In this document: positions 1 through 64,000 of the stretch, piece after piece
Layout: each line of letters starts with the position of its first letter
Position numbering within the stretch: the stretch's first letter is position 1
Source: Rhodococcus sp. WMMA185
GTDB lineage: Bacteria; Actinomycetota; Actinomycetes; Mycobacteriales; Mycobacteriaceae
Assembly (NCBI RefSeq): GCF_001767395.1
Contig: NZ_CP017014.1
Location: 1,426,001 to 1,490,000, forward strand
DNA length: 64,000 nucleotides
Direction: 5' to 3'
Position numbers and translations under genes: made by a program
The notes under the pieces: generated by a model
Database searches by the model: none
The model's input: the letters and a program-made list of their open reading frames with translations, nothing else
Told to the model about the DNA's origin: nothing

Positions 1-816
1 CAGGCGAATCACCTGCTGCTCACGCTCGTCCAGGGTGGCCAGCACGGTGCGCACGTCCGAGTGCAGGAGTCCGGCGATGACCGCGTTCTCCGCTGATGTT
101 GCCTCGGAGTCCTCGATGAAGTCACCCAAGGGGGCCTCCTCGTCGTTTCCGACTGGCATGTCGAGGCTTACCGGGTCGCGGCTGTGGTCGAGGAGGTCCG
201 CGATCTTGTGCGCCGGGATGCCCGACTCCTCGGCCAGTTCGTCGTCGGAGGCTTCGCGGCCGAGTTGCTGGTGCAGTTCGCGCTTGATACGAGCAAGCTT
301 GTTTACCTGCTCAACGAGGTGCACTGGCAGCCGGATCGTCCGGCTCTGGTCGGCCATGCCGCGAGTGATCGCCTGACGAATCCACCAGGTGGCATACGTC
401 GAGAACTTGAATCCCTTCGCGTAGTCGAACTTCTCCATCGCGCGGATGAGTCCCAAATTGCCTTCCTGGATGAGGTCGAGCAGCGGCATGCCACGGCCCG
501 TGTAGCGCTTCGCAAGCGACACGACGAGGCGCAGGTTGGCTTCGAGGAGGTGTGCACGCGCGGACTGCCCTTCTCGGACGATCGTCGCGAGATCACGCTT
601 CTTGGCGGGAGACAGGCGCTTCCCGGTCTCCAAGATGTGCGCGGCATAAAGCCCAGCCTCGATTCGCTTGGACAGTTCCACCTCGTCTGCGGCCGTCAGC
701 AGAGCGGTCCGGCCGATTCCGTTCAAGTAGACGCGAACCAAGTCCGCTGCGGGGCTCTGCGCGTCCAGATCGGCGGCGCTGGGGCGAATACGACTAGTGG
801 TGCTGGGGCTTGTCAT
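1..816 (-). CDS. sigB: Primary-like sigma factor SigB (C-terminus cut by window edge)
   Basis: RNA polymerase sigma-70 family group 2 sigma factor, the stress/stationary-phase paralogue of SigA. 272 codons are visible; the final part of region 4 lies outside the window (SigB is usually about 320 residues). Region 1.2 lies at about residues 22-55, region 2 at about 95-160 with the motif [20 protein letters not shown] that recognises and melts the -10 element, region 3 follows, and region 4 begins near 240. There is no long acidic or Lys/Ala-rich N-terminus, unlike SigA at 8938-10314. The ATG at 816 is preceded by a strong GAGGAGG ribosome site. Neighbouring genes match the mycobacterial sigB-sigA block. 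The product is clear; SigB rather than another SigA paralogue is decided by synteny, length and the ECF-type promoter upstream. Confidence 0.95.
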
Positions 817-850
817 GACTTGCCTCCTCGTCGGTGGTGTCTCATATGGA

Positions 851-880
851 TCAACGCATCGACGGTCCGGATAAGTTCCC
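851..880 (-). promoter_or_regulatory. ECF-sigma (SigE/SigH-type) promoter of sigB
   Basis: On the minus strand GGGAACTT is followed after 16 bases by CGTTGA, about 35 bases upstream of the sigB start. This matches the GGAAC...GTT pattern used by the SigE/SigH class of ECF sigma factors, which is known to drive sigB in mycobacteria. A second GGGAACTT lies further upstream (about 914-921). Transcription start not proven. Confidence 0.6.
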
Positions 881-1050
881 AGGCGGCAATTCGCAAAACT
901 GCTTTGACCTGCGAAGTTCCCGACTCACTCCTGAGAAGTTGCTGAGAACGGGGACGAGGACGGCGGTTCCGGAACCGGGGCCGCTTCGTCAGATGATGCG
1001 GAAGCGAGGTGAACGAAAGGTCGGCCGTCCCCCTGGACCCAGGCGTGAGG

Positions 1051-2538
1051 TCAGGCTGGCGAGGCGGGTAGCACGAGTCCGTGCCGCACGAGTGAATGAA
1101 CGAGCGGCACGGCGGACTGCGCCAACTCCTCGGCGTCCACGTCGTGGGCTGCCGCTAGGAGTCCGATCAGCTCGCCCAATTCGAGGCCGCCGCTGATCAT
1201 GCCTGCGACGAGTGAGGCCACCACGTCGTCTACCTCGTGCTGCCACGCCGGGCCACTTCCGCGATGCAACCGGGCGACGACCTGGTTCCATCCCTCGTCG
1301 CCGGGCAGGAAAACCCTTTCGAGTGCGGTGCTCTCCTCGACGCGAAAGCGTGCGGTGAGCACGTCATGCTCGCGCAGCCAGGCCACTCGATCGAAGTAGG
1401 CGAGGGCTTCCGTGCCGAGCGGGTCGCTGAATCCATGGGTGAGGTCCTCCGCCATCAGGTCAGTCGGCGCGTCGGTCCGCCGCAGGTAGACGAATCCGAA
1501 GCCGACACCCTCGACGTTTGCGCTCGCAAGGTGGTCGAGCCAGTCCTCGGCTACGGTCGCCGATGCCGGATCCCGTGTGTCGAGACCGCCATCGCGCATC
1601 CACGTGCCGACATACAGAGCGGGGTCGGCGAGGTCACGTTGCACCACCCACGCATCGACCCCGTGTGCCGGAAGCCATGAAGCCACCCGGGAACGCCAGT
1701 CCTCGCCTGCCACGTGAATCCAGGACGCCAGCATGGCGGCGGTGCCTCCCGGTGCGAGATGTTCCACAGCGCGGGAGATCATCAGTTCACTTGCTCCGTC
1801 GAGGTCGAGACCGGAGTCGCGATACGTGTGACCGACCCGAGGGTGGCTGACGACGAAAGGCGGATTGGCCACGATCTGATCGAATGTGCGGCCCTCGATC
1901 GGGTCGAACCACGACCCGGTGAGCAGTTCCACCTCTTCTTGGTTGAGGGCCGCGGTGACGGCCGCGAGGTCGACGGCACGGACATTCACGTCGGTGGCGG
2001 TGACGGCGGTGGCGTAGGAAGCGCCGTGCAAAGCCTGGATTCCGCATCCGGTCCCGACGTCGAGCAGGGTTCCGACCGGTGCGGTCGGGGTGGCCTGTAG
2101 CAAGGACAGCGATGCGTGCCCGACGCCGATCACATGATCGGCCGAATTCTCGCAGGGGCGGAACGTGCCGTCGAGATCAGATACCACCCAGCGGTTGCCG
2201 CCGCCGGTATCCATGGGACGGAGGTCGAGCGCGGCCCGCACGACGTCGCCATCGGCGACGAGCAGGCCCGCGGCAACCGTCTGCTCGATCGTGAGGGGAG
2301 CAAGCGCGGCAGCAACATCATCGGTCGGGCAGTCGTCGGTGAGGAGGAACAAGCGGATCAGGGTGCCGAGTTCGCCGCAGCGTGCGCTGGCCCGGCGAAC
2401 CGGGACCGGTTCGCCTCGGCTCAGTGCCGCCTGCACCTCAGGGCCGAGTGCCTCGAGCAAGGTGTCCGTGTCGAACCGGTTGCGAATGAAGGCCTCGCGC
2501 AGGGCCGGACAGATCGACAGCAGTTTGTCACGGTTCAC
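1051..2538 (-). CDS. HemK/PrmC-like class I methyltransferase with N-terminal DUF7059-type domain
   Basis: Predicted S-adenosylmethionine-dependent methyltransferase of 495 residues. SAM-binding motif I is DVGTGCGIQAL at about residues 159-169 and the substrate-site motif NPPF lies at about 225-228; the NPPF/NPPY tetrapeptide is typical of enzymes that methylate amide nitrogens of glutamine or of exocyclic base amines. The first 140 residues and the last 230 residues are extra domains, as in the actinobacterial DUF7059/DUF7782 methyltransferases. The GTG start at 2538 is the first in-frame start after an upstream stop; a GCAGGA sits directly before it, so the ribosome site is not ideally spaced. 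Substrate unknown. Confidence 0.85.
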   Translation of the reverse strand: MNRDKLLSICPALREAFIRNRFDTDTLLEALGPEVQAALSRGEPVPVRRASARCGELGTLIRLFLLTDDCPTDDVAAALAPLTIEQTVAAGLLVADGDVVRAALDLRPMDTGGGNRWVVSDLDGTFRPCENSADHVIGVGHASLSLLQATPTAPVGTLLDVGTGCGIQALHGASYATAVTATDVNVRAVDLAAVTAALNQEEVELLTGSWFDPIEGRTFDQIVANPPFVVSHPRVGHTYRDSGLDLDGASELMISRAVEHLAPGGTAAMLASWIHVAGEDWRSRVASWLPAHGVDAWVVQRDLADPALYVGTWMRDGGLDTRDPASATVAEDWLDHLASANVEGVGFGFVYLRRTDAPTDLMAEDLTHGFSDPLGTEALAYFDRVAWLREHDVLTARFRVEESTALERVFLPGDEGWNQVVARLHRGSGPAWQHEVDDVVASLVAGMISGGLELGELIGLLAAAHDVDAEELAQSAVPLVHSLVRHGLVLPASPA

Positions 2539-2568
2539 TCCTGCATTGTTGCAGTCGCCGGCCCAGTG

Positions 2569-2922
2569 TCAGCCTTCGATCGTGGGGTGGGGTGGTGCGG
2601 GCAGGCTTGTCCGCGACTCACGGTGGTCGTAGCGACTGGGCTCGTCTTTGCTGCGCGGCGGTCGATCGTTCGCGATGAGTACGGCGATCCACGGCAGCGG
2701 GATCGACAGGAAGATGATTGCCACCGAGATCAGCGCGTTGGCCCAGATACCGTATGCCACGGCCGCGAGAATCAGTGCTGGGAAACGGAAAGACATGATG
2801 ATCAGGTACTTGCGCACGCGTGCGCGCTGCTGCTCCTCGAGGGACGGCGCCGCTTCGGTAATGAGAATCGGATTGCTTGGTGAGCCCTCGTTCGACTCAC
2901 CGAAACCCGCACTTCGTGCCAT
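2569..2922 (-). CDS. DUF3099 small membrane protein
   Basis: 117-residue protein with two hydrophobic segments at about residues 40-58 and 61-84, a charged N-terminal arm and a short polar, Arg/Pro-containing tail. Pattern and position next to sigB match the conserved actinobacterial DUF3099 family (Rv2709-like). Function unknown. Transcribed in the same direction as the methyltransferase downstream, only 30 bases away, so the two are probably co-transcribed. Confidence 0.8.
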   Translation of the reverse strand: MARSAGFGESNEGSPSNPILITEAAPSLEEQQRARVRKYLIIMSFRFPALILAAVAYGIWANALISVAIIFLSIPLPWIAVLIANDRPPRSKDEPSRYDHRESRTSLPAPPHPTIEG

Positions 2923-2981
2923 GAGTCCACTGTTGCACGGTCGGACATCAAATGCACACGCGGGTGCGGCATCATTGAGGT

Positions 2982-3218
2982 GTGAGCACTGATACCAAGG
3001 AACGGCCCGACGTCACCTCCGACAGGTCCACCGATGACGACTCTCCGAAGTTCTTTCATTACGTCAAGAAGGACAAGATCGCCGAGAGCGCAGTGATGGG
3101 CACTCACGTCGTCGCACTGTGCGGCGAAGTGTTTCCGGTGACCAAGTCTGCGAAGCCTGGATCGCCCGTCTGCCCCGATTGCAAGAAGATCTACGAAGGG
3201 TTGCGCAAGGGCGACTGA
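2982..3218 (+). CDS. DUF3039 small zinc-ribbon-like protein
   Basis: 78-residue conserved hypothetical of the DUF3039 family (Rv2708c-like). The acidic N-terminal 20 residues look disordered. The conserved body contains a pair of Cys ligands, one in ALCGE and a CPDCK knuckle near the C-terminus, together with His residues, which suggests a small zinc site. Starts with GTG at 2982 and is divergent from the DUF3099 gene. Its 3' end overlaps the end of the convergent YihY gene by 28 bases. Function not known. Confidence 0.8.
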   Translation: MSTDTKERPDVTSDRSTDDDSPKFFHYVKKDKIAESAVMGTHVVALCGEVFPVTKSAKPGSPVCPDCKKIYEGLRKGD

Positions 3219-4411
3219 GGAGTCGTTGGGCGTGCCAATTCATCCGGCGGCTCGAGAGGTTCGCTCATCGAGTCGCCGGGTCGTGGGTCGTCGGGTCGGG
3301 GGTTGTCCGATGGCGAGCCGTCGGATGGCGGGTCGTCTCGGTTGGAGGTACCGGCGCGGTCCGAGGGCGTCTGGTCGCCGGTGATCTTGATCGGGCCGGT
3401 GGTGATGCGTCGGGTGAGGATGGTCACCGGCCCCGCAGACGGGGAACTCTCGGCGGTCTGCGCCGAGAGCCACTCCCGCATCTGCGTCATTCGGGTCGCA
3501 CGGGCGGGCCAGAACTCCTGGATCGTGGCGTTGAACTCCGCGCCGAGGACCACCGCGAAGCCCAGGAAGAAGGTGAACAGCAGGAATGCGATCGGCGCGG
3601 CAAGGGCGCCGTATGTGTACCCGGTGCCGGTCACCCACGTGAGGTACCAGCGAAGGCCGATGCTGGCTCCGAGGAAGAAGGCTCCGGCGACGAGTGCTCC
3701 GCCGAGCAGTCGGTGCCAGGGCAGTGACCTGGGGAGCGCGACCTTGTAGAGCGTCGTCAGGCCGATGATCAATAACAGCCCCACACCGGGGTAGTAGAAC
3801 GTGGCGACTATTTCGGACCCGACCGTGCGCCACGCCTCGGGGAAGACCTTGATCACAAGCGTCGGCCCGAGTGCGACGAGCGGCAGAGTGAAGACCGCGA
3901 GAACCAGAAACATGACGTAGAGCAGCAGTGCGAACAAGCGCTGCCAGACCGGATGCCGCGCCTCCTGCTGGCCATGGGCTTCGACGATGGAGTCCACGAA
4001 GGTGGAGATGGCCGACGAGCCTGCCCACAGGGACAACAAGAAACTCAGTGACACGATCTGAAGCCGCCCCCGTTCCAGTACGTCGCTGAGCGTCGGGCGG
4101 ATGATCTGGTCGACGACGCTGTCGCTGAAGATCGTTCCACTGAAGGTGATGATCTTGGACTGAATGATGTCGAGGGTGTCCGGTCCAAACCACCCGCCGA
4201 CATACCCGAGCATTCCCAGCAGGCCCAGCAGGAGGGGAGGCAGGGAGAGCGTCTGCCAGAACGCCGCCGTGGCCGACTTGCCGAAGATCGAGTCGTCCCA
4301 CGCCTTCTTCAGGGTGTGACCGATCACGGCCAGCGTGCGACGAAGCGGGTGCCACTCGAAGTGGCGTCTGCCACGGGCGCGCTTCGGTGAACTCGCTGGG
4401 GATTTGCTCAT
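3191..4411 (-). CDS. YihY/BrkB family inner-membrane protein
   Basis: 406-residue integral membrane protein of the YihY/BrkB (formerly RNase BN) family, Rv2707-like. About six hydrophobic helices occupy roughly residues 55-315; the last 90 residues are a polar, Asp/Pro/Ser-rich, low-complexity tail with repeated DDPRPGD-like units. I start it at the ATG at 4411 (MSKSP...), which has GGAAAG upstream, rather than the longer frame from 4450. Function is not established for this family; transporter-like roles and a role in envelope stability have been suggested. Confidence 0.85.
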   Translation of the reverse strand: MSKSPASSPKRARGRRHFEWHPLRRTLAVIGHTLKKAWDDSIFGKSATAAFWQTLSLPPLLLGLLGMLGYVGGWFGPDTLDIIQSKIITFSGTIFSDSVVDQIIRPTLSDVLERGRLQIVSLSFLLSLWAGSSAISTFVDSIVEAHGQQEARHPVWQRLFALLLYVMFLVLAVFTLPLVALGPTLVIKVFPEAWRTVGSEIVATFYYPGVGLLLIIGLTTLYKVALPRSLPWHRLLGGALVAGAFFLGASIGLRWYLTWVTGTGYTYGALAAPIAFLLFTFFLGFAVVLGAEFNATIQEFWPARATRMTQMREWLSAQTAESSPSAGPVTILTRRITTGPIKITGDQTPSDRAGTSNRDDPPSDGSPSDNPRPDDPRPGDSMSEPLEPPDELARPTTPQSPLRNPS

Positions 4412-4626
4412 GATCTTTCCAGCATCCACGACGACACGCCCGGTGCCCACCGCTGGTGCACCCGTGTCGCGGGGAATCCGCCATCCCGGCGGCCTTGCGA
4501 ATGCGGTTCGCGTCGGGTGCGGACGCTACCCTCATTGACGGACAGCGCCTTCGGGTCTGGTCCGGCAGTGTCGATCGAATACCGAGGAGTGCGAACAAAC
4601 AGTGCCATGGCATCGGAGGGCAACCC

Positions 4627-6447
4627 TTGAGCGCTGAGACCGTGGGCTCCCACATGGCGACGAGAACGGAAGCCGAGGCGGCGCCGACAATGGAAGCCGC
4701 GGCGGCGCAAATTGTAGGAACCGAGGCTTATCTGGCGCAGACGGAACCGGCCAAGCCCTCGGGACCCCTTCGCGCGTGGCAGCGTCGTGCTTTGACGAAG
4801 TATCTGTCCACCGGACCTCGAGACTTCTTGGCGGTCGCGACGCCAGGTGCGGGCAAGACCACCTTCGCGTTGCGTGTCGCGTCGGAATTGTTGCGTGACC
4901 GCACCGTCGATCAGGTGACCGTGGTCGCCCCCACCGAGCACCTCAAACATCAGTGGGCTGAATCTGCGGCTCGCAGCGGTATCGCGCTCGATTCGTACTT
5001 CTCGAATTCGACCGGGCAAACATCGAGCGACTATCAAGGTGTGGTGGTGACGTATGCGCAGGTTGCGTCCCATCCGTTCAAACACCGAGTCCGGACGGAG
5101 AGCAAGCGCACGCTGGTCATCCTTGACGAGATCCACCACGGTGGTGACGCAAAGAGCTGGGGCGAGGCCATCCGCGAAGCGTTCGGCGACGCCACCCGCC
5201 GTCTTGCGCTGACCGGAACGCCGTTCCGCAGCGACGACAGCGCGATCCCGTTCGTGGCCTACGAACCCGACCGCGAAGGGTTGATGCGGTCGAAGGCCGA
5301 TTACGCGTACGGCTACTCCGACGCTCTTGCGGACGGAGTCGTTCGGCCAGTGGTGTTCCTCGCATATTCGGGCGAGGCTCGCTGGCGAAACAATGCGGGC
5401 GAGGAGTTCTCCGCGCGCCTCGGCGAACCGCTCAGTGCGGAGCAAACCGCGCGGGCGTGGCGAACGGCGCTGGATCCGGCAGGAGAGTGGATTCCGGCGG
5501 TTCTGCACGCCGCCGACACGCGACTCGGTCAGTTGAGGGCCGGTGGCATGCCGGACGCGGGCGGGCTGGTGATTGCGACAGATCAGACTGTGGCCCGCTC
5601 CTACGCGAGAACGCTCACAGAAGTCACCGGGGAAGAGCCGGCGGTGGTGCTCTCGGACGATCCGACAGCATCGAAACGGATTGCGGAGTTCAGTGCGAGC
5701 ACGCAGAAGTGGATGGTCGCCGTTCGTATGGTGTCGGAAGGTGTCGACGTTCCGCGGCTGGCGGTAGGTGTGTACGCCACCAGCGCGTCCACCCCGCTGT
5801 ACTTCGCCCAGGCGATCGGGCGGTTCGTCCGCTCACGCAGCAAGGGCGAGACCGCGAGCGTGTTCCTTCCGTCCGTGCCAGTGCTGCTCGACCTCGCCAG
5901 CCAGCTCGAGGCTCAGCGCGACCACGTGCTGGGCAAACCGCACAGGGAAAAGGACGGGTTCGACGACGACCTCCTCGCCGACGCGAACAAGCAGAAGGAC
6001 GAACTCGGAGAGGAAGAGAAGGCGTTCACTTCGCTGGGCGCCGATGCCGAGCTCGACCAGGTGATCTACGACGGCTCTTCCTTCGGAACGGCTACCTTTT
6101 CGGGGTCCGACGAGGAGGCCGACTACCTGGGCCTGCCTGGTTTGCTCGACGCCGATCAGATGCGTGCCCTGCTACGTCAACGTCAGTCCGAACAGCTTGC
6201 CAAGCAGAAGGCCACGCAGGCGGAGCCGACCGAGGTCCCGCAGGTGGCCGAGCGGGTCGCGGCCGCAGGCCAGCTCGCGCAGCTGCGTCGGGAACTGAAC
6301 AGTCTCGTTGCAATGCAGCACCACAAGACGGGCAAGTCACACGGCACCATCCACGCTGAGCTGCGTCGTGTGTGTGGTGGACCTCCCACAGCGATCGCTA
6401 CGGTCGAGCAGCTGACCGAGAGAATTTCCACGCTGCGGAGGTGGTGA
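4627..6447 (+). CDS. DEAD/DEAH-type superfamily II helicase
   Basis: About 606-residue ATP-dependent nucleic-acid helicase or translocase. Walker A GAGKT lies at about residue 74, motif II DEIH at about 167, motif III LTGTPFRSD at about 195 and a helicase C-terminal core with AIGRFVRS (motif VI) near 400. The last 150 residues are charged and probably helical. TTG at 4627 is chosen because GGAGG stands 7 bases before it; ATG at 4654 is possible. It is divergent from the YihY gene. The protein resembles the stand-alone helicases of actinobacteria near sigB; no nuclease or methyltransferase partner is adjacent, so a restriction or defence role is not supported. Confidence 0.88.
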   Translation: MSAETVGSHMATRTEAEAAPTMEAAAAQIVGTEAYLAQTEPAKPSGPLRAWQRRALTKYLSTGPRDFLAVATPGAGKTTFALRVASELLRDRTVDQVTVVAPTEHLKHQWAESAARSGIALDSYFSNSTGQTSSDYQGVVVTYAQVASHPFKHRVRTESKRTLVILDEIHHGGDAKSWGEAIREAFGDATRRLALTGTPFRSDDSAIPFVAYEPDREGLMRSKADYAYGYSDALADGVVRPVVFLAYSGEARWRNNAGEEFSARLGEPLSAEQTARAWRTALDPAGEWIPAVLHAADTRLGQLRAGGMPDAGGLVIATDQTVARSYARTLTEVTGEEPAVVLSDDPTASKRIAEFSASTQKWMVAVRMVSEGVDVPRLAVGVYATSASTPLYFAQAIGRFVRSRSKGETASVFLPSVPVLLDLASQLEAQRDHVLGKPHREKDGFDDDLLADANKQKDELGEEEKAFTSLGADAELDQVIYDGSSFGTATFSGSDEEADYLGLPGLLDADQMRALLRQRQSEQLAKQKATQAEPTEVPQVAERVAAAGQLAQLRRELNSLVAMQHHKTGKSHGTIHAELRRVCGGPPTAIATVEQLTERISTLRRW

Positions 6448-6468
6448 CTGGTACCCGATCGATTCCGG

Positions 6469-6534
6469 CCCACAGTCGTTCCGACAGAGTCCCACAGTCG
6501 ATCCGACAGAGTCCCACAGCCGTTCCGACAGAAG
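6469..6534. repeat. Three tandem copies of a 22-bp repeat
   Basis: Three direct head-to-tail copies (6469-6490, 6491-6512, 6513-6534) of a 22-base unit with core CCCACAGTCG and CCGACAGAG; copies differ at one to four bases. They begin 22 bases after the helicase stop codon and run into the terminator hairpin. Confidence 0.9.
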
Positions 6535-6568
6535 AGACCGGCGCGTGCGGTGCGCGCGCCGGTCTCTT
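6532..6568. terminator. Bidirectional terminator between helicase and DUF7455 gene
   Basis: Perfect 14-bp inverted repeat AAGAGACCGGCGCG / CGCGCCGGTCTCTT with a 9-base loop, sited between two convergent genes. Only a short T run, as usual in this group. Confidence 0.8.
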
Positions 6569-6612
6569 GTCCGTTAGAGGTGAGCCTTGGACGGGTCACC
6601 CGGGCTGACGAG

Positions 6613-6807
6613 TCAGATTGCTGTCTCGGCTTCGGTTTCGATCGTGGCGTTCATTTCGCGAAGTCGATCTGCGTGCTCATTGGCGTGGTGACCGCAGAAG
6701 AGCAGTTCGCCTCCCGCCGGAAGCACTGCGCGAACGCGTGCTCCGGCACCGCACCGGTCGCACCGGTCGGCTGCGGTCAATGAGGGGCTGGTCAGTGTTC
6801 CGGGCAT
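6613..6807 (-). CDS. DUF7455-type small zinc-ribbon protein
   Basis: 64-residue conserved actinobacterial protein. It has a CDRCGAGA knuckle near residue 15 and a second C-x-H-H cluster (FCGHHANEH) near residue 37, which together form a likely zinc-binding site. ATG at 6807 has a GGAGG site 4-8 bases upstream and is preferred over the longer frame from 6888. Function unknown. It faces the helicase gene, separated by a strong hairpin. Confidence 0.75.
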   Translation of the reverse strand: MPGTLTSPSLTAADRCDRCGAGARVRAVLPAGGELLFCGHHANEHADRLREMNATIETEAETAI

Positions 6808-7179
6808 GACTCCTCCGTACTGGCATTCCGCTTGCGCGCAATGCCTGGGGCCTGGTCCGCCGCGTCGGGGATGGCGCGGTGGATCCACTCTGTCAGACGT
6901 TGGGGGATTCCGCGTTGTTCCCGGCGGTGTTTCTCAGTGGCACATCCCACAGAAAGTTTGCGGAAGTTTGTGAATTCGCGCCGAAGAGCGTGAATTCGGA
7001 AGCAGACCGAACGGTCGTAGTTCCCCGCCGGCTGGTCACATCTCACACGTGAGGTTGGTCTCACCGTGTCACTGCCTCGACCGCGCCGATGGTCCGTTCC
7101 TCGCCTACCAGGGAGAATCCGCCCGCCTCGACCCGCGAGTCTGCGCCGCTCCGCATGCGGCCGGGACTACCGTGGAGGG
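6808..7179. other. Intergenic region upstream of antiporter operon
   Basis: 372 bases between divergent genes. I see no convincing gene. The inverted repeat CTCAC-AC-GTGAG at 7042-7053 may be an operator. TACCGT at 7168-7173 lies 7 bases before the ATG of the TrkA-C gene and could be a -10 element giving a leaderless transcript. Confidence 0.5.
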
Positions 7180-7662
7180 ATGAACGTTGAAGTGACGGCA
7201 TTGCCGGGCATTGGGGTGCGGAAGGACTTCGTACTGGCTTCCGGTCGCCGTATCGGCGTCATCAGTCATCGCGACGGCCGAACCGACCTGATCGTGTCGA
7301 AGCCCGATGACCCTGACGCCTGCGAAGCTTCCTTGCCGTTGAGCACCGAGGAGGCGGCCGTGCTGAGCAACCTGTTGGGGGCTCCGCAGTTGGTATCCCA
7401 ACTGGAAGAGGAACACCGGGACCTGCCCGGCATCCAGACCAAGCAGTTGTACATCACCGAAGATTCCCGGTTCGACGGCCGGACGCTCGGGGACACAGCC
7501 ATGCGCACGCGGACAGGGGTCTCGATCGTCGCTGTCATGCGAGCGGGCCAGGTGAATCCGTCACCGAACCCCGACTTCTTGCTCACATCCGGCGATCTGC
7601 TGGTCGCCGTCGGAACGGCGGAAGGACTGGCCGCGGCAGCCAAGCTCCTGGTCGGCGGCTGA
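7180..7662 (+). CDS. Cation:proton antiporter regulatory subunit (TrkA-C domain, KhtT-like)
   Basis: 160-residue cytosolic regulatory subunit. A small N-terminal domain (about residues 1-70) is followed by a TrkA-C/RCK-C domain (about 80-158) ending with the typical LLTSGDLLVAVGT segment. Proteins of this kind (KhtT) gate a partner K+/H+ antiporter through nucleotide or divalent-ion binding. The ATG at 7180 is used; the gene probably yields a leaderless or near-leaderless mRNA. The antiporter gene begins 7 bases after its stop codon, so the two form an operon. Confidence 0.88.
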   Translation: MNVEVTALPGIGVRKDFVLASGRRIGVISHRDGRTDLIVSKPDDPDACEASLPLSTEEAAVLSNLLGAPQLVSQLEEEHRDLPGIQTKQLYITEDSRFDGRTLGDTAMRTRTGVSIVAVMRAGQVNPSPNPDFLLTSGDLLVAVGTAEGLAAAAKLLVGG

Positions 7663-7669
7663 CAATCCT

Positions 7670-8848
7670 GTGAATACGACTACGCTCGCGCTCATCGAAC
7701 TGGGCGCGGTATTTTTCGCGCTCGGGTTGCTCGGCCGTCTGGCAGCTCGGATCGGTATGTCGCCGATACCGTTCTACCTGGTCGGCGGACTGTGCTTCGG
7801 CAATGGTGGGTTCCTACAACTCGGTGACATCGACGAATTCAGCCATCTGGCGAGTGAGATCGGGGTGGTGCTGCTCCTGCTCCTACTCGGACTCGAGTAC
7901 ACGGCATCCGAACTCGTCACCGGACTACGCCGGTCGTGGATGGCAGGTGTGGTGGATATCGTCCTCAACGCAGCACCAGGTGCGATCGTGGCACTGGTGC
8001 TGGGGTGGGGTGCAACCGGCGCTTTCGTTCTGGCGGGTGTCACCTACATATCCTCCTCGGGAATCATCGCAAAGGTGCTGAGCGACCTCGGTCGCCTGGG
8101 CAACCGCGAAACCCCGGTCGTGCTCTCGATTCTCGTATTCGAGGATCTTGCGATGGCTGTGTACTTGCCGATCCTGACCACTTTGCTCGCCGGTGTGAGT
8201 TTCCTGGGCGGTCTTACGGCTTTGGGCATCTCTCTGATCGCTGTTTCGGTGGTTCTCGTCGTTGCGCTGCGCTACGGGCGGTATGTCTCCGCACTACTGG
8301 ACAGCCCCGACAGCGAGACGTTGTTGTTGAAGCTTCTGGGTGCTGCGCTGCTTGTGGCAGGCATCGCCTCAGCCTTGCAGGTTTCGGCGGCGGTCGGGGC
8401 ATTCCTTCTGGGTATCGCGATCTCCGGATCGACTGCCCACAATGCCAGCCGTGTCCTCGAGCCTCTCCGTGACCTGTTCGCAGCGATGTTCTTCGTCGTG
8501 TTCGGACTCAACACCGATCCTGGTGAAATCCCGCCGGTGCTCGGTTGGGCGATATTGCTGGCGGTGGTGACGACACTCACCAAGATGGCCACGGGCATGT
8601 GGGCGGCGAAGCAGCAAGGTGTCGCTCGGCTGGGTCGAGCCAGAGCGGGCGCCGCACTGATCGCCCGCGGAGAGTTTTCCATCGTGATCGCCGGCCTGGC
8701 TGTAGCGGCAGGCGCGGTCGAGGGACGGCTCGCGGCCCTAGCCACCGCCTATGTCCTTCTCATGGCCATCATCGGCCCGGTGGCAGCCCGGGTCGTCGAA
8801 CCGATGGCCAACGCGTGGGTTCGGGTTCGGGTTCGCACCAGCGCGTAG
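7670..8848 (+). CDS. CPA2-family cation:proton antiporter (KhtU/KefB-like)
   Basis: 392-residue membrane antiporter of the CPA2 family with about 12 transmembrane helices and no C-terminal RCK domain of its own, as expected when the regulatory subunit is encoded separately immediately upstream. Conserved family features are the broken helix around SSSGIIAKVLSDLG and VFEDLAMAVY (acidic Glu-Asp pair), and GEFSIVIAGLA near residue 340. It likely exchanges K+ (or Na+) for H+ and serves pH or K+ homeostasis. GTG start at 7670. Confidence 0.9.
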   Translation: MNTTTLALIELGAVFFALGLLGRLAARIGMSPIPFYLVGGLCFGNGGFLQLGDIDEFSHLASEIGVVLLLLLLGLEYTASELVTGLRRSWMAGVVDIVLNAAPGAIVALVLGWGATGAFVLAGVTYISSSGIIAKVLSDLGRLGNRETPVVLSILVFEDLAMAVYLPILTTLLAGVSFLGGLTALGISLIAVSVVLVVALRYGRYVSALLDSPDSETLLLKLLGAALLVAGIASALQVSAAVGAFLLGIAISGSTAHNASRVLEPLRDLFAAMFFVVFGLNTDPGEIPPVLGWAILLAVVTTLTKMATGMWAAKQQGVARLGRARAGAALIARGEFSIVIAGLAVAAGAVEGRLAALATAYVLLMAIIGPVAARVVEPMANAWVRVRVRTSA

Positions 8849-8882
8849 GGGTCGTTCCGCTTCCCGTTCTCGATCTGGAAAA

Positions 8883-8919
8883 GTTCAATGCCCCCGGGAA
8901 AGTCCCGGGGGCATTGAAC
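8883..8919. terminator. Bidirectional terminator between antiporter and sigA
   Basis: Perfect 17-bp inverted repeat (GTTCAATGCCCCCGGGA and its complement) with a 3-base AAG loop, followed by CTT on both sides. It ends both convergent operons. Confidence 0.92.
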
Positions 8920-8937
8920 CTTGTCTGTGCGCGAGCG

Positions 8938-10314
8938 TCAGTCCAGGTAGTCGCGTAGCACCTGCGACCGGGACGGGTGGCGGAGTTTCGACATGGTCTT
9001 GGATTCGATCTGACGGATGCGCTCACGCGTCACTCCGTAGACCTGACCGATCTCATCCAAGGTACGCGGCTGTCCATCGGTCAGGCCGAAGCGCAGTCGC
9101 ACCACGCCGGCTTCACGCTCGGAGAGCGTATCGAGCACCGATTGCAACTGATCTTGCAACAAAGTGAAGGACACGGCGTCGACCGCGACGACTGCTTCGG
9201 AGTCCTCGATGAAGTCGCCGAGTTGGCTGTCGCCTTCGTCGCCGATGGTTTGGTCCAGCGAGATCGGCTCGCGCGCGTACTGCTGGATCTCGAGCACCTT
9301 CTCGGGCGTGATATCCATTTCCTTGGCGAGCTCTTCGGGCGTGGGTTCACGGCCCAGATCCTGCAACAGTTCGCGCTGGATGCGTCCGAGCTTGTTGATG
9401 ACCTCCACCATGTGCACCGGAATGCGAATGGTGCGGGCCTGGTCGGCCATGGCGCGGGTGATGGCCTGACGGATCCACCACGTGGCGTAGGTCGAGAACT
9501 TGTAACCCTTGGTGTAGTCGAACTTCTCGACGGCGCGGATGAGGCCCAGATTGCCTTCCTGGATCAAGTCGAGGAAGGCCATGCCCCGTCCGGTATAGCG
9601 CTTGGCCAGTGACACGACGAGGCGGAGGTTGGCTTCGAGTAGGTGATTCTTGGCACGGTTTCCGTCACGGCAGATCCAACTCATATCCCGGCGCTGGGCA
9701 GCGGGGAGTTTCTCACCGGATGCTGCGACTTCCTGCATGATCTGGGTCGCGTAGAGCCCGGCCTCGATGCGCTTGGCGAGTTCGACCTCCTCTTCGGCGT
9801 TGAGGAGTGCAACTTTGCCGATCTGCTTGAGGTATGCGCGTACCGAGTCCGCAGACGCGGTGAGTTCGGCGTCCTTGCGGGCCTGGCGCAGCGCCTCGGA
9901 TTCTTCCTCGTCCCAGACGAAGTCCCCGGAGGCCTTGTCCTTCTCGGACGGCTCCTCGGTTTCGTCGTCCGAGCCGACCGCGACCACCTCGACGACATCC
10001 GATTCGACGTCGGCCAAGTCACCCTCGGTGATGTCGATGTCTTCTATGCCAACGGAGTCTTCGTCCTGGCCGTCCTCGCCATCTGCAGACTTGCTCGGCG
10101 CGGCCTTCTTGGTGGAAGCCTTCTTTGCTGCGGCCTTCTTGGCGGGAGCTTTCTTTGCTGCGGCCTTCTTGGCGGGAGCTTTCTTTGCTGCGGCCTTCTT
10201 GGCGGGAACATTGTCGGTTGCCGGAGCGGCGCCGGCGGCTGTCGCTGTGACTGGCGCTCCCGGTCCTGACTCCGAAGTCGAATCAGTAGTCTGACGTGTA
10301 TCGGTGGCTGCCAC
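8938..10314 (-). CDS. sigA: Principal sigma factor SigA
   Basis: 458-residue housekeeping sigma-70 factor that directs RNA polymerase to vegetative promoters. The N-terminal 75 residues are Lys/Ala/Pro-rich, with a repeated [10 protein letters not shown] unit; an acidic stretch (about 80-125) follows, then region 1.2, region 2 with [20 protein letters not shown], region 3, and region 4 with the helix-turn-helix ending [19 protein letters not shown]. The Lys/Ala-rich arm is typical of actinobacterial SigA/HrdB. ATG at 10314. Order sigA-ppgK-suhB is the mycobacterial arrangement. Confidence 0.98.
10093..10206 (-). repeat. 30-bp tandem repeats inside sigA
   Basis: Near-perfect 30-base direct repeats coding for a 10-residue unit ([10 protein letters not shown]) in the Lys/Ala-rich N-terminal arm of SigA. 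About three units; the last carries AS instead of AP. The near identity at DNA level suggests slippage or recombination between copies. Confidence 0.85.
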
Positions 10315-10436
10315 GTACGCCCTTTCGTGACGGTGTCGTGCGGCGTCACGCCAGAGTGATCATCCGGCGGAGAGGTCTACTGGTTTCGCCTGGCGCGCAG
10401 CCGGGCTCTTTCATTGTAACGACCTATTCGAAATAG

Positions 10437-11189
10437 TTAGGGAGCGATGCCCGTGTCGACTGCAATAGCTGCGCCTACTATCCCGGCCGTATTGAGAAGC
10501 GCAGCAGGTACAACGGGTGTCCTGTTGGTCAGATGAGGAATCCACTTGTTGTGTTTGCGACTGATGCCGCCGCCTGCGATGAACAGATCCGGCCACAGTA
10601 GGTCTTCGAACCGGCTCAGCACGTAGGACACCTCCGCAGCCCATTCCTTGTAGGACAAATCCTTGGCGTCCTTTACCGAGGATGCCGCTATGTGCTCGGC
10701 ATCCTTGCCCAGCACTTCCATGTGACCGAGCTCGGTGTTGGGTAGCAGGACGCCGTTGTGGAGGATTGCCGAGCCGATGCCGGTGCCGAAGGTAAGCAGG
10801 ATGACTACCCCCTTCGCATCCTTGCCCGCGCCGTAAGTGTTCTCCGCGATCCCCGCGGCATCGGCGTCGTTGAGGACTGTGATCCGGCGACCGCCGAGGG
10901 CATCGTAGAACAGGGCGTACGCGTCCGTTCCGATCCACTTCTCGTCGATATTCGCAGCGGAGCGTGCGACTCCGCTGGTGACCACACTCGGCAGCGTGAT
11001 ACCGACTGGCCCATCCCACTTCGCCATCCGGACGATCTCGGCGACCGTCGCTGCGACCGCGTGCGGTGTGGACGGTCGGGGAGTCGGGAGTTTGATTCGG
11101 TCTCCGATCAACTCACCGCTCTCGAGATCGACTGTGCCACCCTTGACGCCGCTGCCTCCTACATCGACACCGAACCCGCTGTTGGTCAT
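10437..11189 (-). CDS. ppgK: Polyphosphate glucokinase
   Basis: 250-residue ROK-family glucokinase that phosphorylates glucose with polyphosphate or ATP. N-terminal phosphate-binding motif GVDVGGSGVKGG at residues 6-17, second phosphate motif LTFGTGIGSAI near 130. The ATG at 11189 is chosen because GGAGGAG stands 9 bases upstream and the protein then starts like other PpgK proteins; the upstream extension of the frame is not coding. Divergent from suhB, as in mycobacteria. Confidence 0.93.
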   Translation of the reverse strand: MTNSGFGVDVGGSGVKGGTVDLESGELIGDRIKLPTPRPSTPHAVAATVAEIVRMAKWDGPVGITLPSVVTSGVARSAANIDEKWIGTDAYALFYDALGGRRITVLNDADAAGIAENTYGAGKDAKGVVILLTFGTGIGSAILHNGVLLPNTELGHMEVLGKDAEHIAASSVKDAKDLSYKEWAAEVSYVLSRFEDLLWPDLFIAGGGISRKHNKWIPHLTNRTPVVPAALLNTAGIVGAAIAVDTGIAP

Positions 11190-11351
11190 CGCGTCTGCTC
11201 CTCCGTGTCGAAGTACGTGTCGAGCTGGGCCGTGTCGGACTGACGAAAGTCGCCCGTGCGCCACTGGTTTTCTCGTCACAATAGTGGGTCGAAGTGGCTT
11301 CGGTCGCCCGTGCGCGCAAGCCGACCCCCGCGGTGGTGTGAGGCAGTGAAA

Positions 11352-12272
11352 GTGTGTTCCGATGGGGGGGTGGACGCAGCAGGGAGTCGAGACACCACGC
11401 AGGGCTTCGGAGACACTGAGGCGCAACGACTACGCGACGTCGCCGTTGCAGTGGCGCAGGAGGCGGCCGCTCACGTCAGGTCAAGGCGCCCCGAGGTGTT
11501 CGGAACCGTAGGGAAAGTGGTGGCACACGGCAGTTCCGTAGCGTCGAAGAGCACCCCCACCGATCCGGTTACGGTGGTCGACACCGAGAGCGAACAACTC
11601 ATCCGCGACCGTCTCGCGACTCTTCGGCCTGGCGATGCGATCCTCGGTGAGGAGACCGGCGGAGCGGGGGATTCCGTCGCCGGACTCCGATGGGTGGTCG
11701 ATCCGATCGACGGAACGGTGAACTTTCTGTACGGAGTGCCCACATACGCGGTCTCTGTGGCTGCGCAGATCGACGGAGTGTCGGTTGCCGGGGCCGTGGT
11801 CGACGTGGCAGCCCAGGCGACGTATGCGGCGGCACGAGGCTACGGGGCAACACTCACCACTGTCGAGGGCCGGATAGGGGGCCTGCGGTGCAACCCGGTC
11901 ACGGATGTGTCGATGGCTCTGCTGGCAACCGGATTCGGGTACGGGACCGCGCGGCGCAAAGCGCAGGGTGCACTCATCGGCGAAATCCTCCCCCGGGTAC
12001 GGGACATTCGCCGGATCGGCTCGGCTTCCCTCGACCTGTGCATGGTCGCGTCCGGCCGGGCCGACGCGTACTTCGAACACGGGTTGGGCCCATGGGACTG
12101 GGCCGCTGGATCGCTCATCGCCACCGAGGCAGGCGCTCGCGTGCGCATTCCCTCCCCGCGCTCATCGAGTGCGGACGGTGACCTGGTGGTGGCCGCTGCC
12201 CCCGGGATCGCCGACGAACTGGACGCATTGTTCACCGAGGTCGGGGCTGACGACCCGATCCGGGAGACCTGA
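11352..12272 (+). CDS. suhB: Inositol-1-monophosphatase family protein
   Basis: About 306-residue Mg2+-dependent phosphatase that dephosphorylates inositol-1-phosphate, giving inositol for phosphatidylinositol. Signature metal-binding motifs are present: GEE (about residue 100), DPIDGTVNF (about 118) and WDWAAGSLIATEAG (about 255). The start is uncertain: GTG at 11352 has GAGG 8 bases upstream, GTG at 11346 and GTG at 11370 are alternatives. Context between ppgK and cei matches the Rv2701c position. Confidence 0.92.
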   Translation: MCSDGGVDAAGSRDTTQGFGDTEAQRLRDVAVAVAQEAAAHVRSRRPEVFGTVGKVVAHGSSVASKSTPTDPVTVVDTESEQLIRDRLATLRPGDAILGEETGGAGDSVAGLRWVVDPIDGTVNFLYGVPTYAVSVAAQIDGVSVAGAVVDVAAQATYAAARGYGATLTTVEGRIGGLRCNPVTDVSMALLATGFGYGTARRKAQGALIGEILPRVRDIRRIGSASLDLCMVASGRADAYFEHGLGPWDWAAGSLIATEAGARVRIPSPRSSSADGDLVVAAAPGIADELDALFTEVGADDPIRET

Positions 12273-12279
12273 CCTGCGA

Positions 12280-12966
12280 TCAGCAGTGGGCCGTGCGAGC
12301 TGCATTGAGCAGGTCTATGTCGAGAGGAGGGGCCTGCATTCCGGGCGGTGGCTCCTTCAGAGACCGCAGCACCTCTTCGGCGTCAGGGTTCGGTGAGATA
12401 TTGCGGAAGTAGGTCCCCAGAGCGAGATCGACGGTGTCGTCCGTGCGCGAATCCTCGATGAGTTCGGCGCACGGTACAACGAGATACAGGGCACTTGCCG
12501 CAGCGATGCCGCTCGGTCCGAACCTCAGCTGCCCGTGGCACTGCATGTTCTGGTCGACATAAATCGGGTCGTTGCCGACCTGGACGTCGGGGGCGCTTGC
12601 GAACCCGTAGTCACTCAACTGGGCGGCCACCTGCGTCGCCTGACCGGCCTCGCCGTTTGCGTTGAACACGCGCACCTTCGCATCAGCGAGGGTGGCGGGT
12701 TCAACATCCAGCACCGTCGAGGGGTCGACCTGTTCGCCTAGTGTGGGCCGCGTCGATGCGCTATCGGCAGGCTGTGTGGGCGGGGGAGGCGGATTGCACG
12801 CGACTGTAGTGGCCGAATCCTCGTCCTCGGTGAGGATGCTTGTCCACAGTGCGGCGCCGAGGAGTGCAAGAACCGCGAACACCACGAGCATCGGCATCGC
12901 TCGCCGGCGCCGGAACGGGCGTCCCTTGTCATCGAGCGGACTGCCGTCGGTGATGAGTGAAACCAC
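12280..12966 (-). CDS. cei: Cell envelope integrity protein Cei (LytR C-terminal domain)
   Basis: 228-residue secreted or membrane-anchored protein. A basic cytosolic start, one transmembrane helix at about residues 24-45, a Pro-rich linker, and a LytR_C domain (about 95-185) with VRVFNANGEAGQATQVAAQL. Corresponds to Rv2700 (Cei), needed for envelope integrity in mycobacteria. GTG start at 12966. Its stop is 7 bases from that of suhB (convergent). Confidence 0.85.
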   Translation of the reverse strand: MVSLITDGSPLDDKGRPFRRRRAMPMLVVFAVLALLGAALWTSILTEDEDSATTVACNPPPPPTQPADSASTRPTLGEQVDPSTVLDVEPATLADAKVRVFNANGEAGQATQVAAQLSDYGFASAPDVQVGNDPIYVDQNMQCHGQLRFGPSGIAAASALYLVVPCAELIEDSRTDDTVDLALGTYFRNISPNPDAEEVLRSLKEPPPGMQAPPLDIDLLNAARTAHC

Positions 12967-13436
12967 AGTGTGCCCCGACCTCTCCTACGGAACTGCGCGT
13001 CGTAACTTGTCGCCCGAACAGCGCACCGATACTGTGCCCGGCCACCCATTCGTGGCGCAGGTTCGGCACCCACTGTAGATCCATGGCACCCCTACATCTC
13101 GAACCCGCCCCGGCTGTGGAATGTCACAGGTTGCTGTGGCGTTGATGACGATTAGCAGACAATTTGCACGATCCGTCGGGTCGGTTACACGTTTCGGGTT
13201 TTGTTCGGCTAGTGTCTGGCGGCCCGAGTCGTTTGGAGAGCATCGAACGAGGGTGGGTAAATGAGGCTGAAATCACGATTTGGGACCTGCTTCCGGCACT
13301 GATCGAACCTCGCAGCATCGCTTGCTGGTGGTGTGTGATCTGCGTCGGAACGGGTGGCGCGTGGGAGGTCGATCACCATTGCGGTGAACCTCGAACGCAG
13401 GCCGGGATACAGGGAACGAAAACGAGGGGAAACGAC
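12967..13436. other. Divergent intergenic region cei / DUF4193 gene
   Basis: 470 bases without a convincing gene. It must hold the promoters of both flanking genes. GGTTTTGTTCGGCTAGTGT near 13196-13215 (plus strand) has a weak -10-like TAGTGT. I cannot support any RNA gene. Confidence 0.4.
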
Positions 13437-13739
13437 ATGGCAACTGACTACGACGCACCGCGGCGAACAGAATCCGACGAGGTTTCGGAAGATTCGCTGG
13501 AGGAATTGAAAGCGCGCCGCAACGAGGCGCAATCGGCAGTGGTCGACATCGACGAGGCCGATACCGCGGAATCGTTCGAATTGCCCGGCGCGGATCTGTC
13601 GGGGGAAGAACTCTCGGTGCGGGTCGTGCCCAAGCGGGACGACGAGTTCACGTGCTCGAGTTGTTTCCTGGTGCATCACCGAAGCCGACTCGCCAGCGAT
13701 GCCGACGGGGTACTGGTTTGCAGGGACTGCGCGGCCTGA
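13437..13739 (+). CDS. DUF4193 zinc-ribbon protein
   Basis: 100-residue conserved actinobacterial protein (Rv2699c-like). Acidic N-terminal two-thirds, C-terminal zinc ribbon with CSSC at about residue 73 and CRDC at about 95. ATG at 13437 has GAGGGG 6-12 bases upstream. Frequently essential or highly conserved in mycolata, function unknown; the fold suggests interaction with RNA polymerase or nucleic acid but this is inference only. Confidence 0.88.
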   Translation: MATDYDAPRRTESDEVSEDSLEELKARRNEAQSAVVDIDEADTAESFELPGADLSGEELSVRVVPKRDDEFTCSSCFLVHHRSRLASDADGVLVCRDCAA

Positions 13740-13803
13740 GCGACGACGGTGACAAGTCGCGAACGGTGGTGGGTTGATCACAGTTCGCGCCCCTTTGCGC
13801 TGT

Positions 13804-14310
13804 CTATTGGCGGGCGCGGTTGATGGCGGCCAGCAACTCGGCCGGCCGCCGAGTACTCACCAGCCAGTAGGGGGTCGGATCCTCCGGGTCATCGAGAACG
13901 ATGAGGACCATCGACTTGACCCACACGCGGTGCTGAACGAAGGCGGAAGGGTCGAGCTGGCGGCCGAGCGCTGCACTCTTGGCTGAACCGGGCACCTCTG
14001 CCACCCGTGAGATGACGCTCACGGGCAGATGTGCCTGCCCGACCCTCAGGTGGACACCGTTCGGTTCGTCGACGACCTCGACCCTGAGTCGGCTCAGTGA
14101 GATCAATGCCCAGACCGGGAGCGGAAGTAGTAGGACGTACGGCAACCACGCACGCAGACCCGGCGCCCCCATGTGCACCTCCGCGGCCAGTAGTCCGGCG
14201 ACGAACAAGCCCACAGCCCACCACCACACCGGCACCCACAGGCGCTCGGAGTACAGCGTGGAATGGGTGTTCTCGGTGGGTACGGCTTCGGGCCGGGACG
14301 TTTCTGACAC
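13804..14310 (-). CDS. DUF3093 membrane protein
   Basis: 168-residue protein of the DUF3093 family (Rv2698-like) with two transmembrane helices at about residues 30-50 and 55-75 and a soluble C-terminal domain. I start at GTG 14310: a -10-like TATCCT lies 7 bases before it on the minus strand, so the mRNA is probably leaderless. The longer frame would overlap dut. Divergent from dut. Confidence 0.82.
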   Translation of the reverse strand: MSETSRPEAVPTENTHSTLYSERLWVPVWWWAVGLFVAGLLAAEVHMGAPGLRAWLPYVLLLPLPVWALISLSRLRVEVVDEPNGVHLRVGQAHLPVSVISRVAEVPGSAKSAALGRQLDPSAFVQHRVWVKSMVLIVLDDPEDPTPYWLVSTRRPAELLAAINRARQ

Positions 14311-14351
14311 CCGACTAGGATAGTCGTAGTGCACGAGTAGGCTCTGTGCAT

Positions 14352-14864
14352 GTGAGCGACCTATCTCCCGGCCTCCCTGCCGGCGCCGCCCCTGCCCTTC
14401 CGCCCGTTGCCATACAGCGGCTAGATCCAGGTGTTCCGATTCCACAGCGAGCCCACGACGGTGACGCAGGTGTCGATCTCTGTAGCACCACCGATGTCAC
14501 GATCGAGCCGGGGCGGCGTGTTCTCGTCGGGACAGGGGTAGCGATCGCGCTGCCCATGGGCACTGTCGGTCTGGTCCATCCACGGTCTGGGCTGGCTGCC
14601 AAGTCGGGTCTGTCCGTGGTCAACACGCCGGGAACCATCGACGCCGGATACCGAGGCGAGATCAAGGTGTGCTTGATCAATCACGACCTCGATGTCCCGA
14701 TCGAAATCCGCCGGGGCGACCGGATCGCGCAGCTGGTCGTGCAGCGAGTGGAATTGGTGTCGTTCGTCGAGGTGGACTTCCTGGATGACACCACTCGCGG
14801 CAGTGACGGTCACGGGTCGAGCGGAGGCCACGCGAGCCTCTTCGGCCATAGAGAAGGAGCCTGA
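14352..14864 (+). CDS. dut: dUTP diphosphatase
   Basis: About 170-residue trimeric dUTPase that hydrolyses dUTP to dUMP, protecting DNA from uracil. Five family motifs are visible: DAGVDL (motif 1), [12 protein letters not shown] (motif 3 region), [21 protein letters not shown] (motif 4) and the Gly/Ser-rich flexible tail [12 protein letters not shown] (motif 5). GTG 14352 follows a TAGGCT -10-like element by 8 bases and may be leaderless; GTG 14346 is the alternative. The next gene starts 2 bases after the stop. Confidence 0.95.
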
Positions 14865-14866
14865 AC

Positions 14867-15730
14867 ATGATCAGACGACGGAAGAAGAAATCCAGGGACG
14901 ACTCCGACGCGTCCGCACCGGCACCCGAGGCGGAAATCGAGACTGGTGAAACGGAATCCGAGGCGGGGCTCGATGCCTACGACGAGGTCGGCGAGGCCGA
15001 TGGAGGCCCCTACGACATAGAAGACCTGGATCCGGACGACGATGTCAACGTCGGCGAGATCGGTACTCGCCTCGATTTGGGTTCGGTCCTCGTCCCCATG
15101 CCGCCCGGCACCCAGTTACAGGTCGAGATGGCGCCCAACGGTTCACCACAGGCCGTCCACCTCGTCACACAGCACGGGCGAATCACCGTCGCGGCATACG
15201 CCGCTCCGAAATCCCCGGGTCAGTGGAGGGAAGTCGCGGGCGACCTGGCCGAATCGCTGCGAGGCGACAATGCGGCGGTGAGCGTCGAGAACGGACCCTG
15301 GGGTCGAGAGGTCGTTGCGGTCACACCCAACGCAGACCTGCGATTCATCGGTGTCGACGGCTACCGATGGATGGTCCGTTGCGTGGTGGCGGGCCCGAGC
15401 GGCGGCAACACCGTAGATTCGGAACTCGCTGCGGCCGCGAGAGCGATTCTGCGTGACAGTGTCGTCAAACGTGGAACCGAACCGCACCCGGTCCGGACGC
15501 CGCTGCCGGTCGTCCTGCCCGAGGTTCTGGCGAAGCAACTGGCCGCGGCCCACCAGCAGCAGTTGGCGCAGCAGCAAGGTGTCGCTGCGCAGCAGGCTCC
15601 TCAGCAGCAGGCCGCCGGCGGTGCCGTGGGTGGGTCCTCCGCATCAGCCGAAACGCCGCAAGGCGGCGTAGCCGGGCCACAGCAGCGTCGTGGCGAATCC
15701 GGTTCGGCGATGCAGCAGCTGGGCCGCTGA
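14867..15730 (+). CDS. DUF3710 protein
   Basis: 287-residue conserved actinobacterial protein (Rv2696c-like). Basic start (MIRRRKKK), acidic low-complexity segment (about 15-60), globular DUF3710 domain (about 65-215), then a Gln/Ala-rich tail with runs of QQQ. Directly behind dut with a 2-base gap, so co-transcribed. Function unknown. Confidence 0.88.
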   Translation: MIRRRKKKSRDDSDASAPAPEAEIETGETESEAGLDAYDEVGEADGGPYDIEDLDPDDDVNVGEIGTRLDLGSVLVPMPPGTQLQVEMAPNGSPQAVHLVTQHGRITVAAYAAPKSPGQWREVAGDLAESLRGDNAAVSVENGPWGREVVAVTPNADLRFIGVDGYRWMVRCVVAGPSGGNTVDSELAAAARAILRDSVVKRGTEPHPVRTPLPVVLPEVLAKQLAAAHQQQLAQQQGVAAQQAPQQQAAGGAVGGSSASAETPQGGVAGPQQRRGESGSAMQQLGR

Positions 15731-15757
15731 CGGCGGGCGAAGACGGACGTCGGCACC

Positions 15758-16477
15758 TCAGGGCAGCATTGAACTCAGCGCCCTGAGGCTCTCGCGCCCC
15801 AGGGTCGCGGGGTCTGCGCCGATCTGGTCGAGCGAGACCGTGACCAGGTTCGACTGAGGTAGCCGCCCGGCCCAGGTGTGCGCCACCTCGAGAGGGTGGA
15901 CGGCATCGTCGGTGGCGGCGACGATCCCGACGGGCACGTTGATGCCTTCGAGATCCTCCACGCCAGGCGCTCGGTACTCGGCGGCTTCGTCGAGCGCACT
16001 GGGAAGGTGCGGCCATTGTGATCGCCATGACTTGGCAAGCTCCACTCCGAGCCAGGGCGGGCTCGATGCGATCATCTCCGCGGTCACCTTCTCGATTCCG
16101 TCTGCTCTCAGTCTGGCTGCGGTGAACCGTGCACCGGCGGCGGCGGGTGCGTCGGCGGCGGCGCCTGTCCACGCCGGAAGCGCGGCGAGGACGCCCACGA
16201 CGCGGTCGGGATTGGCGCTCGCCCATTGCAGCGCCACCGCAGCCCCGATCGACACACCGCCGATGATGATGCGTTCGTGCTCCGCCGCAGCGTCGAGGGC
16301 ATCGAGGTAGCCCGCGACGACACGCCGGGGGTCGGGTTCGACGGCCACTGTGGCGATTCCGCGGCTTGCGAGGGGTTCGGTGAATGCGCGGGTGACGAAG
16401 TCGGCGTCGGATCCCGTACCGGGGAGCATCAAGGCCATAGTTGGCCGGAAATCGAGGGGCATATGTCGATTTTGCAT
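15758..16477 (-). CDS. Alpha/beta-hydrolase
   Basis: 239-residue alpha/beta-hydrolase-fold protein (Rv2695-like). Nucleophile elbow GVSIG at about residues 74-78 (Ser 76), likely acid in ATDDAVHP (about 190), and a candidate oxyanion site near LMLPGTGSD at the N-terminus. Substrate unknown. ATG at 16477 or the ATG five codons later (16462). Confidence 0.82.
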   Translation of the reverse strand: MQNRHMPLDFRPTMALMLPGTGSDADFVTRAFTEPLASRGIATVAVEPDPRRVVAGYLDALDAAAEHERIIIGGVSIGAAVALQWASANPDRVVGVLAALPAWTGAAADAPAAAGARFTAARLRADGIEKVTAEMIASSPPWLGVELAKSWRSQWPHLPSALDEAAEYRAPGVEDLEGINVPVGIVAATDDAVHPLEVAHTWAGRLPQSNLVTVSLDQIGADPATLGRESLRALSSMLP

Positions 16478-16596
16478 GCCACGTCACACTGGTCTCACAT
16501 AGTGCAGTCACAGCGAAACAATGGGTCTACAGTGGCGAGTACACAGCCCTACAAGTGGCGTGAAGACTCGCGTCACACATGCTCCAGGAGCGCGTA

Positions 16597-16974
16597 ATGG
16601 CACCCGCCACGGCAGGATACTTTCGTCGGATGACTCGCCGGCTGACCGAGGACCTCGAGCAACTCGATGCCGAGGAGATGGCCGAGACGTCGCAGGCGTC
16701 CGGTGCGCAGCGTGCCTGCGATTGCGTTCGCGGTGAGGAAGTCACCATGCTGGGGCGGCTCCGAAGTGTCGAGGTGTGTTCGAAGTCGGCGAGCGCATGC
16801 ATTGAAGCCGACTTCTTCGACGGTACGGAACAGATCACGCTGGTGTGGATCGGCAGGCGGAGGATTCCGGGCATCGAACCGGGCAAGACGCTGATGGTCC
16901 GGGGACGTGTCGGCGAGCGTGATGGCCAGAAGGTGATCTTCAACCCATATTACGAATTGCGTAGCGAGTCGTAG
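16597..16974 (+). CDS. OB-fold nucleic-acid-binding protein
   Basis: 125-residue protein (Rv2694c-like) with an OB-fold tRNA-anticodon/RecG-type domain at about residues 45-120 (GEEVTMLGRLRSVEV ... LMVRGRVGERDGQKV). ATG 16597 is preferred, with AGGAG 5 bases upstream. Probably binds single-stranded nucleic acid; partner unknown. Confidence 0.85.
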   Translation: MAPATAGYFRRMTRRLTEDLEQLDAEEMAETSQASGAQRACDCVRGEEVTMLGRLRSVEVCSKSASACIEADFFDGTEQITLVWIGRRRIPGIEPGKTLMVRGRVGERDGQKVIFNPYYELRSES

Positions 16975-17004
16975 CCGACAGGCCTCGTGTGGCACCCTCA
17001 TTGA

Positions 17005-17685
17005 GTGGTCGAAACGAAGCAGCAGTCCATAATCGAACAACTCGGCGGGATCAGCGGGTTGATCTACTCGACGCTGCCCATTCTGGTCTTCGTTCCCGCC
17101 AACGCGATCTGGGGCTTGGTTCCGGCGATCTGGGCAGCTCTCGGGGTCGCGACCGCCATTCTCGTCTGGCGATTGATCCAACGCACACCTATTCAACCCG
17201 CAATATCCGGGTTCTTCGGTGTCGGTATCTCCGCATTCATCGCCTACCGAACGGGCGACGCGAAGGGTTACTTCCTGTTCGGCATATTCACCAGCCTGGC
17301 GTACGGGGCGGTGTTTCTCGGCTCGATTCTGTTGCGCTGGCCCCTAGTTGGCGTCATCTGGGGATTCCTCAACGGTCACGGCAATCTCTGGCGCCGCCAC
17401 CGTGGCGCGGTGCGCGCCTATGACGCGGCAACCGCGGCTTGGGCGCTCGTTTTCGGCGCCCGCTATCTCGTGCAGTCGCAGCTCTACGATGCGGACCAGA
17501 CCGGCTGGCTCGCCGTCGCCCGGATCGCGATGGGGTGGCCGCTTGCAGGTGCGGCCCTGCTGGTGACGATCTGGGCTGTTCGCCGGGCAGACCGGATCGT
17601 CGAACCGGGACCGGCCGAAGACGAGGATCTTCCGACGCGCGACTCGGAGGCGGTCGAACCGCGGGACGAGCCGCGGCACAGCTAG
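17005..17685 (+). CDS. DUF3159 membrane protein
   Basis: 226-residue integral membrane protein of the DUF3159 family (Rv2693c-like). Five or six hydrophobic helices between residues 15 and 200 and an acidic C-terminal tail. GTG start 17005. Follows the OB-fold gene by 30 bases in the same direction. Its 3' end overlaps the convergent trkA gene by 4 bases. Function unknown. Confidence 0.86.
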   Translation: MVETKQQSIIEQLGGISGLIYSTLPILVFVPANAIWGLVPAIWAALGVATAILVWRLIQRTPIQPAISGFFGVGISAFIAYRTGDAKGYFLFGIFTSLAYGAVFLGSILLRWPLVGVIWGFLNGHGNLWRRHRGAVRAYDAATAAWALVFGARYLVQSQLYDADQTGWLAVARIAMGWPLAGAALLVTIWAVRRADRIVEPGPAEDEDLPTRDSEAVEPRDEPRHS

Positions 17686-18356
17686 TTCGGCCGCGGTGTC
17701 GGCAGCCCGACGGCGGCCCTGAGGTCGTTCTCGACGTCCACAGACGCGACGAAGAGCAGTTCGTCCCTGCCCTCGAGAGGATCATCCTGCTGGGGGACGA
17801 TCACTCGTCCGCCACGCAGGATGGTGACCAGCGCGGCGTCGCGAGGAAGTTGGAGTTTGCGGACAGGCTTTCCGGCGAGCGCGGTGTTGTCCGGCAGGGT
17901 GACCTCGACAAGGTTGGCCTGACCCTGGCGAAGCGTCATGAGGCGTACGAGGTCGCCGACTGAGACTGCCTCCTCGACCAGGGACGCGAGCATGCGCGGT
18001 GTCGAGACCGCGACATCGACACCCCAGGATTCGTCGAACAACCATTCGTTGCGTGGGTCGTTGATGCGCGCGACCACGCGGCTGACCCCGAATTCGGTCT
18101 TGGCGAGGAGACTGAGAACCAGGTTGGCCTTGTCGTCACCGGTGGCTGCGATCACGATCTCGTAGGACTCGAGGGAAGCCGATTCGAGGCTGCTCAGTTC
18201 GCACGCGTCGGCGTGAACCCACGTTGCCTCGGGCACGGAACTGGTCTCGACGTGCTCGATCTTGCGCTCGATCAGCATGACTTCGTGCTGGCTGCGGATC
18301 AGTTCCCGTGCGATGGAACGTCCGACTGCGCCGGCTCCTGCAATTGCGACTCTCAT
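17682..18356 (-). CDS. TrkA-type K+ uptake regulatory subunit (CeoC-like)
   Basis: 224-residue cytosolic potassium-transport subunit. RCK-N domain with NAD-binding GAGAVGRSIARELI at residues 7-20, acidic residue closing the nucleotide site in LIERK, then a TrkA-C domain from about 140. Matches Rv2692. Lies 48 bases behind its paralogue (18405-19070) on the same strand; the pair likely regulates a Trk/Ktr-type channel or the APC permease encoded divergently. Confidence 0.9.
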   Translation of the reverse strand: MRVAIAGAGAVGRSIARELIRSQHEVMLIERKIEHVETSSVPEATWVHADACELSSLESASLESYEIVIAATGDDKANLVLSLLAKTEFGVSRVVARINDPRNEWLFDESWGVDVAVSTPRMLASLVEEAVSVGDLVRLMTLRQGQANLVEVTLPDNTALAGKPVRKLQLPRDAALVTILRGGRVIVPQQDDPLEGRDELLFVASVDVENDLRAAVGLPTPRPN

Positions 18357-18404
18357 CGAATGCTTCCGTTCAAGTGGGAGATCGTGAATTTTCTCACTGC
18401 TGCG

Positions 18405-19070
18405 TCAGTCGTCGGCTGGTGGGGGATTGCTCGCGAGCGCGACCGCCTCGGCGACTGTTCCCGATACGGCCGCGACATAAACCTGATCGTCGGCCTGGAA
18501 GGTCGTTTTTCGATCGGGCAAAATGCCTGTGCCGAAGCGAATGATGAACGCGACACGCGAGTTCGTGGCTGCCTGGAGTTGGTCGATCGGCCTACCGATC
18601 CAGTCTTCGTGCAGGGACAACTCGGTGACAGCCACAGTGCCCGACGGATCACGCCACCTGGCTGTTTGGCTGTCGCGCGTGAGCGTGTGGAGGAATCGAT
18701 CCGTTGACCAGGGCACGGTGGCGACGGTAGGGATTCCGAGACGCTCGTATACCGCGGCACGCTTCGCGTCGTAGATACGGGCGACGACGCGTTCCACACC
18801 GAAAGTCTCACGGGCGACGCGTGCAGCGATAATGTTGGAGTTATCACCGGACGACACTGCAGCGAACGCTTCTGCGCGCTCGATACCGGCCTCGACCAGG
18901 ACATCACGGTCGAAGCCCATTCCCACGACGGTTTGGCCGGGAAAGTCGTTGTCGAGTCGCAGGAAGGCGGCTGGGTCGCGATCGATGATCGCAACCTCGT
19001 GTCCGATCCGGGTCAGCGAACCGGCGAGCGACGAACCGACCCGGCCGCATCCCATGATGACCACATACAC
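18405..19070 (-). CDS. TrkA-type K+ uptake regulatory subunit (CeoB-like)
   Basis: 221-residue RCK protein. GCGRVGSSLAGSL at residues 8-20 is the nucleotide-binding loop; DRDPAAF follows; TrkA-C domain in the last 75 residues. Matches Rv2691. First gene of a two-gene operon with CeoC and divergent from the APC-type permease, an arrangement conserved in mycobacteria that suggests joint work in K+ uptake. Confidence 0.9.
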   Translation of the reverse strand: MYVVIMGCGRVGSSLAGSLTRIGHEVAIIDRDPAAFLRLDNDFPGQTVVGMGFDRDVLVEAGIERAEAFAAVSSGDNSNIIAARVARETFGVERVVARIYDAKRAAVYERLGIPTVATVPWSTDRFLHTLTRDSQTARWRDPSGTVAVTELSLHEDWIGRPIDQLQAATNSRVAFIIRFGTGILPDRKTTFQADDQVYVAAVSGTVAEAVALASNPPPADD

Positions 19071-19232
19071 CTTTTGCTCCGTTCGGGGGATCTGGCGTCA
19101 ACTCTCGAATACGTACGTACCGAGTCGAACCGTACAGTGCTGACGCAGGAGGGCAAGCAGGACCGACGTCCCAATCTGGATACATTGACGGGTGCGGGTC
19201 CAGGATCATCTCGGACGGCATAGGCTTTTGCG

Positions 19233-21242
19233 GTGTCAAAGCTCTCGACAGCCACCAAGCGGCTACTGCTAGGCAGACCTTTCCGGAGCGACAAGCTCGG
19301 GCACACGCTGCTACCCAAGAGGATCGCCCTACCGGTTTTCGCATCTGACGCGATGTCTTCGGTTGCGTATGCACCCGAGGAGATATTCCTCATGCTTTCC
19401 ATTGCGGGAATCTCCGCGTATGTGTACGCACCCTGGATCGGGTTGGCCGTCGCCGTGGTCATGGTGGTCGTGGTGGCCAGCTACCGCCAGAACGTGCACG
19501 CGTATCCATCGGGCGGCGGTGACTACGAAGTCGCCACCGTCAACCTGGGGCAAAATGCGGGGCTGACCGTCGGCAGTGCCCTGCTGGTCGACTATGTGCT
19601 GACGGTGGCGGTGTCGATCTCCGCGGCCGCATCGAACATCGGGTCGGCGATCCCGTTCGTCGCCGAACACAAGGTGCTGTTCGCAGTGGCGGCCATCGCG
19701 TTGTTGACCGCAATCAACCTCCGCGGTGTCCGGGAATCCGGCATCACCTTCGCCATCCCGACCTATGCGTTCGTTACCGGGATGGTGCTGATGCTCGGCT
19801 GGGGCCTGATCCGCATCTATGTGTTCGGTGAGGATCTGAGGGCCGCGTCGTCCGTATTCGAGCTCGAGGCCGAGGATTCGCACCTCTATGGGATCGCCTT
19901 CGCGTTCCTGATCGCTCGCGCGTTCTCGTCCGGTTGTGCGGCGCTGACCGGCGTCGAGGCGGTCAGCAATGGTGTTCCGGCCTTCCGCAAGCCGAAGTCG
20001 CGCAACGCGGCGACGACACTGCTGATGCTGGGAGCGATCGCCATCGTGCTGCTGATGGGAATCATCATCCTCGCCCAGAAGATCGGCATCGTGTATGCCG
20101 ATGATCCGCAAACGCAGCTGATCGGGGCGCCAGAAGGATACAACCAGAAGACGCTCATCACGCAGATCGCCGAGACTGTGTTCAGCGGATTCCCGATCGG
20201 CTTCTACACCATCGCCACCGTGACGGCTCTGATCCTTGTGCTGGCAGCGAATACCGCCTTCAACGGATTTCCCGTCCTCGGATCGGTCTTGGCGCAGGAT
20301 CGCTACTTGCCGCGCCAACTGCACACCCGCGGCGATCGTCTGGCATTCAGCAACGGCATCCTGTTCCTGTCCGGAACCGCTATCGCCTTCGTCGTCCTGT
20401 TCGACGCCGAGGTCACCAAACTCATCCAGCTCTACATCGTCGGCGTGTTCGTCTCGTTCGTGCTGAGCCAGACCGGGATGATCAGGCACTGGACCCGGCA
20501 CCTGAGGGACGAGAAGGATCCTGCCCAGCGTCGCCGTATGTACCGGTCGCGCATCATCAATTCGATCGGTCTTGGAATGACGGGTGCCGTGCTGGTCATC
20601 GTGGTGATCACGAAATTCGCGGCGGGCGCATGGATCGCCATCGTGGCCATGGTCGCGATCTTCATCGTGATGAAGCTGATCCGCAAGCACTACGACACCG
20701 TGACCGCTGAACTCGAGGAGCAGGAGTGGGACGGCGTCCTGCCCAGCCGAACCCACTCGATCGTCCTGGTCTCGAAGTTGCACATGCCGACGATGCGTGC
20801 GCTGGCCTACGCGAGAGCGACCCGACCGGACACGCTCGAGGCGATCACCGTGAACGTCGACGATCCCGACACGCGCACACTGGTGCAGCAGTGGGAGAAG
20901 AGCGATATCACGGTACCGCTGAAGGTGATCGAGTCGCCCTATCGCGAGATCACGAAACCTGTGCTCGACTACGTGCGCCGCGTCCGCAAGGACTCTCCGC
21001 GCGACGTGGTCACCGTGTTCATCCCCGAGTACGTCGTCGGACACTGGTGGGAGCAGATCCTGCACAACCAGAGCGCCCTGCGGCTCAAGAGCCGGTTGCT
21101 GTTTCAGCCGGGTGTGATGGTCACCAGCGTTCCGTGGCAATTGAATTCGTCGGAGAAGGCGAAGCCGCTGAACATAGAAAACACCGCTGGGGCGACACGT
21201 CGCGGCTACGCATCCGATGGAAACGACGGTGAGAAGCGTTGA
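19233..21242 (+). CDS. APC-superfamily permease (K+/amino-acid transporter)
   Basis: 669-residue membrane transporter. About 12 transmembrane helices between residues 35 and 470, starting with the APC feature SDAMSSVAYAPEEI, and a soluble C-terminal domain of about 190 residues. Corresponds to Rv2690c; long APC proteins with a cytosolic tail next to TrkA/Ceo genes resemble the KimA/BRAC-type potassium importers, so K+ is a plausible substrate. GTG start at 19233; divergent from ceoB. Stop overlaps the next start by 4 bases. Confidence 0.88.
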   Translation: MSKLSTATKRLLLGRPFRSDKLGHTLLPKRIALPVFASDAMSSVAYAPEEIFLMLSIAGISAYVYAPWIGLAVAVVMVVVVASYRQNVHAYPSGGGDYEVATVNLGQNAGLTVGSALLVDYVLTVAVSISAAASNIGSAIPFVAEHKVLFAVAAIALLTAINLRGVRESGITFAIPTYAFVTGMVLMLGWGLIRIYVFGEDLRAASSVFELEAEDSHLYGIAFAFLIARAFSSGCAALTGVEAVSNGVPAFRKPKSRNAATTLLMLGAIAIVLLMGIIILAQKIGIVYADDPQTQLIGAPEGYNQKTLITQIAETVFSGFPIGFYTIATVTALILVLAANTAFNGFPVLGSVLAQDRYLPRQLHTRGDRLAFSNGILFLSGTAIAFVVLFDAEVTKLIQLYIVGVFVSFVLSQTGMIRHWTRHLRDEKDPAQRRRMYRSRIINSIGLGMTGAVLVIVVITKFAAGAWIAIVAMVAIFIVMKLIRKHYDTVTAELEEQEWDGVLPSRTHSIVLVSKLHMPTMRALAYARATRPDTLEAITVNVDDPDTRTLVQQWEKSDITVPLKVIESPYREITKPVLDYVRRVRKDSPRDVVTVFIPEYVVGHWWEQILHNQSALRLKSRLLFQPGVMVTSVPWQLNSSEKAKPLNIENTAGATRRGYASDGNDGEKR

Positions 21243-22513
21243 GTGAGAGCTGGTTGGGCCGTCGACTCGAGCTGAGACTGGGAAATCCTGGGCACGGTGG
21301 ATTCGTCGTCGCCCGGCACGAGGGCCGAGTGGTTTTCGTCCGGCACGGACTGCCCGGGGAGCGTGTGAGTGCCGTCGTCACCGAGGATCGAGGCGGGTCT
21401 TTTTGCCGGGCCGACGCAATCGAGATTCTCGACGGATCCCCCGAACGGGTCGCGCCCGTGTGCCCGGTGTCGGGGCCGGGTGGTTCAGGGTGCTGCGACT
21501 TCTCCCATGCAAGCCTTCGGGTGCAACGGGAGATGAAATCCCAGGTGGTATCCGAGCAGTTGGTGCGGGTCGCACGAGTGCAGCGCAGCGTCGATGTCGA
21601 GGAACTGCCTGGTACAGGCGACGGCACCGGCTGGCGCACCCGGGTGCGACTCGCCGTCGACGCCGACGGTCGACCGGGATACCACAAGCACCGGAGCTCG
21701 GAGATTGTGACGGATCTGGCGTGCCCCCAAATCGAGTCGGGCGCCTACGACGATGTGGTCGAGCATGATTGGAAGCCTGGTGGCGAGGTGCAGATTGTCC
21801 TCGACGGGGTAGGCGAGCGGCACGTCGTCGAGATCGCTCCGCCGAAGGTGTCGAGGACCGGCCGCACCAGTTCCGGCCGGCGAGGAGCCATGGCGCGTAG
21901 AGCCGCAGGTGGTGCGCCTCGGGCCGAGCGGGTGATCATCGGATCGGGGCGTCCGGTGGAACGCGTGGGCGAGCGCGAGTGGTCGCTGGCCGCGACCGGC
22001 TTCTGGCAGGCACATCGCGGTGCCGCGGAAACCTATTCGGAGGTGATCTCCGAGTGGGCCGGGTTGTCAGAGGGTGAGGTCGCGTGGGATCTTTACAGCG
22101 GGGTCGGCGTCTTCTCCGCCGCGCTGGCCGGTGCCGGCGGGACGACCGGGCGAGTGGATTCGGTCGAATCGTCACGGCAGGCCGTCTCCGACGGAAAGTC
22201 CGCACTCGCCGATCTGCCGCAGGTGCATCTTCATGCAGACCGCGTGGAACGGGCGATCGCCACGCTTCCTACCCGTCCGCAGGTCGTGGTACTCGACCCG
22301 CCCCGCTCTGGGGCTGGTCGAAACGTGGTCGATGCCGTGGCTGCGGCAGGTGCCGAACGCATCGTGCACGTCGGTTGTGATCCTGGTTCGTTCGCCCGCG
22401 ACATCGGTCTCTATCTCGAGCGCGACTACACGGTGCAGGAAGTGCGCGCCTTCGATGCCTTCCCCCTGACCCATCACGTCGAGTGCCTCGCGTTATTGGT
22501 GCGCGGTCGCTAG
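21239..22513 (+). CDS. TrmA/RlmD-family 23S rRNA/tRNA (uracil-5)-methyltransferase
   Basis: 424-residue class I RNA methyltransferase (Rv2689c-like). N-terminal TRAM domain (about 1-65), a Cys-rich [4Fe-4S] site (CPVSGPGGSGCCDF near residue 75), SAM motif DLYSGVGVF (about 283), VVLDPPRSG (about 350) and catalytic Cys in VHVGCDPGSF (about 380). TTG start 21239 overlaps the APC stop (TTGA), so coupled translation is likely; GTG 21243 is out of this frame. Exact target uridine not deducible. Confidence 0.9.
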   Translation: MSESWLGRRLELRLGNPGHGGFVVARHEGRVVFVRHGLPGERVSAVVTEDRGGSFCRADAIEILDGSPERVAPVCPVSGPGGSGCCDFSHASLRVQREMKSQVVSEQLVRVARVQRSVDVEELPGTGDGTGWRTRVRLAVDADGRPGYHKHRSSEIVTDLACPQIESGAYDDVVEHDWKPGGEVQIVLDGVGERHVVEIAPPKVSRTGRTSSGRRGAMARRAAGGAPRAERVIIGSGRPVERVGEREWSLAATGFWQAHRGAAETYSEVISEWAGLSEGEVAWDLYSGVGVFSAALAGAGGTTGRVDSVESSRQAVSDGKSALADLPQVHLHADRVERAIATLPTRPQVVVLDPPRSGAGRNVVDAVAAAGAERIVHVGCDPGSFARDIGLYLERDYTVQEVRAFDAFPLTHHVECLALLVRGR

Positions 22514-22519
22514 GGTGAA

Positions 22520-22554
22520 TTCAGGTGTTTACTGAACGCAACGAAAGGTATACT
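22520..22554 (+). promoter_or_regulatory. Promoter and candidate operator of MarR gene
   Basis: Inverted repeat TTCAG-GTGTTTA-CTGAA at 22520-22536 overlaps the -35 zone; TATACT at 22549-22554 is a good -10 element. Such an arrangement fits autorepression by the MarR protein encoded 39 bases downstream. Confidence 0.5.
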
Positions 22555-22592
22555 CGATTCTGTAATAGGCGAGTGGTCGGGATAGGAAGACG

Positions 22593-23111
22593 ATGTCGGT
22601 ACAGGCAGATCTGCCGGTAAAGGCAGAGACCGCGCAGGCGCTTGTCGACGGGGTGTTCGCGCTCGGTCGTGCTCTGCGCTCGGTCGTAGCCGCGAGTGGT
22701 GAGACCCAGATCGCTCCTGCGCTGACGAGCGTGCTGTTCGCGCTGGAAGCGCGCGGGGAGTGCCGCCAGAACGAGTTGGCCGCCGACCTGTGCGTGAGTC
22801 AGTCTTCGTTGAGCCGGCAGATCTCAGAACTTGTCGCCGGCGGATATGTCTTACGCGCCACCGACCCTGACGACAAACGTGCATCGCGCATCAGGGTCTC
22901 GCCGAAAGGAATCGAGACCCTGAAAGAGACCGCTGAGCGGCGCGCCGAACGTTTGCGCAGCATGCTGGAGAGTTGGTCACAGGAACAGGCCTTGGCGGCG
23001 GTGGCGTCGCTTGCCCAACTCAATGACACCTTCGGCGCCCCGGCTAGGCGCCGGACCCCGCCCCCTGTGCAGCCCCTCCCGCACGTGGGAGGCAGCCCGG
23101 TCGACGGTTAG
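22593..23111 (+). CDS. MarR-family transcriptional regulator
   Basis: 172-residue winged helix-turn-helix repressor. Recognition helix in DLCVSQSSLSRQISELVAGGYV (about residues 66-87) and wing DPDDKRASRIRVSPKG (about 92-107). The C-terminal 20 residues are Pro-rich. It converges with the drug-export ABC operon (23171-24969), its likely target by position, though the genes do not share a promoter. ATG 22593. Confidence 0.9.
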   Translation: MSVQADLPVKAETAQALVDGVFALGRALRSVVAASGETQIAPALTSVLFALEARGECRQNELAADLCVSQSSLSRQISELVAGGYVLRATDPDDKRASRIRVSPKGIETLKETAERRAERLRSMLESWSQEQALAAVASLAQLNDTFGAPARRRTPPPVQPLPHVGGSPVDG

Positions 23112-23170
23112 CGTTCGAGACTCGACCGGGTTCGACGGCTACGCCGCGCGTGGGTGCGGGTGTGCCCACG

Positions 23171-24016
23171 TCACGACTTGCGGTTGTACAGGCGCATCGT
23201 CAGGGGCCCGAAGATCAAGACGAACCCGGCACACCAACCGAAGACGACGGCGAGTTCCGCCGCTTCCACTGTTCCTGCCATGAGCCCGCGAATCGCGGTC
23301 ACCAATTTGCTGATGGGGTTGACCCCGACGAACGCTTGGAGCCAGCCCGGCATGGTGGCGGGGTCGACGAAGATATTGCTGGCGAATGTCAGCGGGAACA
23401 GGATGACCATTGCCACTGCGATGACCGACTGCTCGGTGCGCATGAACATGGCGATCATGGTCCAGATCCAGGACAGGCTGAACGAGAACAGCAGAAGCAG
23501 GCAGATCGACGCCACGACACCCACAGGCCCCCCGGCCGGCCGGAACCCCAGGACCAGCCCGAGGATCAAGACGATGATCGAGGCGATCGTGTAGCGGACG
23601 ACGTCGCCGAGTAGCGCTCCGACGAGCGGTGACGGACGCCAGATCGGGAGGGAGCGGAACCGGTCGAAGACGCCCTTCTCGATGTCCTTGTTGAGGGTCA
23701 GGCCTGTGTACATCGTGATCATGACGACGGTCTGCACGAGAATCCCTGGCAGCAGGAACTGGACATATGCACTGGTCGATCCGGCCAGCGCGCCACCGAA
23801 GAGAAATGTGAACATCAGCGTGAACATGATCGGGAACATGGTCACGTCGAAGAGTTGCTCTGGGACGTGCTTGATCTTGAGCAGGGCGCGCCAGCCGAAC
23901 GACAGGGATGTCGACCACGCTGTCGGCCTCGGTGGCCTCGGCCCCGGCACCTTCAGGACGTCGGCGACAGCGGTGGCGTTGGCGGTGGCTTCTGCCTGAC
24001 CGGTGGTGGTGGTCAT
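23171..24016 (-). CDS. ABC-2 type drug exporter permease (DrrB-like)
   Basis: 281-residue permease with six transmembrane helices, ABC-2 family. Basic cytosolic N-terminus of about 60 residues. Its ATG overlaps the stop of the ATPase gene by 4 bases (ATGA), so both are made together. By family resemblance it exports lipophilic drugs or lipids (daunorubicin-type); in M. tuberculosis the same position carries the Rv2686c-Rv2688c fluoroquinolone exporter. Confidence 0.9.
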
Positions 24017-24969
24017 GAAGGATGCTCCTCGGTGGTTCGGCCGGTCAGGGAGAGGAAGACTTCATCAAGGCTCGGTTGCCCCAATGCGAATGTGCTGATA
24101 GCGATTCCAGCGTCGTCCAGCGCAGGCAGCGCCCGCGAGACCCGGGTCGGGTCGTCGATGCGAGCAGTGAGGGCCGCCGGATCAGATTCCTCGGTGATCG
24201 GCACCTCGAGTACCTGACGAAGCAGAACCGCCGCAGCCGAACGTGTGTCGACGTCGGCGACGCGGACATGCAGGGCGCCCGACCCCACCGATGACTTCAG
24301 TTCGCCGGTGGTGCCCTCCGCGATTACCTTGCCGTGATCGATGACAGCCACACGATCGGCGAGTTGATCGGCCTCGTCGAGGTACTGCGTAGTCAGCAGC
24401 ACCGTCGTCCCGCCGGCGACAAGGGCGCGGACGATCTCCCACACTTGGTTGCGGCTTCGCGGGTCGAGTCCGGTGGTGGGTTCGTCGAGGAAGATCATTT
24501 CCGGCGTGACGATGATGCTCGCTGCGATATCGAGCCGGCGACGCATACCGCCGGAATAGTTCTTCACCTGCCGGTTTCCGGCTTCCTCCAGCCCGAACGC
24601 GGAGAGTAGCTGCTCGGACCGGGAGCGGGCGGCCGCACGTGAATACCCGAACAGACGCCCGAGTAGCAGCAGGTTCTCGGCGCCGGTCAAATCCTCGTCG
24701 AGTGAGGCGAACTGCCCGGTGAGCGAAACCTTGCTGCGCACCGCGTCCGCTTCTGACGTGACGTCGTGCCCCAATACGGTGGCTGATCCGCCGTCGAGGG
24801 GAAGGAGCGTCGCCAACATGCGAATCGCGGTGGTCTTGCCCGCGCCGTTGGGTCCGAGTACGCCGTAGACACCCCCGAGGGGCACAGTGAGGTCGAGTCC
24901 GTCGACCGCACGAGTGGACCCGAACATCTTGACCATCCCCGTGGTCTCGATGGCCAGTCTTGAAGCCAT
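24013..24969 (-). CDS. ABC transporter ATP-binding protein (DrrA-like)
   Basis: 318-residue ATPase of the daunorubicin-resistance DrrA family. Walker A GPNGAGKT at about residues 37-44, signature [10 protein letters not shown] near 140, Walker [13 protein letters not shown] near 160, H-loop [11 protein letters not shown] near 200, and the DrrA-type C-terminal domain (about 225-318). ATG 24969 with GGGAG upstream is preferred over the frame start at 25002. Confidence 0.92.
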
Positions 24970-25069
24970 GATTATCTCCCACCCTGCTTTCGATTCGAGC
25001 ACCGTCGATTTCGCGCAACAACAGTGTCCGACATTTCCTCTTTCTGCAACGGATTTTCGCGTGAACCGC

Positions 25070-26890
25070 TCAGCGGCCGGCGCCCTGCTGCAGGAGGGAC
25101 CGCAACATCACGTCGAGTTGCTCGTAGGCACCCGATGCAAGTCTCTCGAGTAGCGCCAGCTTGAGTTCTGGCTCCGCTGAAGTCATTTCGGCGTATCGAT
25201 CGGCGGTGAGCACCGCGACGGTGACGGGGGTGTGGGCTCGGACGTCGTTGAGAAAGTGGGAGCCGAGGATCAGGGTAACCTCTCCGAAACTCATTCCGGC
25301 AGAAAGAGTTACGATACGGTGCACCGCACCGGACTGGTCGGTGACGGTCGAGCTCACCTGGCCGGACAGCACGAGGAACAATCCGCATGCGCTGTCGCCG
25401 CGGCGAACGATGTATTCACCGCGACCGTAGTTCCGGGTTTCGAGATTCTCGTTGAACTGTTCCAGTTGCCTCGGGCTCAGCGACGACAGCACCGGATGCT
25501 CGGTGACCGCAACCGAGGGGGTCTGGCGGGCGTTGCCGCAGTGGCGATCGAGCAGGATGTCTTCGCACCACTGCACCGCGCCATCGAGATCGGCGTACAC
25601 CCTTCCGGCGCTCGCCGACAGATCGGATCGGGTGTTGCCGAGCAAACCGGCCGGGTCGACGAAGGCAATCGCGCACCCGCGTTCGGCCAGATCGGCGCGC
25701 AGGGCTTCGATCATGCGACAGGCGATCCGACTGACCTCGTCGACCCGGCGGACGTCGATGACCACCGCATCGAGCCCCTCCTCGGAACCGCCGATCTCCC
25801 GGACCGCTGTCTCCGCACCCGCGAACAGTAGATCGCCGTGAAGTTCGTAGATTCGGCTTCGGGTTCCTACGTCGTCGAGCGTGGCCCGTTCGGTGGGGGT
25901 CCGCCGCATCCGGGAAGGAGTATCGGTGACGGAGTAGCGGGCGCGGATCGCGGAACGGGCTTCGCGGGTTACATGCAGGAAGTGCAGCTCGAGCTCCTTC
26001 GACAGGGCTCGGCAGGCCTCGACGCCGCGCACGCTGTTGCCGTGGGAATCGAGCCGCGGCGAGTAGATCGCAATGCCGATCTGGCCCGGGAGTACGGCAA
26101 TGACTCCGCCGCCGACGCCGCTCTTGGCCGGCAACCCCACCTCGTACAACCACTTCCCGGCGCCGTCGTACATTCCGCAGGTCGACATCACGCTCAGTAC
26201 CCGCTCGACGAGATCCGGGGCTAGGACCTTGTCCTGCGTGAGCGGGTTGACTCCGTTGTTGGCCATCGTGGCGGCCATCAAGCTCAGATCCCGGCAGGTC
26301 ACGTCGATCGAGCACTGGCGGATATACAGGTCGACTGCTTCATCGGGGTCGCCGGCAATGATGTCGAACGAGCGCAGCATGTGCCCGATGGCGCGATTGC
26401 GGTGTCCGGTCCGTGACTCGGAGGCGTACACGAAGTCGTTGAACGTCAGCGCCCGGCCGGCATACCGCGAATATGTCCTTCGGATCCGCTCGAACCTCGT
26501 GTCGACATCTGGTCCGGCGACCAGTGCCGCCGCAGTGATGGCGCCGGCGTTGATCATCGGATTACGTGGCCGCTCCGTGAGCGGGTCGAGGCTGATCTCG
26601 TTGAACGCCTCGCCGGAGGGTTCGACGTCGATCTTGGCGGCGACCACGTCCGCGCCGTGGTCAGCGAGCGCGAGGGCGTAGGTGAACGGCTTGGAGATGG
26701 ACTGGATCGTGAAGGGCAAGCGGGTGTCGCCGGCTTCGTACACATGGCCGTCGACCGTCGCGACGCAGATACCGAACGAGTCGGGCGGCACAACCGCGAG
26801 TTCGGGAATGTAGTCGGCGACTGAGCCGTTGCGGTTCTGCACGGTTCGGTCGAAGATGCTTCTGATCAGCGTGTCCACGACAGTGCCCAT
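25070..26890 (-). CDS. glsA: Glutaminase A fused to STAS and cyclic-nucleotide-binding domains
   Basis: 606-residue three-domain protein. Residues 1-310 are a complete glutaminase (glutamine to glutamate plus ammonia) with the Ser-x-x-Lys catalytic motif SISK at 64-67 and the conserved NPMINAGAI and [14 protein letters not shown] segments. About 335-450 is a STAS domain ([18 protein letters not shown]). About 470-590 is a cNMP-binding/Crp-like domain with FGEVTLILG. Bacterial glutaminases are normally about 310 residues; the extra domains suggest allosteric control by nucleotides. ATG 26890, divergent from dxs. Confidence 0.9.
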
Positions 26891-27138
26891 GAGACGACCC
26901 TAGGTGTCTGAACACCGGGATTTCCCGGTTCGGATGAAGCGACCTGGTGCGGTGGTGGGATGAAGCCGGTCACGGCTGCGGCGATGCTGCCGAGGATCAA
27001 GCGCCGGGACGCCGGGCAAACAGCCCCACCGTGTATCCGCCGCGTCGGCGGCTCCGTACACTGGTTTCACTGCGACGTGACATGAATCCACGTGGCAGGG
27101 TGCGCAAGGCCGCGTACACGATGGAGGGAGCGATCTCG

Positions 27139-29091
27139 TTGGGTGTTCTTGCCCGTATCCAGACGCCTGACGATCTTCGTCAGCTGAGTTCGGCGGAGAT
27201 GAGGCAGCTCGCCGCGGAGATCCGCGAGTTCCTTGTGCAGAAGGTCGCGGCGACGGGCGGGCATCTGGGCCCGAACCTCGGTGTTGTGGAACTGACACTC
27301 GCGATTCACCGCGTGTTCGAGTCACCGTCCGACCCGATCATCTTCGACACCGGTCACCAGGCATACGTTCACAAGATTCTCACCGGGCGCAAGGACGACT
27401 TCGATTCGCTCCGCAAACAGGGTGGGTTGTCGGGCTACCCGTCGCGAGCCGAGAGCGATCACGATTGGGTCGAGTCCTCTCACGCGTCGGCGTCACTGTC
27501 CTACGCGGACGGACTCGCAAAGGCGTTCGAGCTCACCGGCCAATCGCGCCATGTGGTCGCCGTCGTGGGTGACGGGGCTCTGACCGGCGGCATGTGCTGG
27601 GAGGCCCTGAACAACATCGCGGCCGGCAAGGACCGCCCGATGGTGATCGTCGTCAACGACAACGGCCGCTCGTATGCGCCGACGATCGGCGGTCTCGCGG
27701 ACCACCTCGCCACCTTGCGTCTGAAGCCCGCGTACGAGCGGGTTCTCGACAACGGTCGCCGGATGCTCGAGAAGTTCCCTCTCGTCGGGCGGGCGGCCTT
27801 CTCGGTGCTGCATGCGATGAAGGCGGGACTCAAGGACGCGGTCGCGCCGCAGGTGATGTTCACCGATCTCGGCATAAAATATCTCGGACCGGTCGATGGT
27901 CACGACGAGGTAGCGCTCGAGTCCGCGCTTCGGCGCGCGAAGGCGTTCGGCGGACCGGTCATCGTGCACGCCGTCACCCGCAAGGGCATGGGCTATGCGC
28001 CCGCTGAGAACCACGCAGCCGATCAAATGCACGCGACCGGGGTGATCGATCCGGCGACGGGAAAGTCCGCCGGAACCGCAGCGGCCGATTGGACCTCGGT
28101 GTTCTCGGCCGAGTTGATCGAGCAGGCCGGTCGCCGACAGGACATCGTGGCCATCACCGCTGCCATGGCGGGGCCCACCGGACTCGCCGCGTTCGGCGAG
28201 CGGTTCCCCGACCGGATGTTCGATGTCGGTATTGCCGAGCAGCACGCGGTTACCTCCGCGGCCGGTCTCGCACTGGGCGGACTACATCCGGTGGTCGCGG
28301 TCTACTCGACCTTTCTCAACCGCGCATTCGATCAGGTTCTGATGGATGTGGCACTGCTGAAGTTGCCCGTCACCCTCGTTCTCGACCGCGCAGGCATCAC
28401 GGGCAGCGACGGCGCGAGCCACAACGGAATGTGGGATATGTCTGTGCTGGGCATCGTCCCAGGGATGCAGGTTGCGGCTCCCCGTGACGGTGCCACTCTC
28501 CGCGAGGAGTTGGCCGAGGCGCTGAATGTCGAAGGTCCCACCGCACTGCGGTTCCCGAAGGGCGCAGTCGCCGATGCTGTGCCTGCGGTGAGCCGACTGG
28601 ATGGAGTCGTCGACATCCTCCGCGTCCCGTCAGGGCCGAAGGACGTCCTGATCGTCTCGGTCGGTGCGTTCGCCGGTCTTTCTCTCGCCGCCGCAGGCCG
28701 GTTGGAGCAGCAAGGTATCTGCGCGACCGTCGTCGACCCGCGTTGGGTTCTTCCGGTACCGGAGTCGTTGGTGAAGCTAGCCTCGGACTACAGCATCGTG
28801 GTCACCATCGAGGACAGCGGCCTGCACGGCGGCATCGGTTCTACGGTGTCCTCGGCGTTGCGCTCGGCGGGGGTGGATGTGCCCTGCCGTGATCTCGGTG
28901 TTCCGCAACAGTTCCTCGACCATGCGTCCCGTGCGCAGATCCACGCCGAATTGGGTCTCACCGCACAGGATGTCGCCCGTCAGATCACGGGATGGGTTGC
29001 CAGCCTTGGCAATCTGCACCCCACGCTGCCCGCTGACGTCGATGCGAATGAGCGGCCCGCGCGTGTCGAGAAGAGTGGTCGCCAAAGCTGA
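27139..29091 (+). CDS. dxs: 1-deoxy-D-xylulose-5-phosphate synthase
   Basis: About 650-residue thiamine-diphosphate enzyme that condenses pyruvate and glyceraldehyde-3-phosphate, first step of the MEP isoprenoid pathway. Thiamine-binding motif [16 protein letters not shown] near residue 150, transketolase pyrimidine domain ([15 protein letters not shown] near 370) and C-terminal domain. TTG at 27139 ([10 protein letters not shown]...) has GGGAG 8 bases upstream and gives the usual N-terminus; the frame is open further up to 26947 and ATG 27121 is an alternative. Matches Rv2682c. Confidence 0.95.
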
Positions 29092-29100
29092 CTTGCCGTA

Positions 29101-29148
29101 GACCGGTTCCGGCCGAACCGACGCAAAGTGATTCGGCCGGAACCGGTC
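29101..29148. terminator. Bidirectional terminator dxs / MFS gene
   Basis: Perfect 17-bp inverted repeat GACCGGTTCCGGCCGAA and its complement, separated by a 14-base loop, between the convergent dxs and sugar-transporter genes. Confidence 0.88.
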
Positions 29149-29151
29149 GGG

Positions 29152-30558
29152 TCAAGTGCGCATTTCCTCGAGTTCCAAGCCCGTCGTCTCCGGGACCTTG
29201 GCACGGACGAAGAACAACGACACCAGGGCGAAGAAGGCGAACAGGCCGTACAGGATCCACAGACCGACCGACTGTGTCATGACCGGGACGAACAGAGTCA
29301 CGACGAAGTTCGTGAGCCAGTTGGCCATCGCGGCGGTACCCATGGCCACGGTCCGCATGTCGTTCGGGAACATCTCGGCCAACAGCACCCACATGATGGG
29401 CCCCCATGTGGCGGCGAAGAAGACGACGAAGAGGTTGGCGCCGCCGAGAGCAATCGCGCCCCACGGATTGGCAAGCTCGACGTTGTCGCCGCTTCCCGTC
29501 GCCTGTGAGAAGGCGATCGCGGTAGCCAGCAGGCTCACGAACATTCCGGCTGAGCCGATCATCAGCAGATTACGGCGACCGAACCGGTCGACGAACAGGA
29601 TGGCGACGAAGGTCATGGTTACGTTGATGACCGAGGTGATCACCGACGTTGTGAAGGACTGGCTTTCGGTGAACCCCACCGACCTCCACAGCGTGGTGGA
29701 GTAGTAGAAGATCGCGTTGATACCCACCAATTGCTGGAGCGCCGCCAAGCCGATCCCAACCCAGACCAGGTGGTTGAGCCCGAAGACCGGGCCACGAATG
29801 TCCGAGAATGAAGTGGGCGTTTCGTGGTGCAACGTGTGCCGAATCTCACGGACGCGTTCCCGGGGGTCATGGTCGCCGGTGTAGTGCAGGAGAATCTCAG
29901 CAGCCTCGTCGTCGCGGTGCTGTTCGACCAGATAGCGGGGAGATTCGGGAATGAGCAGGGCCAGAACGCCGTAGACGAACGCAGGGATGAACTCGACGAG
30001 GAACATCCATCGCCACGCCTCCAGGCCCAGCCACAACTCGTTCGCCGCACCGGACGCGAAGTCTGCCAACAGTGCGTTCGACAGCAGGGCGGTGAAAATA
30101 CCGATGGTGAGTGCCAGTTGCTGGATCGAGGCAAGTGCACCTCGGTAGCGGGCGGGTGCGATCTCGGCGATGTAGGTGGGCGCGATAACGGATGCGATAC
30201 CGATTCCGATTCCGCCGATGACACGCCACGCCATCAGGTCGTACACCGTCACGGCGAGTCCTGACCCGATTGCGGAAACCATGAAGAGCGCCGAGCCGAT
30301 CAGCATCACTTTCTTGCGACCTAAACGGTCGGCGATTCGGCCGGCGAACCACGCGCCGGCAGCACATCCGAGGAGAGTGATCGCCACGGAGATGCCTAGC
30401 CCAAAGGATCCGAGATTGAAGTGCCCTTGAATCGCGTCGACGGCACCGTTGATGACGGCGCTGTCGAAACCGAAGAGAAAGCCACCTATGGCAGCCGATA
30501 CGCTGACACCAATCACCTTTGCGGTGTGGTGTCTATCCGATAACTGTGCCTGGGTCAT
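29152..30558 (-). CDS. Sugar porter of the major facilitator superfamily
   Basis: 468-residue, 12-helix transporter. Sugar-porter signatures DRLGRKKVM (loop 2-3), PESPRYL (after helix 6) and DRFGRRNLL (loop 8-9) are all present, as is the QQLVGINAIFYYS segment of helix 7. Likely a hexose or polyol:H+ symporter; substrate not deducible. ATG 30558 (MTQAQ...) is preferred; the upstream extension lacks conserved features. Not part of the M. tuberculosis synteny, so an accessory insertion next to dxs. Confidence 0.9.
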   Translation of the reverse strand: MTQAQLSDRHHTAKVIGVSVSAAIGGFLFGFDSAVINGAVDAIQGHFNLGSFGLGISVAITLLGCAAGAWFAGRIADRLGRKKVMLIGSALFMVSAIGSGLAVTVYDLMAWRVIGGIGIGIASVIAPTYIAEIAPARYRGALASIQQLALTIGIFTALLSNALLADFASGAANELWLGLEAWRWMFLVEFIPAFVYGVLALLIPESPRYLVEQHRDDEAAEILLHYTGDHDPRERVREIRHTLHHETPTSFSDIRGPVFGLNHLVWVGIGLAALQQLVGINAIFYYSTTLWRSVGFTESQSFTTSVITSVINVTMTFVAILFVDRFGRRNLLMIGSAGMFVSLLATAIAFSQATGSGDNVELANPWGAIALGGANLFVVFFAATWGPIMWVLLAEMFPNDMRTVAMGTAAMANWLTNFVVTLFVPVMTQSVGLWILYGLFAFFALVSLFFVRAKVPETTGLELEEMRT

Positions 30559-30978
30559 CGCATACCTGATTTCGTGAACGCTCCTACTTAGCCGAGCGAA
30601 AGAAAATGTGTCGGGGATCACTTTACGCCCGATATGCTGATTCCCCGATAGGCCGACTGTCACTTCTTTGTTTCATTTTCTTCCGACTTCACGGAACAAG
30701 GCGAACAATTGGCGCCCTGTGAGGTCTGCATACGGTCGGGAGGTTCGGTGCTGCCATTGTTCGGACAACAAGAGGTCGCACCATAGCGAATGGTCCGGTT
30801 TGTCCGGTTGCCAGGCGAACGCTGGACACCCAGACGATTCGGGGAGAGTGAATGTTCCGCACCCGGGGGCGTCCGAATGGTGCCACTACCCGGGGCGGTG
30901 TGAGCGCGAAGGCATCCGAAACGTGAACGGGCGCGGCACGAAGATCCGTGCCGCGCCCGTAAGGTGTTTTGCCAGAGA
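30559..30978. other. Intergenic region fadB / MFS gene
   Basis: 420 bases. Contains the fadB terminator (30927-30960) and the upstream region of the MFS gene. No gene seen in the rest. Confidence 0.5.
30927..30960 (-). terminator. Terminator of fadA-fadB operon
   Basis: Perfect 14-bp inverted repeat ACGGGCGCGGCACG and complement with a 6-base loop, 19 bases beyond the fadB stop codon. Confidence 0.88.
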
Positions 30979-33090
30979 CTATTTCACGCTCGCGACACCC
31001 GGAGCGAGGAACCGCTTACCGTTGACTGCCTCGGAGGTGCCGGTGCGGTCCAGGTATGGCGTGATGCCGCCGTTCCAGAATCCGAACCCGCCGCCGAGGA
31101 GGAGACACAGATCGATGTCCTCGGCCGCGGCGACAACGCCCTCGTCGAGCATGATCTGGATCTCCTCGGCGAATGCGCGACGCGTGCGCTCGAGGACCTC
31201 TTCCGCCGTGGAGGCCTTGTCGCCCTGCTTCCACAGTGCGGCGACCTCGGGGTCGACGACCTGCTTGCCGTCGGCGCCGTAGCTCCACACGGCCGACTTC
31301 TTGGCATCGACCAGTGCCTCGAGCCCGGGTGAGCTGGTGAACCGCTCCGGGTAGGCCGCCTGCAGCGTCTCGCCGGTGTGCAGCGCCACTGCCGGGCCGA
31401 CGAGGGCCAACAGGGTGAACGGAGACATCGGCATGCCGAGTTCGGAGATGGCGTTGTCCGCCACATCGAACGGGGTGCCTTCGTCCACCGCCGACATGAC
31501 CTCGCCCAGTGTGCGGGTCACAAGCCGGTTGAAGACGAACCCGGCCTTGTCGCCACAGAGCACGGCAGACTTCTTCAGCGACTTGGCGGTGGCGAAAGCC
31601 GTCGCCAGCGTTGCATCGTCGGTCTTCTCGCCCTTGATGATTTCGAGGAGCGGCAGCACCGCGACGGGGTTGAAGAAGTGGAAGCCGACCACGCGCTCGG
31701 GGTGCTTCAGGTCCGCGGCCATCTCGGTGATCGACAACGAAGAGGTGTTGGTCGCCAGGATGGTTTCCGGGGCGATGTATTCCTCGAGTTCCGCGAAGAT
31801 CTTCTTCTTCAGGTCGAGGTTCTCGAAGACGGCCTCGATCACGAAGTCGGTCTTGGCGAAAGCGGCCTTGTCCAGCGAGCCGGACACGAGGGACTTGAGG
31901 CGGTTGGCGGCGTCGGGGGAGAGCCGCCCCTTGCCCTGCAGCTTGTCGATCTCGGTGTGGACGTACCCGACACCCTTGTCGATGCGTTCCTGGTCGATGT
32001 CGGTGAGGATCACCGGCACCTTCAGCTGGCGGACGAACAGCATCGCCAGCTGACTGGCCATCAGGCCTGCTCCGACGATGCCGACACCGGTGATCTTGCG
32101 TGCAAGGGACTTGTCCGGTGCGCCCGCGGGACGCTTCGCGCGCTTGTTCACGAGGTCGAACGCGTACAGACCGGCGCGGAGCTCGTCGGCGAGGAGAAGA
32201 TCGGCGAGAGCCTCGTCCTCGGCGGCGAAACCCTTGTCGAGCGATGCGGGATCGGTGATGTCGACGGTCCGCGCCAGTTCCAGGAGTTCGACGGCTCGGA
32301 CCGGCCCGGGGGCGTTGTTCTGGGTCTTTCCGGCGACGATGGCCTTCGCCCGTGCGACGGCGTCGTCCCAGCCCTGGCCTCGATCGATCTCGGGACGTGC
32401 CGGAGTGATCTCCCCGGCGAGAACCTTCGCGGCCCAGGCGAAGGACTGCTCGAGGAAGTCGGCCGAACCGAACACCGCGTCGACGACTCCGAGTTCGAGA
32501 GCCTTCTTCGGGCTGAGCGTCTTGTTCTGGTTCAGCGCGTTCTCGATGACAACCGTGACGGCATTCGAGGGTCCGATGAGGTTGGGGAGCAACTGCGTTC
32601 CACCCCAGCCGGGAACCAGCCCGAGGAAGGTCTCGGGAAGTCCGAGTGCACCGGCGCTCTCGGACGCGGTGCGGTAGTGGCTGTGCAGCGCGACCTCGAG
32701 CCCGCCCCCGAGCGCGACCCCGTTGACGAATGCGAACGTAGGCACGGACGATTCACGCAGGCGGCGAAAGACCTTATGGCCGAGGCGGCCGAGTTCGAGC
32801 GCCTGGTCACGGTCCGCGATGCTCGGCACGCCCTTGAGGTCTGCGCCGGCGGCAAAGATGAACGGCTTGCCGGTGATCGCGATCGCGACCGGGTTGGCAG
32901 CGTAGGCCTCGTCGAGGGCGGCGTCGAGAGCGGTCAGACCGCCAGGACCGAAGGACGACGGCTTGGTGTGGTCGAAACCGTTGTCGAGAGTGATCAGCGC
33001 GACCGGCCCCTCGATATTCGGAACCTCAATGATCTTGGTGTATGCGTTCGTCACGACCTCGTCGGCGAATGCTGTTGCGATAGAAGTCAT
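30979..33090 (-). CDS. fadB: Fatty-acid oxidation multifunctional enzyme (enoyl-CoA hydratase / 3-hydroxyacyl-CoA dehydrogenase)
   Basis: 703-residue alpha subunit of the trifunctional beta-oxidation complex. Residues 1-200 are a crotonase domain (ITGKPFIFAAGADLKG and NGVALGGGLEVALH oxyanion/catalytic segments), about 335-515 the NAD-binding half (GVGIVGAGLMASQLA), and the rest two 3-hydroxyacyl-CoA dehydrogenase C-terminal domains with HFFNPV. ATG 33090 directly abuts the stop of fadA. Counterpart of mycobacterial Rv0860, found here at a different locus. Confidence 0.95.
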   Translation of the reverse strand: MTSIATAFADEVVTNAYTKIIEVPNIEGPVALITLDNGFDHTKPSSFGPGGLTALDAALDEAYAANPVAIAITGKPFIFAAGADLKGVPSIADRDQALELGRLGHKVFRRLRESSVPTFAFVNGVALGGGLEVALHSHYRTASESAGALGLPETFLGLVPGWGGTQLLPNLIGPSNAVTVVIENALNQNKTLSPKKALELGVVDAVFGSADFLEQSFAWAAKVLAGEITPARPEIDRGQGWDDAVARAKAIVAGKTQNNAPGPVRAVELLELARTVDITDPASLDKGFAAEDEALADLLLADELRAGLYAFDLVNKRAKRPAGAPDKSLARKITGVGIVGAGLMASQLAMLFVRQLKVPVILTDIDQERIDKGVGYVHTEIDKLQGKGRLSPDAANRLKSLVSGSLDKAAFAKTDFVIEAVFENLDLKKKIFAELEEYIAPETILATNTSSLSITEMAADLKHPERVVGFHFFNPVAVLPLLEIIKGEKTDDATLATAFATAKSLKKSAVLCGDKAGFVFNRLVTRTLGEVMSAVDEGTPFDVADNAISELGMPMSPFTLLALVGPAVALHTGETLQAAYPERFTSSPGLEALVDAKKSAVWSYGADGKQVVDPEVAALWKQGDKASTAEEVLERTRRAFAEEIQIMLDEGVVAAAEDIDLCLLLGGGFGFWNGGITPYLDRTGTSEAVNGKRFLAPGVASVK

Positions 33091-34299
33091 TTACTTCGCT
33101 CCGTCAAAGATTGGGTTTTCCCAGATCACCGTTCCGCCCATGCCCAGACCGATGCACATCGTGGTCAGGCCGTAGCGGACGTCGGGACGCTGGGCGAACT
33201 GGCGGGAGAGCTGGGTCATCAGGCGCACGCCCGAGGACGCGAGGGGGTGCCCACAGGCGATGGCCCCGCCCCACTGGTTCACCCGTGGGTCGTCGTCGGC
33301 GATGCCGTAGTGCTCGAGGAAGGCGAGGACCTGAACCGCGAATGCCTCGTTGATCTCGAACAGGCCGATGTCCTCGATCTTCAGACCGGTACGGGCCAGC
33401 AGCTTCTCGGTGGCGGGTACCGGGCCGATGCCCATCACGGCGGGGTCGACGCCCTGGAACGCGAATCCGACCATGCGCATGCCGATCGGCAGCCCGAGTT
33501 CGGTGGCGGTGTCCTCGCCGGCGAGGAGCGCGGCGGTGGCTCCGTCGTTGAGGCCGGCGGCATTACCGGCGGTGATTCGTCCGGCGGGACGGAACGGCGT
33601 CTTGAGCTTGGCGAGGTCCTCGACCGTCGTTCCGGGGCGAGGCGGCTCGTCCTCTGTGGCCAGTCCCCAGCCCGCGGCGGATCGGGTGGCGACGGGGACG
33701 AGGGTGTCGGCGATGAAGCCCGCCTTGCGGGCTGCCTCGTACTTGTTCTGGCTGGCTACCGCGTACGCGTCGGTGCGATCCTTGGTGATACTGGGGAACC
33801 GGTCGTGGAGGTTCTCGGCCGTGTTGCCCATGACGAGCGCGCTCTGGTCGACGAGACGATCGGCGAGGAAGCGGGGGTTCGGGTCAGCGCCCTCGCCCAT
33901 CGGGTGCCGGCCCATGTGCTCGACGCCGCCGGCGATGACCACGTCGTACTGGCCGAACCCGATCCCGGATGCGGTGGTGGTGACGGACGTCATGGCGCCG
34001 GCGCACATACGGTCTACGGCGAACCCCGGCACGGTCTCGGGCAGTCCGGCGAGAATCCCCGCCGTGCGGCCGATGGTCAGGCCCTGGTCGCCTGTCTGCG
34101 TGGTCGCGGCGATCGCGACGTCGTCGATACGCGCGGGATCCAATTGCGGATTGCGGCGAAGCAGTTCGCGGATGGTCTTCACGACGAGGTCGTCCGCACG
34201 GGTCTCCGCGTACATGCCCTTGGGTCCGGCTTTGCCGAACGGGGTACGGATGCCGTCGACGAACACGACGTTGCGTTGATTGGTGGTGGATGGAGCCAC
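33091..34299 (-). CDS. fadA: Acetyl-CoA C-acyltransferase (3-ketoacyl-CoA thiolase)
   Basis: 402-residue thiolase, beta subunit partner of FadB, cleaving 3-ketoacyl-CoA to acetyl-CoA and a shortened acyl-CoA. Nucleophilic Cys in DRMCAGAM at about residue 99, C-terminal active-site motifs ACGHPLASSG and CIGLGMGG. GTG 34299 is chosen: AGGAGG lies 8 bases upstream. The upstream extension to 34338 would run through that ribosome site. First gene of the fadA-fadB operon. Confidence 0.95.
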   Translation of the reverse strand: MAPSTTNQRNVVFVDGIRTPFGKAGPKGMYAETRADDLVVKTIRELLRRNPQLDPARIDDVAIAATTQTGDQGLTIGRTAGILAGLPETVPGFAVDRMCAGAMTSVTTTASGIGFGQYDVVIAGGVEHMGRHPMGEGADPNPRFLADRLVDQSALVMGNTAENLHDRFPSITKDRTDAYAVASQNKYEAARKAGFIADTLVPVATRSAAGWGLATEDEPPRPGTTVEDLAKLKTPFRPAGRITAGNAAGLNDGATAALLAGEDTATELGLPIGMRMVGFAFQGVDPAVMGIGPVPATEKLLARTGLKIEDIGLFEINEAFAVQVLAFLEHYGIADDDPRVNQWGGAIACGHPLASSGVRLMTQLSRQFAQRPDVRYGLTTMCIGLGMGGTVIWENPIFDGAK

Positions 34300-34377
34300 G
34301 CGAATTCCTCCTGATGGAGCAGTTTGGTCCCGGATCACTGCAAGGCGTCCGGTCTCCCGGCCAGCCTACCCCTACCA

Positions 34378-34391
34378 TTACTGATGGGTAA
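34378..34391. promoter_or_regulatory. Inverted repeat upstream of fadA (candidate operator)
   Basis: TTAC-TGATGG-GTAA, embedded in ACCATTACTGATGGGT, about 80 bases upstream of the fadA start. It could bind a fatty-acid-responsive regulator; I cannot name one. Confidence 0.3.
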
Positions 34392-34471
34392 CTTGGTCGG
34401 CACGGCGTCGGAAACGTCACACAGCGTACCCGAGCGCCTGGGTCGAGCCTCTAGCGTGCCGGTGCCGGAAT

Positions 34472-35758
34472 CTAGCTGTCTTCGGCTCTTTTCCGTTCGG
34501 CCGAGGCGAGCGCTTCGCCCAGCACGGGCACTGTCAGCCGGCGCTGCCACGGTCGGGCCCGACCGGCCTCGAGAACCTGCTCGATCACGGCCTCGAAGTC
34601 ACCGTTCTCGGGCGCCGTCCAGTCCCAGCAGAGCCGTCGAACGAGTTCGGGTGTGACCAAGTTCTCCACAGGGACCGCGACCTCGGCGGCGAGGGCCGCG
34701 AGGGCTTCGCGCACCGTAGTCAGTCGGTCGGCTGCGGCAGGGTCGTTTCGTGCCCAGCGACTTGCGGGCGGCGGACCCGTGGAGGGTGGGTTCTTGGGTG
34801 GGAGTTCCGCCTCAGGCAACGCCCGGGCGTGCTCGAGCGCCTGCAGCCAGATGCGGGAGTATCGCCGTTGGCGGGGTCCACCGAACACGGGTAGGGCCCG
34901 CAGTGCCTCGATGCTTCGGGGATCGGTGCCCGCCGCTTCGATGATTGCCGAATCCGGCAGGACCCGACCGGGGGAGACGTCACGTTTGCGGGCGAGTTCC
35001 TCTCGCGCCTGCCATAACGAGCGAGCGGCGGCGAGTTGACGCTGTGTCTCGAGCGAGGTGATGCGCGAGGTGCGGCGCCACCGGTCGGGTTTGGGTTCCG
35101 GAGGTCCGGCGAGTCGAATGCGCTCGAATTCCTGCACCGCCCATTCGCTCTTGCCCTGCTTGTCGAGTTCGGCGGCCATCTCGTTGCGGAGTTCGACGAG
35201 CAATTCGACGTCGAGTGCGGCGTAGTTGAGCCATGATTCGGGCAGCGGACGCTTCGACCAGTCGGCGGCGCCGTGTCCCTTGCGTAGTTCGAAGCCCAGT
35301 ACTTGATCGACCATCGCGGCGAGGCCGACCCGTTCGAAACCGGCCAGGCGTCCGGCAAGTTCGGTGTCGAACAGGGACGCCGGCGCCAGCCCCAATTCCG
35401 CAAGCCCCGGCAGATCCTGGTCCGCGGCGTGCAGGATCCATTCCAACGGGTTGATCACCTCGGCCAGCGGGGCAAGATCTGTGGCGCAAGGGATCGGGTC
35501 GAGCAGAACCGTCCCGGCACCCTCGCGCCGCAGTTGCACCAGATACGCCCGCGCTGAGTACCGGAAACCCGATGCGCGTTCCGCGTCGACAGCCAGAGGG
35601 CCGCTGCCCTGGTTCAGGGCGGCAGCGGCTTTGGCGACTGCCTCGGCGGTGGCCACCACCTCCGGCACGCCGTCCCTCGGTGCGAGCAAAGGTACGAGCG
35701 GACGATCCGGTTCTCCACCCGGAACGTGCGGCGCGGTCTGGTCGGGGAGTTCGGGCAT
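34472..35758 (-). CDS. rnd: Ribonuclease D-like 3'-5' exonuclease with HRDC domain
   Basis: 428-residue DEDD-family exoribonuclease (Rv2681-like). Exo I motif LAVDAERASG at about 55 (D-x-E), Exo III NYAALDVELLVEL at about 190 (Y-x3-D), and an HRDC domain at about 235-310. Trims tRNA or other stable RNA 3' ends in family members. ATG 35758. Confidence 0.9.
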   Translation of the reverse strand: MPELPDQTAPHVPGGEPDRPLVPLLAPRDGVPEVVATAEAVAKAAAALNQGSGPLAVDAERASGFRYSARAYLVQLRREGAGTVLLDPIPCATDLAPLAEVINPLEWILHAADQDLPGLAELGLAPASLFDTELAGRLAGFERVGLAAMVDQVLGFELRKGHGAADWSKRPLPESWLNYAALDVELLVELRNEMAAELDKQGKSEWAVQEFERIRLAGPPEPKPDRWRRTSRITSLETQRQLAAARSLWQAREELARKRDVSPGRVLPDSAIIEAAGTDPRSIEALRALPVFGGPRQRRYSRIWLQALEHARALPEAELPPKNPPSTGPPPASRWARNDPAAADRLTTVREALAALAAEVAVPVENLVTPELVRRLCWDWTAPENGDFEAVIEQVLEAGRARPWQRRLTVPVLGEALASAERKRAEDS

Positions 35759-35815
35759 GAGGACTGACTCTACGTCGGTCTGTCCGTGGCGCAGCTCATG
35801 ATCCCACCGACGCTC

Positions 35816-37264
35816 TCACGCCGGAGTCTCCGCCTTCTCGGGGAGGCTCGCCTCCGGCTTCCCGGGGAGGCTCGCCTCCGCTGCCTCGAGAAGTTCTTCG
35901 AGCGCGCGGGGAAACGCATCGACCAGATCCCACAGGTGCGGCGCGAGTTCCGGGCAACTCATCAGACCGACATTGAGCTGACCGTTGAGCGACATCACCG
36001 TGACGTTGAGCGCCGCGCCATGGAAGATCGGACCGAGCGGATACATCGCCTTGATCAGAGCGCCGAGGAAGTACATCGGGACGGGTGGCCCGGGCACGTT
36101 GGAGATGACCAGGTTGTGAACCACGGGGTGCCGTTCCGCCAGCCCGAGTGCCGAGTAGAGGCGCATCGCAGTGCCGAAGACCGCCTGGCCGGCGAACTGG
36201 GACCAGTCGTGGAGCAGGCTGGCCCCGAGTGATTCGTTGTGTCCTTTGGAAGTGGAATTTCCTGCGGCGATTTCGAGGAGGCGCTCGGCGGGATCGTCCA
36301 TGTGAGTCCCGAGTTCACTCAGCATGACAGATACCTGGTTGGTTCCGGGCCGATCGCTCTTGCCGTGTACCGAGACCGGAACTGCGGCGACGAGTGATCG
36401 GTCGGGCAGTTCCCGTCGGTCCTCGAGGTAGTGACGCAGTGCACCCGAGCACATGGCGAGAACCACGTCGTTGACTTTGACGCCGAAAGCGTCCTTCACC
36501 TTCTTGACCTTTGCGAGGTCGACCTGAGCGAACGCCATGTTGCGGTGGCTGGTCAGGGTCCCGTTCAACGAGGTGCGCGGCGCGGTGAACGGTGCGGGCA
36601 TCGCATCACCACGGCGGGCACGGTCCACCCAGCGAGGGAGTACGGCGAGGCTTTCCGGAAGGATCTCGAGGAGCTTCGCCGGCCGTGCGGCCACTGCCAG
36701 TAGCCCGCCCAGTGCGATGTCGAGAGTGCTAGCCTGGCCGGCGCCTTTGGTCTCGACAGCCTCCTCGGGGCTCGACCATGCCGCTTCCGCGGTGAGGCCG
36801 CACAGTTGGGCGATCATGTTCGACCCGGTGACGCCGTCCACCCCCGCGTGGTGCATCTTCGACATGATGGCGACGGAACCGTCCTCGAGTCCTTCGATCA
36901 CCCACATCTCCCACAGGGGCCGAGCGCGATCGAGTGGAATCCCGGCGATGTCTCCGCACATCCGAGCGAGCTCGTCGCGGCCACCTGGAGACGGGAGGGC
37001 GACGTGATGGCAGTGACGGTTGATGTCGAAGTCGGTGTCGTCTACCCACACCGGATGGTCGAGGTTGAAGCGGGAATCTTGCAACTTCCGTCGCAACGCC
37101 GGTATGCCCCTGGTGCGTTTGGCGAGTTCGGCCTCGAGTTTCGCGAACGAGTATCCACCCGGAATAGTCGATACGTCCAGGACGACGACCCCGCAGACAT
37201 GTAGCAGTTGCGTAGATGTTTCGAGATAGAGGAAGGACGCGTCGAGTCCGCTGAGTCGCTGCAT
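35816..37264 (-). CDS. Wax ester synthase / diacylglycerol acyltransferase (WS/DGAT)
   Basis: 482-residue acyl-CoA-dependent acyltransferase making triacylglycerol or wax esters for storage. Catalytic HHxxxDG motif HHAGVDG at residues 138-144; start MQRLSGLDASFLYLE and the PGP motif NVPGPPVPMYFLGA are typical. The C-terminus carries an 8-residue duplication (EASLPGKP / EASLPEKA). ATG 37264; the upstream frame to 37333 covers the operator at 37276-37289. The KstR-like site suggests control by sterol catabolism. Confidence 0.93.
   Translation of the reverse strand: MQRLSGLDASFLYLETSTQLLHVCGVVVLDVSTIPGGYSFAKLEAELAKRTRGIPALRRKLQDSRFNLDHPVWVDDTDFDINRHCHHVALPSPGGRDELARMCGDIAGIPLDRARPLWEMWVIEGLEDGSVAIMSKMHHAGVDGVTGSNMIAQLCGLTAEAAWSSPEEAVETKGAGQASTLDIALGGLLAVAARPAKLLEILPESLAVLPRWVDRARRGDAMPAPFTAPRTSLNGTLTSHRNMAFAQVDLAKVKKVKDAFGVKVNDVVLAMCSGALRHYLEDRRELPDRSLVAAVPVSVHGKSDRPGTNQVSVMLSELGTHMDDPAERLLEIAAGNSTSKGHNESLGASLLHDWSQFAGQAVFGTAMRLYSALGLAERHPVVHNLVISNVPGPPVPMYFLGALIKAMYPLGPIFHGAALNVTVMSLNGQLNVGLMSCPELAPHLWDLVDAFPRALEELLEAAEASLPGKPEASLPEKAETPA
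35834..35881 (-). repeat. 24-bp direct duplication in WS/DGAT C-terminus
   Basis: Two copies of a 24-base unit (35834-35857 and 35858-35881), two mismatches, each containing the palindrome GGAGGCTCGCCTCC. Codes for the duplicated 8-residue tail. Confidence 0.85.
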
Positions 37265-37275
37265 GGTCCGAATAC

Positions 37276-37289
37276 TAGAACACGTTCTA
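37276..37289. promoter_or_regulatory. KstR-type operator upstream of WS/DGAT
   Basis: TAGAACACGTTCTA lies 12 bases upstream of the WS/DGAT ATG inside the longer inverted repeat ACTAGAAC-AC-GTTCTAGT (37274-37291). It matches the published KstR consensus TnnAACnnGTTnnA at every fixed position. KstR is the TetR-family repressor of sterol catabolism in Rhodococcus and mycobacteria. Confidence 0.75.
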
Positions 37290-37418
37290 GTAGATGGTCC
37301 ATGATCCGGAAAAAATCGCTGGTGAACACGCAATTTGCAATAGCGACCACCGGATTTTCTTGTTCTCGATTTTCGGCGAGCCGGGTGCCCAGTGACGTAA
37401 CGGATTTGACCTAGCGGG

Positions 37419-38012
37419 TTAGTTGTCGCCCGGTGTGCGCAGTTGTGCCACCCCGGCAGGCGGTAGTCCGGCGGCGTATGCGAGGACCTCGCAGAAGGCT
37501 TCGACGTGCGTTCCCAGTTCGACCGATGTCGCAGTCCAGGACGCCCGCAACTCCAGCTGGTGTGCGTGCGGCGGTCCTGCGATGTCGCCGTACCGTACGG
37601 ATGTCGTGGCGGTCACGGTTCCGCCGAGTGCGTTGAGCGGTTCGCCACGCGACTCGAGCGCGTCCACGAGCCAACTCCACGCCACTTCCGGGAGCAGCGG
37701 ATCCTCCGCTACGACGGCGTCGAGATCGGCCTGGATATAGGCGACGAGGCGCATCGTGCCGTTCCAGGCCTCATCTCCCTCAGGATCGAAGAGGAGGATC
37801 AATCTGCCGAACGCGTCACCGTCGCCCTGATCTGGAGCATCACCGCCTCCAGGATGTACGACCTCCGCGCCGACGGCGTAGCTGTACGGCGCCAGGCGCT
37901 GTGGGGGGCGGATGGGGCCGATCTCGATGTCGGCACGAACCCTGGCCGAGTTCATCGCGGCGACGGCGCTGCGGAACTCGGCCGGTTCGACGGGCGATCC
38001 CGAAGACGTCAC
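37419..38012 (-). CDS. DUF3000 protein
   Basis: 197-residue conserved actinobacterial protein (position of Rv2679/Rv2680 in M. tuberculosis). Recognisable [21 protein letters not shown] start and [14 protein letters not shown] segment. No membrane helix. Function unknown. GTG 38012; divergent from hemE. Confidence 0.8.
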
Positions 38013-38143
38013 AGTCCGGGACGGTAGACCCGTATCCCCCTATCTGGTCGGAGGCGCGCCGAGTGGGGCCGATCGGAGGCGGGGCCCGGACATGGCAGCA
38101 TGAGAGCCGCCGACAAACAAGCGGGCAGAGAGTGCGAGGGTCG

Positions 38144-39241
38144 ATGAGCGGGTTGGAAAGTACCAATGCGGGCATGAGCGAGCGGGCGGTCTATGCCTCG
38201 AGGCGGGTGCTGTCGGATGCGCCGTTCCTGGCGGCCGCGCAAGGCCGCACTCCTCGCCGTCGCCCGGTGTGGTTCATGCGGCAGGCAGGCCGATCCCTTC
38301 CCGAGTACCGCGAGATCCGCGCAGGGATCGGAATGCTCGAGTCTTGTTTCGACCCGGCGCTCGTGTGTGAGATCACGATGCAACCCGTGCGCCGTCACGG
38401 TGTCGACGCAGCGATTCTTTTCTCGGACATCGTGGTGCCGCTCAAGGCCGCCGGCATCGACCTGGACATTGTGGCGGGAACCGGTCCCGTCATCGCGAAA
38501 CCGGTTCGGTCGGCTGCAGATGTCACCGCATTGCCGCGCCTCGTTCCGGAGGAGGTGGGGGCAGTCGAGCAGGCAGTACAGCTGCTGACCGCGGAGCTGG
38601 GGTCGACGCCGCTGATCGGGTTCGCCGGCGCCCCGTTCACCCTGGCCTCGTACCTGGTCGAGGGTGGGCCGAGCCGCAACCACGAGCGTACGAAGGCGCT
38701 CATGCATTCCGACCCGAAGACGTGGCATGCGCTACTGGGCAGTCTGGCCGACACCACGATCACCTTCCTGCAGACACAACTGCGCGCGGGAGTCGATGCG
38801 GTGCAACTGTTCGACTCGTGGGCGGGTGCGCTTTCGCTGGCCGACTACCGGGATTTCGTGCTTCCCCATTCCGAGCGAGTGTTTGCCGAGTTGGAGAGCG
38901 CGAAGGTGCCGCGCATCCACTTCGGTGTCGGTACGGGTGAATTGCTCGGGGTGATGGGTGAAGCTGGAGCCGACGTGGTGGGCGTCGATTGGCGTATTCC
39001 GCTGGACGTGGCGGCCCGTCGAGTGGGTCCCGGCAAGGCGTTGCAGGGCAACCTCGACCCCGCCGTGCTGTTCGCCGGACCGTCTGCTGTCGAGAAGCAG
39101 GTCCGCCGCATCGCCCGCGAGGCCGACGCCGCCATCGCCGCCGGCGCGGCAGGCCATATCTTCAACCTCGGCCACGGTGTCTTGCCGGACACGGATCCGG
39201 GGGTGCTGACCGAGGTCGTCGAGTTGGTGCACTCACTGTGA
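38144..39241 (+). CDS. hemE: Uroporphyrinogen decarboxylase
   Basis: 365-residue enzyme converting uroporphyrinogen III to coproporphyrinogen III in heme synthesis. Signature [17 protein letters not shown] near residue 40 and the [17 protein letters not shown] signature near 165. ATG 38144 has GAGG 5-6 bases upstream; the frame is open further up but overlaps DUF3000. Its stop codon overlaps the hemG GTG by 4 bases (GTGA). Confidence 0.96.
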
Positions 39242-40599
39242 ACACCACGTCGCCGAACGTCCTCGTCGTCGGCGGCGGTGTTTCCGGCCTCGTTGCCGCA
39301 TATCGGCTACGGAAGCGGCTCGGAGCCGCCGCCCGCATCACGCTGGCGGACGGCGCGGCCCGGCTCGGGGGCAAGCTGCGCACCGTGACGCTGGCGGGAG
39401 GACCCGTCGATGTCGGTGCGGAGGCGTTCATCGCGCGTCGTCCGGAGGTGCCCGCCCTACTCGACGAACTCGGGCTGTCCGATCAGCTGGTATACCCGGC
39501 GGGCCTGAGTCCACTCATCTGGTCCGAGAGCTCGTTGCACCCCTTGCCGCAGAACACGCTGATGGGGATACCCGCCGACGCCGACAGCCTCCGTGGTCTC
39601 GTCGACGAACGGGCGCTCGAGCAGATTGCGGGCGAGCGGGCAGTTCCCCTCGACTGGACCCCCGGTTCGGATATGGCGGTGGGAGCACTCGTGGGTGAGA
39701 GGTTCGGTGCCCAGGTGGTCCGGCGGTCGGTGGATCCGCTTCTCGGAGGGGTCTATTCGGGACTGGCAGACACGATCGGTGTGCGCGCAGCGATACCCAC
39801 CCTGGCCGAGGCACTCGACCGCGGCGCCACGAGCCTGTCTGCAGCCGTGGTCGACGCATTGCCCGCTCCGAGCGCGGGCCCGGTGTTCGGGACCCTTCGC
39901 GGCGGTTACGCAGTCCTCCTCGAGGCGCTGTCGGCGGCCGCGGCGGTGAGGATCGTCCGCGAGAACATTCGCTCGCTGCGACGAGACGGTGACGGCTGGC
40001 GTGCGGATCCGGTGGGCTGCGTGGACGGAGTAGTCCTGGCCGTGCCCGCTACCGAGTTGAGCGAGTTGCTGGCCGGAATCGCTCCTCGCGCTGCCTCGGC
40101 GTCCGCGAGCATCCCGCTCGCGTCCTCGGCGGTGGTGGCGTTGGCACTCCCGAAAACTGCGAATGTTCCACCCAATTCGGGGATCCTCGTCGCCACCGAT
40201 GAGGCGCTCGGCGCGAAGGCCTTCACCCTGTCGAGTCGCAAGTGGACGCACCTCGCCGAGCGGGGTGTGACTCTTGTGCGGGCGTCGTTCGGACGGTTCG
40301 GCGACGCCGGGATCGTCGACGCCCCGGACGAGAAACTGGTCGCCGCGGCCCGCCGTGACCTCGAGGCCGTGACCGGCGTGTCCGACGCGCCCCTCGCTAC
40401 ACACGTACAGCGGTGGCACGGCGGCCTGCCCCAGTACGGACCCGGGCACCTCGACAGGGTTGCCACGATCGAGGAGGAAATCGCAGGTCTGGAGGGTGTG
40501 GAGGTGGCCGGCGCGCTGCTACGCGGGGTGGGTGTGCCCGCTTGCGTCGCCGCTGCCACGACGGCCGCGACGAGGCTTGCGGAACGGATGGCACGATAG
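39238..40599 (+). CDS. hemG: Protoporphyrinogen/coproporphyrinogen III oxidase
   Basis: 453-residue FAD enzyme (HemY type). FAD-binding [15 protein letters not shown] at residues 9-23, GGKLRTV near 45, and C-terminal FAD contact [13 protein letters not shown]. In actinobacteria this enzyme oxidises coproporphyrinogen III to coproporphyrin III, consistent with hemQ next door. GTG start coupled to the hemE stop. Confidence 0.95.
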
Positions 40600-40603
40600 A
40601 TCC

Positions 40604-41299
40604 ATGGCACGTCTCGACTTCGACGCATTGAACTCTGAAATCCGCTACCTCATGTTCTCGGTGTTCCGGGTGGAACCCGGTGTCCTCGGGGAGGACCGGG
40701 AGGCGGTCGTCAAGGAGGCGCGGATCTTCTTCGAAAGTCAGGCAGACAAGGGCGTCGTGGTGCGCGGACTCTACGACGTGGCGGGGCTGCGCGCCGACGC
40801 CGACTTCATGATCTGGACTCACTCGACGAGCATCGAGGCGCTCCAGGCCGCGTACTCGGACTTTCGCCGTACCACCGCACTCGGTCGGGCGAGTGCACCG
40901 GTGTGGAGCAACGTCGCGTGCCACCGCCCCGCGGAATTCAACAAGAGCCACATTCCGGCGTTCATCGCGGGCGAGGACCCCGGCAACTACGTCTGCGTGT
41001 ACCCGTTCGTCAGGTCCTACGAGTGGTACCTGCTGCCCGAGGAAGAGCGCCGCAAGATGCTCGCCGACCACGGTATGGCTGCGCGTGGCTACAAGGACGT
41101 GCGCGCCAACACCGTCCCCGCTTTCGCGCTCGGTGACTACGAGTGGATCCTCGCGTTCGAGGCACCCGAACTGTATCGGATCGTCGATCTCATGCGTGAT
41201 CTCCGTGCCACCGAGGCACGGCTGCACGTTCGCGAAGAGGTGCCGTTCTTCACCGGCCCACGGGTAGACGTCGACAAGCTCGTCGCGGCGCTTCCGTAG
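40604..41299 (+). CDS. hemQ: Coproheme decarboxylase HemQ
   Basis: 231-residue chlorite-dismutase-fold enzyme that converts coproheme to heme b in the actinobacterial (coproporphyrin-dependent) pathway. The catalytic Tyr lies in [10 protein letters not shown] (Tyr 133) and the proximal heme His in [11 protein letters not shown] (His 156). ATG 40604, 4 bases after hemG; hemE-hemG-hemQ form one operon. Matches Rv2676c. Confidence 0.95.
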
Positions 41300-41317
41300 G
41301 TCCGGCAGAACTCTTCG

Positions 41318-43666
41318 ATGACCGATGCTGACCGGACGGGCGCTGCCGCCCGCCGTCCGCACATGTCGCACTGGGGCATGTTCGAGGCCGAGGTGGCCGA
41401 TGGCGACGTCGTCGCGGCGCACCCCTTCGTTGGTGACGCCGACCCGTCGCCGGTACTGGGCAACATAGCCGGGTCGGTGCGAAACAAGGCGCGGATCACC
41501 GGGCCCGCGGTGCGCCGGGGCTGGCTCGAGAACGGCCCTGGACCGAGCAGTGGCCGCGGTTGCGACGAGTTCGTATCGGTCGGCTGGGAAGAGCTGACCG
41601 AGCTTCTGGCGAACGAATTACGCAGGGTCGTCGAGCGTCACGGCAACAGTGCCATCTACGGCGGTTCCTACGGCTGGGCCAGTGCGGGACGGTTCCATCA
41701 TGCCCAGAGTCAGGTTCACCGGTTCCTGAACACCCTGGGCGGCTACACCCGTTCGGCGCACAGCTACTCGCTGGGCGCAACGGGTGTCGTGATGCCGAGA
41801 GTGGTGGGTACGCATTGGAAGATGTTCGCCCGCTCCACATCCTGGAAGATCATCTCCGAGCACACCGATCTCCTCGTGTGCTTCGGGGGTGTCCCCCTCA
41901 AGAACACCGGGGTCAATCACGGAGGCACGAGCGATCACCCCACCCGTGGCGCACTCGACGCGTTGCGACAGCGTGGCGGATCCATCGTCTCTTTCAGTCC
42001 GCTGCACGACGACTTGCACGGGGCTGGTGAACGGCACGCCCCCGTTCCGGGGACCGATGTCGCGATCATGCTCGCCCTCGGGTACGTCCTCGCGACCGAA
42101 GGCTTGCACGACTCGTCCTTCTTGGACAGTCACTGCGTCGGCTACGACCGCTTCGAGGAGTACTTGCTCGGACGCTCCGACGGGGTGCCGAAATCGCCGG
42201 AGTGGGCGGAGCAGATTTCCGGGATCGGCGCCGCGGAACTGGTGGCCCTCGCCAGGCGGATGGCCGCGGGGCGCACGATGGTCACAGTCACCTGGTCGCT
42301 GCAACGTGTGCGGTACGGCGAGCAGGCCCCGTGGATGGGCGTCACCCTCGCGGCGATGCTGGGTCAGATCGGTCTTCCCGGAGGTGGGTTCGGGCATGGC
42401 TACGGTTCGATGAACGAACCCGGGCTTGCGCCCGTCCCGTACCCGCTGCCCACGCTCCCGCAGGGGATCAACCCTGTCCGCGACTTCATTCCGGTCTCGG
42501 CCGTCTCGGACATGCTCCTCAACCCGGGGGCACCGTTCGACTACGACGGTCGCCGGCTCACATATCCCGATATCCGAATGGTGTACTGGGCGGGCGGCAA
42601 TCCGTTCCATCACCACCAAGACATAGGCCGACTACGCCGCGCGCTCGCGCGGCCGGACACCATCGTCGTCCACGACCCCTACTGGACCCCCATGGCGCGA
42701 CACGCAGACGTCGTGGTCCCGTCCACCACGTCGCTCGAGCGGGCTGATATCAGTTGCACTCGCAACGACCCCCTGCTCGTCGCCATGCACGCTGCAGTCG
42801 AACCGTACGCAGATTCTCGGGATGACTACGACACCTTCGCAGCGGTGGCAGCAAAGCTCGGTGTCGGAGAGAAGTTCACCGAAGGTCGGTCGTCTCAGCA
42901 GTGGCTCGAGCACCTGTACGGGCAGTGGCGCGGTCACGTCCTTGCCGACGGGGCGCGCGTACCGAGTTTCGACGAGTTCTGGAACCGGGGCCACGTGCGG
43001 ATGCGGACCGAGGAGGATCTGATCCTGTTCGGAGACTTCCGCACGGATCCGGTGAACAACCCGCTGAGCACCCCCAGTGGAAGAATCGAGATCTTCTCCG
43101 CCGACATAGACGGATTCGGCTACGAGGACTGCGCCGGCCATCCCCGCTGGTACGAACCGGAGGAATGGTTGTCAGGGGCACGGGCGCAGCAGTTCCCTCT
43201 GCATTTGATCGCCAACCAGCCACGCACTCGACTGCACAGCCAACTCGATCACGGCGCCACCAGTCAGGGTTCGAAGATCCGAGGGCGGGAACCACTACGA
43301 ATCCATCCTGACGATGCGGCCGGAAGGGCCCTCGAGGATGGCGACGTCGCGCGCGTGTTCAACGATCGCGGCGCCTGCCTCGCCGGTGTGGTCATCGATG
43401 ACAGCGTCCGCCGCGGCGTGGTGCAACTGTCCACGGGCGCCTGGTACGACCCACTCGACGCCAGTGACCCGGACTCTCTATGCGTGCACGGGAACCCGAA
43501 TGTGCTGACCCCGGACGTGGGAACCTCCTCGCTCGCCCGCGGCTGTACGGGTCAGCACGTGCTCGTCGAGATCGAACGGTACGACGGAGATCTACCTCAG
43601 ATCCGCGCGTTCGACCCGCCGACGATCATTCGCCGGTCGGCCGCAGGACCAGTGAGATCGAATTGA
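41318..43666 (+). CDS. Molybdopterin oxidoreductase, DMSO/biotin-sulfoxide reductase type
   Basis: 782-residue cytosolic molybdoenzyme (bis-MGD). The Mo-coordinating Ser sits in AHSYSLGATGVVMPRVVG (about residue 150), matching the Ser ligand of DMSO and TMAO reductases; ACFGGVPLKN-like, WAGGNPFHH and the C-terminal molydopterin dinucleotide domain (about 620-780) are present. No Tat signal and no Cys cluster, as in BisC. Likely reduces biotin-, methionine- or other S-/N-oxides. Follows hemQ by 18 bases; ends overlapping msrB tail to tail by 41 bases. Not in the M. tuberculosis block. Confidence 0.9.
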   Translation: MTDADRTGAAARRPHMSHWGMFEAEVADGDVVAAHPFVGDADPSPVLGNIAGSVRNKARITGPAVRRGWLENGPGPSSGRGCDEFVSVGWEELTELLANELRRVVERHGNSAIYGGSYGWASAGRFHHAQSQVHRFLNTLGGYTRSAHSYSLGATGVVMPRVVGTHWKMFARSTSWKIISEHTDLLVCFGGVPLKNTGVNHGGTSDHPTRGALDALRQRGGSIVSFSPLHDDLHGAGERHAPVPGTDVAIMLALGYVLATEGLHDSSFLDSHCVGYDRFEEYLLGRSDGVPKSPEWAEQISGIGAAELVALARRMAAGRTMVTVTWSLQRVRYGEQAPWMGVTLAAMLGQIGLPGGGFGHGYGSMNEPGLAPVPYPLPTLPQGINPVRDFIPVSAVSDMLLNPGAPFDYDGRRLTYPDIRMVYWAGGNPFHHHQDIGRLRRALARPDTIVVHDPYWTPMARHADVVVPSTTSLERADISCTRNDPLLVAMHAAVEPYADSRDDYDTFAAVAAKLGVGEKFTEGRSSQQWLEHLYGQWRGHVLADGARVPSFDEFWNRGHVRMRTEEDLILFGDFRTDPVNNPLSTPSGRIEIFSADIDGFGYEDCAGHPRWYEPEEWLSGARAQQFPLHLIANQPRTRLHSQLDHGATSQGSKIRGREPLRIHPDDAAGRALEDGDVARVFNDRGACLAGVVIDDSVRRGVVQLSTGAWYDPLDASDPDSLCVHGNPNVLTPDVGTSSLARGCTGQHVLVEIERYDGDLPQIRAFDPPTIIRRSAAGPVRSN

Positions 43667-44063
43667 TGCAGTACCGCTGATCGGTGGGGGTGGGATAGCC
43701 CTCTCCGGCGAAGACGTGCCCGAGGTGACTGTGGCACGTAGCACAGAGCACCTCGACGCGGCGCATGCCGAGCGAATTGTCCTCACGCAGGATGACGGCG
43801 TCCGAGTCTGCCGGATCGAAGAACGACGGCCACCCACAGTGCGATTCGAACTTCTCCGTGCTCCGAAACAGTTCGGCGTCACACGCACGGCAGCGATAGA
43901 CGCCCTCGGTCTTCGTATCGGTGTACTCGCCGACGAAGGGGCGCTCGGTTCCGGCCTGACGCAACACCGCATATTCGGCGGGCGTCAGCTTCTCGCGCCA
44001 CTCGCTGTCGGAAAGGACGACCTTCGGCGACGATTGTGTGGAATCCCGTGACTTGGAAGTCAT
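43626..44063 (-). CDS. msrB: Peptide-methionine (R)-S-oxide reductase
   Basis: 145-residue MsrB that repairs methionine-R-sulfoxide in proteins. Zinc ligands C58-x2-C61 and C107-x2-C110, CGWPSFFDP at 76-84, and catalytic Cys 132 in RYCINS. The resolving Cys position is not obvious. Convergent with the molybdoenzyme. Matches Rv2674. Confidence 0.96.
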   Translation of the reverse strand: MTSKSRDSTQSSPKVVLSDSEWREKLTPAEYAVLRQAGTERPFVGEYTDTKTEGVYRCRACDAELFRSTEKFESHCGWPSFFDPADSDAVILREDNSLGMRRVEVLCATCHSHLGHVFAGEGYPTPTDQRYCINSISLVLRPTGE

Positions 44064-44140
44064 GCCTCCACGCTAATACGTTTCGTCCGAGTTGGTCTGT
44101 TCGGTCTGGTGGGGTTCGGTCGCGGCTAGGTCTTGACGGG

Positions 44141-45475
44141 CTAGGTCTTGACGGGGGTCGACTCGGCTTCTGGTTGATCACCGGCCTCGGGGGCGGGCGG
44201 ACCGTCGGGCCGGCCTTTGCCCGGCTCGAGAAGGAAGGCGGGGTCGATCCCCTGGTCGAGTCGACCTTCGCGTCGCGCGATGGCGTAGCGGACGGTCAGC
44301 ACACCGAAGATCACCAGCAGTAGCAGGCTCCACCCGAGCGTGGTCTTCATGTACTCGGCGGTACGGCCGATCTCCATGAACCGGTTCGACAACCAACTGT
44401 CATAGCTCATGAAGCCGTACACCGCCAGCCAGGCCGGCCAATTTCGCATCACCGAATTACGGAGCACCACCGACATCAGAAGCGGGAACAACATCATGGA
44501 GTAGTACATCTGGCCGAGCGACAAGAGCAGGAACGACGCTGTCAGCAGGACCCCGGACGTGGTGACCACGTAGAAGAGTTCGTCGTGGCGGTAGTAGCGG
44601 TAGAGCAACCACAGGGACACGAGCACCATGGCGGCGAAGGCGGCGCGGAGGCCGAAGATCATGGCGGTGGGGAGGCCGTAGTACTTCCCGTTGCCGACGA
44701 TCGAGCTGTTGAAGTAGTCCCGCGACTCCATCAGGTACGGCATCGTGTGGCGCACGAAATCCATCGGATCCGCGGACAGCGGCCACGCCACGGCGGTGAG
44801 GATGAGCGGGATGCCGATGGCGGTGATGAAGACCTTCCACTGCCCCCGTACCAGCGGTAGGAGCATGAGTGGCGCCAGGATGGGTTTGACCGCGAAGGTC
44901 AGCCCTATCGCCGCCCCGGACCACAGATCCTTCCGCTTCATCAGCAACACGAGGAACCCGATCTCGCCGAGCAGCACGAGGCCGTTGATGTTGGTGAAGA
45001 CGAGCGTGTTCGTCACCGTCTCGGACGAGAACGTGCCCAACAGCAGGATCGGGGCCGCGATGGAATTCAACCCCAGGTCGAACATGCGCAGAAGCAGGTA
45101 CAAGGCTATGAGGATGGCGATCGCGTTCGCGAGGATGAACAACCAGCGAGATCTCTCGGGGTCGATCACCGCGATCGGGGCCATCAGCAATGTGCCGGAC
45201 GGGGGATAGAGGTAGTGCGGATCCACCCAGTTGAAGTTTGCGGTGTACACCGGGCGACCGTTGAGGAAGGCCAGTGCCGCGTTGTAGACGGGCCGGAAAT
45301 CATCGGTGATGTAGCCGTTGACCGCTTTCACGACTACTCGATGCAGCACAGTCATGATGGCGATCGGCCACAGCGCGAAGCTGATCACCTCGTTGGCAGT
45401 CCGCCCGGTGCGCGGTTCGAGTTGTCGAAGGAACACTACGGCACGGTACACCGAGATGCCCTGACGTGCGGTCAC
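44141..45475 (-). CDS. aftC: Arabinofuranosyltransferase AftC
   Basis: 444-residue GT-C polytopic membrane glycosyltransferase that adds alpha-1,3 branching arabinofuranose to arabinogalactan and lipoarabinomannan from decaprenyl-phospho-arabinose. About 10 helices; the catalytic Asp-rich first loop contains ITDDFRPVYNAA near residue 58. The acidic Pro-rich tail is cytosolic. GTG 45475 with AGGGGG upstream; the same frame stays open far beyond but there it only shadows the neighbouring hydrolase gene. Matches Rv2673. Confidence 0.93.
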   Translation of the reverse strand: MTARQGISVYRAVVFLRQLEPRTGRTANEVISFALWPIAIMTVLHRVVVKAVNGYITDDFRPVYNAALAFLNGRPVYTANFNWVDPHYLYPPSGTLLMAPIAVIDPERSRWLFILANAIAILIALYLLLRMFDLGLNSIAAPILLLGTFSSETVTNTLVFTNINGLVLLGEIGFLVLLMKRKDLWSGAAIGLTFAVKPILAPLMLLPLVRGQWKVFITAIGIPLILTAVAWPLSADPMDFVRHTMPYLMESRDYFNSSIVGNGKYYGLPTAMIFGLRAAFAAMVLVSLWLLYRYYRHDELFYVVTTSGVLLTASFLLLSLGQMYYSMMLFPLLMSVVLRNSVMRNWPAWLAVYGFMSYDSWLSNRFMEIGRTAEYMKTTLGWSLLLLVIFGVLTVRYAIARREGRLDQGIDPAFLLEPGKGRPDGPPAPEAGDQPEAESTPVKT

Positions 45476-45507
45476 GCACCCCCTGTGAAGTCGGCGCGAG
45501 GCCTGCG

Positions 45508-47097
45508 CTATGCGGGACAGACGCTGCCGTCCGGAGGCAGCGCACCGTCGGACAAGTAGGCGACAATCGAGCTCTGTGCGCAGGCCGATTGCGTGGCCGG
45601 GTGGCCGCTGCCGTGCCACGTCGATGTGGCGGTGGTTGCCCCTGCGCCGGACACGACTCCGGTCACGACCCCGACGCCGGCGTTCCCGACCAGCGGATCG
45701 GCGATACCGTCGAGCACGAGCACCGGCATGTTCAGTTCGGTGGGCAGGGCAGGAGGCGTCGTCGCAGGCCACGACGTGCAGGCCAGTAGTCCGATGGCCG
45801 CGCTCGATCCGAACAGGGGGAAGCGCTCGCCCCACAGACCCTCGAGCTCCCGAACCCGGTCGGGCCCCGGCCACTGCTGGCCGTCGGTGCATCGCGTGAT
45901 CAACTGTCCGTCGCTCTCCAAGGCGGCCTCGGCCCGTTCCGCAAGCGCGAGGATCGGTGCGGTCTCGCGGGCGACTGCGGCTGACACCGCATCGGAAAGC
46001 GCCCGGATGCGCCCGAGCCGGTCGCCACCGGTCGCTGCGAGCGTGCCGGTCACCGCGGTGAGGAGCGCGTTCGCGGACACCTGCGGAATCTGATTGTTCG
46101 AGGCGCGGGCCACCGCGTCCGTCATCGCTGCGCGCGGATCGGGGCCGAGGGAGCAGTCCAGGGCTGTGCATGCGCTGGCGAAGGCGTCGAAGGCCGATTC
46201 CTGACCGGCGAGCCGCTGCTCGGTGGAGGTGACGGCATCCACGGTGGTCGCCTCGGGGGAGTCGAGGATGAGCCGACCGACTCGGTCCGGGTACTCGGCA
46301 GCGTAGCTGAGAGCGACGGCACTGCCGTTGCCAGTGGCCAGGAGCCCTATCGAATCGACGTCCCAGATTCGCCTCAGCGTCTCGATGTCGTCGGCGGCAT
46401 GGGCGCTGTCGAAAGCCAGCTCTTGTGGCTGAAGGTAGTCGGTGCAGGCGATGGTCGCGTCCCGACTGAGCGCCGCAACCTTGTCCACCTGGTCGCCCGG
46501 GCCCGGGTCGAACTGTCCCAGATTGGCCAGGCCGCGCCGCAATTGCGGCGTGAGGCACTCGATCCTTTGGGAGGACCCGATGCCGCGGCGGTCCAAGGCG
46601 ATCACCGGCCGGGTGGACAGCAGGGGCGTCAGGTCGCCTGTGCTCAGGGCTGCGAGGGTCGAGCTCGATGACCGATCCGACCCCGACGTCAATATCAGCG
46701 GTGCCACGTTCTCGGGTGTGTCGGACAGCCGCGCCCGCAGCGCGCCCATCGTGAATGTGTTCGGCAGGGCGCCACTGGCGTCGACCGGGGCTTCGTACGA
46801 GGCGCATTCGAGGATGAGGCCGGGCGGTGCCTGTGTACCCGGGTCCAGATCCGCGAGAGTGCTCTGCGTGCAATCGGACCACGCCAGATCCGCCCTCGGG
46901 ACCTGCAGTTCCGGTAGGGAGGCGTCAGGGTTCCCGGTTGCGGGCGCGGTAGCGGTGGGCTCGCTGCCGCCGCCCTCGCGCTCCACGGCCACGTGCGGCC
47001 GGTTGGATGGTCCGGCACCGCACGCGCTGCACACCACGAGAACCATCGCGAGCAATACCGGTCTGCGCATGCCGAACAGCCTGCCAGGTTCCGTCAC
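45508..47097 (-). CDS. Secreted TAP-like alpha/beta-hydrolase (tripeptidyl-aminopeptidase family)
   Basis: 529-residue exported hydrolase (Rv2672-like). N-terminal signal with RRPVLLAMVLVVCSACGAG, a near-match to a lipobox. Alpha/beta-hydrolase core with RGIGSSQRIEC, TGNGSAVALSYAAEYPDRV at the nucleophile position, LDGIADPLVG (acid) and HGSGHPA (His). The nucleophile elbow is GNGSA, not G-x-S-x-G. GTG 47097 overlaps the ribD-like stop by 4 bases. Convergent spacing to aftC on the same strand is 32 bases, so aftC may be co-transcribed. Confidence 0.85.
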   Translation of the reverse strand: MTEPGRLFGMRRPVLLAMVLVVCSACGAGPSNRPHVAVEREGGGSEPTATAPATGNPDASLPELQVPRADLAWSDCTQSTLADLDPGTQAPPGLILECASYEAPVDASGALPNTFTMGALRARLSDTPENVAPLILTSGSDRSSSSTLAALSTGDLTPLLSTRPVIALDRRGIGSSQRIECLTPQLRRGLANLGQFDPGPGDQVDKVAALSRDATIACTDYLQPQELAFDSAHAADDIETLRRIWDVDSIGLLATGNGSAVALSYAAEYPDRVGRLILDSPEATTVDAVTSTEQRLAGQESAFDAFASACTALDCSLGPDPRAAMTDAVARASNNQIPQVSANALLTAVTGTLAATGGDRLGRIRALSDAVSAAVARETAPILALAERAEAALESDGQLITRCTDGQQWPGPDRVRELEGLWGERFPLFGSSAAIGLLACTSWPATTPPALPTELNMPVLVLDGIADPLVGNAGVGVVTGVVSGAGATTATSTWHGSGHPATQSACAQSSIVAYLSDGALPPDGSVCPA

Positions 47098-47861
47098 AGC
47101 TGGGGCACCCGCACCCATCTGGTGAGGACGGTTCCGTCGGAGTCGGCGAGGATGTGCGCCGGAGTCATCGCGGTGACTTGTGCGCGCGGCGACGTAGCGA
47201 TCCGGCCTGCGGTTCCACCGGCGAGAACGGGCGCTGTGGTGAGGCACAGTTCGTCCACACAGTCGTCGCCGGCGAGTCGGCCGAACAAGCTCGGGCCGCC
47301 TTCGCACAGCACCCTGCGCAGCCCCAGCTCGTCCAACGCGGTGACCAGGCCGGTGCTGGTCACTTCATGTTCGCCGGCCGTCACCACGCGGGCTCCCGCG
47401 TTCGCCAGATCCGAGACCTTCCCAGGGTCCGCGTCCGCGCATGTGAAGACGATCGGTGTGACGTCGGTGTCCGCGAACAGCCGTGAGTGCGGGTCGAGGT
47501 GGGCGCGGGCCGAGACGACGGCGATCGGTGGAAGATCCGACATTCCCGACTCGATCCGGCGTTGCCGACCATCGGGGCCGATGCGAACGCCCCCATAGTC
47601 CTCGGCGCGCACCGTTCCCGCTCCCACCACCACAACGTCGGCCAGCTCGCGCAATGTGTCGTAGACCTGTTTGTCCGCAGGAGTTCCGAGCGCGCCGCTG
47701 CGGCCATCGACGGAGACGGCGCCGTCGACACTGCACACGAAGTTGGTGCGAATCCACGGACGGGGCAGGTGTCGGGGGTATGCGTAGAGTTCACGCAGAG
47801 CGCTCTCGGTCAGCTCTCCGTCGCCGGATGTGAAGTTCGTCGCAAAATGTGCACGGCGCAT
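47094..47861 (-). CDS. RibD C-terminal-type pyrimidine reductase
   Basis: 255-residue protein with a RibD-C/dihydrofolate-reductase fold (Rv2671-like). Substrate/NADPH segments RTNFVCSVDGAVSVDGRSG (about 38) and LCEGGPSLFGRL (about 178) are clear. Lacks the deaminase domain of full-length RibD. Known relatives include a riboflavin-pathway reductase and, in M. tuberculosis, an enzyme able to replace dihydrofolate reductase. Coupled to the downstream hydrolase gene. Confidence 0.88.
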   Translation of the reverse strand: MRRAHFATNFTSGDGELTESALRELYAYPRHLPRPWIRTNFVCSVDGAVSVDGRSGALGTPADKQVYDTLRELADVVVVGAGTVRAEDYGGVRIGPDGRQRRIESGMSDLPPIAVVSARAHLDPHSRLFADTDVTPIVFTCADADPGKVSDLANAGARVVTAGEHEVTSTGLVTALDELGLRRVLCEGGPSLFGRLAGDDCVDELCLTTAPVLAGGTAGRIATSPRAQVTAMTPAHILADSDGTVLTRWVRVPQL

Positions 47862-47895
47862 TTAGGTGATCTCATCACGTCGATACTCTTCGTGT

Positions 47896-48912
47896 ATGCA
47901 TGCACGCCTAGTCGACCGAAGCCCAGTGGTGCCGGCCGATCAGTTGGTAGCTCAGATGGTACCGCCGGCCACGTTCGACGAGGTGAGCTTCGCGTCATAT
48001 ATCCCGGATCCAGCAGAACCGAGCCAGGCTGCCGCAGTCGCGAAGGCTGAGGAATTTGTCGGGAAGGTTGCAAAGATCCGTGGCGGCGGGCGACGTGGGC
48101 TGTTCGGCAAGAAGACTCAGACCGTCGGCGCCGGGCTCTATCTCGACGGCGGCTTCGGTGTCGGTAAGACACACCTTCTCGCGTCGATCTTCCACAGCGC
48201 CCCGGCGCCCAAGGCGATGGGTACGTTCGTCGAATTGACCCATGTGGTCGGTGCTCTCGGCTTCAACAAGGTCGTCGAAGAACTGTCCGAACACAGTGTG
48301 CTCTGTATCGACGAGTTCGAACTCGACGATCCGGGCGACACCATGCTGATATCGCGGCTGTTGTCGGAACTGTCGGTCCGGGGTGTCTCCATCGTCGCGA
48401 CCTCGAACACACTGCCCGGTCAGCTTGGCGAGGGCCGGTTCGCGGCGCAGGACTTCTTACGCGAGATCAAGAAGCTGGGCTCCATCTTCGAAACCATCCG
48501 GGTCGATGGGCCCGACTACCGTCACCGCGACCTGCCGCCGGCCCCCGACCCGATGACCTCCGAGCAACTGGTCGACCGCGCCGATGCCATCCCAGGCGCC
48601 ACCGTCGACGACTTCGACGAGCTATGCAAACACCTCAGCACTTTGCATCCGTCCCGCTACAACAAGCTGGTCGAGGGCGTTTCGGCGGTCTTTCTCGACG
48701 GTATTCGCCCGGCGGAGGATCAGTCTGTGGCGCTGCGACTGGTGGTTCTCGCCGATCGTCTGTACGACGCGGGCATCCCGGTCGCGGTGTCGGGCGCCAA
48801 GCTCGACACGATCTTCACGCCCGAGATGCTCGCCGGTGGGTACCGGAAGAAGTATCTGCGTGCCACATCGCGTCTGCTCGCACTCTCACGCTTCGAGGTC
48901 GCCGCCAGCTGA
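47896..48912 (+). CDS. zapE: Cell division/AFG1-family ATPase (ZapE-like)
   Basis: 338-residue AFG1/ZapE P-loop ATPase (Rv2670c-like). Walker A GGFGVGKTHLL at about 85, Walker B VLCIDEFELDDPGD near 130, sensor SNTLPGQLGEGRF near 165. Family members act in division under stress or in mitochondrial-type protein quality control. ATG 47896; no clear ribosome site, TACTCT 5-10 bases upstream could be a -10 for a leaderless transcript. Divergent from the RibD-like gene. Confidence 0.9.
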   Translation: MHARLVDRSPVVPADQLVAQMVPPATFDEVSFASYIPDPAEPSQAAAVAKAEEFVGKVAKIRGGGRRGLFGKKTQTVGAGLYLDGGFGVGKTHLLASIFHSAPAPKAMGTFVELTHVVGALGFNKVVEELSEHSVLCIDEFELDDPGDTMLISRLLSELSVRGVSIVATSNTLPGQLGEGRFAAQDFLREIKKLGSIFETIRVDGPDYRHRDLPPAPDPMTSEQLVDRADAIPGATVDDFDELCKHLSTLHPSRYNKLVEGVSAVFLDGIRPAEDQSVALRLVVLADRLYDAGIPVAVSGAKLDTIFTPEMLAGGYRKKYLRATSRLLALSRFEVAAS

Positions 48913-48922
48913 GTTCGTCTCG

Positions 48923-49453
48923 TCACAACGCCCGTTGCATCACGTAATCGTGGTGCACCTGTGTGCCGACGACGAACGTTCTGGTTCCGACCTTCGTGAA
49001 TCCATGTTTTCCGTAGAACCGCTGTGCGCGGACGTTCTGCTGGTTCACCCCGAGCCACAGCCCGGCACACCCGGCGGCGGTTGCGCGTTCGACGATCGCA
49101 TCCATCATGGCGGATGCAACACCGGTCCCGTGGCTCCCGGGGAGCACATACAGCTTGCTGATCTCCGTGGTCGGACGCAACGACACCATCTCTTGCACGT
49201 CCGCGTCGGCGGGCTCACCGTCGATCAGCATCGCGTAGCCGACGATCGACCCGTCGTGGGTGACCTTCAGGACGGTGCGGTTCGGGTCGGTGAGGTACTC
49301 GGAGAACCGCTCGGCCGAGAGTACGTCGTCGATGAATGTGGCGACGTCTTCCTCTGTCGCGTGGGGCGGGCAGGCGAGCGGGAAGGTGGCCGCGGCCACA
49401 TCGGCAATCGCCTCCGAATCCCAGATGCCGGCCGGGTTGATCTCGACAGTCAC
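48923..49453 (-). CDS. GNAT-family N-acetyltransferase
   Basis: 176-residue acetyl-CoA-dependent acetyltransferase (Rv2669-like). Motif A LPGSHGTGVASAMMDAIVE (about 110) binds acetyl-CoA; C-terminal NVRAQRFYGKHGF is the typical motif B. GTG 49453 preferred; ATG 49504 is possible. Substrate unknown. It is the last gene of the first syntenic block. Confidence 0.88.
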   Translation of the reverse strand: MTVEINPAGIWDSEAIADVAAATFPLACPPHATEEDVATFIDDVLSAERFSEYLTDPNRTVLKVTHDGSIVGYAMLIDGEPADADVQEMVSLRPTTEISKLYVLPGSHGTGVASAMMDAIVERATAAGCAGLWLGVNQQNVRAQRFYGKHGFTKVGTRTFVVGTQVHHDYVMQRAL

Positions 49454-49689
49454 AGCTGATCCACCATGCCCTTCAGTTCCTTTGGTGCAGTTCTCACTGT
49501 CCATTAGGAGGGTCGGCTCGGCAACCACCTACCTCCCACCCGAAGTGCCCGACACTACCGGATGCGCACCGCGTGCACGCCCCGCTATCGGCAGAACAAG
49601 ACCTGCCACCGTTTCGCCAGCCGAGGTCGAGTTTCTAGGGCTCGACACGACTTTCGGCGCTCACTATAGTTTCATTAGCAGAAAGAACC

Positions 49690-50298
49690 ATGTCTCTACG
49701 ACGGGTCAGTGCAATGATGTCCGCGATTGGCTTGACGGTTGTATTGGCGAACTTGGCGTTCAGCCCAATGGTCACCGCCACCGTGATGACGGACGATGTT
49801 CCCGCGCATTCGATCAGTACTTTTACCCCCACGGCGAGGGATGAACCGGGCCCGATTATCGGAATGAACGATCTCGTCTTGGAGTCGCCGGAGGGCGCCG
49901 TGAACGGAACTCAGGTGCTCATGGAGCAACCTACCGGAGCCGACAATCAGAATTGGGTCGTCGGCCTTGACGGGCAGCTTTTCAATCCGGCAACGAGCAA
50001 GTGTCTGGACATTCAGACGATGGATGAACTGGGCAATGTGGTCGCGCCCCCTGCCGATGGAACTCTGGTAAATGTGAACGGCTGCAACGGATTCAACACA
50101 CAGGAGTGGCGCCATGACGACAATGTGGTGAACGGTGCGACTTCCGGCGGAGTGATAGGCAATCTCTTCTTCTCGGGAGGCGAGAACATTTGTTTGGCTA
50201 TCGTCGATCCGACCAGCGAGGCTGGATCGCCGCTGGAGGTCACGGACTGTACCGGCGGCTCAGATCAGATGTGGCGAATACCGTTCTTCTCGGACTGA
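49690..50298 (+). CDS. Secreted ricin-type beta-trefoil lectin-like protein
   Basis: 202-residue exported protein. Basic start, hydrophobic segment (about residues 10-30, signal peptide ending near VTA), then repeated beta-trefoil blocks: NWVVGLDGQLFNPATSKCLDI, a second with NGCNGFNTQEWRHDD and a third ending CTGGSDQMWRIP. These Q-x-W repeats with paired Cys are characteristic of RICIN domains. GC content is visibly below that of neighbours and no ribosome site is obvious. No enzyme domain attached. Likely binds a glycan outside the cell; role unknown. Lies in the synteny gap. Confidence 0.75.
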   Translation: MSLRRVSAMMSAIGLTVVLANLAFSPMVTATVMTDDVPAHSISTFTPTARDEPGPIIGMNDLVLESPEGAVNGTQVLMEQPTGADNQNWVVGLDGQLFNPATSKCLDIQTMDELGNVVAPPADGTLVNVNGCNGFNTQEWRHDDNVVNGATSGGVIGNLFFSGGENICLAIVDPTSEAGSPLEVTDCTGGSDQMWRIPFFSD

Positions 50299-50671
50299 TT
50301 TGCGCAAGTTCCGCTGAGGGTTGTCCGACACATCCGACAGTTGACGGCATTGCCAAATGGGCGGCTGATTGTGCATACGTAATCCATATTTGCTGACGTT
50401 TCACGATTGACGTTGCGTAGAGAGGTGTCCGGCGTGAGGAATGGAGGTGCAACTGTTTCCCAAAATTAGAACTCCGTGTTGTTCTGTGGACAAATCTGAG
50501 ACGAGGATGACCGAGTGGGCCGCGGCTGGAGTTTCGGCATCGGCCGCGTTGAACTGGTCGCGCGCGGAATCCCGGCCGCAGCTACGTTTGCCCGCCGGCT
50601 TCCGGTGTGCAGATATCGGAATCGGTTGGCCCGTCGCCCGCGGTTGACAAGCGAGGAGTCGAGACGAAGGG
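50299..50671. other. Non-coding stretch with decayed repeat
   Basis: About 370 bases with no convincing gene. Contains the dispersed repeat at 50444-50497. Base composition is lower in GC than flanking genes up to about 50500. Confidence 0.5.
50444..50497 (+). repeat. Dispersed ~55-bp repeat, copy 1
   Basis: Shares TGCAACTGTT, then AGAACTCCGTGTTGTTCTGT and GGACAAATCT, with the region 61963-62016 inside the second TnpB element (there TGCAACTGTT, GGAATTCTGTGTTGTTTTGT, GGAGAAATCT). About 75-80% identical by eye. Confidence 0.7.
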
Positions 50672-50701
50672 TTGTCTTGTGGGCCAGGCGTCGCCTACAG
50701 T
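50672..50701 (+). promoter_or_regulatory. Promoter of LeuA-regulatory-domain operon
   Basis: TTGTCT (50672-50677) and TACAGT (50696-50701), spacing 18. The expected transcription start is at or next to the ATG at 50709, so the leader peptide is probably translated from a leaderless mRNA. Confidence 0.6.
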
Positions 50702-50708
50702 GTCAGCC

Positions 50709-50750
50709 ATGAAGCGCATCCTCGTAGTTCTCCGCCGTAGCGGGGTCTGA
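50709..50750 (+). CDS. Branched-chain leader peptide (MKRILVVLRRSGV)
   Basis: 13-residue open frame in which six codons are Ile, Leu or Val (ILVVL...V). It lies directly behind a promoter and is followed by overlapping hairpins and then by a gene of the leucine-pathway family, 73 bases downstream. This is the layout of ribosome-mediated attenuation known for ilv/leu operons in actinobacteria. No other function is expected for so short a peptide. Confidence 0.65.
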   Translation: MKRILVVLRRSGV

Positions 50751-50816
50751 TTCGGACCGACCCCCCGCTGCGGGTCGTCGAACTACGTGTTGGTCCCCCC
50801 TCCTTTCAGGAAGACC
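50722..50816 (+). promoter_or_regulatory. Putative attenuator hairpins behind leader peptide
   Basis: Outer stem GTAGTTC (50724-50730) with GAACTAC (50779-50785) encloses an inner stem AGCGGGGTC (50739-50747) with GACCCCCCGCT (2-base bulge). A competing downstream stem TTGGTC (50789-50794) / GACCAA (50813-50818) reaches the ribosome site of the next gene. Stalled or free ribosomes on the leader would choose between them. Folding by eye only. Confidence 0.5.
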
Positions 50817-50823
50817 AAGAGTA

Positions 50824-51384
50824 ATGAGCAATTCCACTTCTTTCGCTGGGTCCTTTCTCGCGTCTGGCCAGGCGGCCGACCCGTTCGCCTTGCTTCGTCA
50901 CAGTGCTTTGCCGTGGGCACTCCGGAATGAATCGGCCGGAATGAGCTGGTCGTCATTCGAGGACACGTACGCGCCGTCGAACGGAAGGCTCCGTCTGGGC
51001 AATTGGTCGGCGACGAAGTCTGGTCTGGGAATGTGGGATTTCGAGGCAACCCTCGGGATAGCCGAATCCATCCGCAAGGTGGGAGCACGGGCGCCGGGAC
51101 CTGTCGGTGCCATGACGTCGATGCTGTACGACGTCGGATTCTCGATCGAGATCTTGTCGTTCCATCGGCACGGAATCAGATACCGCGCACAGGACGATTT
51201 CGTGCACCGCGCACAGGACAATTTCGTGCACCGCGCACAGGACAATTTCGTGCACCGCACGGTCACCTTCTTGCTCTGTGAAAGTGGCGGAACCCGACTG
51301 TGGGCGATGGGAATCGACGAGTCCCAAACGGAATCGACTCTCCGCGCGATGATTTCCGGCGCCAACAGGCTGCAGGCGGCCTGA
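50824..51384 (+). CDS. Stand-alone LeuA regulatory-domain protein (no catalytic barrel)
   Basis: 186-residue protein that aligns by eye with the C-terminal part of 2-isopropylmalate synthase. Residues 40-72 match the linker subdomain (MSWSSFEDTYAP versus MWDAFAEEYLAP in M. tuberculosis LeuA); 70-186 match the leucine-binding allosteric domain: GPVGAMTSMLYDVGFSI, and the end LWAMGID...STLRAMISGANR ([23 protein letters not shown] in LeuA). The TIM barrel with the active site is absent, so it cannot be a synthase alone. Residues 121-145 hold a threefold 8-residue repeat (RAQDNFVH). May bind leucine and act as a sensor, or pair with full-length LeuA; inference only. Confidence 0.75.
   Translation: MSNSTSFAGSFLASGQAADPFALLRHSALPWALRNESAGMSWSSFEDTYAPSNGRLRLGNWSATKSGLGMWDFEATLGIAESIRKVGARAPGPVGAMTSMLYDVGFSIEILSFHRHGIRYRAQDDFVHRAQDNFVHRAQDNFVHRTVTFLLCESGGTRLWAMGIDESQTESTLRAMISGANRLQAA
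51184..51260 (+). repeat. 24-bp minisatellite inside LeuA-regulatory gene
   Basis: Three head-to-tail 24-base units (51184-51207, 51208-51231, 51232-51255) plus 5 bases of a fourth. Units 2 and 3 are identical; unit 1 differs by one base (D instead of N). Frame-preserving. Confidence 0.95.
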
Positions 51385-51389
51385 CGCGA

Positions 51390-51405
51390 AAAGGCAGTTC
51401 AGACC
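51390..51405 (+). repeat. Left half of split terminator hairpin
   Basis: AAAGGCAGTTCAGACC begins 6 bases after the stop codon of the LeuA-like gene. Its exact reverse complement is at 52863-52878, on the other side of the TnpB element. Confidence 0.85.
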
Positions 51406-51413
51406 TGCGTAGC

Positions 51414-52860
51414 GAGGAACCCCGGTCCTTCAGGGCGGGGAGGAATCGCGTCCTCTGGTGGGTCGTGCACGAGTATCTGAACGGCCTCTCCGTCCGTTTT
51501 GGTTCGGGTTTGCGGTTGGTGTCGGTGGTCACTGTTACGGTCCGGGGCATGAAGCAGGTGGTGCGCGTGAAGTTACTGGCTGATGCCCAGCAACTCGACG
51601 CTGTGGTCCGCACCCTGGCCGTGTGCAACGACACCGCCACCCTGGTGGCCCGGATCGCTCACGAGAAGCGGGTGTTCCGTAAACGTGATCTTCGGGCGGT
51701 CACCTATGCCACCGCCCGCGGGCATGGTGGGTTGGGTGCCCAGGTGGCGCAGTCGGTGATCCGGAAGGTCGCTGATTCGTACACCAGCCTGCGCGCCAAC
51801 CTCCGCAACGGCAGGTACGGAGCGAAAGGCTCCCGGCGCCGGGAGCGGGTGGAAAACACGCCGATCCGGTTCCGCCCGGACGCGGCGCAACCGTTCGATG
51901 ACCGGTGCCTGTCCTGGGGGTACGACCCGGGCGGCAGGGGCGGCACGGTGTCGATCTGGACGGTCGACGGTCGGGTGAAGAACCTGCGGTTCGTCGGCCA
52001 CCCCGACCAGGTGGCGATGCTCCGGCAGTACCGGAAGGGGGAAACTGATCTCGTCGTACAGAGAGATCGCCGAGGAACACCGACCGCGTATTTGATCGCC
52101 ACCTGCGATGTGCCCGACCCCCCGGTCGCCTCCGGGGACCATCTGAACACCCCGGACGGGTGGATCGGGGTGGATTTGGGGATCGTGAATATCGCCGTGG
52201 CCTCCGACCGGACACTCGGTGATCACCTCATCGACACCTACGGGGACGGCGCCCCGGACGGCCCTGCCGGGCGGGGTAGCACGAAGGACCGGCGTACCCG
52301 TAACCGGGAACTCCGGCACACTCTGCAGAAAAAGAGCACCAAATCCGCTAAACGGTTGTTGCGGCGCCGGGCTCGGAAGGAAGCCCGGTTCGCCGCCGAC
52401 GTCAACCACCAGATATCGAAGAAGGTTGTGGCCGTGGCTGAACGCACCGGACGCGGGATCGCCCTGGAGGACCTCACGGGCATCCGCGAGCGGGTACGGC
52501 TCCGCAAGCCCCAACGGGCCACGCACTCGAGTTGGGCGTTCGCCCAGCTCGGGGCCTTCATTTCCTACAAGGCCGCCCGGGTGGGGGTGCCGGTGTTGTC
52601 GGTGGATCCGGCGAACACCAGCCGCCGCTGTATCGGGTGTGGTCACATCGACAAGAAAAACCGACCCCACCAGGAGCGGTTCTGTTGTCTCGACTGCGGT
52701 TTCGTTGAACATGCGGATATTGTCGGCTCGCACAACATCGCACACCGAGCCGCCGAGGACTACCGGGCCCAGTCAACGGTCCCTGGTGCGGCGTGACACC
52801 TGACAGCCAGTGGGGTGTTACAACTGCAAGCTCAGTCCTTCAGGGCTGAGTAGTTGACAC
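51414..52860 (+). mobile_element. Lone TnpB (IS1341/IS200-IS605-type) element 1
   Basis: About 1.45 kb. Ends carry the imperfect palindromes typical of this family: left hairpin 51420-51440 (CCCCGGTCC-TTCA-GGGCGGGG) and right hairpin 52831-52850 (CTCAGTCC-TTCA-GGGCTGAG), sharing GTCCTTCAGGGC. Only tnpB is present; no TnpA (Y1 transposase). Boundaries are approximate: left end at GAGGAACCC (also at the second element's left end), right end just after GTTGACAC. Confidence 0.75.
51549..52796 (+). CDS. tnpB: TnpB RNA-guided nuclease (transposon-associated)
   Basis: 415-residue OrfB/TnpB. RuvC catalytic triad appears intact: Asp in IGVDLGIVNIAV (about 205), Glu in ALEDLTGIRER (about 307) and Asp in EHADIVGSHNI (about 395). 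The zinc ribbon CIGCG...CCLDCG lies between the last two. Basic helical segment about 240-290. ATG 51549 with CGGGGC upstream. In this family the 3' end of the gene and the right end make the guide RNA (omega-RNA), whose guide would read the sequence beginning near 52861. No partner TnpA, so mobility depends on helper enzymes. Confidence 0.9.
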   Translation: MKQVVRVKLLADAQQLDAVVRTLAVCNDTATLVARIAHEKRVFRKRDLRAVTYATARGHGGLGAQVAQSVIRKVADSYTSLRANLRNGRYGAKGSRRRERVENTPIRFRPDAAQPFDDRCLSWGYDPGGRGGTVSIWTVDGRVKNLRFVGHPDQVAMLRQYRKGETDLVVQRDRRGTPTAYLIATCDVPDPPVASGDHLNTPDGWIGVDLGIVNIAVASDRTLGDHLIDTYGDGAPDGPAGRGSTKDRRTRNRELRHTLQKKSTKSAKRLLRRRARKEARFAADVNHQISKKVVAVAERTGRGIALEDLTGIRERVRLRKPQRATHSSWAFAQLGAFISYKAARVGVPVLSVDPANTSRRCIGCGHIDKKNRPHQERFCCLDCGFVEHADIVGSHNIAHRAAEDYRAQSTVPGAA

Positions 52861-52880
52861 CTGGTCTGAACTGCCTTTGG
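52700..52880 (+). ncRNA. Putative omega-RNA (reRNA) of TnpB element 1
   Basis: By analogy with studied TnpB systems the guide RNA overlaps the end of tnpB and the right-end hairpin (52831-52850), with the guide in the flanking DNA from about 52861 (CTGGTCTGAACTGCC...). Predicted from family knowledge only. Confidence 0.4.
52863..52878 (-). repeat. Right half of split terminator hairpin
   Basis: GGTCTGAACTGCCTTT, exact reverse complement of 51390-51405. Lies 14 bases beyond the 3' end of the minus-strand tRNA-Val. Confidence 0.85.
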
Positions 52881-52891
52881 GCGTGAGATGG

Positions 52892-52963
52892 TGCGCGATA
52901 CTGGGATTGAACCAGTGACCTCTTCCGTGTCAGGGAAGCGCTCTCCCGCTGAGCTAATCGCGC
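52892..52963 (-). tRNA. tRNA-Val (anticodon GAC)
   Basis: 72-nt cloverleaf; acceptor GCGCGAT/ATCGCGC, anticodon stem CTTCC/GGAAG with loop CTGACAC, TTCAATC T-loop, discriminator A. CCA is encoded (unlike the second copy). Confidence 0.95.
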
Positions 52964-52980
52964 GGGGATGGGGAATAGAG

Positions 52981-53053
52981 AGCGGACGACGGGATTCGAA
53001 CCCGCGACCCCAACCTTGGCAAGGTTGTGCGCTACCAGCTGCGCCACGTCCGC
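52981..53053 (-). tRNA. tRNA-Gly (anticodon GCC)
   Basis: 73-nt cloverleaf; acceptor GCGGACG/CGTCCGC, anticodon loop TTGCCAA between CAACC/GGTTG, T-loop TTCGAAT, discriminator T. CCA not encoded. Confidence 0.95.
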
Positions 53054-53113
53054 ATTCATGAGAGCCACCGTCTCCGGGGCTCACACTGTCGAGCAGTCTT
53101 ACACCTATCTCGG

Positions 53114-53185
53114 TGCGCGATACTGGGATTGAACCAGTGACCTCTTCCGTGTCAGGGAAGCGCTCTCCCGCTGAGCTAATCGCGC
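53114..53185 (-). tRNA. tRNA-Val (anticodon GAC), second copy
   Basis: Identical over 72 nt to the copy at 52892-52963. CCA not encoded. Confidence 0.95.
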
Positions 53186-53186
53186 G

Positions 53187-53257
53187 AGGTGGAGACGGGA
53201 ATCGAACCCGTGTGCACGGCTTTGCAGGCCGTTGCCTCACCACTCGGCCACTCCACC
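53187..53257 (-). tRNA. tRNA-Cys (anticodon GCA)
   Basis: 71-nt cloverleaf; acceptor GGTGGAG/CTCCACC, anticodon loop CTGCAAA between CGGC/GCCG, discriminator T. One base from the neighbouring tRNA-Val, so one transcript. Confidence 0.95.
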
Positions 53258-53281
53258 GCGAAGGTTGAGTCCAACCTCTCG

Positions 53282-53354
53282 AGCGGACGACGGGATTCGA
53301 ACCCGCGACCCCAACCTTGGCAAGGTTGTGCGCTACCAGCTGCGCCACGTCCGC
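53282..53354 (-). tRNA. tRNA-Gly (anticodon GCC), second copy
   Basis: Identical over 73 nt to the copy at 52981-53053. First gene of the minus-strand tRNA cluster. Confidence 0.95.
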
Positions 53355-53594
53355 ATGCACCGTGAACTCGCGGAGGAATGTTCTCCGTGGTGCGGTTGAG
53401 AACATTAGCCGACCATCCGTGAATCTCACAAATCCGCAGGTCAAGTGATTAGACGGTGGAAGCGGCGTGGATGATGCTGGGTGCACGTCCGTCCAGGGCG
53501 GATCCGATGCGAATCTCGCCGGCGTGATTTTCTTTCGGCCACACGGTCGTGTTAATGTTCCAACTCGTTCGAGCGTGCGTGTTTGGCGCGTCTC

Positions 53595-53666
53595 GGTCCC
53601 GTGGCTCAGTGGAAGAGCGTCCCGTTCACACCGGGGAGGTCGCTGGTTCGATCCCAGCCGGGACCA
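53595..53666 (+). tRNA. tRNA-Val (anticodon CAC)
   Basis: 72-nt cloverleaf; acceptor GGTCCCG/CGGGACC, anticodon loop TTCACAC between TCCCG/CGGGG, T-loop TTCGATC, discriminator A. Divergent from the minus-strand cluster, 240 bases away; that gap holds both promoters and no other gene I can see. Confidence 0.95.
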
Positions 53667-53672
53667 CCGAGT

Positions 53673-53720
53673 AGCAGAAGAGGGCGTTTCCGGTCATCGG
53701 GGACGTCCTCTTCTGCTTTT
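53673..53720 (+). terminator. Terminator of tRNA-Val(CAC)
   Basis: AGCAGAAGAGG (53673-53683) pairs with CCTCTTCTGCT (53707-53717), followed by TTT. Confidence 0.85.
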
Positions 53721-53824
53721 GAACGCGATCTGTCAGAAGGGTTGGTCGGTTCTGTCTCGATTCGGTCCGCATTCCCGCGGTGCAATCATGCGCTGCCGCA
53801 GGTAGCACTAGGTAAGGTAGATAG

Positions 53825-54292
53825 GTGGCTGGCGGAGAAGCAGGGCGGGGACCCGCGTTCGGGGACGTGGACGATTCGGATCTGTCCCCATTCCAAGATG
53901 CGGAGGGTCGTTGGCACAGGTGGCGTGCGCACATCGCCGCCTCACCGAGCCTCAATCTCACGTACCGCCTCGCTGTGGGCGTGATCGGCGTTCTCGTACT
54001 CGCCGCCGGCGTCGTGGCGATTCCCTATCCGGGCCCCGGTTGGCTGATCGTATTCGCGGGACTCGGAATCCTCGCTTCCGAGTTCGCGTGGGCCCATCGT
54101 CTGCTGCACTACGCGCGCAAGCGCTACGACGCGTTCATGGCCTGGTTCTTGAAGCAATCGCTCGTGGTCAGGGGGCTGAGCACCCTTCTGACGTGTGCCG
54201 TTGTCCTCACTACGCTGTGGCTGCTGGGAACGTTCGGTCTGGTCGGAACGTGGATTGGTCTCGACTATTCATGGTTGGAGAGCCCGCTCTAA
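53825..54292 (+). CDS. TIGR02611-type PGPGW membrane protein
   Basis: 155-residue membrane protein with the hallmark PYPGPGWLIVFAGLGILASEF (about residues 67-87). Three to four hydrophobic helices; acidic N-terminal arm. Conserved in actinobacteria, function unknown. GTG 53825. It precedes thrS in the same direction by 94 bases. Confidence 0.85.
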   Translation: MAGGEAGRGPAFGDVDDSDLSPFQDAEGRWHRWRAHIAASPSLNLTYRLAVGVIGVLVLAAGVVAIPYPGPGWLIVFAGLGILASEFAWAHRLLHYARKRYDAFMAWFLKQSLVVRGLSTLLTCAVVLTTLWLLGTFGLVGTWIGLDYSWLESPL

Positions 54293-54386
54293 CCGGACGC
54301 ATGGTTGGGTGTCAGTGCTGGGCCGATAACATGGGCTGGCGCATTCACCATGTCCGCGCCGCACACCCACCTAGGAGATCATCGCC

Positions 54387-56444
54387 GTGACCACCCCCGT
54401 ACCTGTCGCCCCAGCCACCCTCGTCCGGGTGCCCGCGGGGACTACGGCCGGAACAGCGGTCCGGGAGGCCGGGTACCCGAGCAAGGGCTCGGACGCGATC
54501 GTCGTGGTCCGTGACGGCGACGGGCAACTCAAGGATCTGTCCTGGGCGCCCGAAACCGATGTCGAGGTCGAACCGGTGGCTGCGGACACCGAAGACGGTC
54601 GCAGCGTCATCCGGCATTCCGCGGCCCATGTGCTCGCGCAAGCAGTCCAGCAGGAGTTCCCCGACGCCAAGCTCGGTATCGGCCCACCCATCAAGGACGG
54701 CTTCTACTACGACTTTGCTGTCGACCGCCCGTTCACTCCCGAGGATCTGGCCACCCTCGAGAAGAGGATGAAGAAGATCATCAAGGGGTCGCAGCGCTTC
54801 TCGCGCCGCGTCGTCGAGTCGGTCGAGGAGGCGCGGGCCGAGCTGGCGGCGGAGCCCTTCAAGCTCGAGCTGATCGACGACAAGTCGGGAATCGACGATC
54901 CGGAGATCATGGAGGTGGGCGGTAGCGAGCTCACCATCTACGACAACCTGGATCCGCGGACCGGCGAGAAGATCTGGGGCGACCTGTGCCGTGGCCCCCA
55001 CATCCCCACGACCAAACACATCCCGGCGTTCAAGCTCACCCGCAGTTCCGCCGCGTACTGGCGCGGTAACCAGGACAACGCCGATTTGCAACGCATCTAC
55101 GGGACCGCCTGGGAGTCGGTGGAGGCGCAGGATCGGCACCTCGAACTTCTCGCCGAGGCCGAGCGGCGCGACCACCGCAAGCTGGGGTCGGAGCTGGACC
55201 TGTTCAGCTTCCCGGAAGAACTCGGCTCCGGTCTGCCGGTGTTCCATCCCAAGGGCGGCATCATCCGCACCGAGATGGAGGACTACTCACGCAAGCGCCA
55301 TGTGGAGGAAGGGTACGACTTCGTCACCACCCCCCACATCACCAAGGGTCACCTGTACGAGGTGTCGGGCCACCTCGACTGGTACCGCGAGGGCATGTTC
55401 CCGGCGATGCATATCGACGAGGAGCGCAACGAGGACGGCACCGTGCGCAAGCCGGGCCAGGACTACTACCTCAAGCCGATGAACTGCCCGATGCACAATC
55501 TGATCTTCCGCTCCCGCGGTCGGTCGTATCGCGAGCTGCCGATCAGGCTGTTCGAATTCGGCTCGGTGTATCGCTACGAGAGGTCGGGTGTCGTCCACGG
55601 GCTGACCCGCGTGCGTGGAATGACCCAGGACGACGCGCACATCTACTGCACACGCGAACAGATGCGCGACGAACTGGCCACCACACTGCAATTCGTTCTC
55701 GGTCTGCTGAAGGACTACGGCCTCGACGACTTCTACCTCGAGCTGTCGACCAAGAACCCGGACAAGTTCGTCGGCGACGACGAGGTCTGGGAGGAAGCCA
55801 CCGCGACGCTGGCCGAGGTGGCCGAAGCATCCGGGTTGAGCCTGTTGCCCGACCCCGGGGGCGCCGCGTTCTACGGCCCCAAGATCTCGGTACAGGTCCA
55901 GGACGCGCTGGGGCGTACGTGGCAGATGTCGACCATTCAGCTCGATTTCAACCTGCCCGAGCGTTTCGATCTCGAGTACACGGCGAGCGATGGCACGAAG
56001 CAGCGTCCGGTGATGATCCACCGCGCGCTTTTCGGCTCGATCGAACGGTTCTTCGGAGTGTTGACCGAGCACTACGCCGGCGCGTTCCCGGCCTGGCTCT
56101 CACCCGTTCAGGTGGTGGGCATCCCGGTGGCGGAGACCTTCGCCGATCACCTCTTCGGCGTGGTGGAGCGGCTGAAGAGCGCCGGCATCAGAGCGGAGGT
56201 CGACGCGAGCGACGACCGGATGCAGAAGAAGATCTTCAACAACACCGCTCAGAAGGTGCCGTTCATGCTCCTCGCGGGCGCCCGCGATGTGGAGGCGAAC
56301 GCCGTGAGCTTCCGCTTCCGTGACGGTACCCAGGTCAATTCGGTGCCCGTCGACGAAGCGGTTCGCATCGTCACCGACTGGGTTGTCCGCCGTGAAAATG
56401 CTTCGCCGACAGCGGAGTTGGTTCGACCGGGCGGGGAGGGGTGA
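54387..56444 (+). CDS. thrS: Threonyl-tRNA synthetase
   Basis: 685-residue class II aminoacyl-tRNA synthetase. N-terminal TGS-like domain (about 1-65), editing domain with [11 protein letters not shown] (HxxxH, about 73), catalytic core with [10 protein letters not shown] (zinc Cys and conserved Met), motif 2 [21 protein letters not shown], and the anticodon-binding domain from about 570. GTG 54387 with TAGGAG 9 bases upstream. No T-box leader seen. Its stop overlaps the next start (GTGA). Confidence 0.96.
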
Positions 56445-57031
56445 CGCGCATGGCCGAAGGCGAGGAAGTGGGCGCCGACGAAATGCCGGGCGGTGTAGGG
56501 CCGCTCGTGGACCGCGGCCCGGGGGAGCCCGATCACCTTCAGCGGATCTGGTCGCCGCATCGCATGTCGTACATCGCCGAGGCCCCGAAATCGCGGGACG
56601 CTCTCAATGAGCCGTTCATCGACATCCCGAAAATGGACGACGAGGAGGGGCTGATCGTGGCGCGCGGCGAGCACGTCTACGCGGTGCTCAACCTGTACCC
56701 GTACAACCCGGGTCACATGATGATCGTGCCCTATCGCAAGGTCGCCGCGCTGGAAGATCTCACGCCGGAAGAGAGCGCCGAACTGATGTCGTTCACGCAG
56801 CAGGCTCTGCGTGTGATGAAGCGGGTGTCGCGGCCGGACGGGTTCAACGTCGGCCTGAACCTGGGTAGGGCGGCCGGCGGCTCACTCGCCGAACACCTGC
56901 ACCAGCACATCGTTCCCCGATGGCGTGGTGACGCCAACTTCATCACTGTGCTCGCAGGGGTCAAGGTGATGCCGCAGCTGCTGCGGGAGACGAGGGAATT
57001 GCTGGCGAAGGCTTGGATGAGTGATCGCTAG
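56441..57031 (+). CDS. HIT-family hydrolase/phosphorylase (Ap4A phosphorylase-like)
   Basis: 196-residue histidine-triad protein (Rv2613c-like; that protein is an Ap4A phosphorylase). Catalytic triad motif HLHQH at about 152-156 inside [11 protein letters not shown]. Long N-terminal extension of about 55 residues. GTG 56441 is coupled to the thrS stop; ATG 56450 is an alternative. Likely degrades diadenosine tetraphosphate, a side product of synthetases such as ThrS. Confidence 0.9.
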
Positions 57032-57102
57032 ATGAATGGCGTGCGAGTTCGCAGACTTGCGCGTACGGGGTTCTGGCACGAGGTGAAGAACGGGGTGGAG
57101 AG

Positions 57103-57768
57103 GTGCTGAGCTTCTTCGGACGGGCATCCGTGTCCAAGGTGACGGCACCGTTGGGAAAGGCGCTGGTCAAGACCGGGCTCACACCCGACTCCGTCACGAT
57201 CATCGGCACCGTCGCAACTGTGGCGGGCGCGGTGACGCTGTTTCCCAGCGGGCATTTGTTCTGGGGAACGATGGTCATCTGGCTGTTCGTGATGTTCGAC
57301 ATGCTCGACGGTGCGATGGCCCGCGCACGAGGCGGTGGCACCCGATTCGGCGCGGTGCTCGACGCCACGTCCGACAGGATTGCAGACGGCGCGATCTTTG
57401 CCGGTCTCGCCTGGTGGGCGGTCTATCACGAGAACAGCAAACCGCTGCTGGTCGCGACGCTCATCTGCCTTGTGACCTCGCAGGTAATCTCGTATGCGAA
57501 GGCGCGCGCCGAGGCGAGCGGCCTGTCCGCGGACGGTGGGCTGATCGAACGCCCCGACCGCCTGGTCCTGGTGCTCGTGGGTGCGGGCGTGACCGGTCTC
57601 GGCGTCCCATGGGCGATTCACGTCGCCATGTGGTTGCTTGCGGTGGGGAGTGTGATCACCGTGTTCCAGCGGATTCTTGCCGTACGGGGTTCGGCCGGCG
57701 CACGGGACTTGCTGCCGGTGCAGGCGACGGACGATACATCCGATGACGGACAGTCGACTTCGCAATGA
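57103..57768 (+). CDS. pgsA: Phosphatidylinositol phosphate synthase
   Basis: 221-residue CDP-alcohol phosphotransferase joining CDP-diacylglycerol and inositol-1-phosphate. The eight-residue-spaced signature starts DMLDGAMARARGGGTRFG at residue 66 and ends with D-x3-D at about 87-91. Six helices. GTG 57103. Corresponds to Rv2612c and opens the PIM pathway in this operon; SuhB at 11352 acts on the same inositol phosphate. Confidence 0.94.
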   Translation: MLSFFGRASVSKVTAPLGKALVKTGLTPDSVTIIGTVATVAGAVTLFPSGHLFWGTMVIWLFVMFDMLDGAMARARGGGTRFGAVLDATSDRIADGAIFAGLAWWAVYHENSKPLLVATLICLVTSQVISYAKARAEASGLSADGGLIERPDRLVLVLVGAGVTGLGVPWAIHVAMWLLAVGSVITVFQRILAVRGSAGARDLLPVQATDDTSDDGQSTSQ

Positions 57769-58667
57769 ATGTCTCGGAGCGCCTGACCGACCTGGGTTAC
57801 GCCGCCGGGTGGCGACTGGTGCGTGCCCTGCCGGAGCGAGTGGCCGTGACCCTGTTCGACAAGGGCGCGGACCTCGCGGTCAGAGGGGGCGGGCCCGAGC
57901 AGTTGCGCCGGAACCTCGGCCGTGTCCTGGGTGTGTCGGCGGAGGAGGTTCCGGATTCGCTCATGAGGGCATCGGTGCGGTCCTACGCGCGCTACTGGCG
58001 GGAGGCATTCCGTCTGCCGTCGATGGACCTCGTGAAGACCGGTGCTGCCCTCGACGCGCTCGTCGAAGGGCAGGAATACCTCGACGCCGCGAAGGCGAAC
58101 GGCAAAGGGGCGGTGATGGCGCTCCCGCACAGTGGAAACTGGGATATGGCGGGAGTGTGGTGTGTGCAGCACTGGGGCGCCCTGTCGACTGTCGCCGAGA
58201 GGTTGAAGCCCGAATCGCTGTACAAGCGCTTCGTCGACTACCGCGAGGGTCTCGGATTCGAGATATTCCCGCTCAGTGGGGGAGACAATCCTCCCTTCGC
58301 GGAGCTGTCGGCGCGCTTGCGGGACAATAAGATTGTCTGTCTCCTCGGCGAACGCGATCTAGCGAAGAAGGGCGTGCCCGTCTTGTTCTTCGGTGAGCCG
58401 ACGCGGATGCCCGCCGGGCCGGCGAGACTCGCGATCGATACCGGCGCACCGCTCATGCCCGTGCACTGCTGGTTCACCGACGGCGGGTGGGGATTCCGGA
58501 TCGACCCACCGATCGACACCACCGCAGGTGTCTTCGCGGCCACGCAGGAACTGGCGCAGCGGTTCGAAGCCAACATCGCGGCCCACCCCGAGGATTGGCA
58601 CATGCTTCAGCCGCTGTGGCTCAACGATCTGCCGCAGGACAAGCGCTCGCGCATGGAGAAGTCGTGA
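57765..58667 (+). CDS. patA: Phosphatidylinositol mannoside acyltransferase
   Basis: 300-residue LpxL-family membrane-associated acyltransferase (Rv2611c-like) that acylates the 6-position of mannose in PIM1/PIM2. Catalytic HxxxxD motif HSGNWD at residues 122-127. ATG 57765 overlaps the pgsA stop, and its stop overlaps the pimA GTG. Confidence 0.93.
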   Translation: MNVSERLTDLGYAAGWRLVRALPERVAVTLFDKGADLAVRGGGPEQLRRNLGRVLGVSAEEVPDSLMRASVRSYARYWREAFRLPSMDLVKTGAALDALVEGQEYLDAAKANGKGAVMALPHSGNWDMAGVWCVQHWGALSTVAERLKPESLYKRFVDYREGLGFEIFPLSGGDNPPFAELSARLRDNKIVCLLGERDLAKKGVPVLFFGEPTRMPAGPARLAIDTGAPLMPVHCWFTDGGWGFRIDPPIDTTAGVFAATQELAQRFEANIAAHPEDWHMLQPLWLNDLPQDKRSRMEKS

Positions 58668-59791
58668 AGATAGGAATGGTCTGCCCATACTCGTTCGATG
58701 TCCCGGGCGGAGTGCAGGCCCACGTCGTGGACCTCGCCGAGGTGCTGATCGAGCGTGGGCACAAGGTGAGCGTTCTGGCCCCGGCCTCCGAAGGCGTCGA
58801 TCTCCCCGATTTCGTAGTCTCCGCCGGTCGGGCGCTTCCCGTTCCCTACAACGGGTCGGTGGCCAGGCTGAGTTTCGGTCCGGCCGCCAGCGCCCGGGTG
58901 AGGCGCTGGATCTCCGACAACGACTTCGACGTCCTGCACATCCACGAACCGAACGCACCGAGCCTGTCCATGCTCGCTCTGCGTGTGGCCGAGGGCCCGA
59001 TTGTGGCCACCTTCCATACTTCGACGACGAAGTCGTTGGTGCTGAGCACGTTTCAGTCGGTGCTTCAGCCGTATCTGGAGAAGATCAGCGGCCGGATCGC
59101 GGTATCGGAACTGGCGCGCCGGTGGCAGGTCGAGTCGCTCGGTTCCGATGCGGTCGAGATTCCCAACGGCGTCGACGTCCAGGCGTTCGCGAATGCCGAA
59201 CTCCTGCCCGGATATCCGCGTGCCGGGCGCACGGTCCTGTTTCTCGGACGGTACGACGAGCCGCGCAAGGGCATGGATGTGTTACTGCGCGCGCTGCCGA
59301 CGTTGGTGGAGAAGTACCCCGACCTCGAGGTGCTGGTGGTCGGCCGCGGCGACGTGGACAAGTTGCGCCGCGCCGCGGGGCCGCTGTCCGCGCACCTGCG
59401 TCTCCTGGGTCAGGTCGACGACGCCGAGAAGGCTTCAGCCTTGAGGAGTGCCGATGTCTACTGCGCGCCGAACCTCGGCGGTGAGAGCTTCGGAATCGTG
59501 CTGGTGGAGGCTATGTCCGCCGGGGCTGCCGTCGTGGCGAGTGAGTTGAACGCGTTCCGGCGGGTTCTGCGTGACGGACAGGCAGGCGTCCTGGTTCCGG
59601 TCGGTGATGCGACTGCGCTTGCGGCGGGGATCGACTCGGTGCTCAGCGATCCCGCACGCCGCGCCGCGCTCGTCGACGCTGGGCGAAGTGTCGTCGCCGA
59701 GTACGACTGGCCTGTGGTGGCCGAACAGATCTTGCGCGTATACGAGACGGTCACCGTCGGCCGTGACAGTGTGCGGGAGGTCGGCTCATGA
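58664..59791 (+). CDS. pimA: Phosphatidylinositol alpha-mannosyltransferase
   Basis: 375-residue GT4 (GT-B fold) enzyme adding the first mannose from GDP-mannose to phosphatidylinositol. N-terminal glycine loop DVPGGVQAHVVDLAEVL (about 11-27), HIHEPNAPS near 88, and the sugar-nucleotide EX7E motif in ESFGIVLVEAMSAG near 273. GTG 58664 coupled to patA, GGAG 6 bases upstream. Matches Rv2610c. Confidence 0.95.
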   Translation: MKIGMVCPYSFDVPGGVQAHVVDLAEVLIERGHKVSVLAPASEGVDLPDFVVSAGRALPVPYNGSVARLSFGPAASARVRRWISDNDFDVLHIHEPNAPSLSMLALRVAEGPIVATFHTSTTKSLVLSTFQSVLQPYLEKISGRIAVSELARRWQVESLGSDAVEIPNGVDVQAFANAELLPGYPRAGRTVLFLGRYDEPRKGMDVLLRALPTLVEKYPDLEVLVVGRGDVDKLRRAAGPLSAHLRLLGQVDDAEKASALRSADVYCAPNLGGESFGIVLVEAMSAGAAVVASELNAFRRVLRDGQAGVLVPVGDATALAAGIDSVLSDPARRAALVDAGRSVVAEYDWPVVAEQILRVYETVTVGRDSVREVGS

Positions 59792-60810
59792 CACTCTCCG
59801 CCCTCACGATCTTGATCCTCGTCCTCGTGCTGGTCGTCGTGCTCGCAATCGGATTGTGGGCGTATGGAACGGCCAATCGACTCGACCGGCTGCACGTTCG
59901 CTCGGATCTGTGCTGGCAGGCCCTCGATGCGGCCCTCGCGCGGCGGGCGGTGGTCGCGCGAGCGGCAGTGGCGGCTTTGGATCCCCCCGAAGGCAGATCG
60001 CTCGCGGCACTTGCCCAGCGGGCGGAACGGTCGGACCGGGCAGAACGAGAAGTCGCCGAGAACGCGTTGTCGAGCGCGCTGTCGTCCCTCGACCTCGACA
60101 AGCTGCCACCGCAGTTGGTGGCCGAGCTGGCGGACGCCGAGGCCAGGGTGCTGATCGCTCGCAGGTTCCACAACGATGCCGTTCGTGACACCCTGGCGCT
60201 GCGGACGCGAAGGCCCGTCCGATGGCTACGCCTCGGCGGCATGGCTCCCTTGCCGACATATTTCGAGATCGCCGAACGCTCGTCCGCGGCCGCCGTTACG
60301 GAGGGGCTGGCGCTCGACTCGGTCCGGACGTCAGCGAGGGTGGTCCTGCTCGACGACCGCGGCCGGGTCCTGCTATTGAGGGGACACGATCCGACCGTCC
60401 CCGAGGTCTACTACTGGTTCACCATCGGTGGTGCCGTCGAGCAGGGAGAGAACCTGCGCGCCGCGGCGGTTCGGGAGATCACCGAGGAGACCGGGTACGT
60501 CGCTTCGGCGGAGTCGCTGCGCGGGCCGATGTGGCGACGGGTGGCCGTGTTCTCCTGGAACGGTCAGCTCATCCGCTCCGAGGAGTTGTTCTTCGCCCTA
60601 CGCGCAGACAGATTCGAGCCACACCACGGCGGGTTCACCGAACTCGAGGAGCGCTCGATAACCGGCTACCGATGGTGCACCGCCGATGCGATCCGCGAAC
60701 TGGACGCCTCGGGGGAGACCGTCTACCCACGGGATCTGGCGGATCTACTGGACGAGGCGGACGTGGTGGCGTCGGCCACGGACGATCCTGAGGTGCGCGC
60801 CATAACGTAG
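59788..60810 (+). CDS. LemA-like / NUDIX hydrolase fusion, membrane-anchored
   Basis: 340-residue protein (Rv2609c-like). One N-terminal helix (about 5-26), then a LemA-like helical domain (about 27-135) with [21 protein letters not shown] and [11 protein letters not shown]. From about 180 a NUDIX domain with a complete box: G at about 214, E at 220, REITEETGY at about 229-237. Hydrolyses a nucleoside-diphosphate derivative, possibly GDP-mannose or a related sugar nucleotide given the operon. Start coupled to pimA (ATGA). Confidence 0.88.
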
Positions 60811-60962
60811 GCACCGTCCGTGCAGACCGGAGAAAGCCAGCAACAGGCGACTGGCTACGGAAGGTCGCGAACCGTCGTCCTAGAATCAAATACTGCAGCG
60901 TGAATTTCGTTCTGCACGCATGTCGTTATCGAAGTCAATCAATGCCCAACCAGGAGACTGCT

Positions 60963-61865
60963 GTGAGCACCCCCGACACCACTCCCGCCACCGGTACGGC
61001 GCGCGTCAAGCGCGGCATGGCCGAGATGTTGAAGGGCGGGGTCATCATGGACGTCGTCACACCCGAGCAGGCGAAGATCGCCGAGGATGCGGGGGCCGTA
61101 GCGGTCATGGCGCTCGAGCGGGTTCCCGCGGATATTCGCGCACAGGGCGGTGTCTCCCGGATGAGTGATCCGGACATGATCGACGGCATCATTTCCGCCG
61201 TGTCCATCCCGGTCATGGCCAAGGCCCGTATCGGCCATTTCGTCGAGGCCCAGATCCTGCAGTCCCTCGGTGTCGACTACATCGACGAGTCCGAGGTGCT
61301 CACCCCCGCCGACTACGCCAACCATATCGACAAGTGGGAATTCACCGTCCCGTTCGTCTGTGGCGCCACCAACCTCGGCGAGGCTCTGCGCCGAATCACC
61401 GAGGGAGCGGCAATGATCCGCTCCAAGGGCGAGGCGGGCACCGGCGACGTGTCCAACGCCACCACCCACATGCGCACGATCGGTGGCGAGATCCGCCGAC
61501 TGTCTTCGCTGAGCACGGACGAACTCTACGTGGCGGCCAAGGAATTGCAGGCCCCCTACGATCTGGTCGTCGAGGTGGCGAAGGCGGGTAAGTTGCCGGT
61601 CACCATGTTCACCGCCGGCGGTATCGCGACCCCGGCCGACGCGGCGATGATGATGCAGCTCGGCGCGGAGGGCGTCTTCGTCGGCTCCGGAATCTTCAAG
61701 TCCGGCAACCCCGCCGAACGTGCCGCGGCGATCGTGAAGGCCACCACGTTCTTCGACGACCCTGATGTCCTCGCAAAGGTCTCCCGCGGACTCGGTGAGG
61801 CCATGGTCGGAATCAACGTCGACGACATCCCCGTCCCGCACCGCCTCGCCGAGCGCGGCTGGTGA
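60963..61865 (+). CDS. pdxS: Pyridoxal 5'-phosphate synthase, lyase subunit PdxS
   Basis: 300-residue TIM-barrel subunit that makes PLP from ribose-5-phosphate, glyceraldehyde-3-phosphate and ammonia. Catalytic Asp in GGVIMDVV and Lys in [13 protein letters not shown]; phosphate loop [27 protein letters not shown] split over two motifs. GTG 60963 has AGGAG 6 bases upstream. In mycobacteria pdxS is followed by tesB2 and pdxT; here a TnpB element separates pdxS from tesB. Confidence 0.95.
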
Positions 61866-61925
61866 CACGCGCGATCAGTGACGCGCACGATCGGTGACAC
61901 GCGCGATCGGTGATACGCACGATCT
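61862..61925. repeat. Four 16-bp tandem repeats over the pdxS stop codon
   Basis: Units 61862-61877, 61878-61893, 61894-61909 and 61910-61925, consensus GTGACACGCGCGATCG. The first unit includes the pdxS TGA stop. Units differ at one to three bases. Confidence 0.92.
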
Positions 61926-61962
61926 GGGGCGTGATTCGAGAGGAACCCTCACCCACGTGAGG

Positions 61963-62016
61963 GTTGCAACTGTTGCCGGAAATGCGGAATTCTGTGTTGT
62001 TTTGTGGAGAAATCTC
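61963..62016 (+). repeat. Dispersed ~55-bp repeat, copy 2
   Basis: Partner of 50444-50497; core TGTGTTGTTTTGTGGAGAAA. Lies between the left-end hairpin and tnpB. Confidence 0.7.
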
Positions 62017-62068
62017 CGTTGTCGGGTTTCCCCACGGATTGTCGGCGTATGCCGCTATAGTCGAAAGT

Positions 62069-62125
62069 ATGTTCGAGTCGGGTGGGGCGGAGATTCGGTG
62101 GCGGGCCGTGGGGGTTGTCGGGTGA
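62069..62125 (+). CDS. 18-codon ORF coupled to tnpB start
   Basis: ATGTTCGAG... reads MFESGGAEIRWRAVGVVG and stops in GTGA, overlapping the tnpB GTG. TATAGT at 62056-62061 is a good -10 element 7 bases before the ATG, so the transcript would be leaderless. It may only serve to bring ribosomes to tnpB; the ATGTTCGAG start also resembles that of DUF222/HNH genes, so a relic is possible. Confidence 0.4.
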   Translation: MFESGGAEIRWRAVGVVG

Positions 62126-63500
62126 ACACGGTGCTGCAGGCGTACCGGTTCGCCCTCGACCCCACCTCCGCCCAGGACGCGATGCTGCGGTCGCATTGCG
62201 GGGCGCAGCGTTTCGCCTACAACTGGGGGCTGGCCACGGTGAAAGCCAATCTGGATCAGCGGGCCGCGGAACGGTCCTACCGGATCGCCGACGACGATCT
62301 GACCCCGGCCGTGGACTGGTCCGCATACTCTCTTCGTAAGGCCTGGAACCTGGCCAAGGAGGAGACCGCCCCGTGGTGGGCGGAGAACTCGAAGGAGGCG
62401 TATTCGTCCGGGCTGGCGAACCTCGCTGCCGCACTGTCGAACTGGTCGACGTCCCGGTCCGGCAAGCGCAGGGGCCGCCGGGTGGGCTTTCCCCGGTTCA
62501 AGGGCAAGAGGTCGGCGCTGTCGTGCCGGTTCAGCACCGGGGCCTTCGGGCTCATCGAGGCGGACCGCCGGCACGTGAAACTACCGAGGATCGGAACCGT
62601 CCGCACCCACGAGTCCACGAGGAAACTCGCCCGCCGTGTCGACGCGGGGACGGCCCGGATCCGGTCGGCGACCGTGGCGTTTCGGCGGGCCGGTGGTTCG
62701 TCTGCTTCTCCGTTCAGGTGCGGCGCGCCGAACCCGAAACGCGGACGACGGATGCACCGTCGGTGGTGGGGGTCGATCTCGGGGTGAAGACCCTGGCAGT
62801 GCTCTCCACCGGAGAAATGATCGAAAACCCGAAGCATCTCGAGCACGCCCAGAAACAGTTGCGCCGCCTGCAGCGACAAGCTTCTCGCCGGGTGGGTCGG
62901 GACAAGCGCACCGGCCAGCAGCCGTCGAACAGGTGGCTTGCCACCCAGGCGCGGGTCGCCCGGTTGCACGCGTATGTGGCAGATGCCCGACGGGACGGGT
63001 TGCACAAGCTCTCGACCCGACTGGTCCGCAGTCACGATGTGGTCGTGCTCGAGGATTTGAATGTGGCGGGGATGCTGCGGAACCGGTCGCTGGCCCGGCA
63101 TATTGCTGGGGTCGGCATGGGCGAGGTGCGCCGTCAGACCGAGTGCAAGACCGCCTGGCGTGGGTCGTCCGTGCACATCGCGGACCGGTGGTATCCGAGT
63201 TCGAAGACGTGTTCGGCTTGCGGGGACGTGAAAGCCAAGCTGTCCCTGAAGAAACGAGTATTCAAGTGTGACTGCGGTCTGCGTATGGACCGTGACCTGA
63301 ATGCGGCCCGCAATCTGGCGGCCCTGGTTCAGACGTCCTCCCCGAGTTGCGGGGCGACGGTAAACGAGCCCGATGGAACCCCACGGAAGGCCCGCACTGT
63401 GCGGGCGGCGGGGATCGCCACGGGAAGACTCACACCTCGTGTGAGTCAACGCCGGGACCGTGAGGCTCCGGCTCGGGGAACGTTCTTCCACGTTTCCTGA
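62122..63500 (+). pseudogene. tnpB: TnpB, frameshifted
   Basis: The N-terminal half (MNTVLQAYRFALDPT..., with helix-turn-helix and FPRFKGKRS motif) is in one frame to about 62680; from about 62685 the family sequence AGRWFVCFSVQV continues in the -1 frame to 63500 with GVDLGVKTLAV, VLEDLNVAGM, zinc ribbon CSACG...CDCG and the third Asp in MDRDLNAARN. A one-base loss near 62675-62695 (GCGTTTCGGCGGG) would explain it; sequencing error or programmed slippage are less likely but possible. Otherwise the nuclease motifs are intact. Confidence 0.85.
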
Positions 63501-63536
63501 ACGGTGTAGCGGTACGAGCGCGGGAAAGGGCCGTGG

Positions 63537-64000
63537 ATGGCGACGATCGAAGAGATCCTCGAGGTGGAATACCTCGAGGAGAACATCTTTCGAGGGATAG
63601 CAACTGAGACCACACTTCCTCGGACCTTCGGCGGGCAGGTGGCAGGTCAGGCGCTGGTCTCCGCCGTCCGCACGGTCGATCCTCGCTTCTCGGTGCATTC
63701 GCTCCACGGCTACTTCCTGCGTCCCGGTAACCCCACGATGCCGATCGTGTATCTGGTGGACCGGATCCGGGACGGTCGGTCGTTCGTGACCAGGCGGGTC
63801 AGTGCGGTGCAGGACGGTCAAGCGATCTTTTCCATGTCGGCATCGTTCCAGGCTGCGGACGAGGGCATCGAGCATCAGGACGAGATGCCCGTCGTCCCGC
63901 CGCCGGAGACGTTGCCGTTCGCCCGTGACTCGGGAGACCCGGAGATCGCGTGGCTGGCTCGTGAGTGGTCCGATTGGGACATCCGGATGGTCGGGGACGG
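63537..64000 (+). CDS. tesB: Acyl-CoA thioesterase II (C-terminus cut by window edge)
   Basis: First 154 residues of a TesB-type double-hotdog thioesterase that hydrolyses acyl-CoA to free acid and CoA. Recognisable N-terminus ILEVEYLEENIFRG, FGGQVAGQALVSA and HSLHGYFLRPG; VDRIRDGRSFVTRRV follows. ATG 63537. Matches Rv2605c; in mycobacteria it lies between pdxS and pdxT, so pdxT may follow outside the window. Confidence 0.93.
   Translation, partial: MATIEEILEVEYLEENIFRGIATETTLPRTFGGQVAGQALVSAVRTVDPRFSVHSLHGYFLRPGNPTMPIVYLVDRIRDGRSFVTRRVSAVQDGQAIFSMSASFQAADEGIEHQDEMPVVPPPETLPFARDSGDPEIAWLAREWSDWDIRMVGD

What the first reader, a model, noticed from the sequence alone, without database searches (positions are those of the whole stretch)
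50709..51384. A leucine-sensor domain without its enzyme, under its own branched-chain attenuator
The 186-residue protein matches only the linker and allosteric (leucine-binding) domain of 2-isopropylmalate synthase; the catalytic TIM barrel is absent, and no barrel remnant is seen upstream. Yet the gene is well equipped: a clear promoter, a leader peptide MKRILVVLRRSGV, competing hairpins. A pseudogene fragment would not be expected to keep its own leader. A free leucine-binding domain could form mixed dimers with LeuA, titrate leucine, or serve as a new sensor. This is the best candidate for an undescribed system in the window.
Basis: partly seen in the sequence, partly recalled or inferred. 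Interest (0 to 1): 0.82.

Follow-up and report, generated by a model that had tools for sequence, protein, structure and literature searches.

The report
Free-standing control domain of LeuA
A soil bacterium keeps a separate gene for only the control part of the enzyme that starts leucine synthesis, under an RNA element related to the one in front of the enzyme itself; the pair is kept across many related bacteria, so it is probably an undescribed regulator of branched-chain amino acid synthesis.

The parts
50672..50701 (+). inferred promoter: -35 TTGTCT (50672-50677), 18-nt spacer, -10 TACAGT (50696-50701)
   Evidence: by eye; similar hexamers in orthologues by eye; not scored by the consensus scan
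50709..50750 (+). leader ORF MKRILVVLRRSGV*, probably leaderless (AUG about +1; inference)
   Evidence: 7-nt gap between -10 and AUG
50723..50730 (+). segment A, codon run CGUAGUUC, pairs with D
   Evidence: 52-81% of cells paired in the three helix pieces of A:D
50735..50745 (+). segment B CCGUAGCGGGG, pairs with C
   Evidence: modelled 7-bp core paired in 99.3% of cells
50754..50761 (+). segment C1 GGACCGAC, pairs with E (pseudoknot / anti-sequestor)
   Evidence: paired in 164 of 164 cells with letters on both sides; 4 Gordonia rows have a gap at the outermost pair, where their letters (C, A) do not pair
50763..50773 (+). segment C CCCCGCUGCGG, pairs with B
50780..50787 (+). segment D GAACUACG, pairs with codon run A
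50789..50796 (+). segment E GUUGGUCC, shared by C1 and by the SD hairpin
50808..50816 (+). segment F AGGAAGACC, holds the Shine-Dalgarno sequence, sequestered by E
   Evidence: (83.3% of cells)
50824..51384 (+). stand-alone LeuA-type regulatory-domain protein, 186 aa
50914..50970 (+). residues 31-49: two helices in the position of LeuA linker subdomain II
   Evidence: model; VIA alignment of model 18-184 to LeuA 439-643
50989..51378 (+). [quoted passage not shown]
51182..51258 (+). 24-bp tandem repeat, 3.2 copies; gives a 24-aa insertion in the loop equivalent to the leucine lid of LeuA

Best explanation
The gene encodes a conserved, free-standing LeuA-type regulatory domain that acts in trans, most likely by pairing with the regulatory domain of full-length LeuA and so changing how LeuA divides 2-ketoisovalerate between valine and leucine. 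It is made under a LEU-type translational attenuator. While the leader is not held up, codon run A pairs with D, the SD is held in hairpin E:F, and the gene is off. When a ribosome stalls on the Leu-Val-Val codons, A is covered, D is released, and C1 (in the loop of hairpin B:C) pairs with E as an H-type pseudoknot; E can then no longer hold the SD and the gene is on. Shown here by sequence: the domain, the selection on it, the element's homology with that of leuA, and the conserved pairings. Inferred: the switch, the aminoacyl-tRNA sensed, and the action on LeuA, including whether it restrains LeuA or protects it from feedback inhibition. My split: gene family and LEU-type element about 0.95; expression induced by branched-chain shortage about 0.7; action on LeuA about 0.45.
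For: Fold and homology to LeuA linker plus regulatory domain only. Purifying selection (12 pairs, dN/dS 0.04-0.29). Wide conservation and one clade. Related RNA element before leuA and before this gene: in the own genome the model gives two hits at E <= 10, these two; of 132 stand-alone genes typed from the rows listed, 110 have it within 500 nt upstream; of the 40 other R1 hits typed, 17 lie 1.39-1.42 kb upstream of a LeuA domain listed, 19 of 20 fetched carry a LeuA ORF, 3 were not checked. C1:E paired in 164 of 164 cells, with one two-sided change and six G-U to G-C changes; C1:E stronger than the local E:F hairpin in 29 of 32. Once A and B are covered and F is not yet made, forced C1:E costs 0.1 kcal/mol or less in 6 of 10 leaders. 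Leader: Val-Val in 22 of 28 distinct peptides versus 0 of 8 for leuA; LLL in 0 of 28 versus 8 of 8. 2-ketoisovalerate as shared precursor of Val and Leu is textbook knowledge. Precedent for an isolated regulatory domain of this fold with a bound branched-chain ligand: LiCMS structures 3f6g/3f6h (titles).
Against: A nested-structure calculation did not show a clear switch: the chance that the SD is open stays at or below 0.053 at every ribosome position in 14 of 15 leaders, the window's at or below 0.003; L041, without a clear SD, is 0.05-0.14 throughout. Only L005 shows a clear rise of the expected kind, from 0.001 to 0.03-0.05. In complete transcripts forced nested C1:E costs energy in 39 of 40 state-by-leader comparisons. 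The shuffle control for C1:E is modest (33 of 500), and the other helices show fewer pair types than the shuffles (500 of 500 at least as high). The family is missing or not found in some genera that keep leuA. No physical evidence for contact with LeuA; the gene is not next to leuA. Pocket residues differ from LeuA.
Confidence: 0.45

Rival explanations
1. A free ligand-binding domain that senses a branched-chain amino or keto acid, or another ligand, but acts on a target other than LeuA, for example in translation stress.
For: Changed pocket: no Tyr554 in 43 of 43, lid of 8-9 instead of 12 residues in 41 of 43. Residues invariant in the 12 and 14 rows, such as Glu170, are not LeuA residues (Glu170 does vary in the wider set). 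No leu gene noticed among the largest neighbour clusters printed. In M. abscessus the probable orthologue MAB_3424c is a direct WhiB7 target (PMC10727445, passages), which links it to ribosome stress.
Against: Its RNA element is shared with leuA and, in the own genome at E <= 10, with nothing else; closest solved structure is LeuA.
Confidence: 0.3
2. A leucine buffer or decoy that only titrates leucine.
For: Fold of a leucine-binding domain.
Against: One small protein can hardly buffer a pool that is usually far larger (general knowledge); the pocket is altered; expression is predicted under shortage, when buffering would do harm.
Confidence: 0.05
3. The leader is a protein-bound or otherwise non-attenuating element rather than a starvation switch; the codons are kept for pairing.
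For: For leuA, leader mutations gave effects that did not fit classical attenuation, and Seliverstov et al. 2005 proposed a binding protein (PMC1262725, passages). The SD stays closed in nested folding nearly whatever the ribosome does. No terminator-like site.
Against: Leader peptides keep a Leu-Val core while segment D changes between genera, and the codon class differs between the two genes that carry the element.
Confidence: 0.25
4. A decaying leuA fragment.
For: Sub-threshold Pfam score of the window protein; a repeat insertion in it.
Against: dN/dS 0.04-0.29; matches in 26 of 28 genus genomes; one clade; no barrel remnant.
Confidence: 0.03

Closest known systems
LEU element of actinobacterial leuA (Seliverstov et al. 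2005, PMC1262725: passages and section 7 read, figures not held)
   Same: Leader peptide, stem-loop and downstream pairing that can form a pseudoknot; the model built on the present leaders finds leuA leaders in the same genomes.
   Different: Stands before a gene without catalytic domain; leader is Ile-Leu-Val-Val, not a Leu run; in the folds made here the SD pairs with segment E, whereas the paper describes the Leu codons pairing with the SD.
Regulatory domain of LeuA (Pfam PF08502; M. tuberculosis LeuA 1sr9/3fig)
   Same: Fold, order of elements, part of the linker.
   Different: Free-standing; Gly531 is Ala in 36 of 43, Tyr554 is Phe in 34, Leu in 8 and Ser in 1 of 43; lid shortened in 41 of 43, lengthened in the window protein and L147.
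Regulatory domain of Leptospira citramalate synthase (3f6g, 3f6h)
   Different: In nature part of the whole enzyme (recalled).
Free-standing regulatory subunits such as IlvN/IlvH of acetohydroxyacid synthase (recalled) and HisZ of short-form HisG (PMC9734150, start of abstract in a search listing only)
   Same: Control part encoded apart from the catalytic part.
   Different: Unrelated fold as recalled; here LeuA also keeps its own built-in domain.
M. abscessus MAB_3424c (PMC4974804, PMC10727445, PMC8191103: passages read)
   Same: Labelled leuA, 2-isopropyl malate synthase or hypothetical, although leuA is MAB_0337c (PMC11057210, passage); 'NA' for M. tuberculosis in PMC8191103; ribosome-protected uORF; WhiB7 target.
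   Different: Identity rests on locus-tag logic; its sequence was not seen here.

Membership tests
LeuA regulatory domain (PF08502) | profile score over the curated cut-off | tested here: not met
   window protein 19.6 vs 24.9 bits; a number of 157-198-aa relatives are over it; 9 of 12 members of A2 match at E <= 0.01
[quoted passage not shown]
LeuA regulatory domain (PF08502) | leucine-pocket residues of M. tuberculosis LeuA (G531, G533, L535, A536, V551, Y554, A558, A565, A567; list from PMC2704214 passages) | tested here: not met
   43 stand-alone rows: G533 kept in 41, A536 in 21, G531 in 2, V551 in 1 (Ile in 34), Y554 and A567 in 0 (lid alignment approximate). Binding itself was not tested
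LeuA regulatory domain (PF08502) | binds leucine at a dimer interface | not testable with these tools
   needs protein
LEU element | homologous sequence and structure with leuA leaders | tested here: met
   model R1, trained without leuA leaders, scores the own leuA leader 46 bits, E 1e-8 in 66.8 kb; second of two hits in the genome
LEU element | pseudoknot pairing | tested here: met
   B:C core paired in all but 1 cell of 147 and C1:E in 164 of 164 cells, outermost pair lacking in 4 Gordonia rows; formation in the RNA not shown
LEU element | run of leucine codons in the leader | tested here: not met
   LLL in 0 of 28 distinct leaders picked; Val-Val in 22 of 28
LEU element | base stem between leader codons and SD of the gene | tested here: inconclusive
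   nested folds pair codons with D and SD with E; the paper's figure was not held and this stem was not scored on its own
Classical transcription attenuator | intrinsic terminator before the gene | tested here: not met
   0 terminator-like sites in 50300-51600
2-isopropylmalate synthase | catalytic TIM barrel | tested here: not met

The most novel reading that the evidence does not exclude
A two-gene control circuit at the valine/leucine branch point: leuA is opened by lack of leucyl-tRNA, while a diverged copy of the same RNA element with valine codons opens a free-standing LeuA regulatory domain that pairs with LeuA and spares 2-ketoisovalerate for valine. Enzyme and trans-acting modulator would then read the two competing end products through copies of one RNA switch.
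Probability: 0.25. Interest if true: 0.85.

Novelty: new variant of a known kind. Interest (0 to 1): 0.66.

Why it matters
It would be a separate control subunit for an enzyme that is taught as controlling itself, found across a large bacterial family, and it would explain a widespread gene that (if MAB_3424c is the orthologue) now goes as hypothetical or as 2-isopropylmalate synthase. It also gives the LEU element, for which the 2005 paper left the mechanism open, a second natural context with different codons, which makes the codon-sensing question directly testable.

Tried and rejected

Of the 40 R1 hits away from stand-alone genes, 3 (G114, G099, G165) were not checked and 1 of 20 fetched (L113) gave no LeuA by the longest-ORF test, although its leader and first codons look like those of L112. 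In one search the 28 and 8 peptides are distinct ones that I picked; automatic readings in a wrong frame (L053, L076, L081, L164, L175) were not used as printed, and L165, L169, L170 and L178 gave none. The tree rows include one gene twice (L040 and L090).

Full report

IT IS A REAL, OLD GENE. Matches occur in 26 of 28 genus genomes, own included (the two without a match are assemblies of 1040 contigs, 74% complete, and 610 contigs, 96% complete). In 151 genomes of the family 149 match the profile, which also catches LeuA itself; genera such as g8, g12, g18 and g30 show only weak matches (E 1e-14 or worse; the one row listed for them, G166, is a 606-aa frame), so the gene seems absent there. 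In 246 genomes of the class, matches with E < 1e-25 occur in 19 of the 20 own-family genomes (own included) and in none of the 226 others, where the best is 9.9e-21 in a 648-aa frame. dN/dS by Nei-Gojobori is 0.04-0.29 in 12 pairs, 0.17-0.29 for the three pairs with the window gene. In a tree of 61 regulatory domains the 33 stand-alone rows and the 28 LeuA or LeuA-paralogue rows are split with 100/100 support (midpoint root, several long branches, so the split, not the root, is the result). This fits one origin within the family.

THE LEADER. All 32 non-duplicate orthologous loci carry a short ORF with GGG-GUC as codons -2 and -1 (32 of 32), followed by UGA in 31 and by UGG-AUC-UGA in L041; in most Rhodococcus it reads M-x-R-I-L-V-V-x-R-R-S-G-V. 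The -10 box lies 7 nt before its AUG in the window and also before the leuA leader of the same genome (by eye), which suggests leaderless translation of both leaders (inference). On 21 distinct leaders (A3) the stem B:C is paired in 99.3% of cells, the three pieces of A:D in 52, 77 and 81% (the alignment shifts Gordonia by one codon), the SD hairpin E:F in 83%, and the alternative C1:E in 164 of 164 cells, with one two-sided change and six G-U to G-C changes. Controls: for the first structure no shuffle of 500 reaches the share of paired cells or the number of pairs with two-sided change, 13 reach the covariation score, and all 500 have at least as many pair types; slid versions pair 28-43% against 85.8%. 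For C1:E slid versions pair 19-56% and 33 of 500 shuffles reach the observed values, because most of its columns do not vary.

A RELATED ELEMENT STANDS BEFORE leuA. Model R1 was built only from stand-alone leaders. In the own genome it finds two places at E <= 10: this gene, and the leader of leuA (46 bits), whose peptide reads MQRALLLGCRDGV in the printed sequence. In 151 family genomes 135 have a match. Of 132 stand-alone genes typed from the listed rows, 110 have an R1 row within 500 nt upstream on the same strand. With filters off, R1 also marks the upstream region of four of seven further genes fetched (L204, L205, L206, L208; E 2e-4 to 9e-8). The three small-genome, Corynebacterium-like ones (L202, L203, L207; genus guessed from genome size) have nothing convincing (E 0.87 or worse), though by eye their leaders hold the same order of pairings with other letters (GGACUAACC:GGUUGGUCC in L202). 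Of the 40 listed R1 hits elsewhere, 17 lie 1.39-1.42 kb upstream of a LeuA domain listed and 19 of 20 fetched carry a LeuA ORF, 79-91% identical to the own LeuA; 3 were not checked. The element therefore belongs with the LEU element described for leuA in 2005 (PMC1262725: passages, section 7), whose authors report it before leuA and once within a transposase gene. B:C with C1:E has the topology of an H-type pseudoknot (loop 1 of 7-9 nt, loop 3 of 14-24 nt).

WHAT IS SENSED. The two genes differ in codons: distinct stand-alone leaders average 2.14 Val, 1.39 Leu and 0.5 Ile between the first and the last three residues, leuA leaders 0.38, 3.12 and 0 (28 and 8 peptides). In the 32 orthologues the seventh codon before the stop position is Val in 32. 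So the gene may read Leu and Val, or mainly Val. LeuA consumes 2-ketoisovalerate, the direct precursor of valine (textbook), which makes a valine-controlled modulator of LeuA plausible.

HOW IT COULD WORK. Pairing A:D and pairing C1:E appear to exclude each other, because D would leave one nucleotide (50788) to span the stem (inference from the coordinates). Free leader: A:D/B:C plus E:F, SD closed. Ribosome stalled on Leu-Val-Val: A covered, C1:E formed, SD released. C1:E is worth -12.0 kcal/mol against -9.4 for the local E:F hairpin in the window, and is the stronger in 29 of 32. With A and B covered and F not yet made, forced C1:E costs 0.1 kcal/mol or less in 6 of 10 leaders. Against this, nested-only partition functions keep the SD closed: at or below 0.053 at every ribosome position in 14 of 15 leaders, and in complete transcripts forced nested C1:E costs energy in 39 of 40 comparisons. 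The model therefore depends on the pseudoknot or on folding during transcription; pseudoknot energies and kinetics were not computed.

THE PROTEIN'S LIGAND. PMC2704214 (passages) lists L535, A536, V551, Y554, A558, A565 and A567 around leucine, and G531, G533 and A536 as sites whose change abolishes feedback in yeast. In 43 stand-alone rows G533 is kept in 41, G531 in 2 (Ala in 36), A536 in 21, Y554 in 0 (Phe 34, Leu 8, Ser 1); the stretch between 554 and 567 has 8-9 residues in 41 rows against 12 in own LeuA, 16 in L147 and 32 in the window protein (alignment in the lid is approximate). The M. abscessus A555V feedback-resistance change lies on the loop that closes over leucine (PMC11057210, passages). 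So the site may bind another ligand, bind leucine weakly, or form a leucine-blind partner. The 24-aa insertion of the window protein in this loop comes from a 24-bp tandem repeat; M. tuberculosis LeuA has its own variable repeat in the same domain but between beta15 and beta16 (PMC2704214), which is the next loop by the order of elements in the model.

LITERATURE LEAD. M. abscessus MAB_3424c is called leuA or 2-isopropyl malate synthase, but leuA there is MAB_0337c. MAB_3424c is among genes with a ribosome-protected uORF (PMC4974804, passages), is a direct WhiB7 target (PMC10727445, passages) and has NA for M. tuberculosis in a table of PMC8191103 (passages). This fits MAB_3424c being the orthologue; its sequence was not seen.

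VERDICT. A well-supported, widely kept, apparently undescribed gene and leader; a good functional hypothesis; no proof of function.

Noticed in passing
window 51182-51258: 24-bp tandem repeat (3.2 copies, 98% match) inside the gene, in frame, adding 24 residues in the loop equivalent to the leucine lid of LeuA; not seen in the other 43 aligned sequences.
   Followed up: partly
window 51549-52796: TnpB-type RNA-guided nuclease ORF (NCBIfam guided_TnpB, 156 bits) between this gene and the tRNA cluster; in six Rhodococcus loci the first tRNA follows the gene within about 60-131 nt, in the window after about 1.5 kb, so it looks like an insertion. No TnpA was looked for.
   Followed up: no
window 52889-53668: tRNA cluster Val(gac)-Gly-Val(gac)-Cys-Gly and Val(cac) next to a gene whose leader is rich in Val codons; same order in six Rhodococcus loci and L098, no tRNA found in L040 and five Gordonia loci. 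Possibly coincidence.
   Followed up: partly
window 49690-50298: Ricin-type beta-trefoil lectin with an N-terminal hydrophobic stretch (by eye), weakly like the Rv1419 family.
   Followed up: no
L190-L201, e.g. G121:C9: A second full-length LeuA paralogue (about 600 aa) whose regulatory domain matches the stand-alone profile better than ordinary LeuA does; in G121 it seems to carry its own LEU-type leader (R1 hit C9:5893-6004).
   Followed up: partly
L202, L203, L207: Stand-alone genes of small-genome relatives with a different leader peptide (by eye ...NPGGGRQD* in L202) and no convincing R1 match, but the same order of pairings by eye.
   Followed up: partly
G220, G250, G291 (class scan): R1 hits at E 8e-5 to 4e-3 that are not on the contig of the listed LeuA hit: chance, or further genes with a LEU-type leader.
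   Followed up: no
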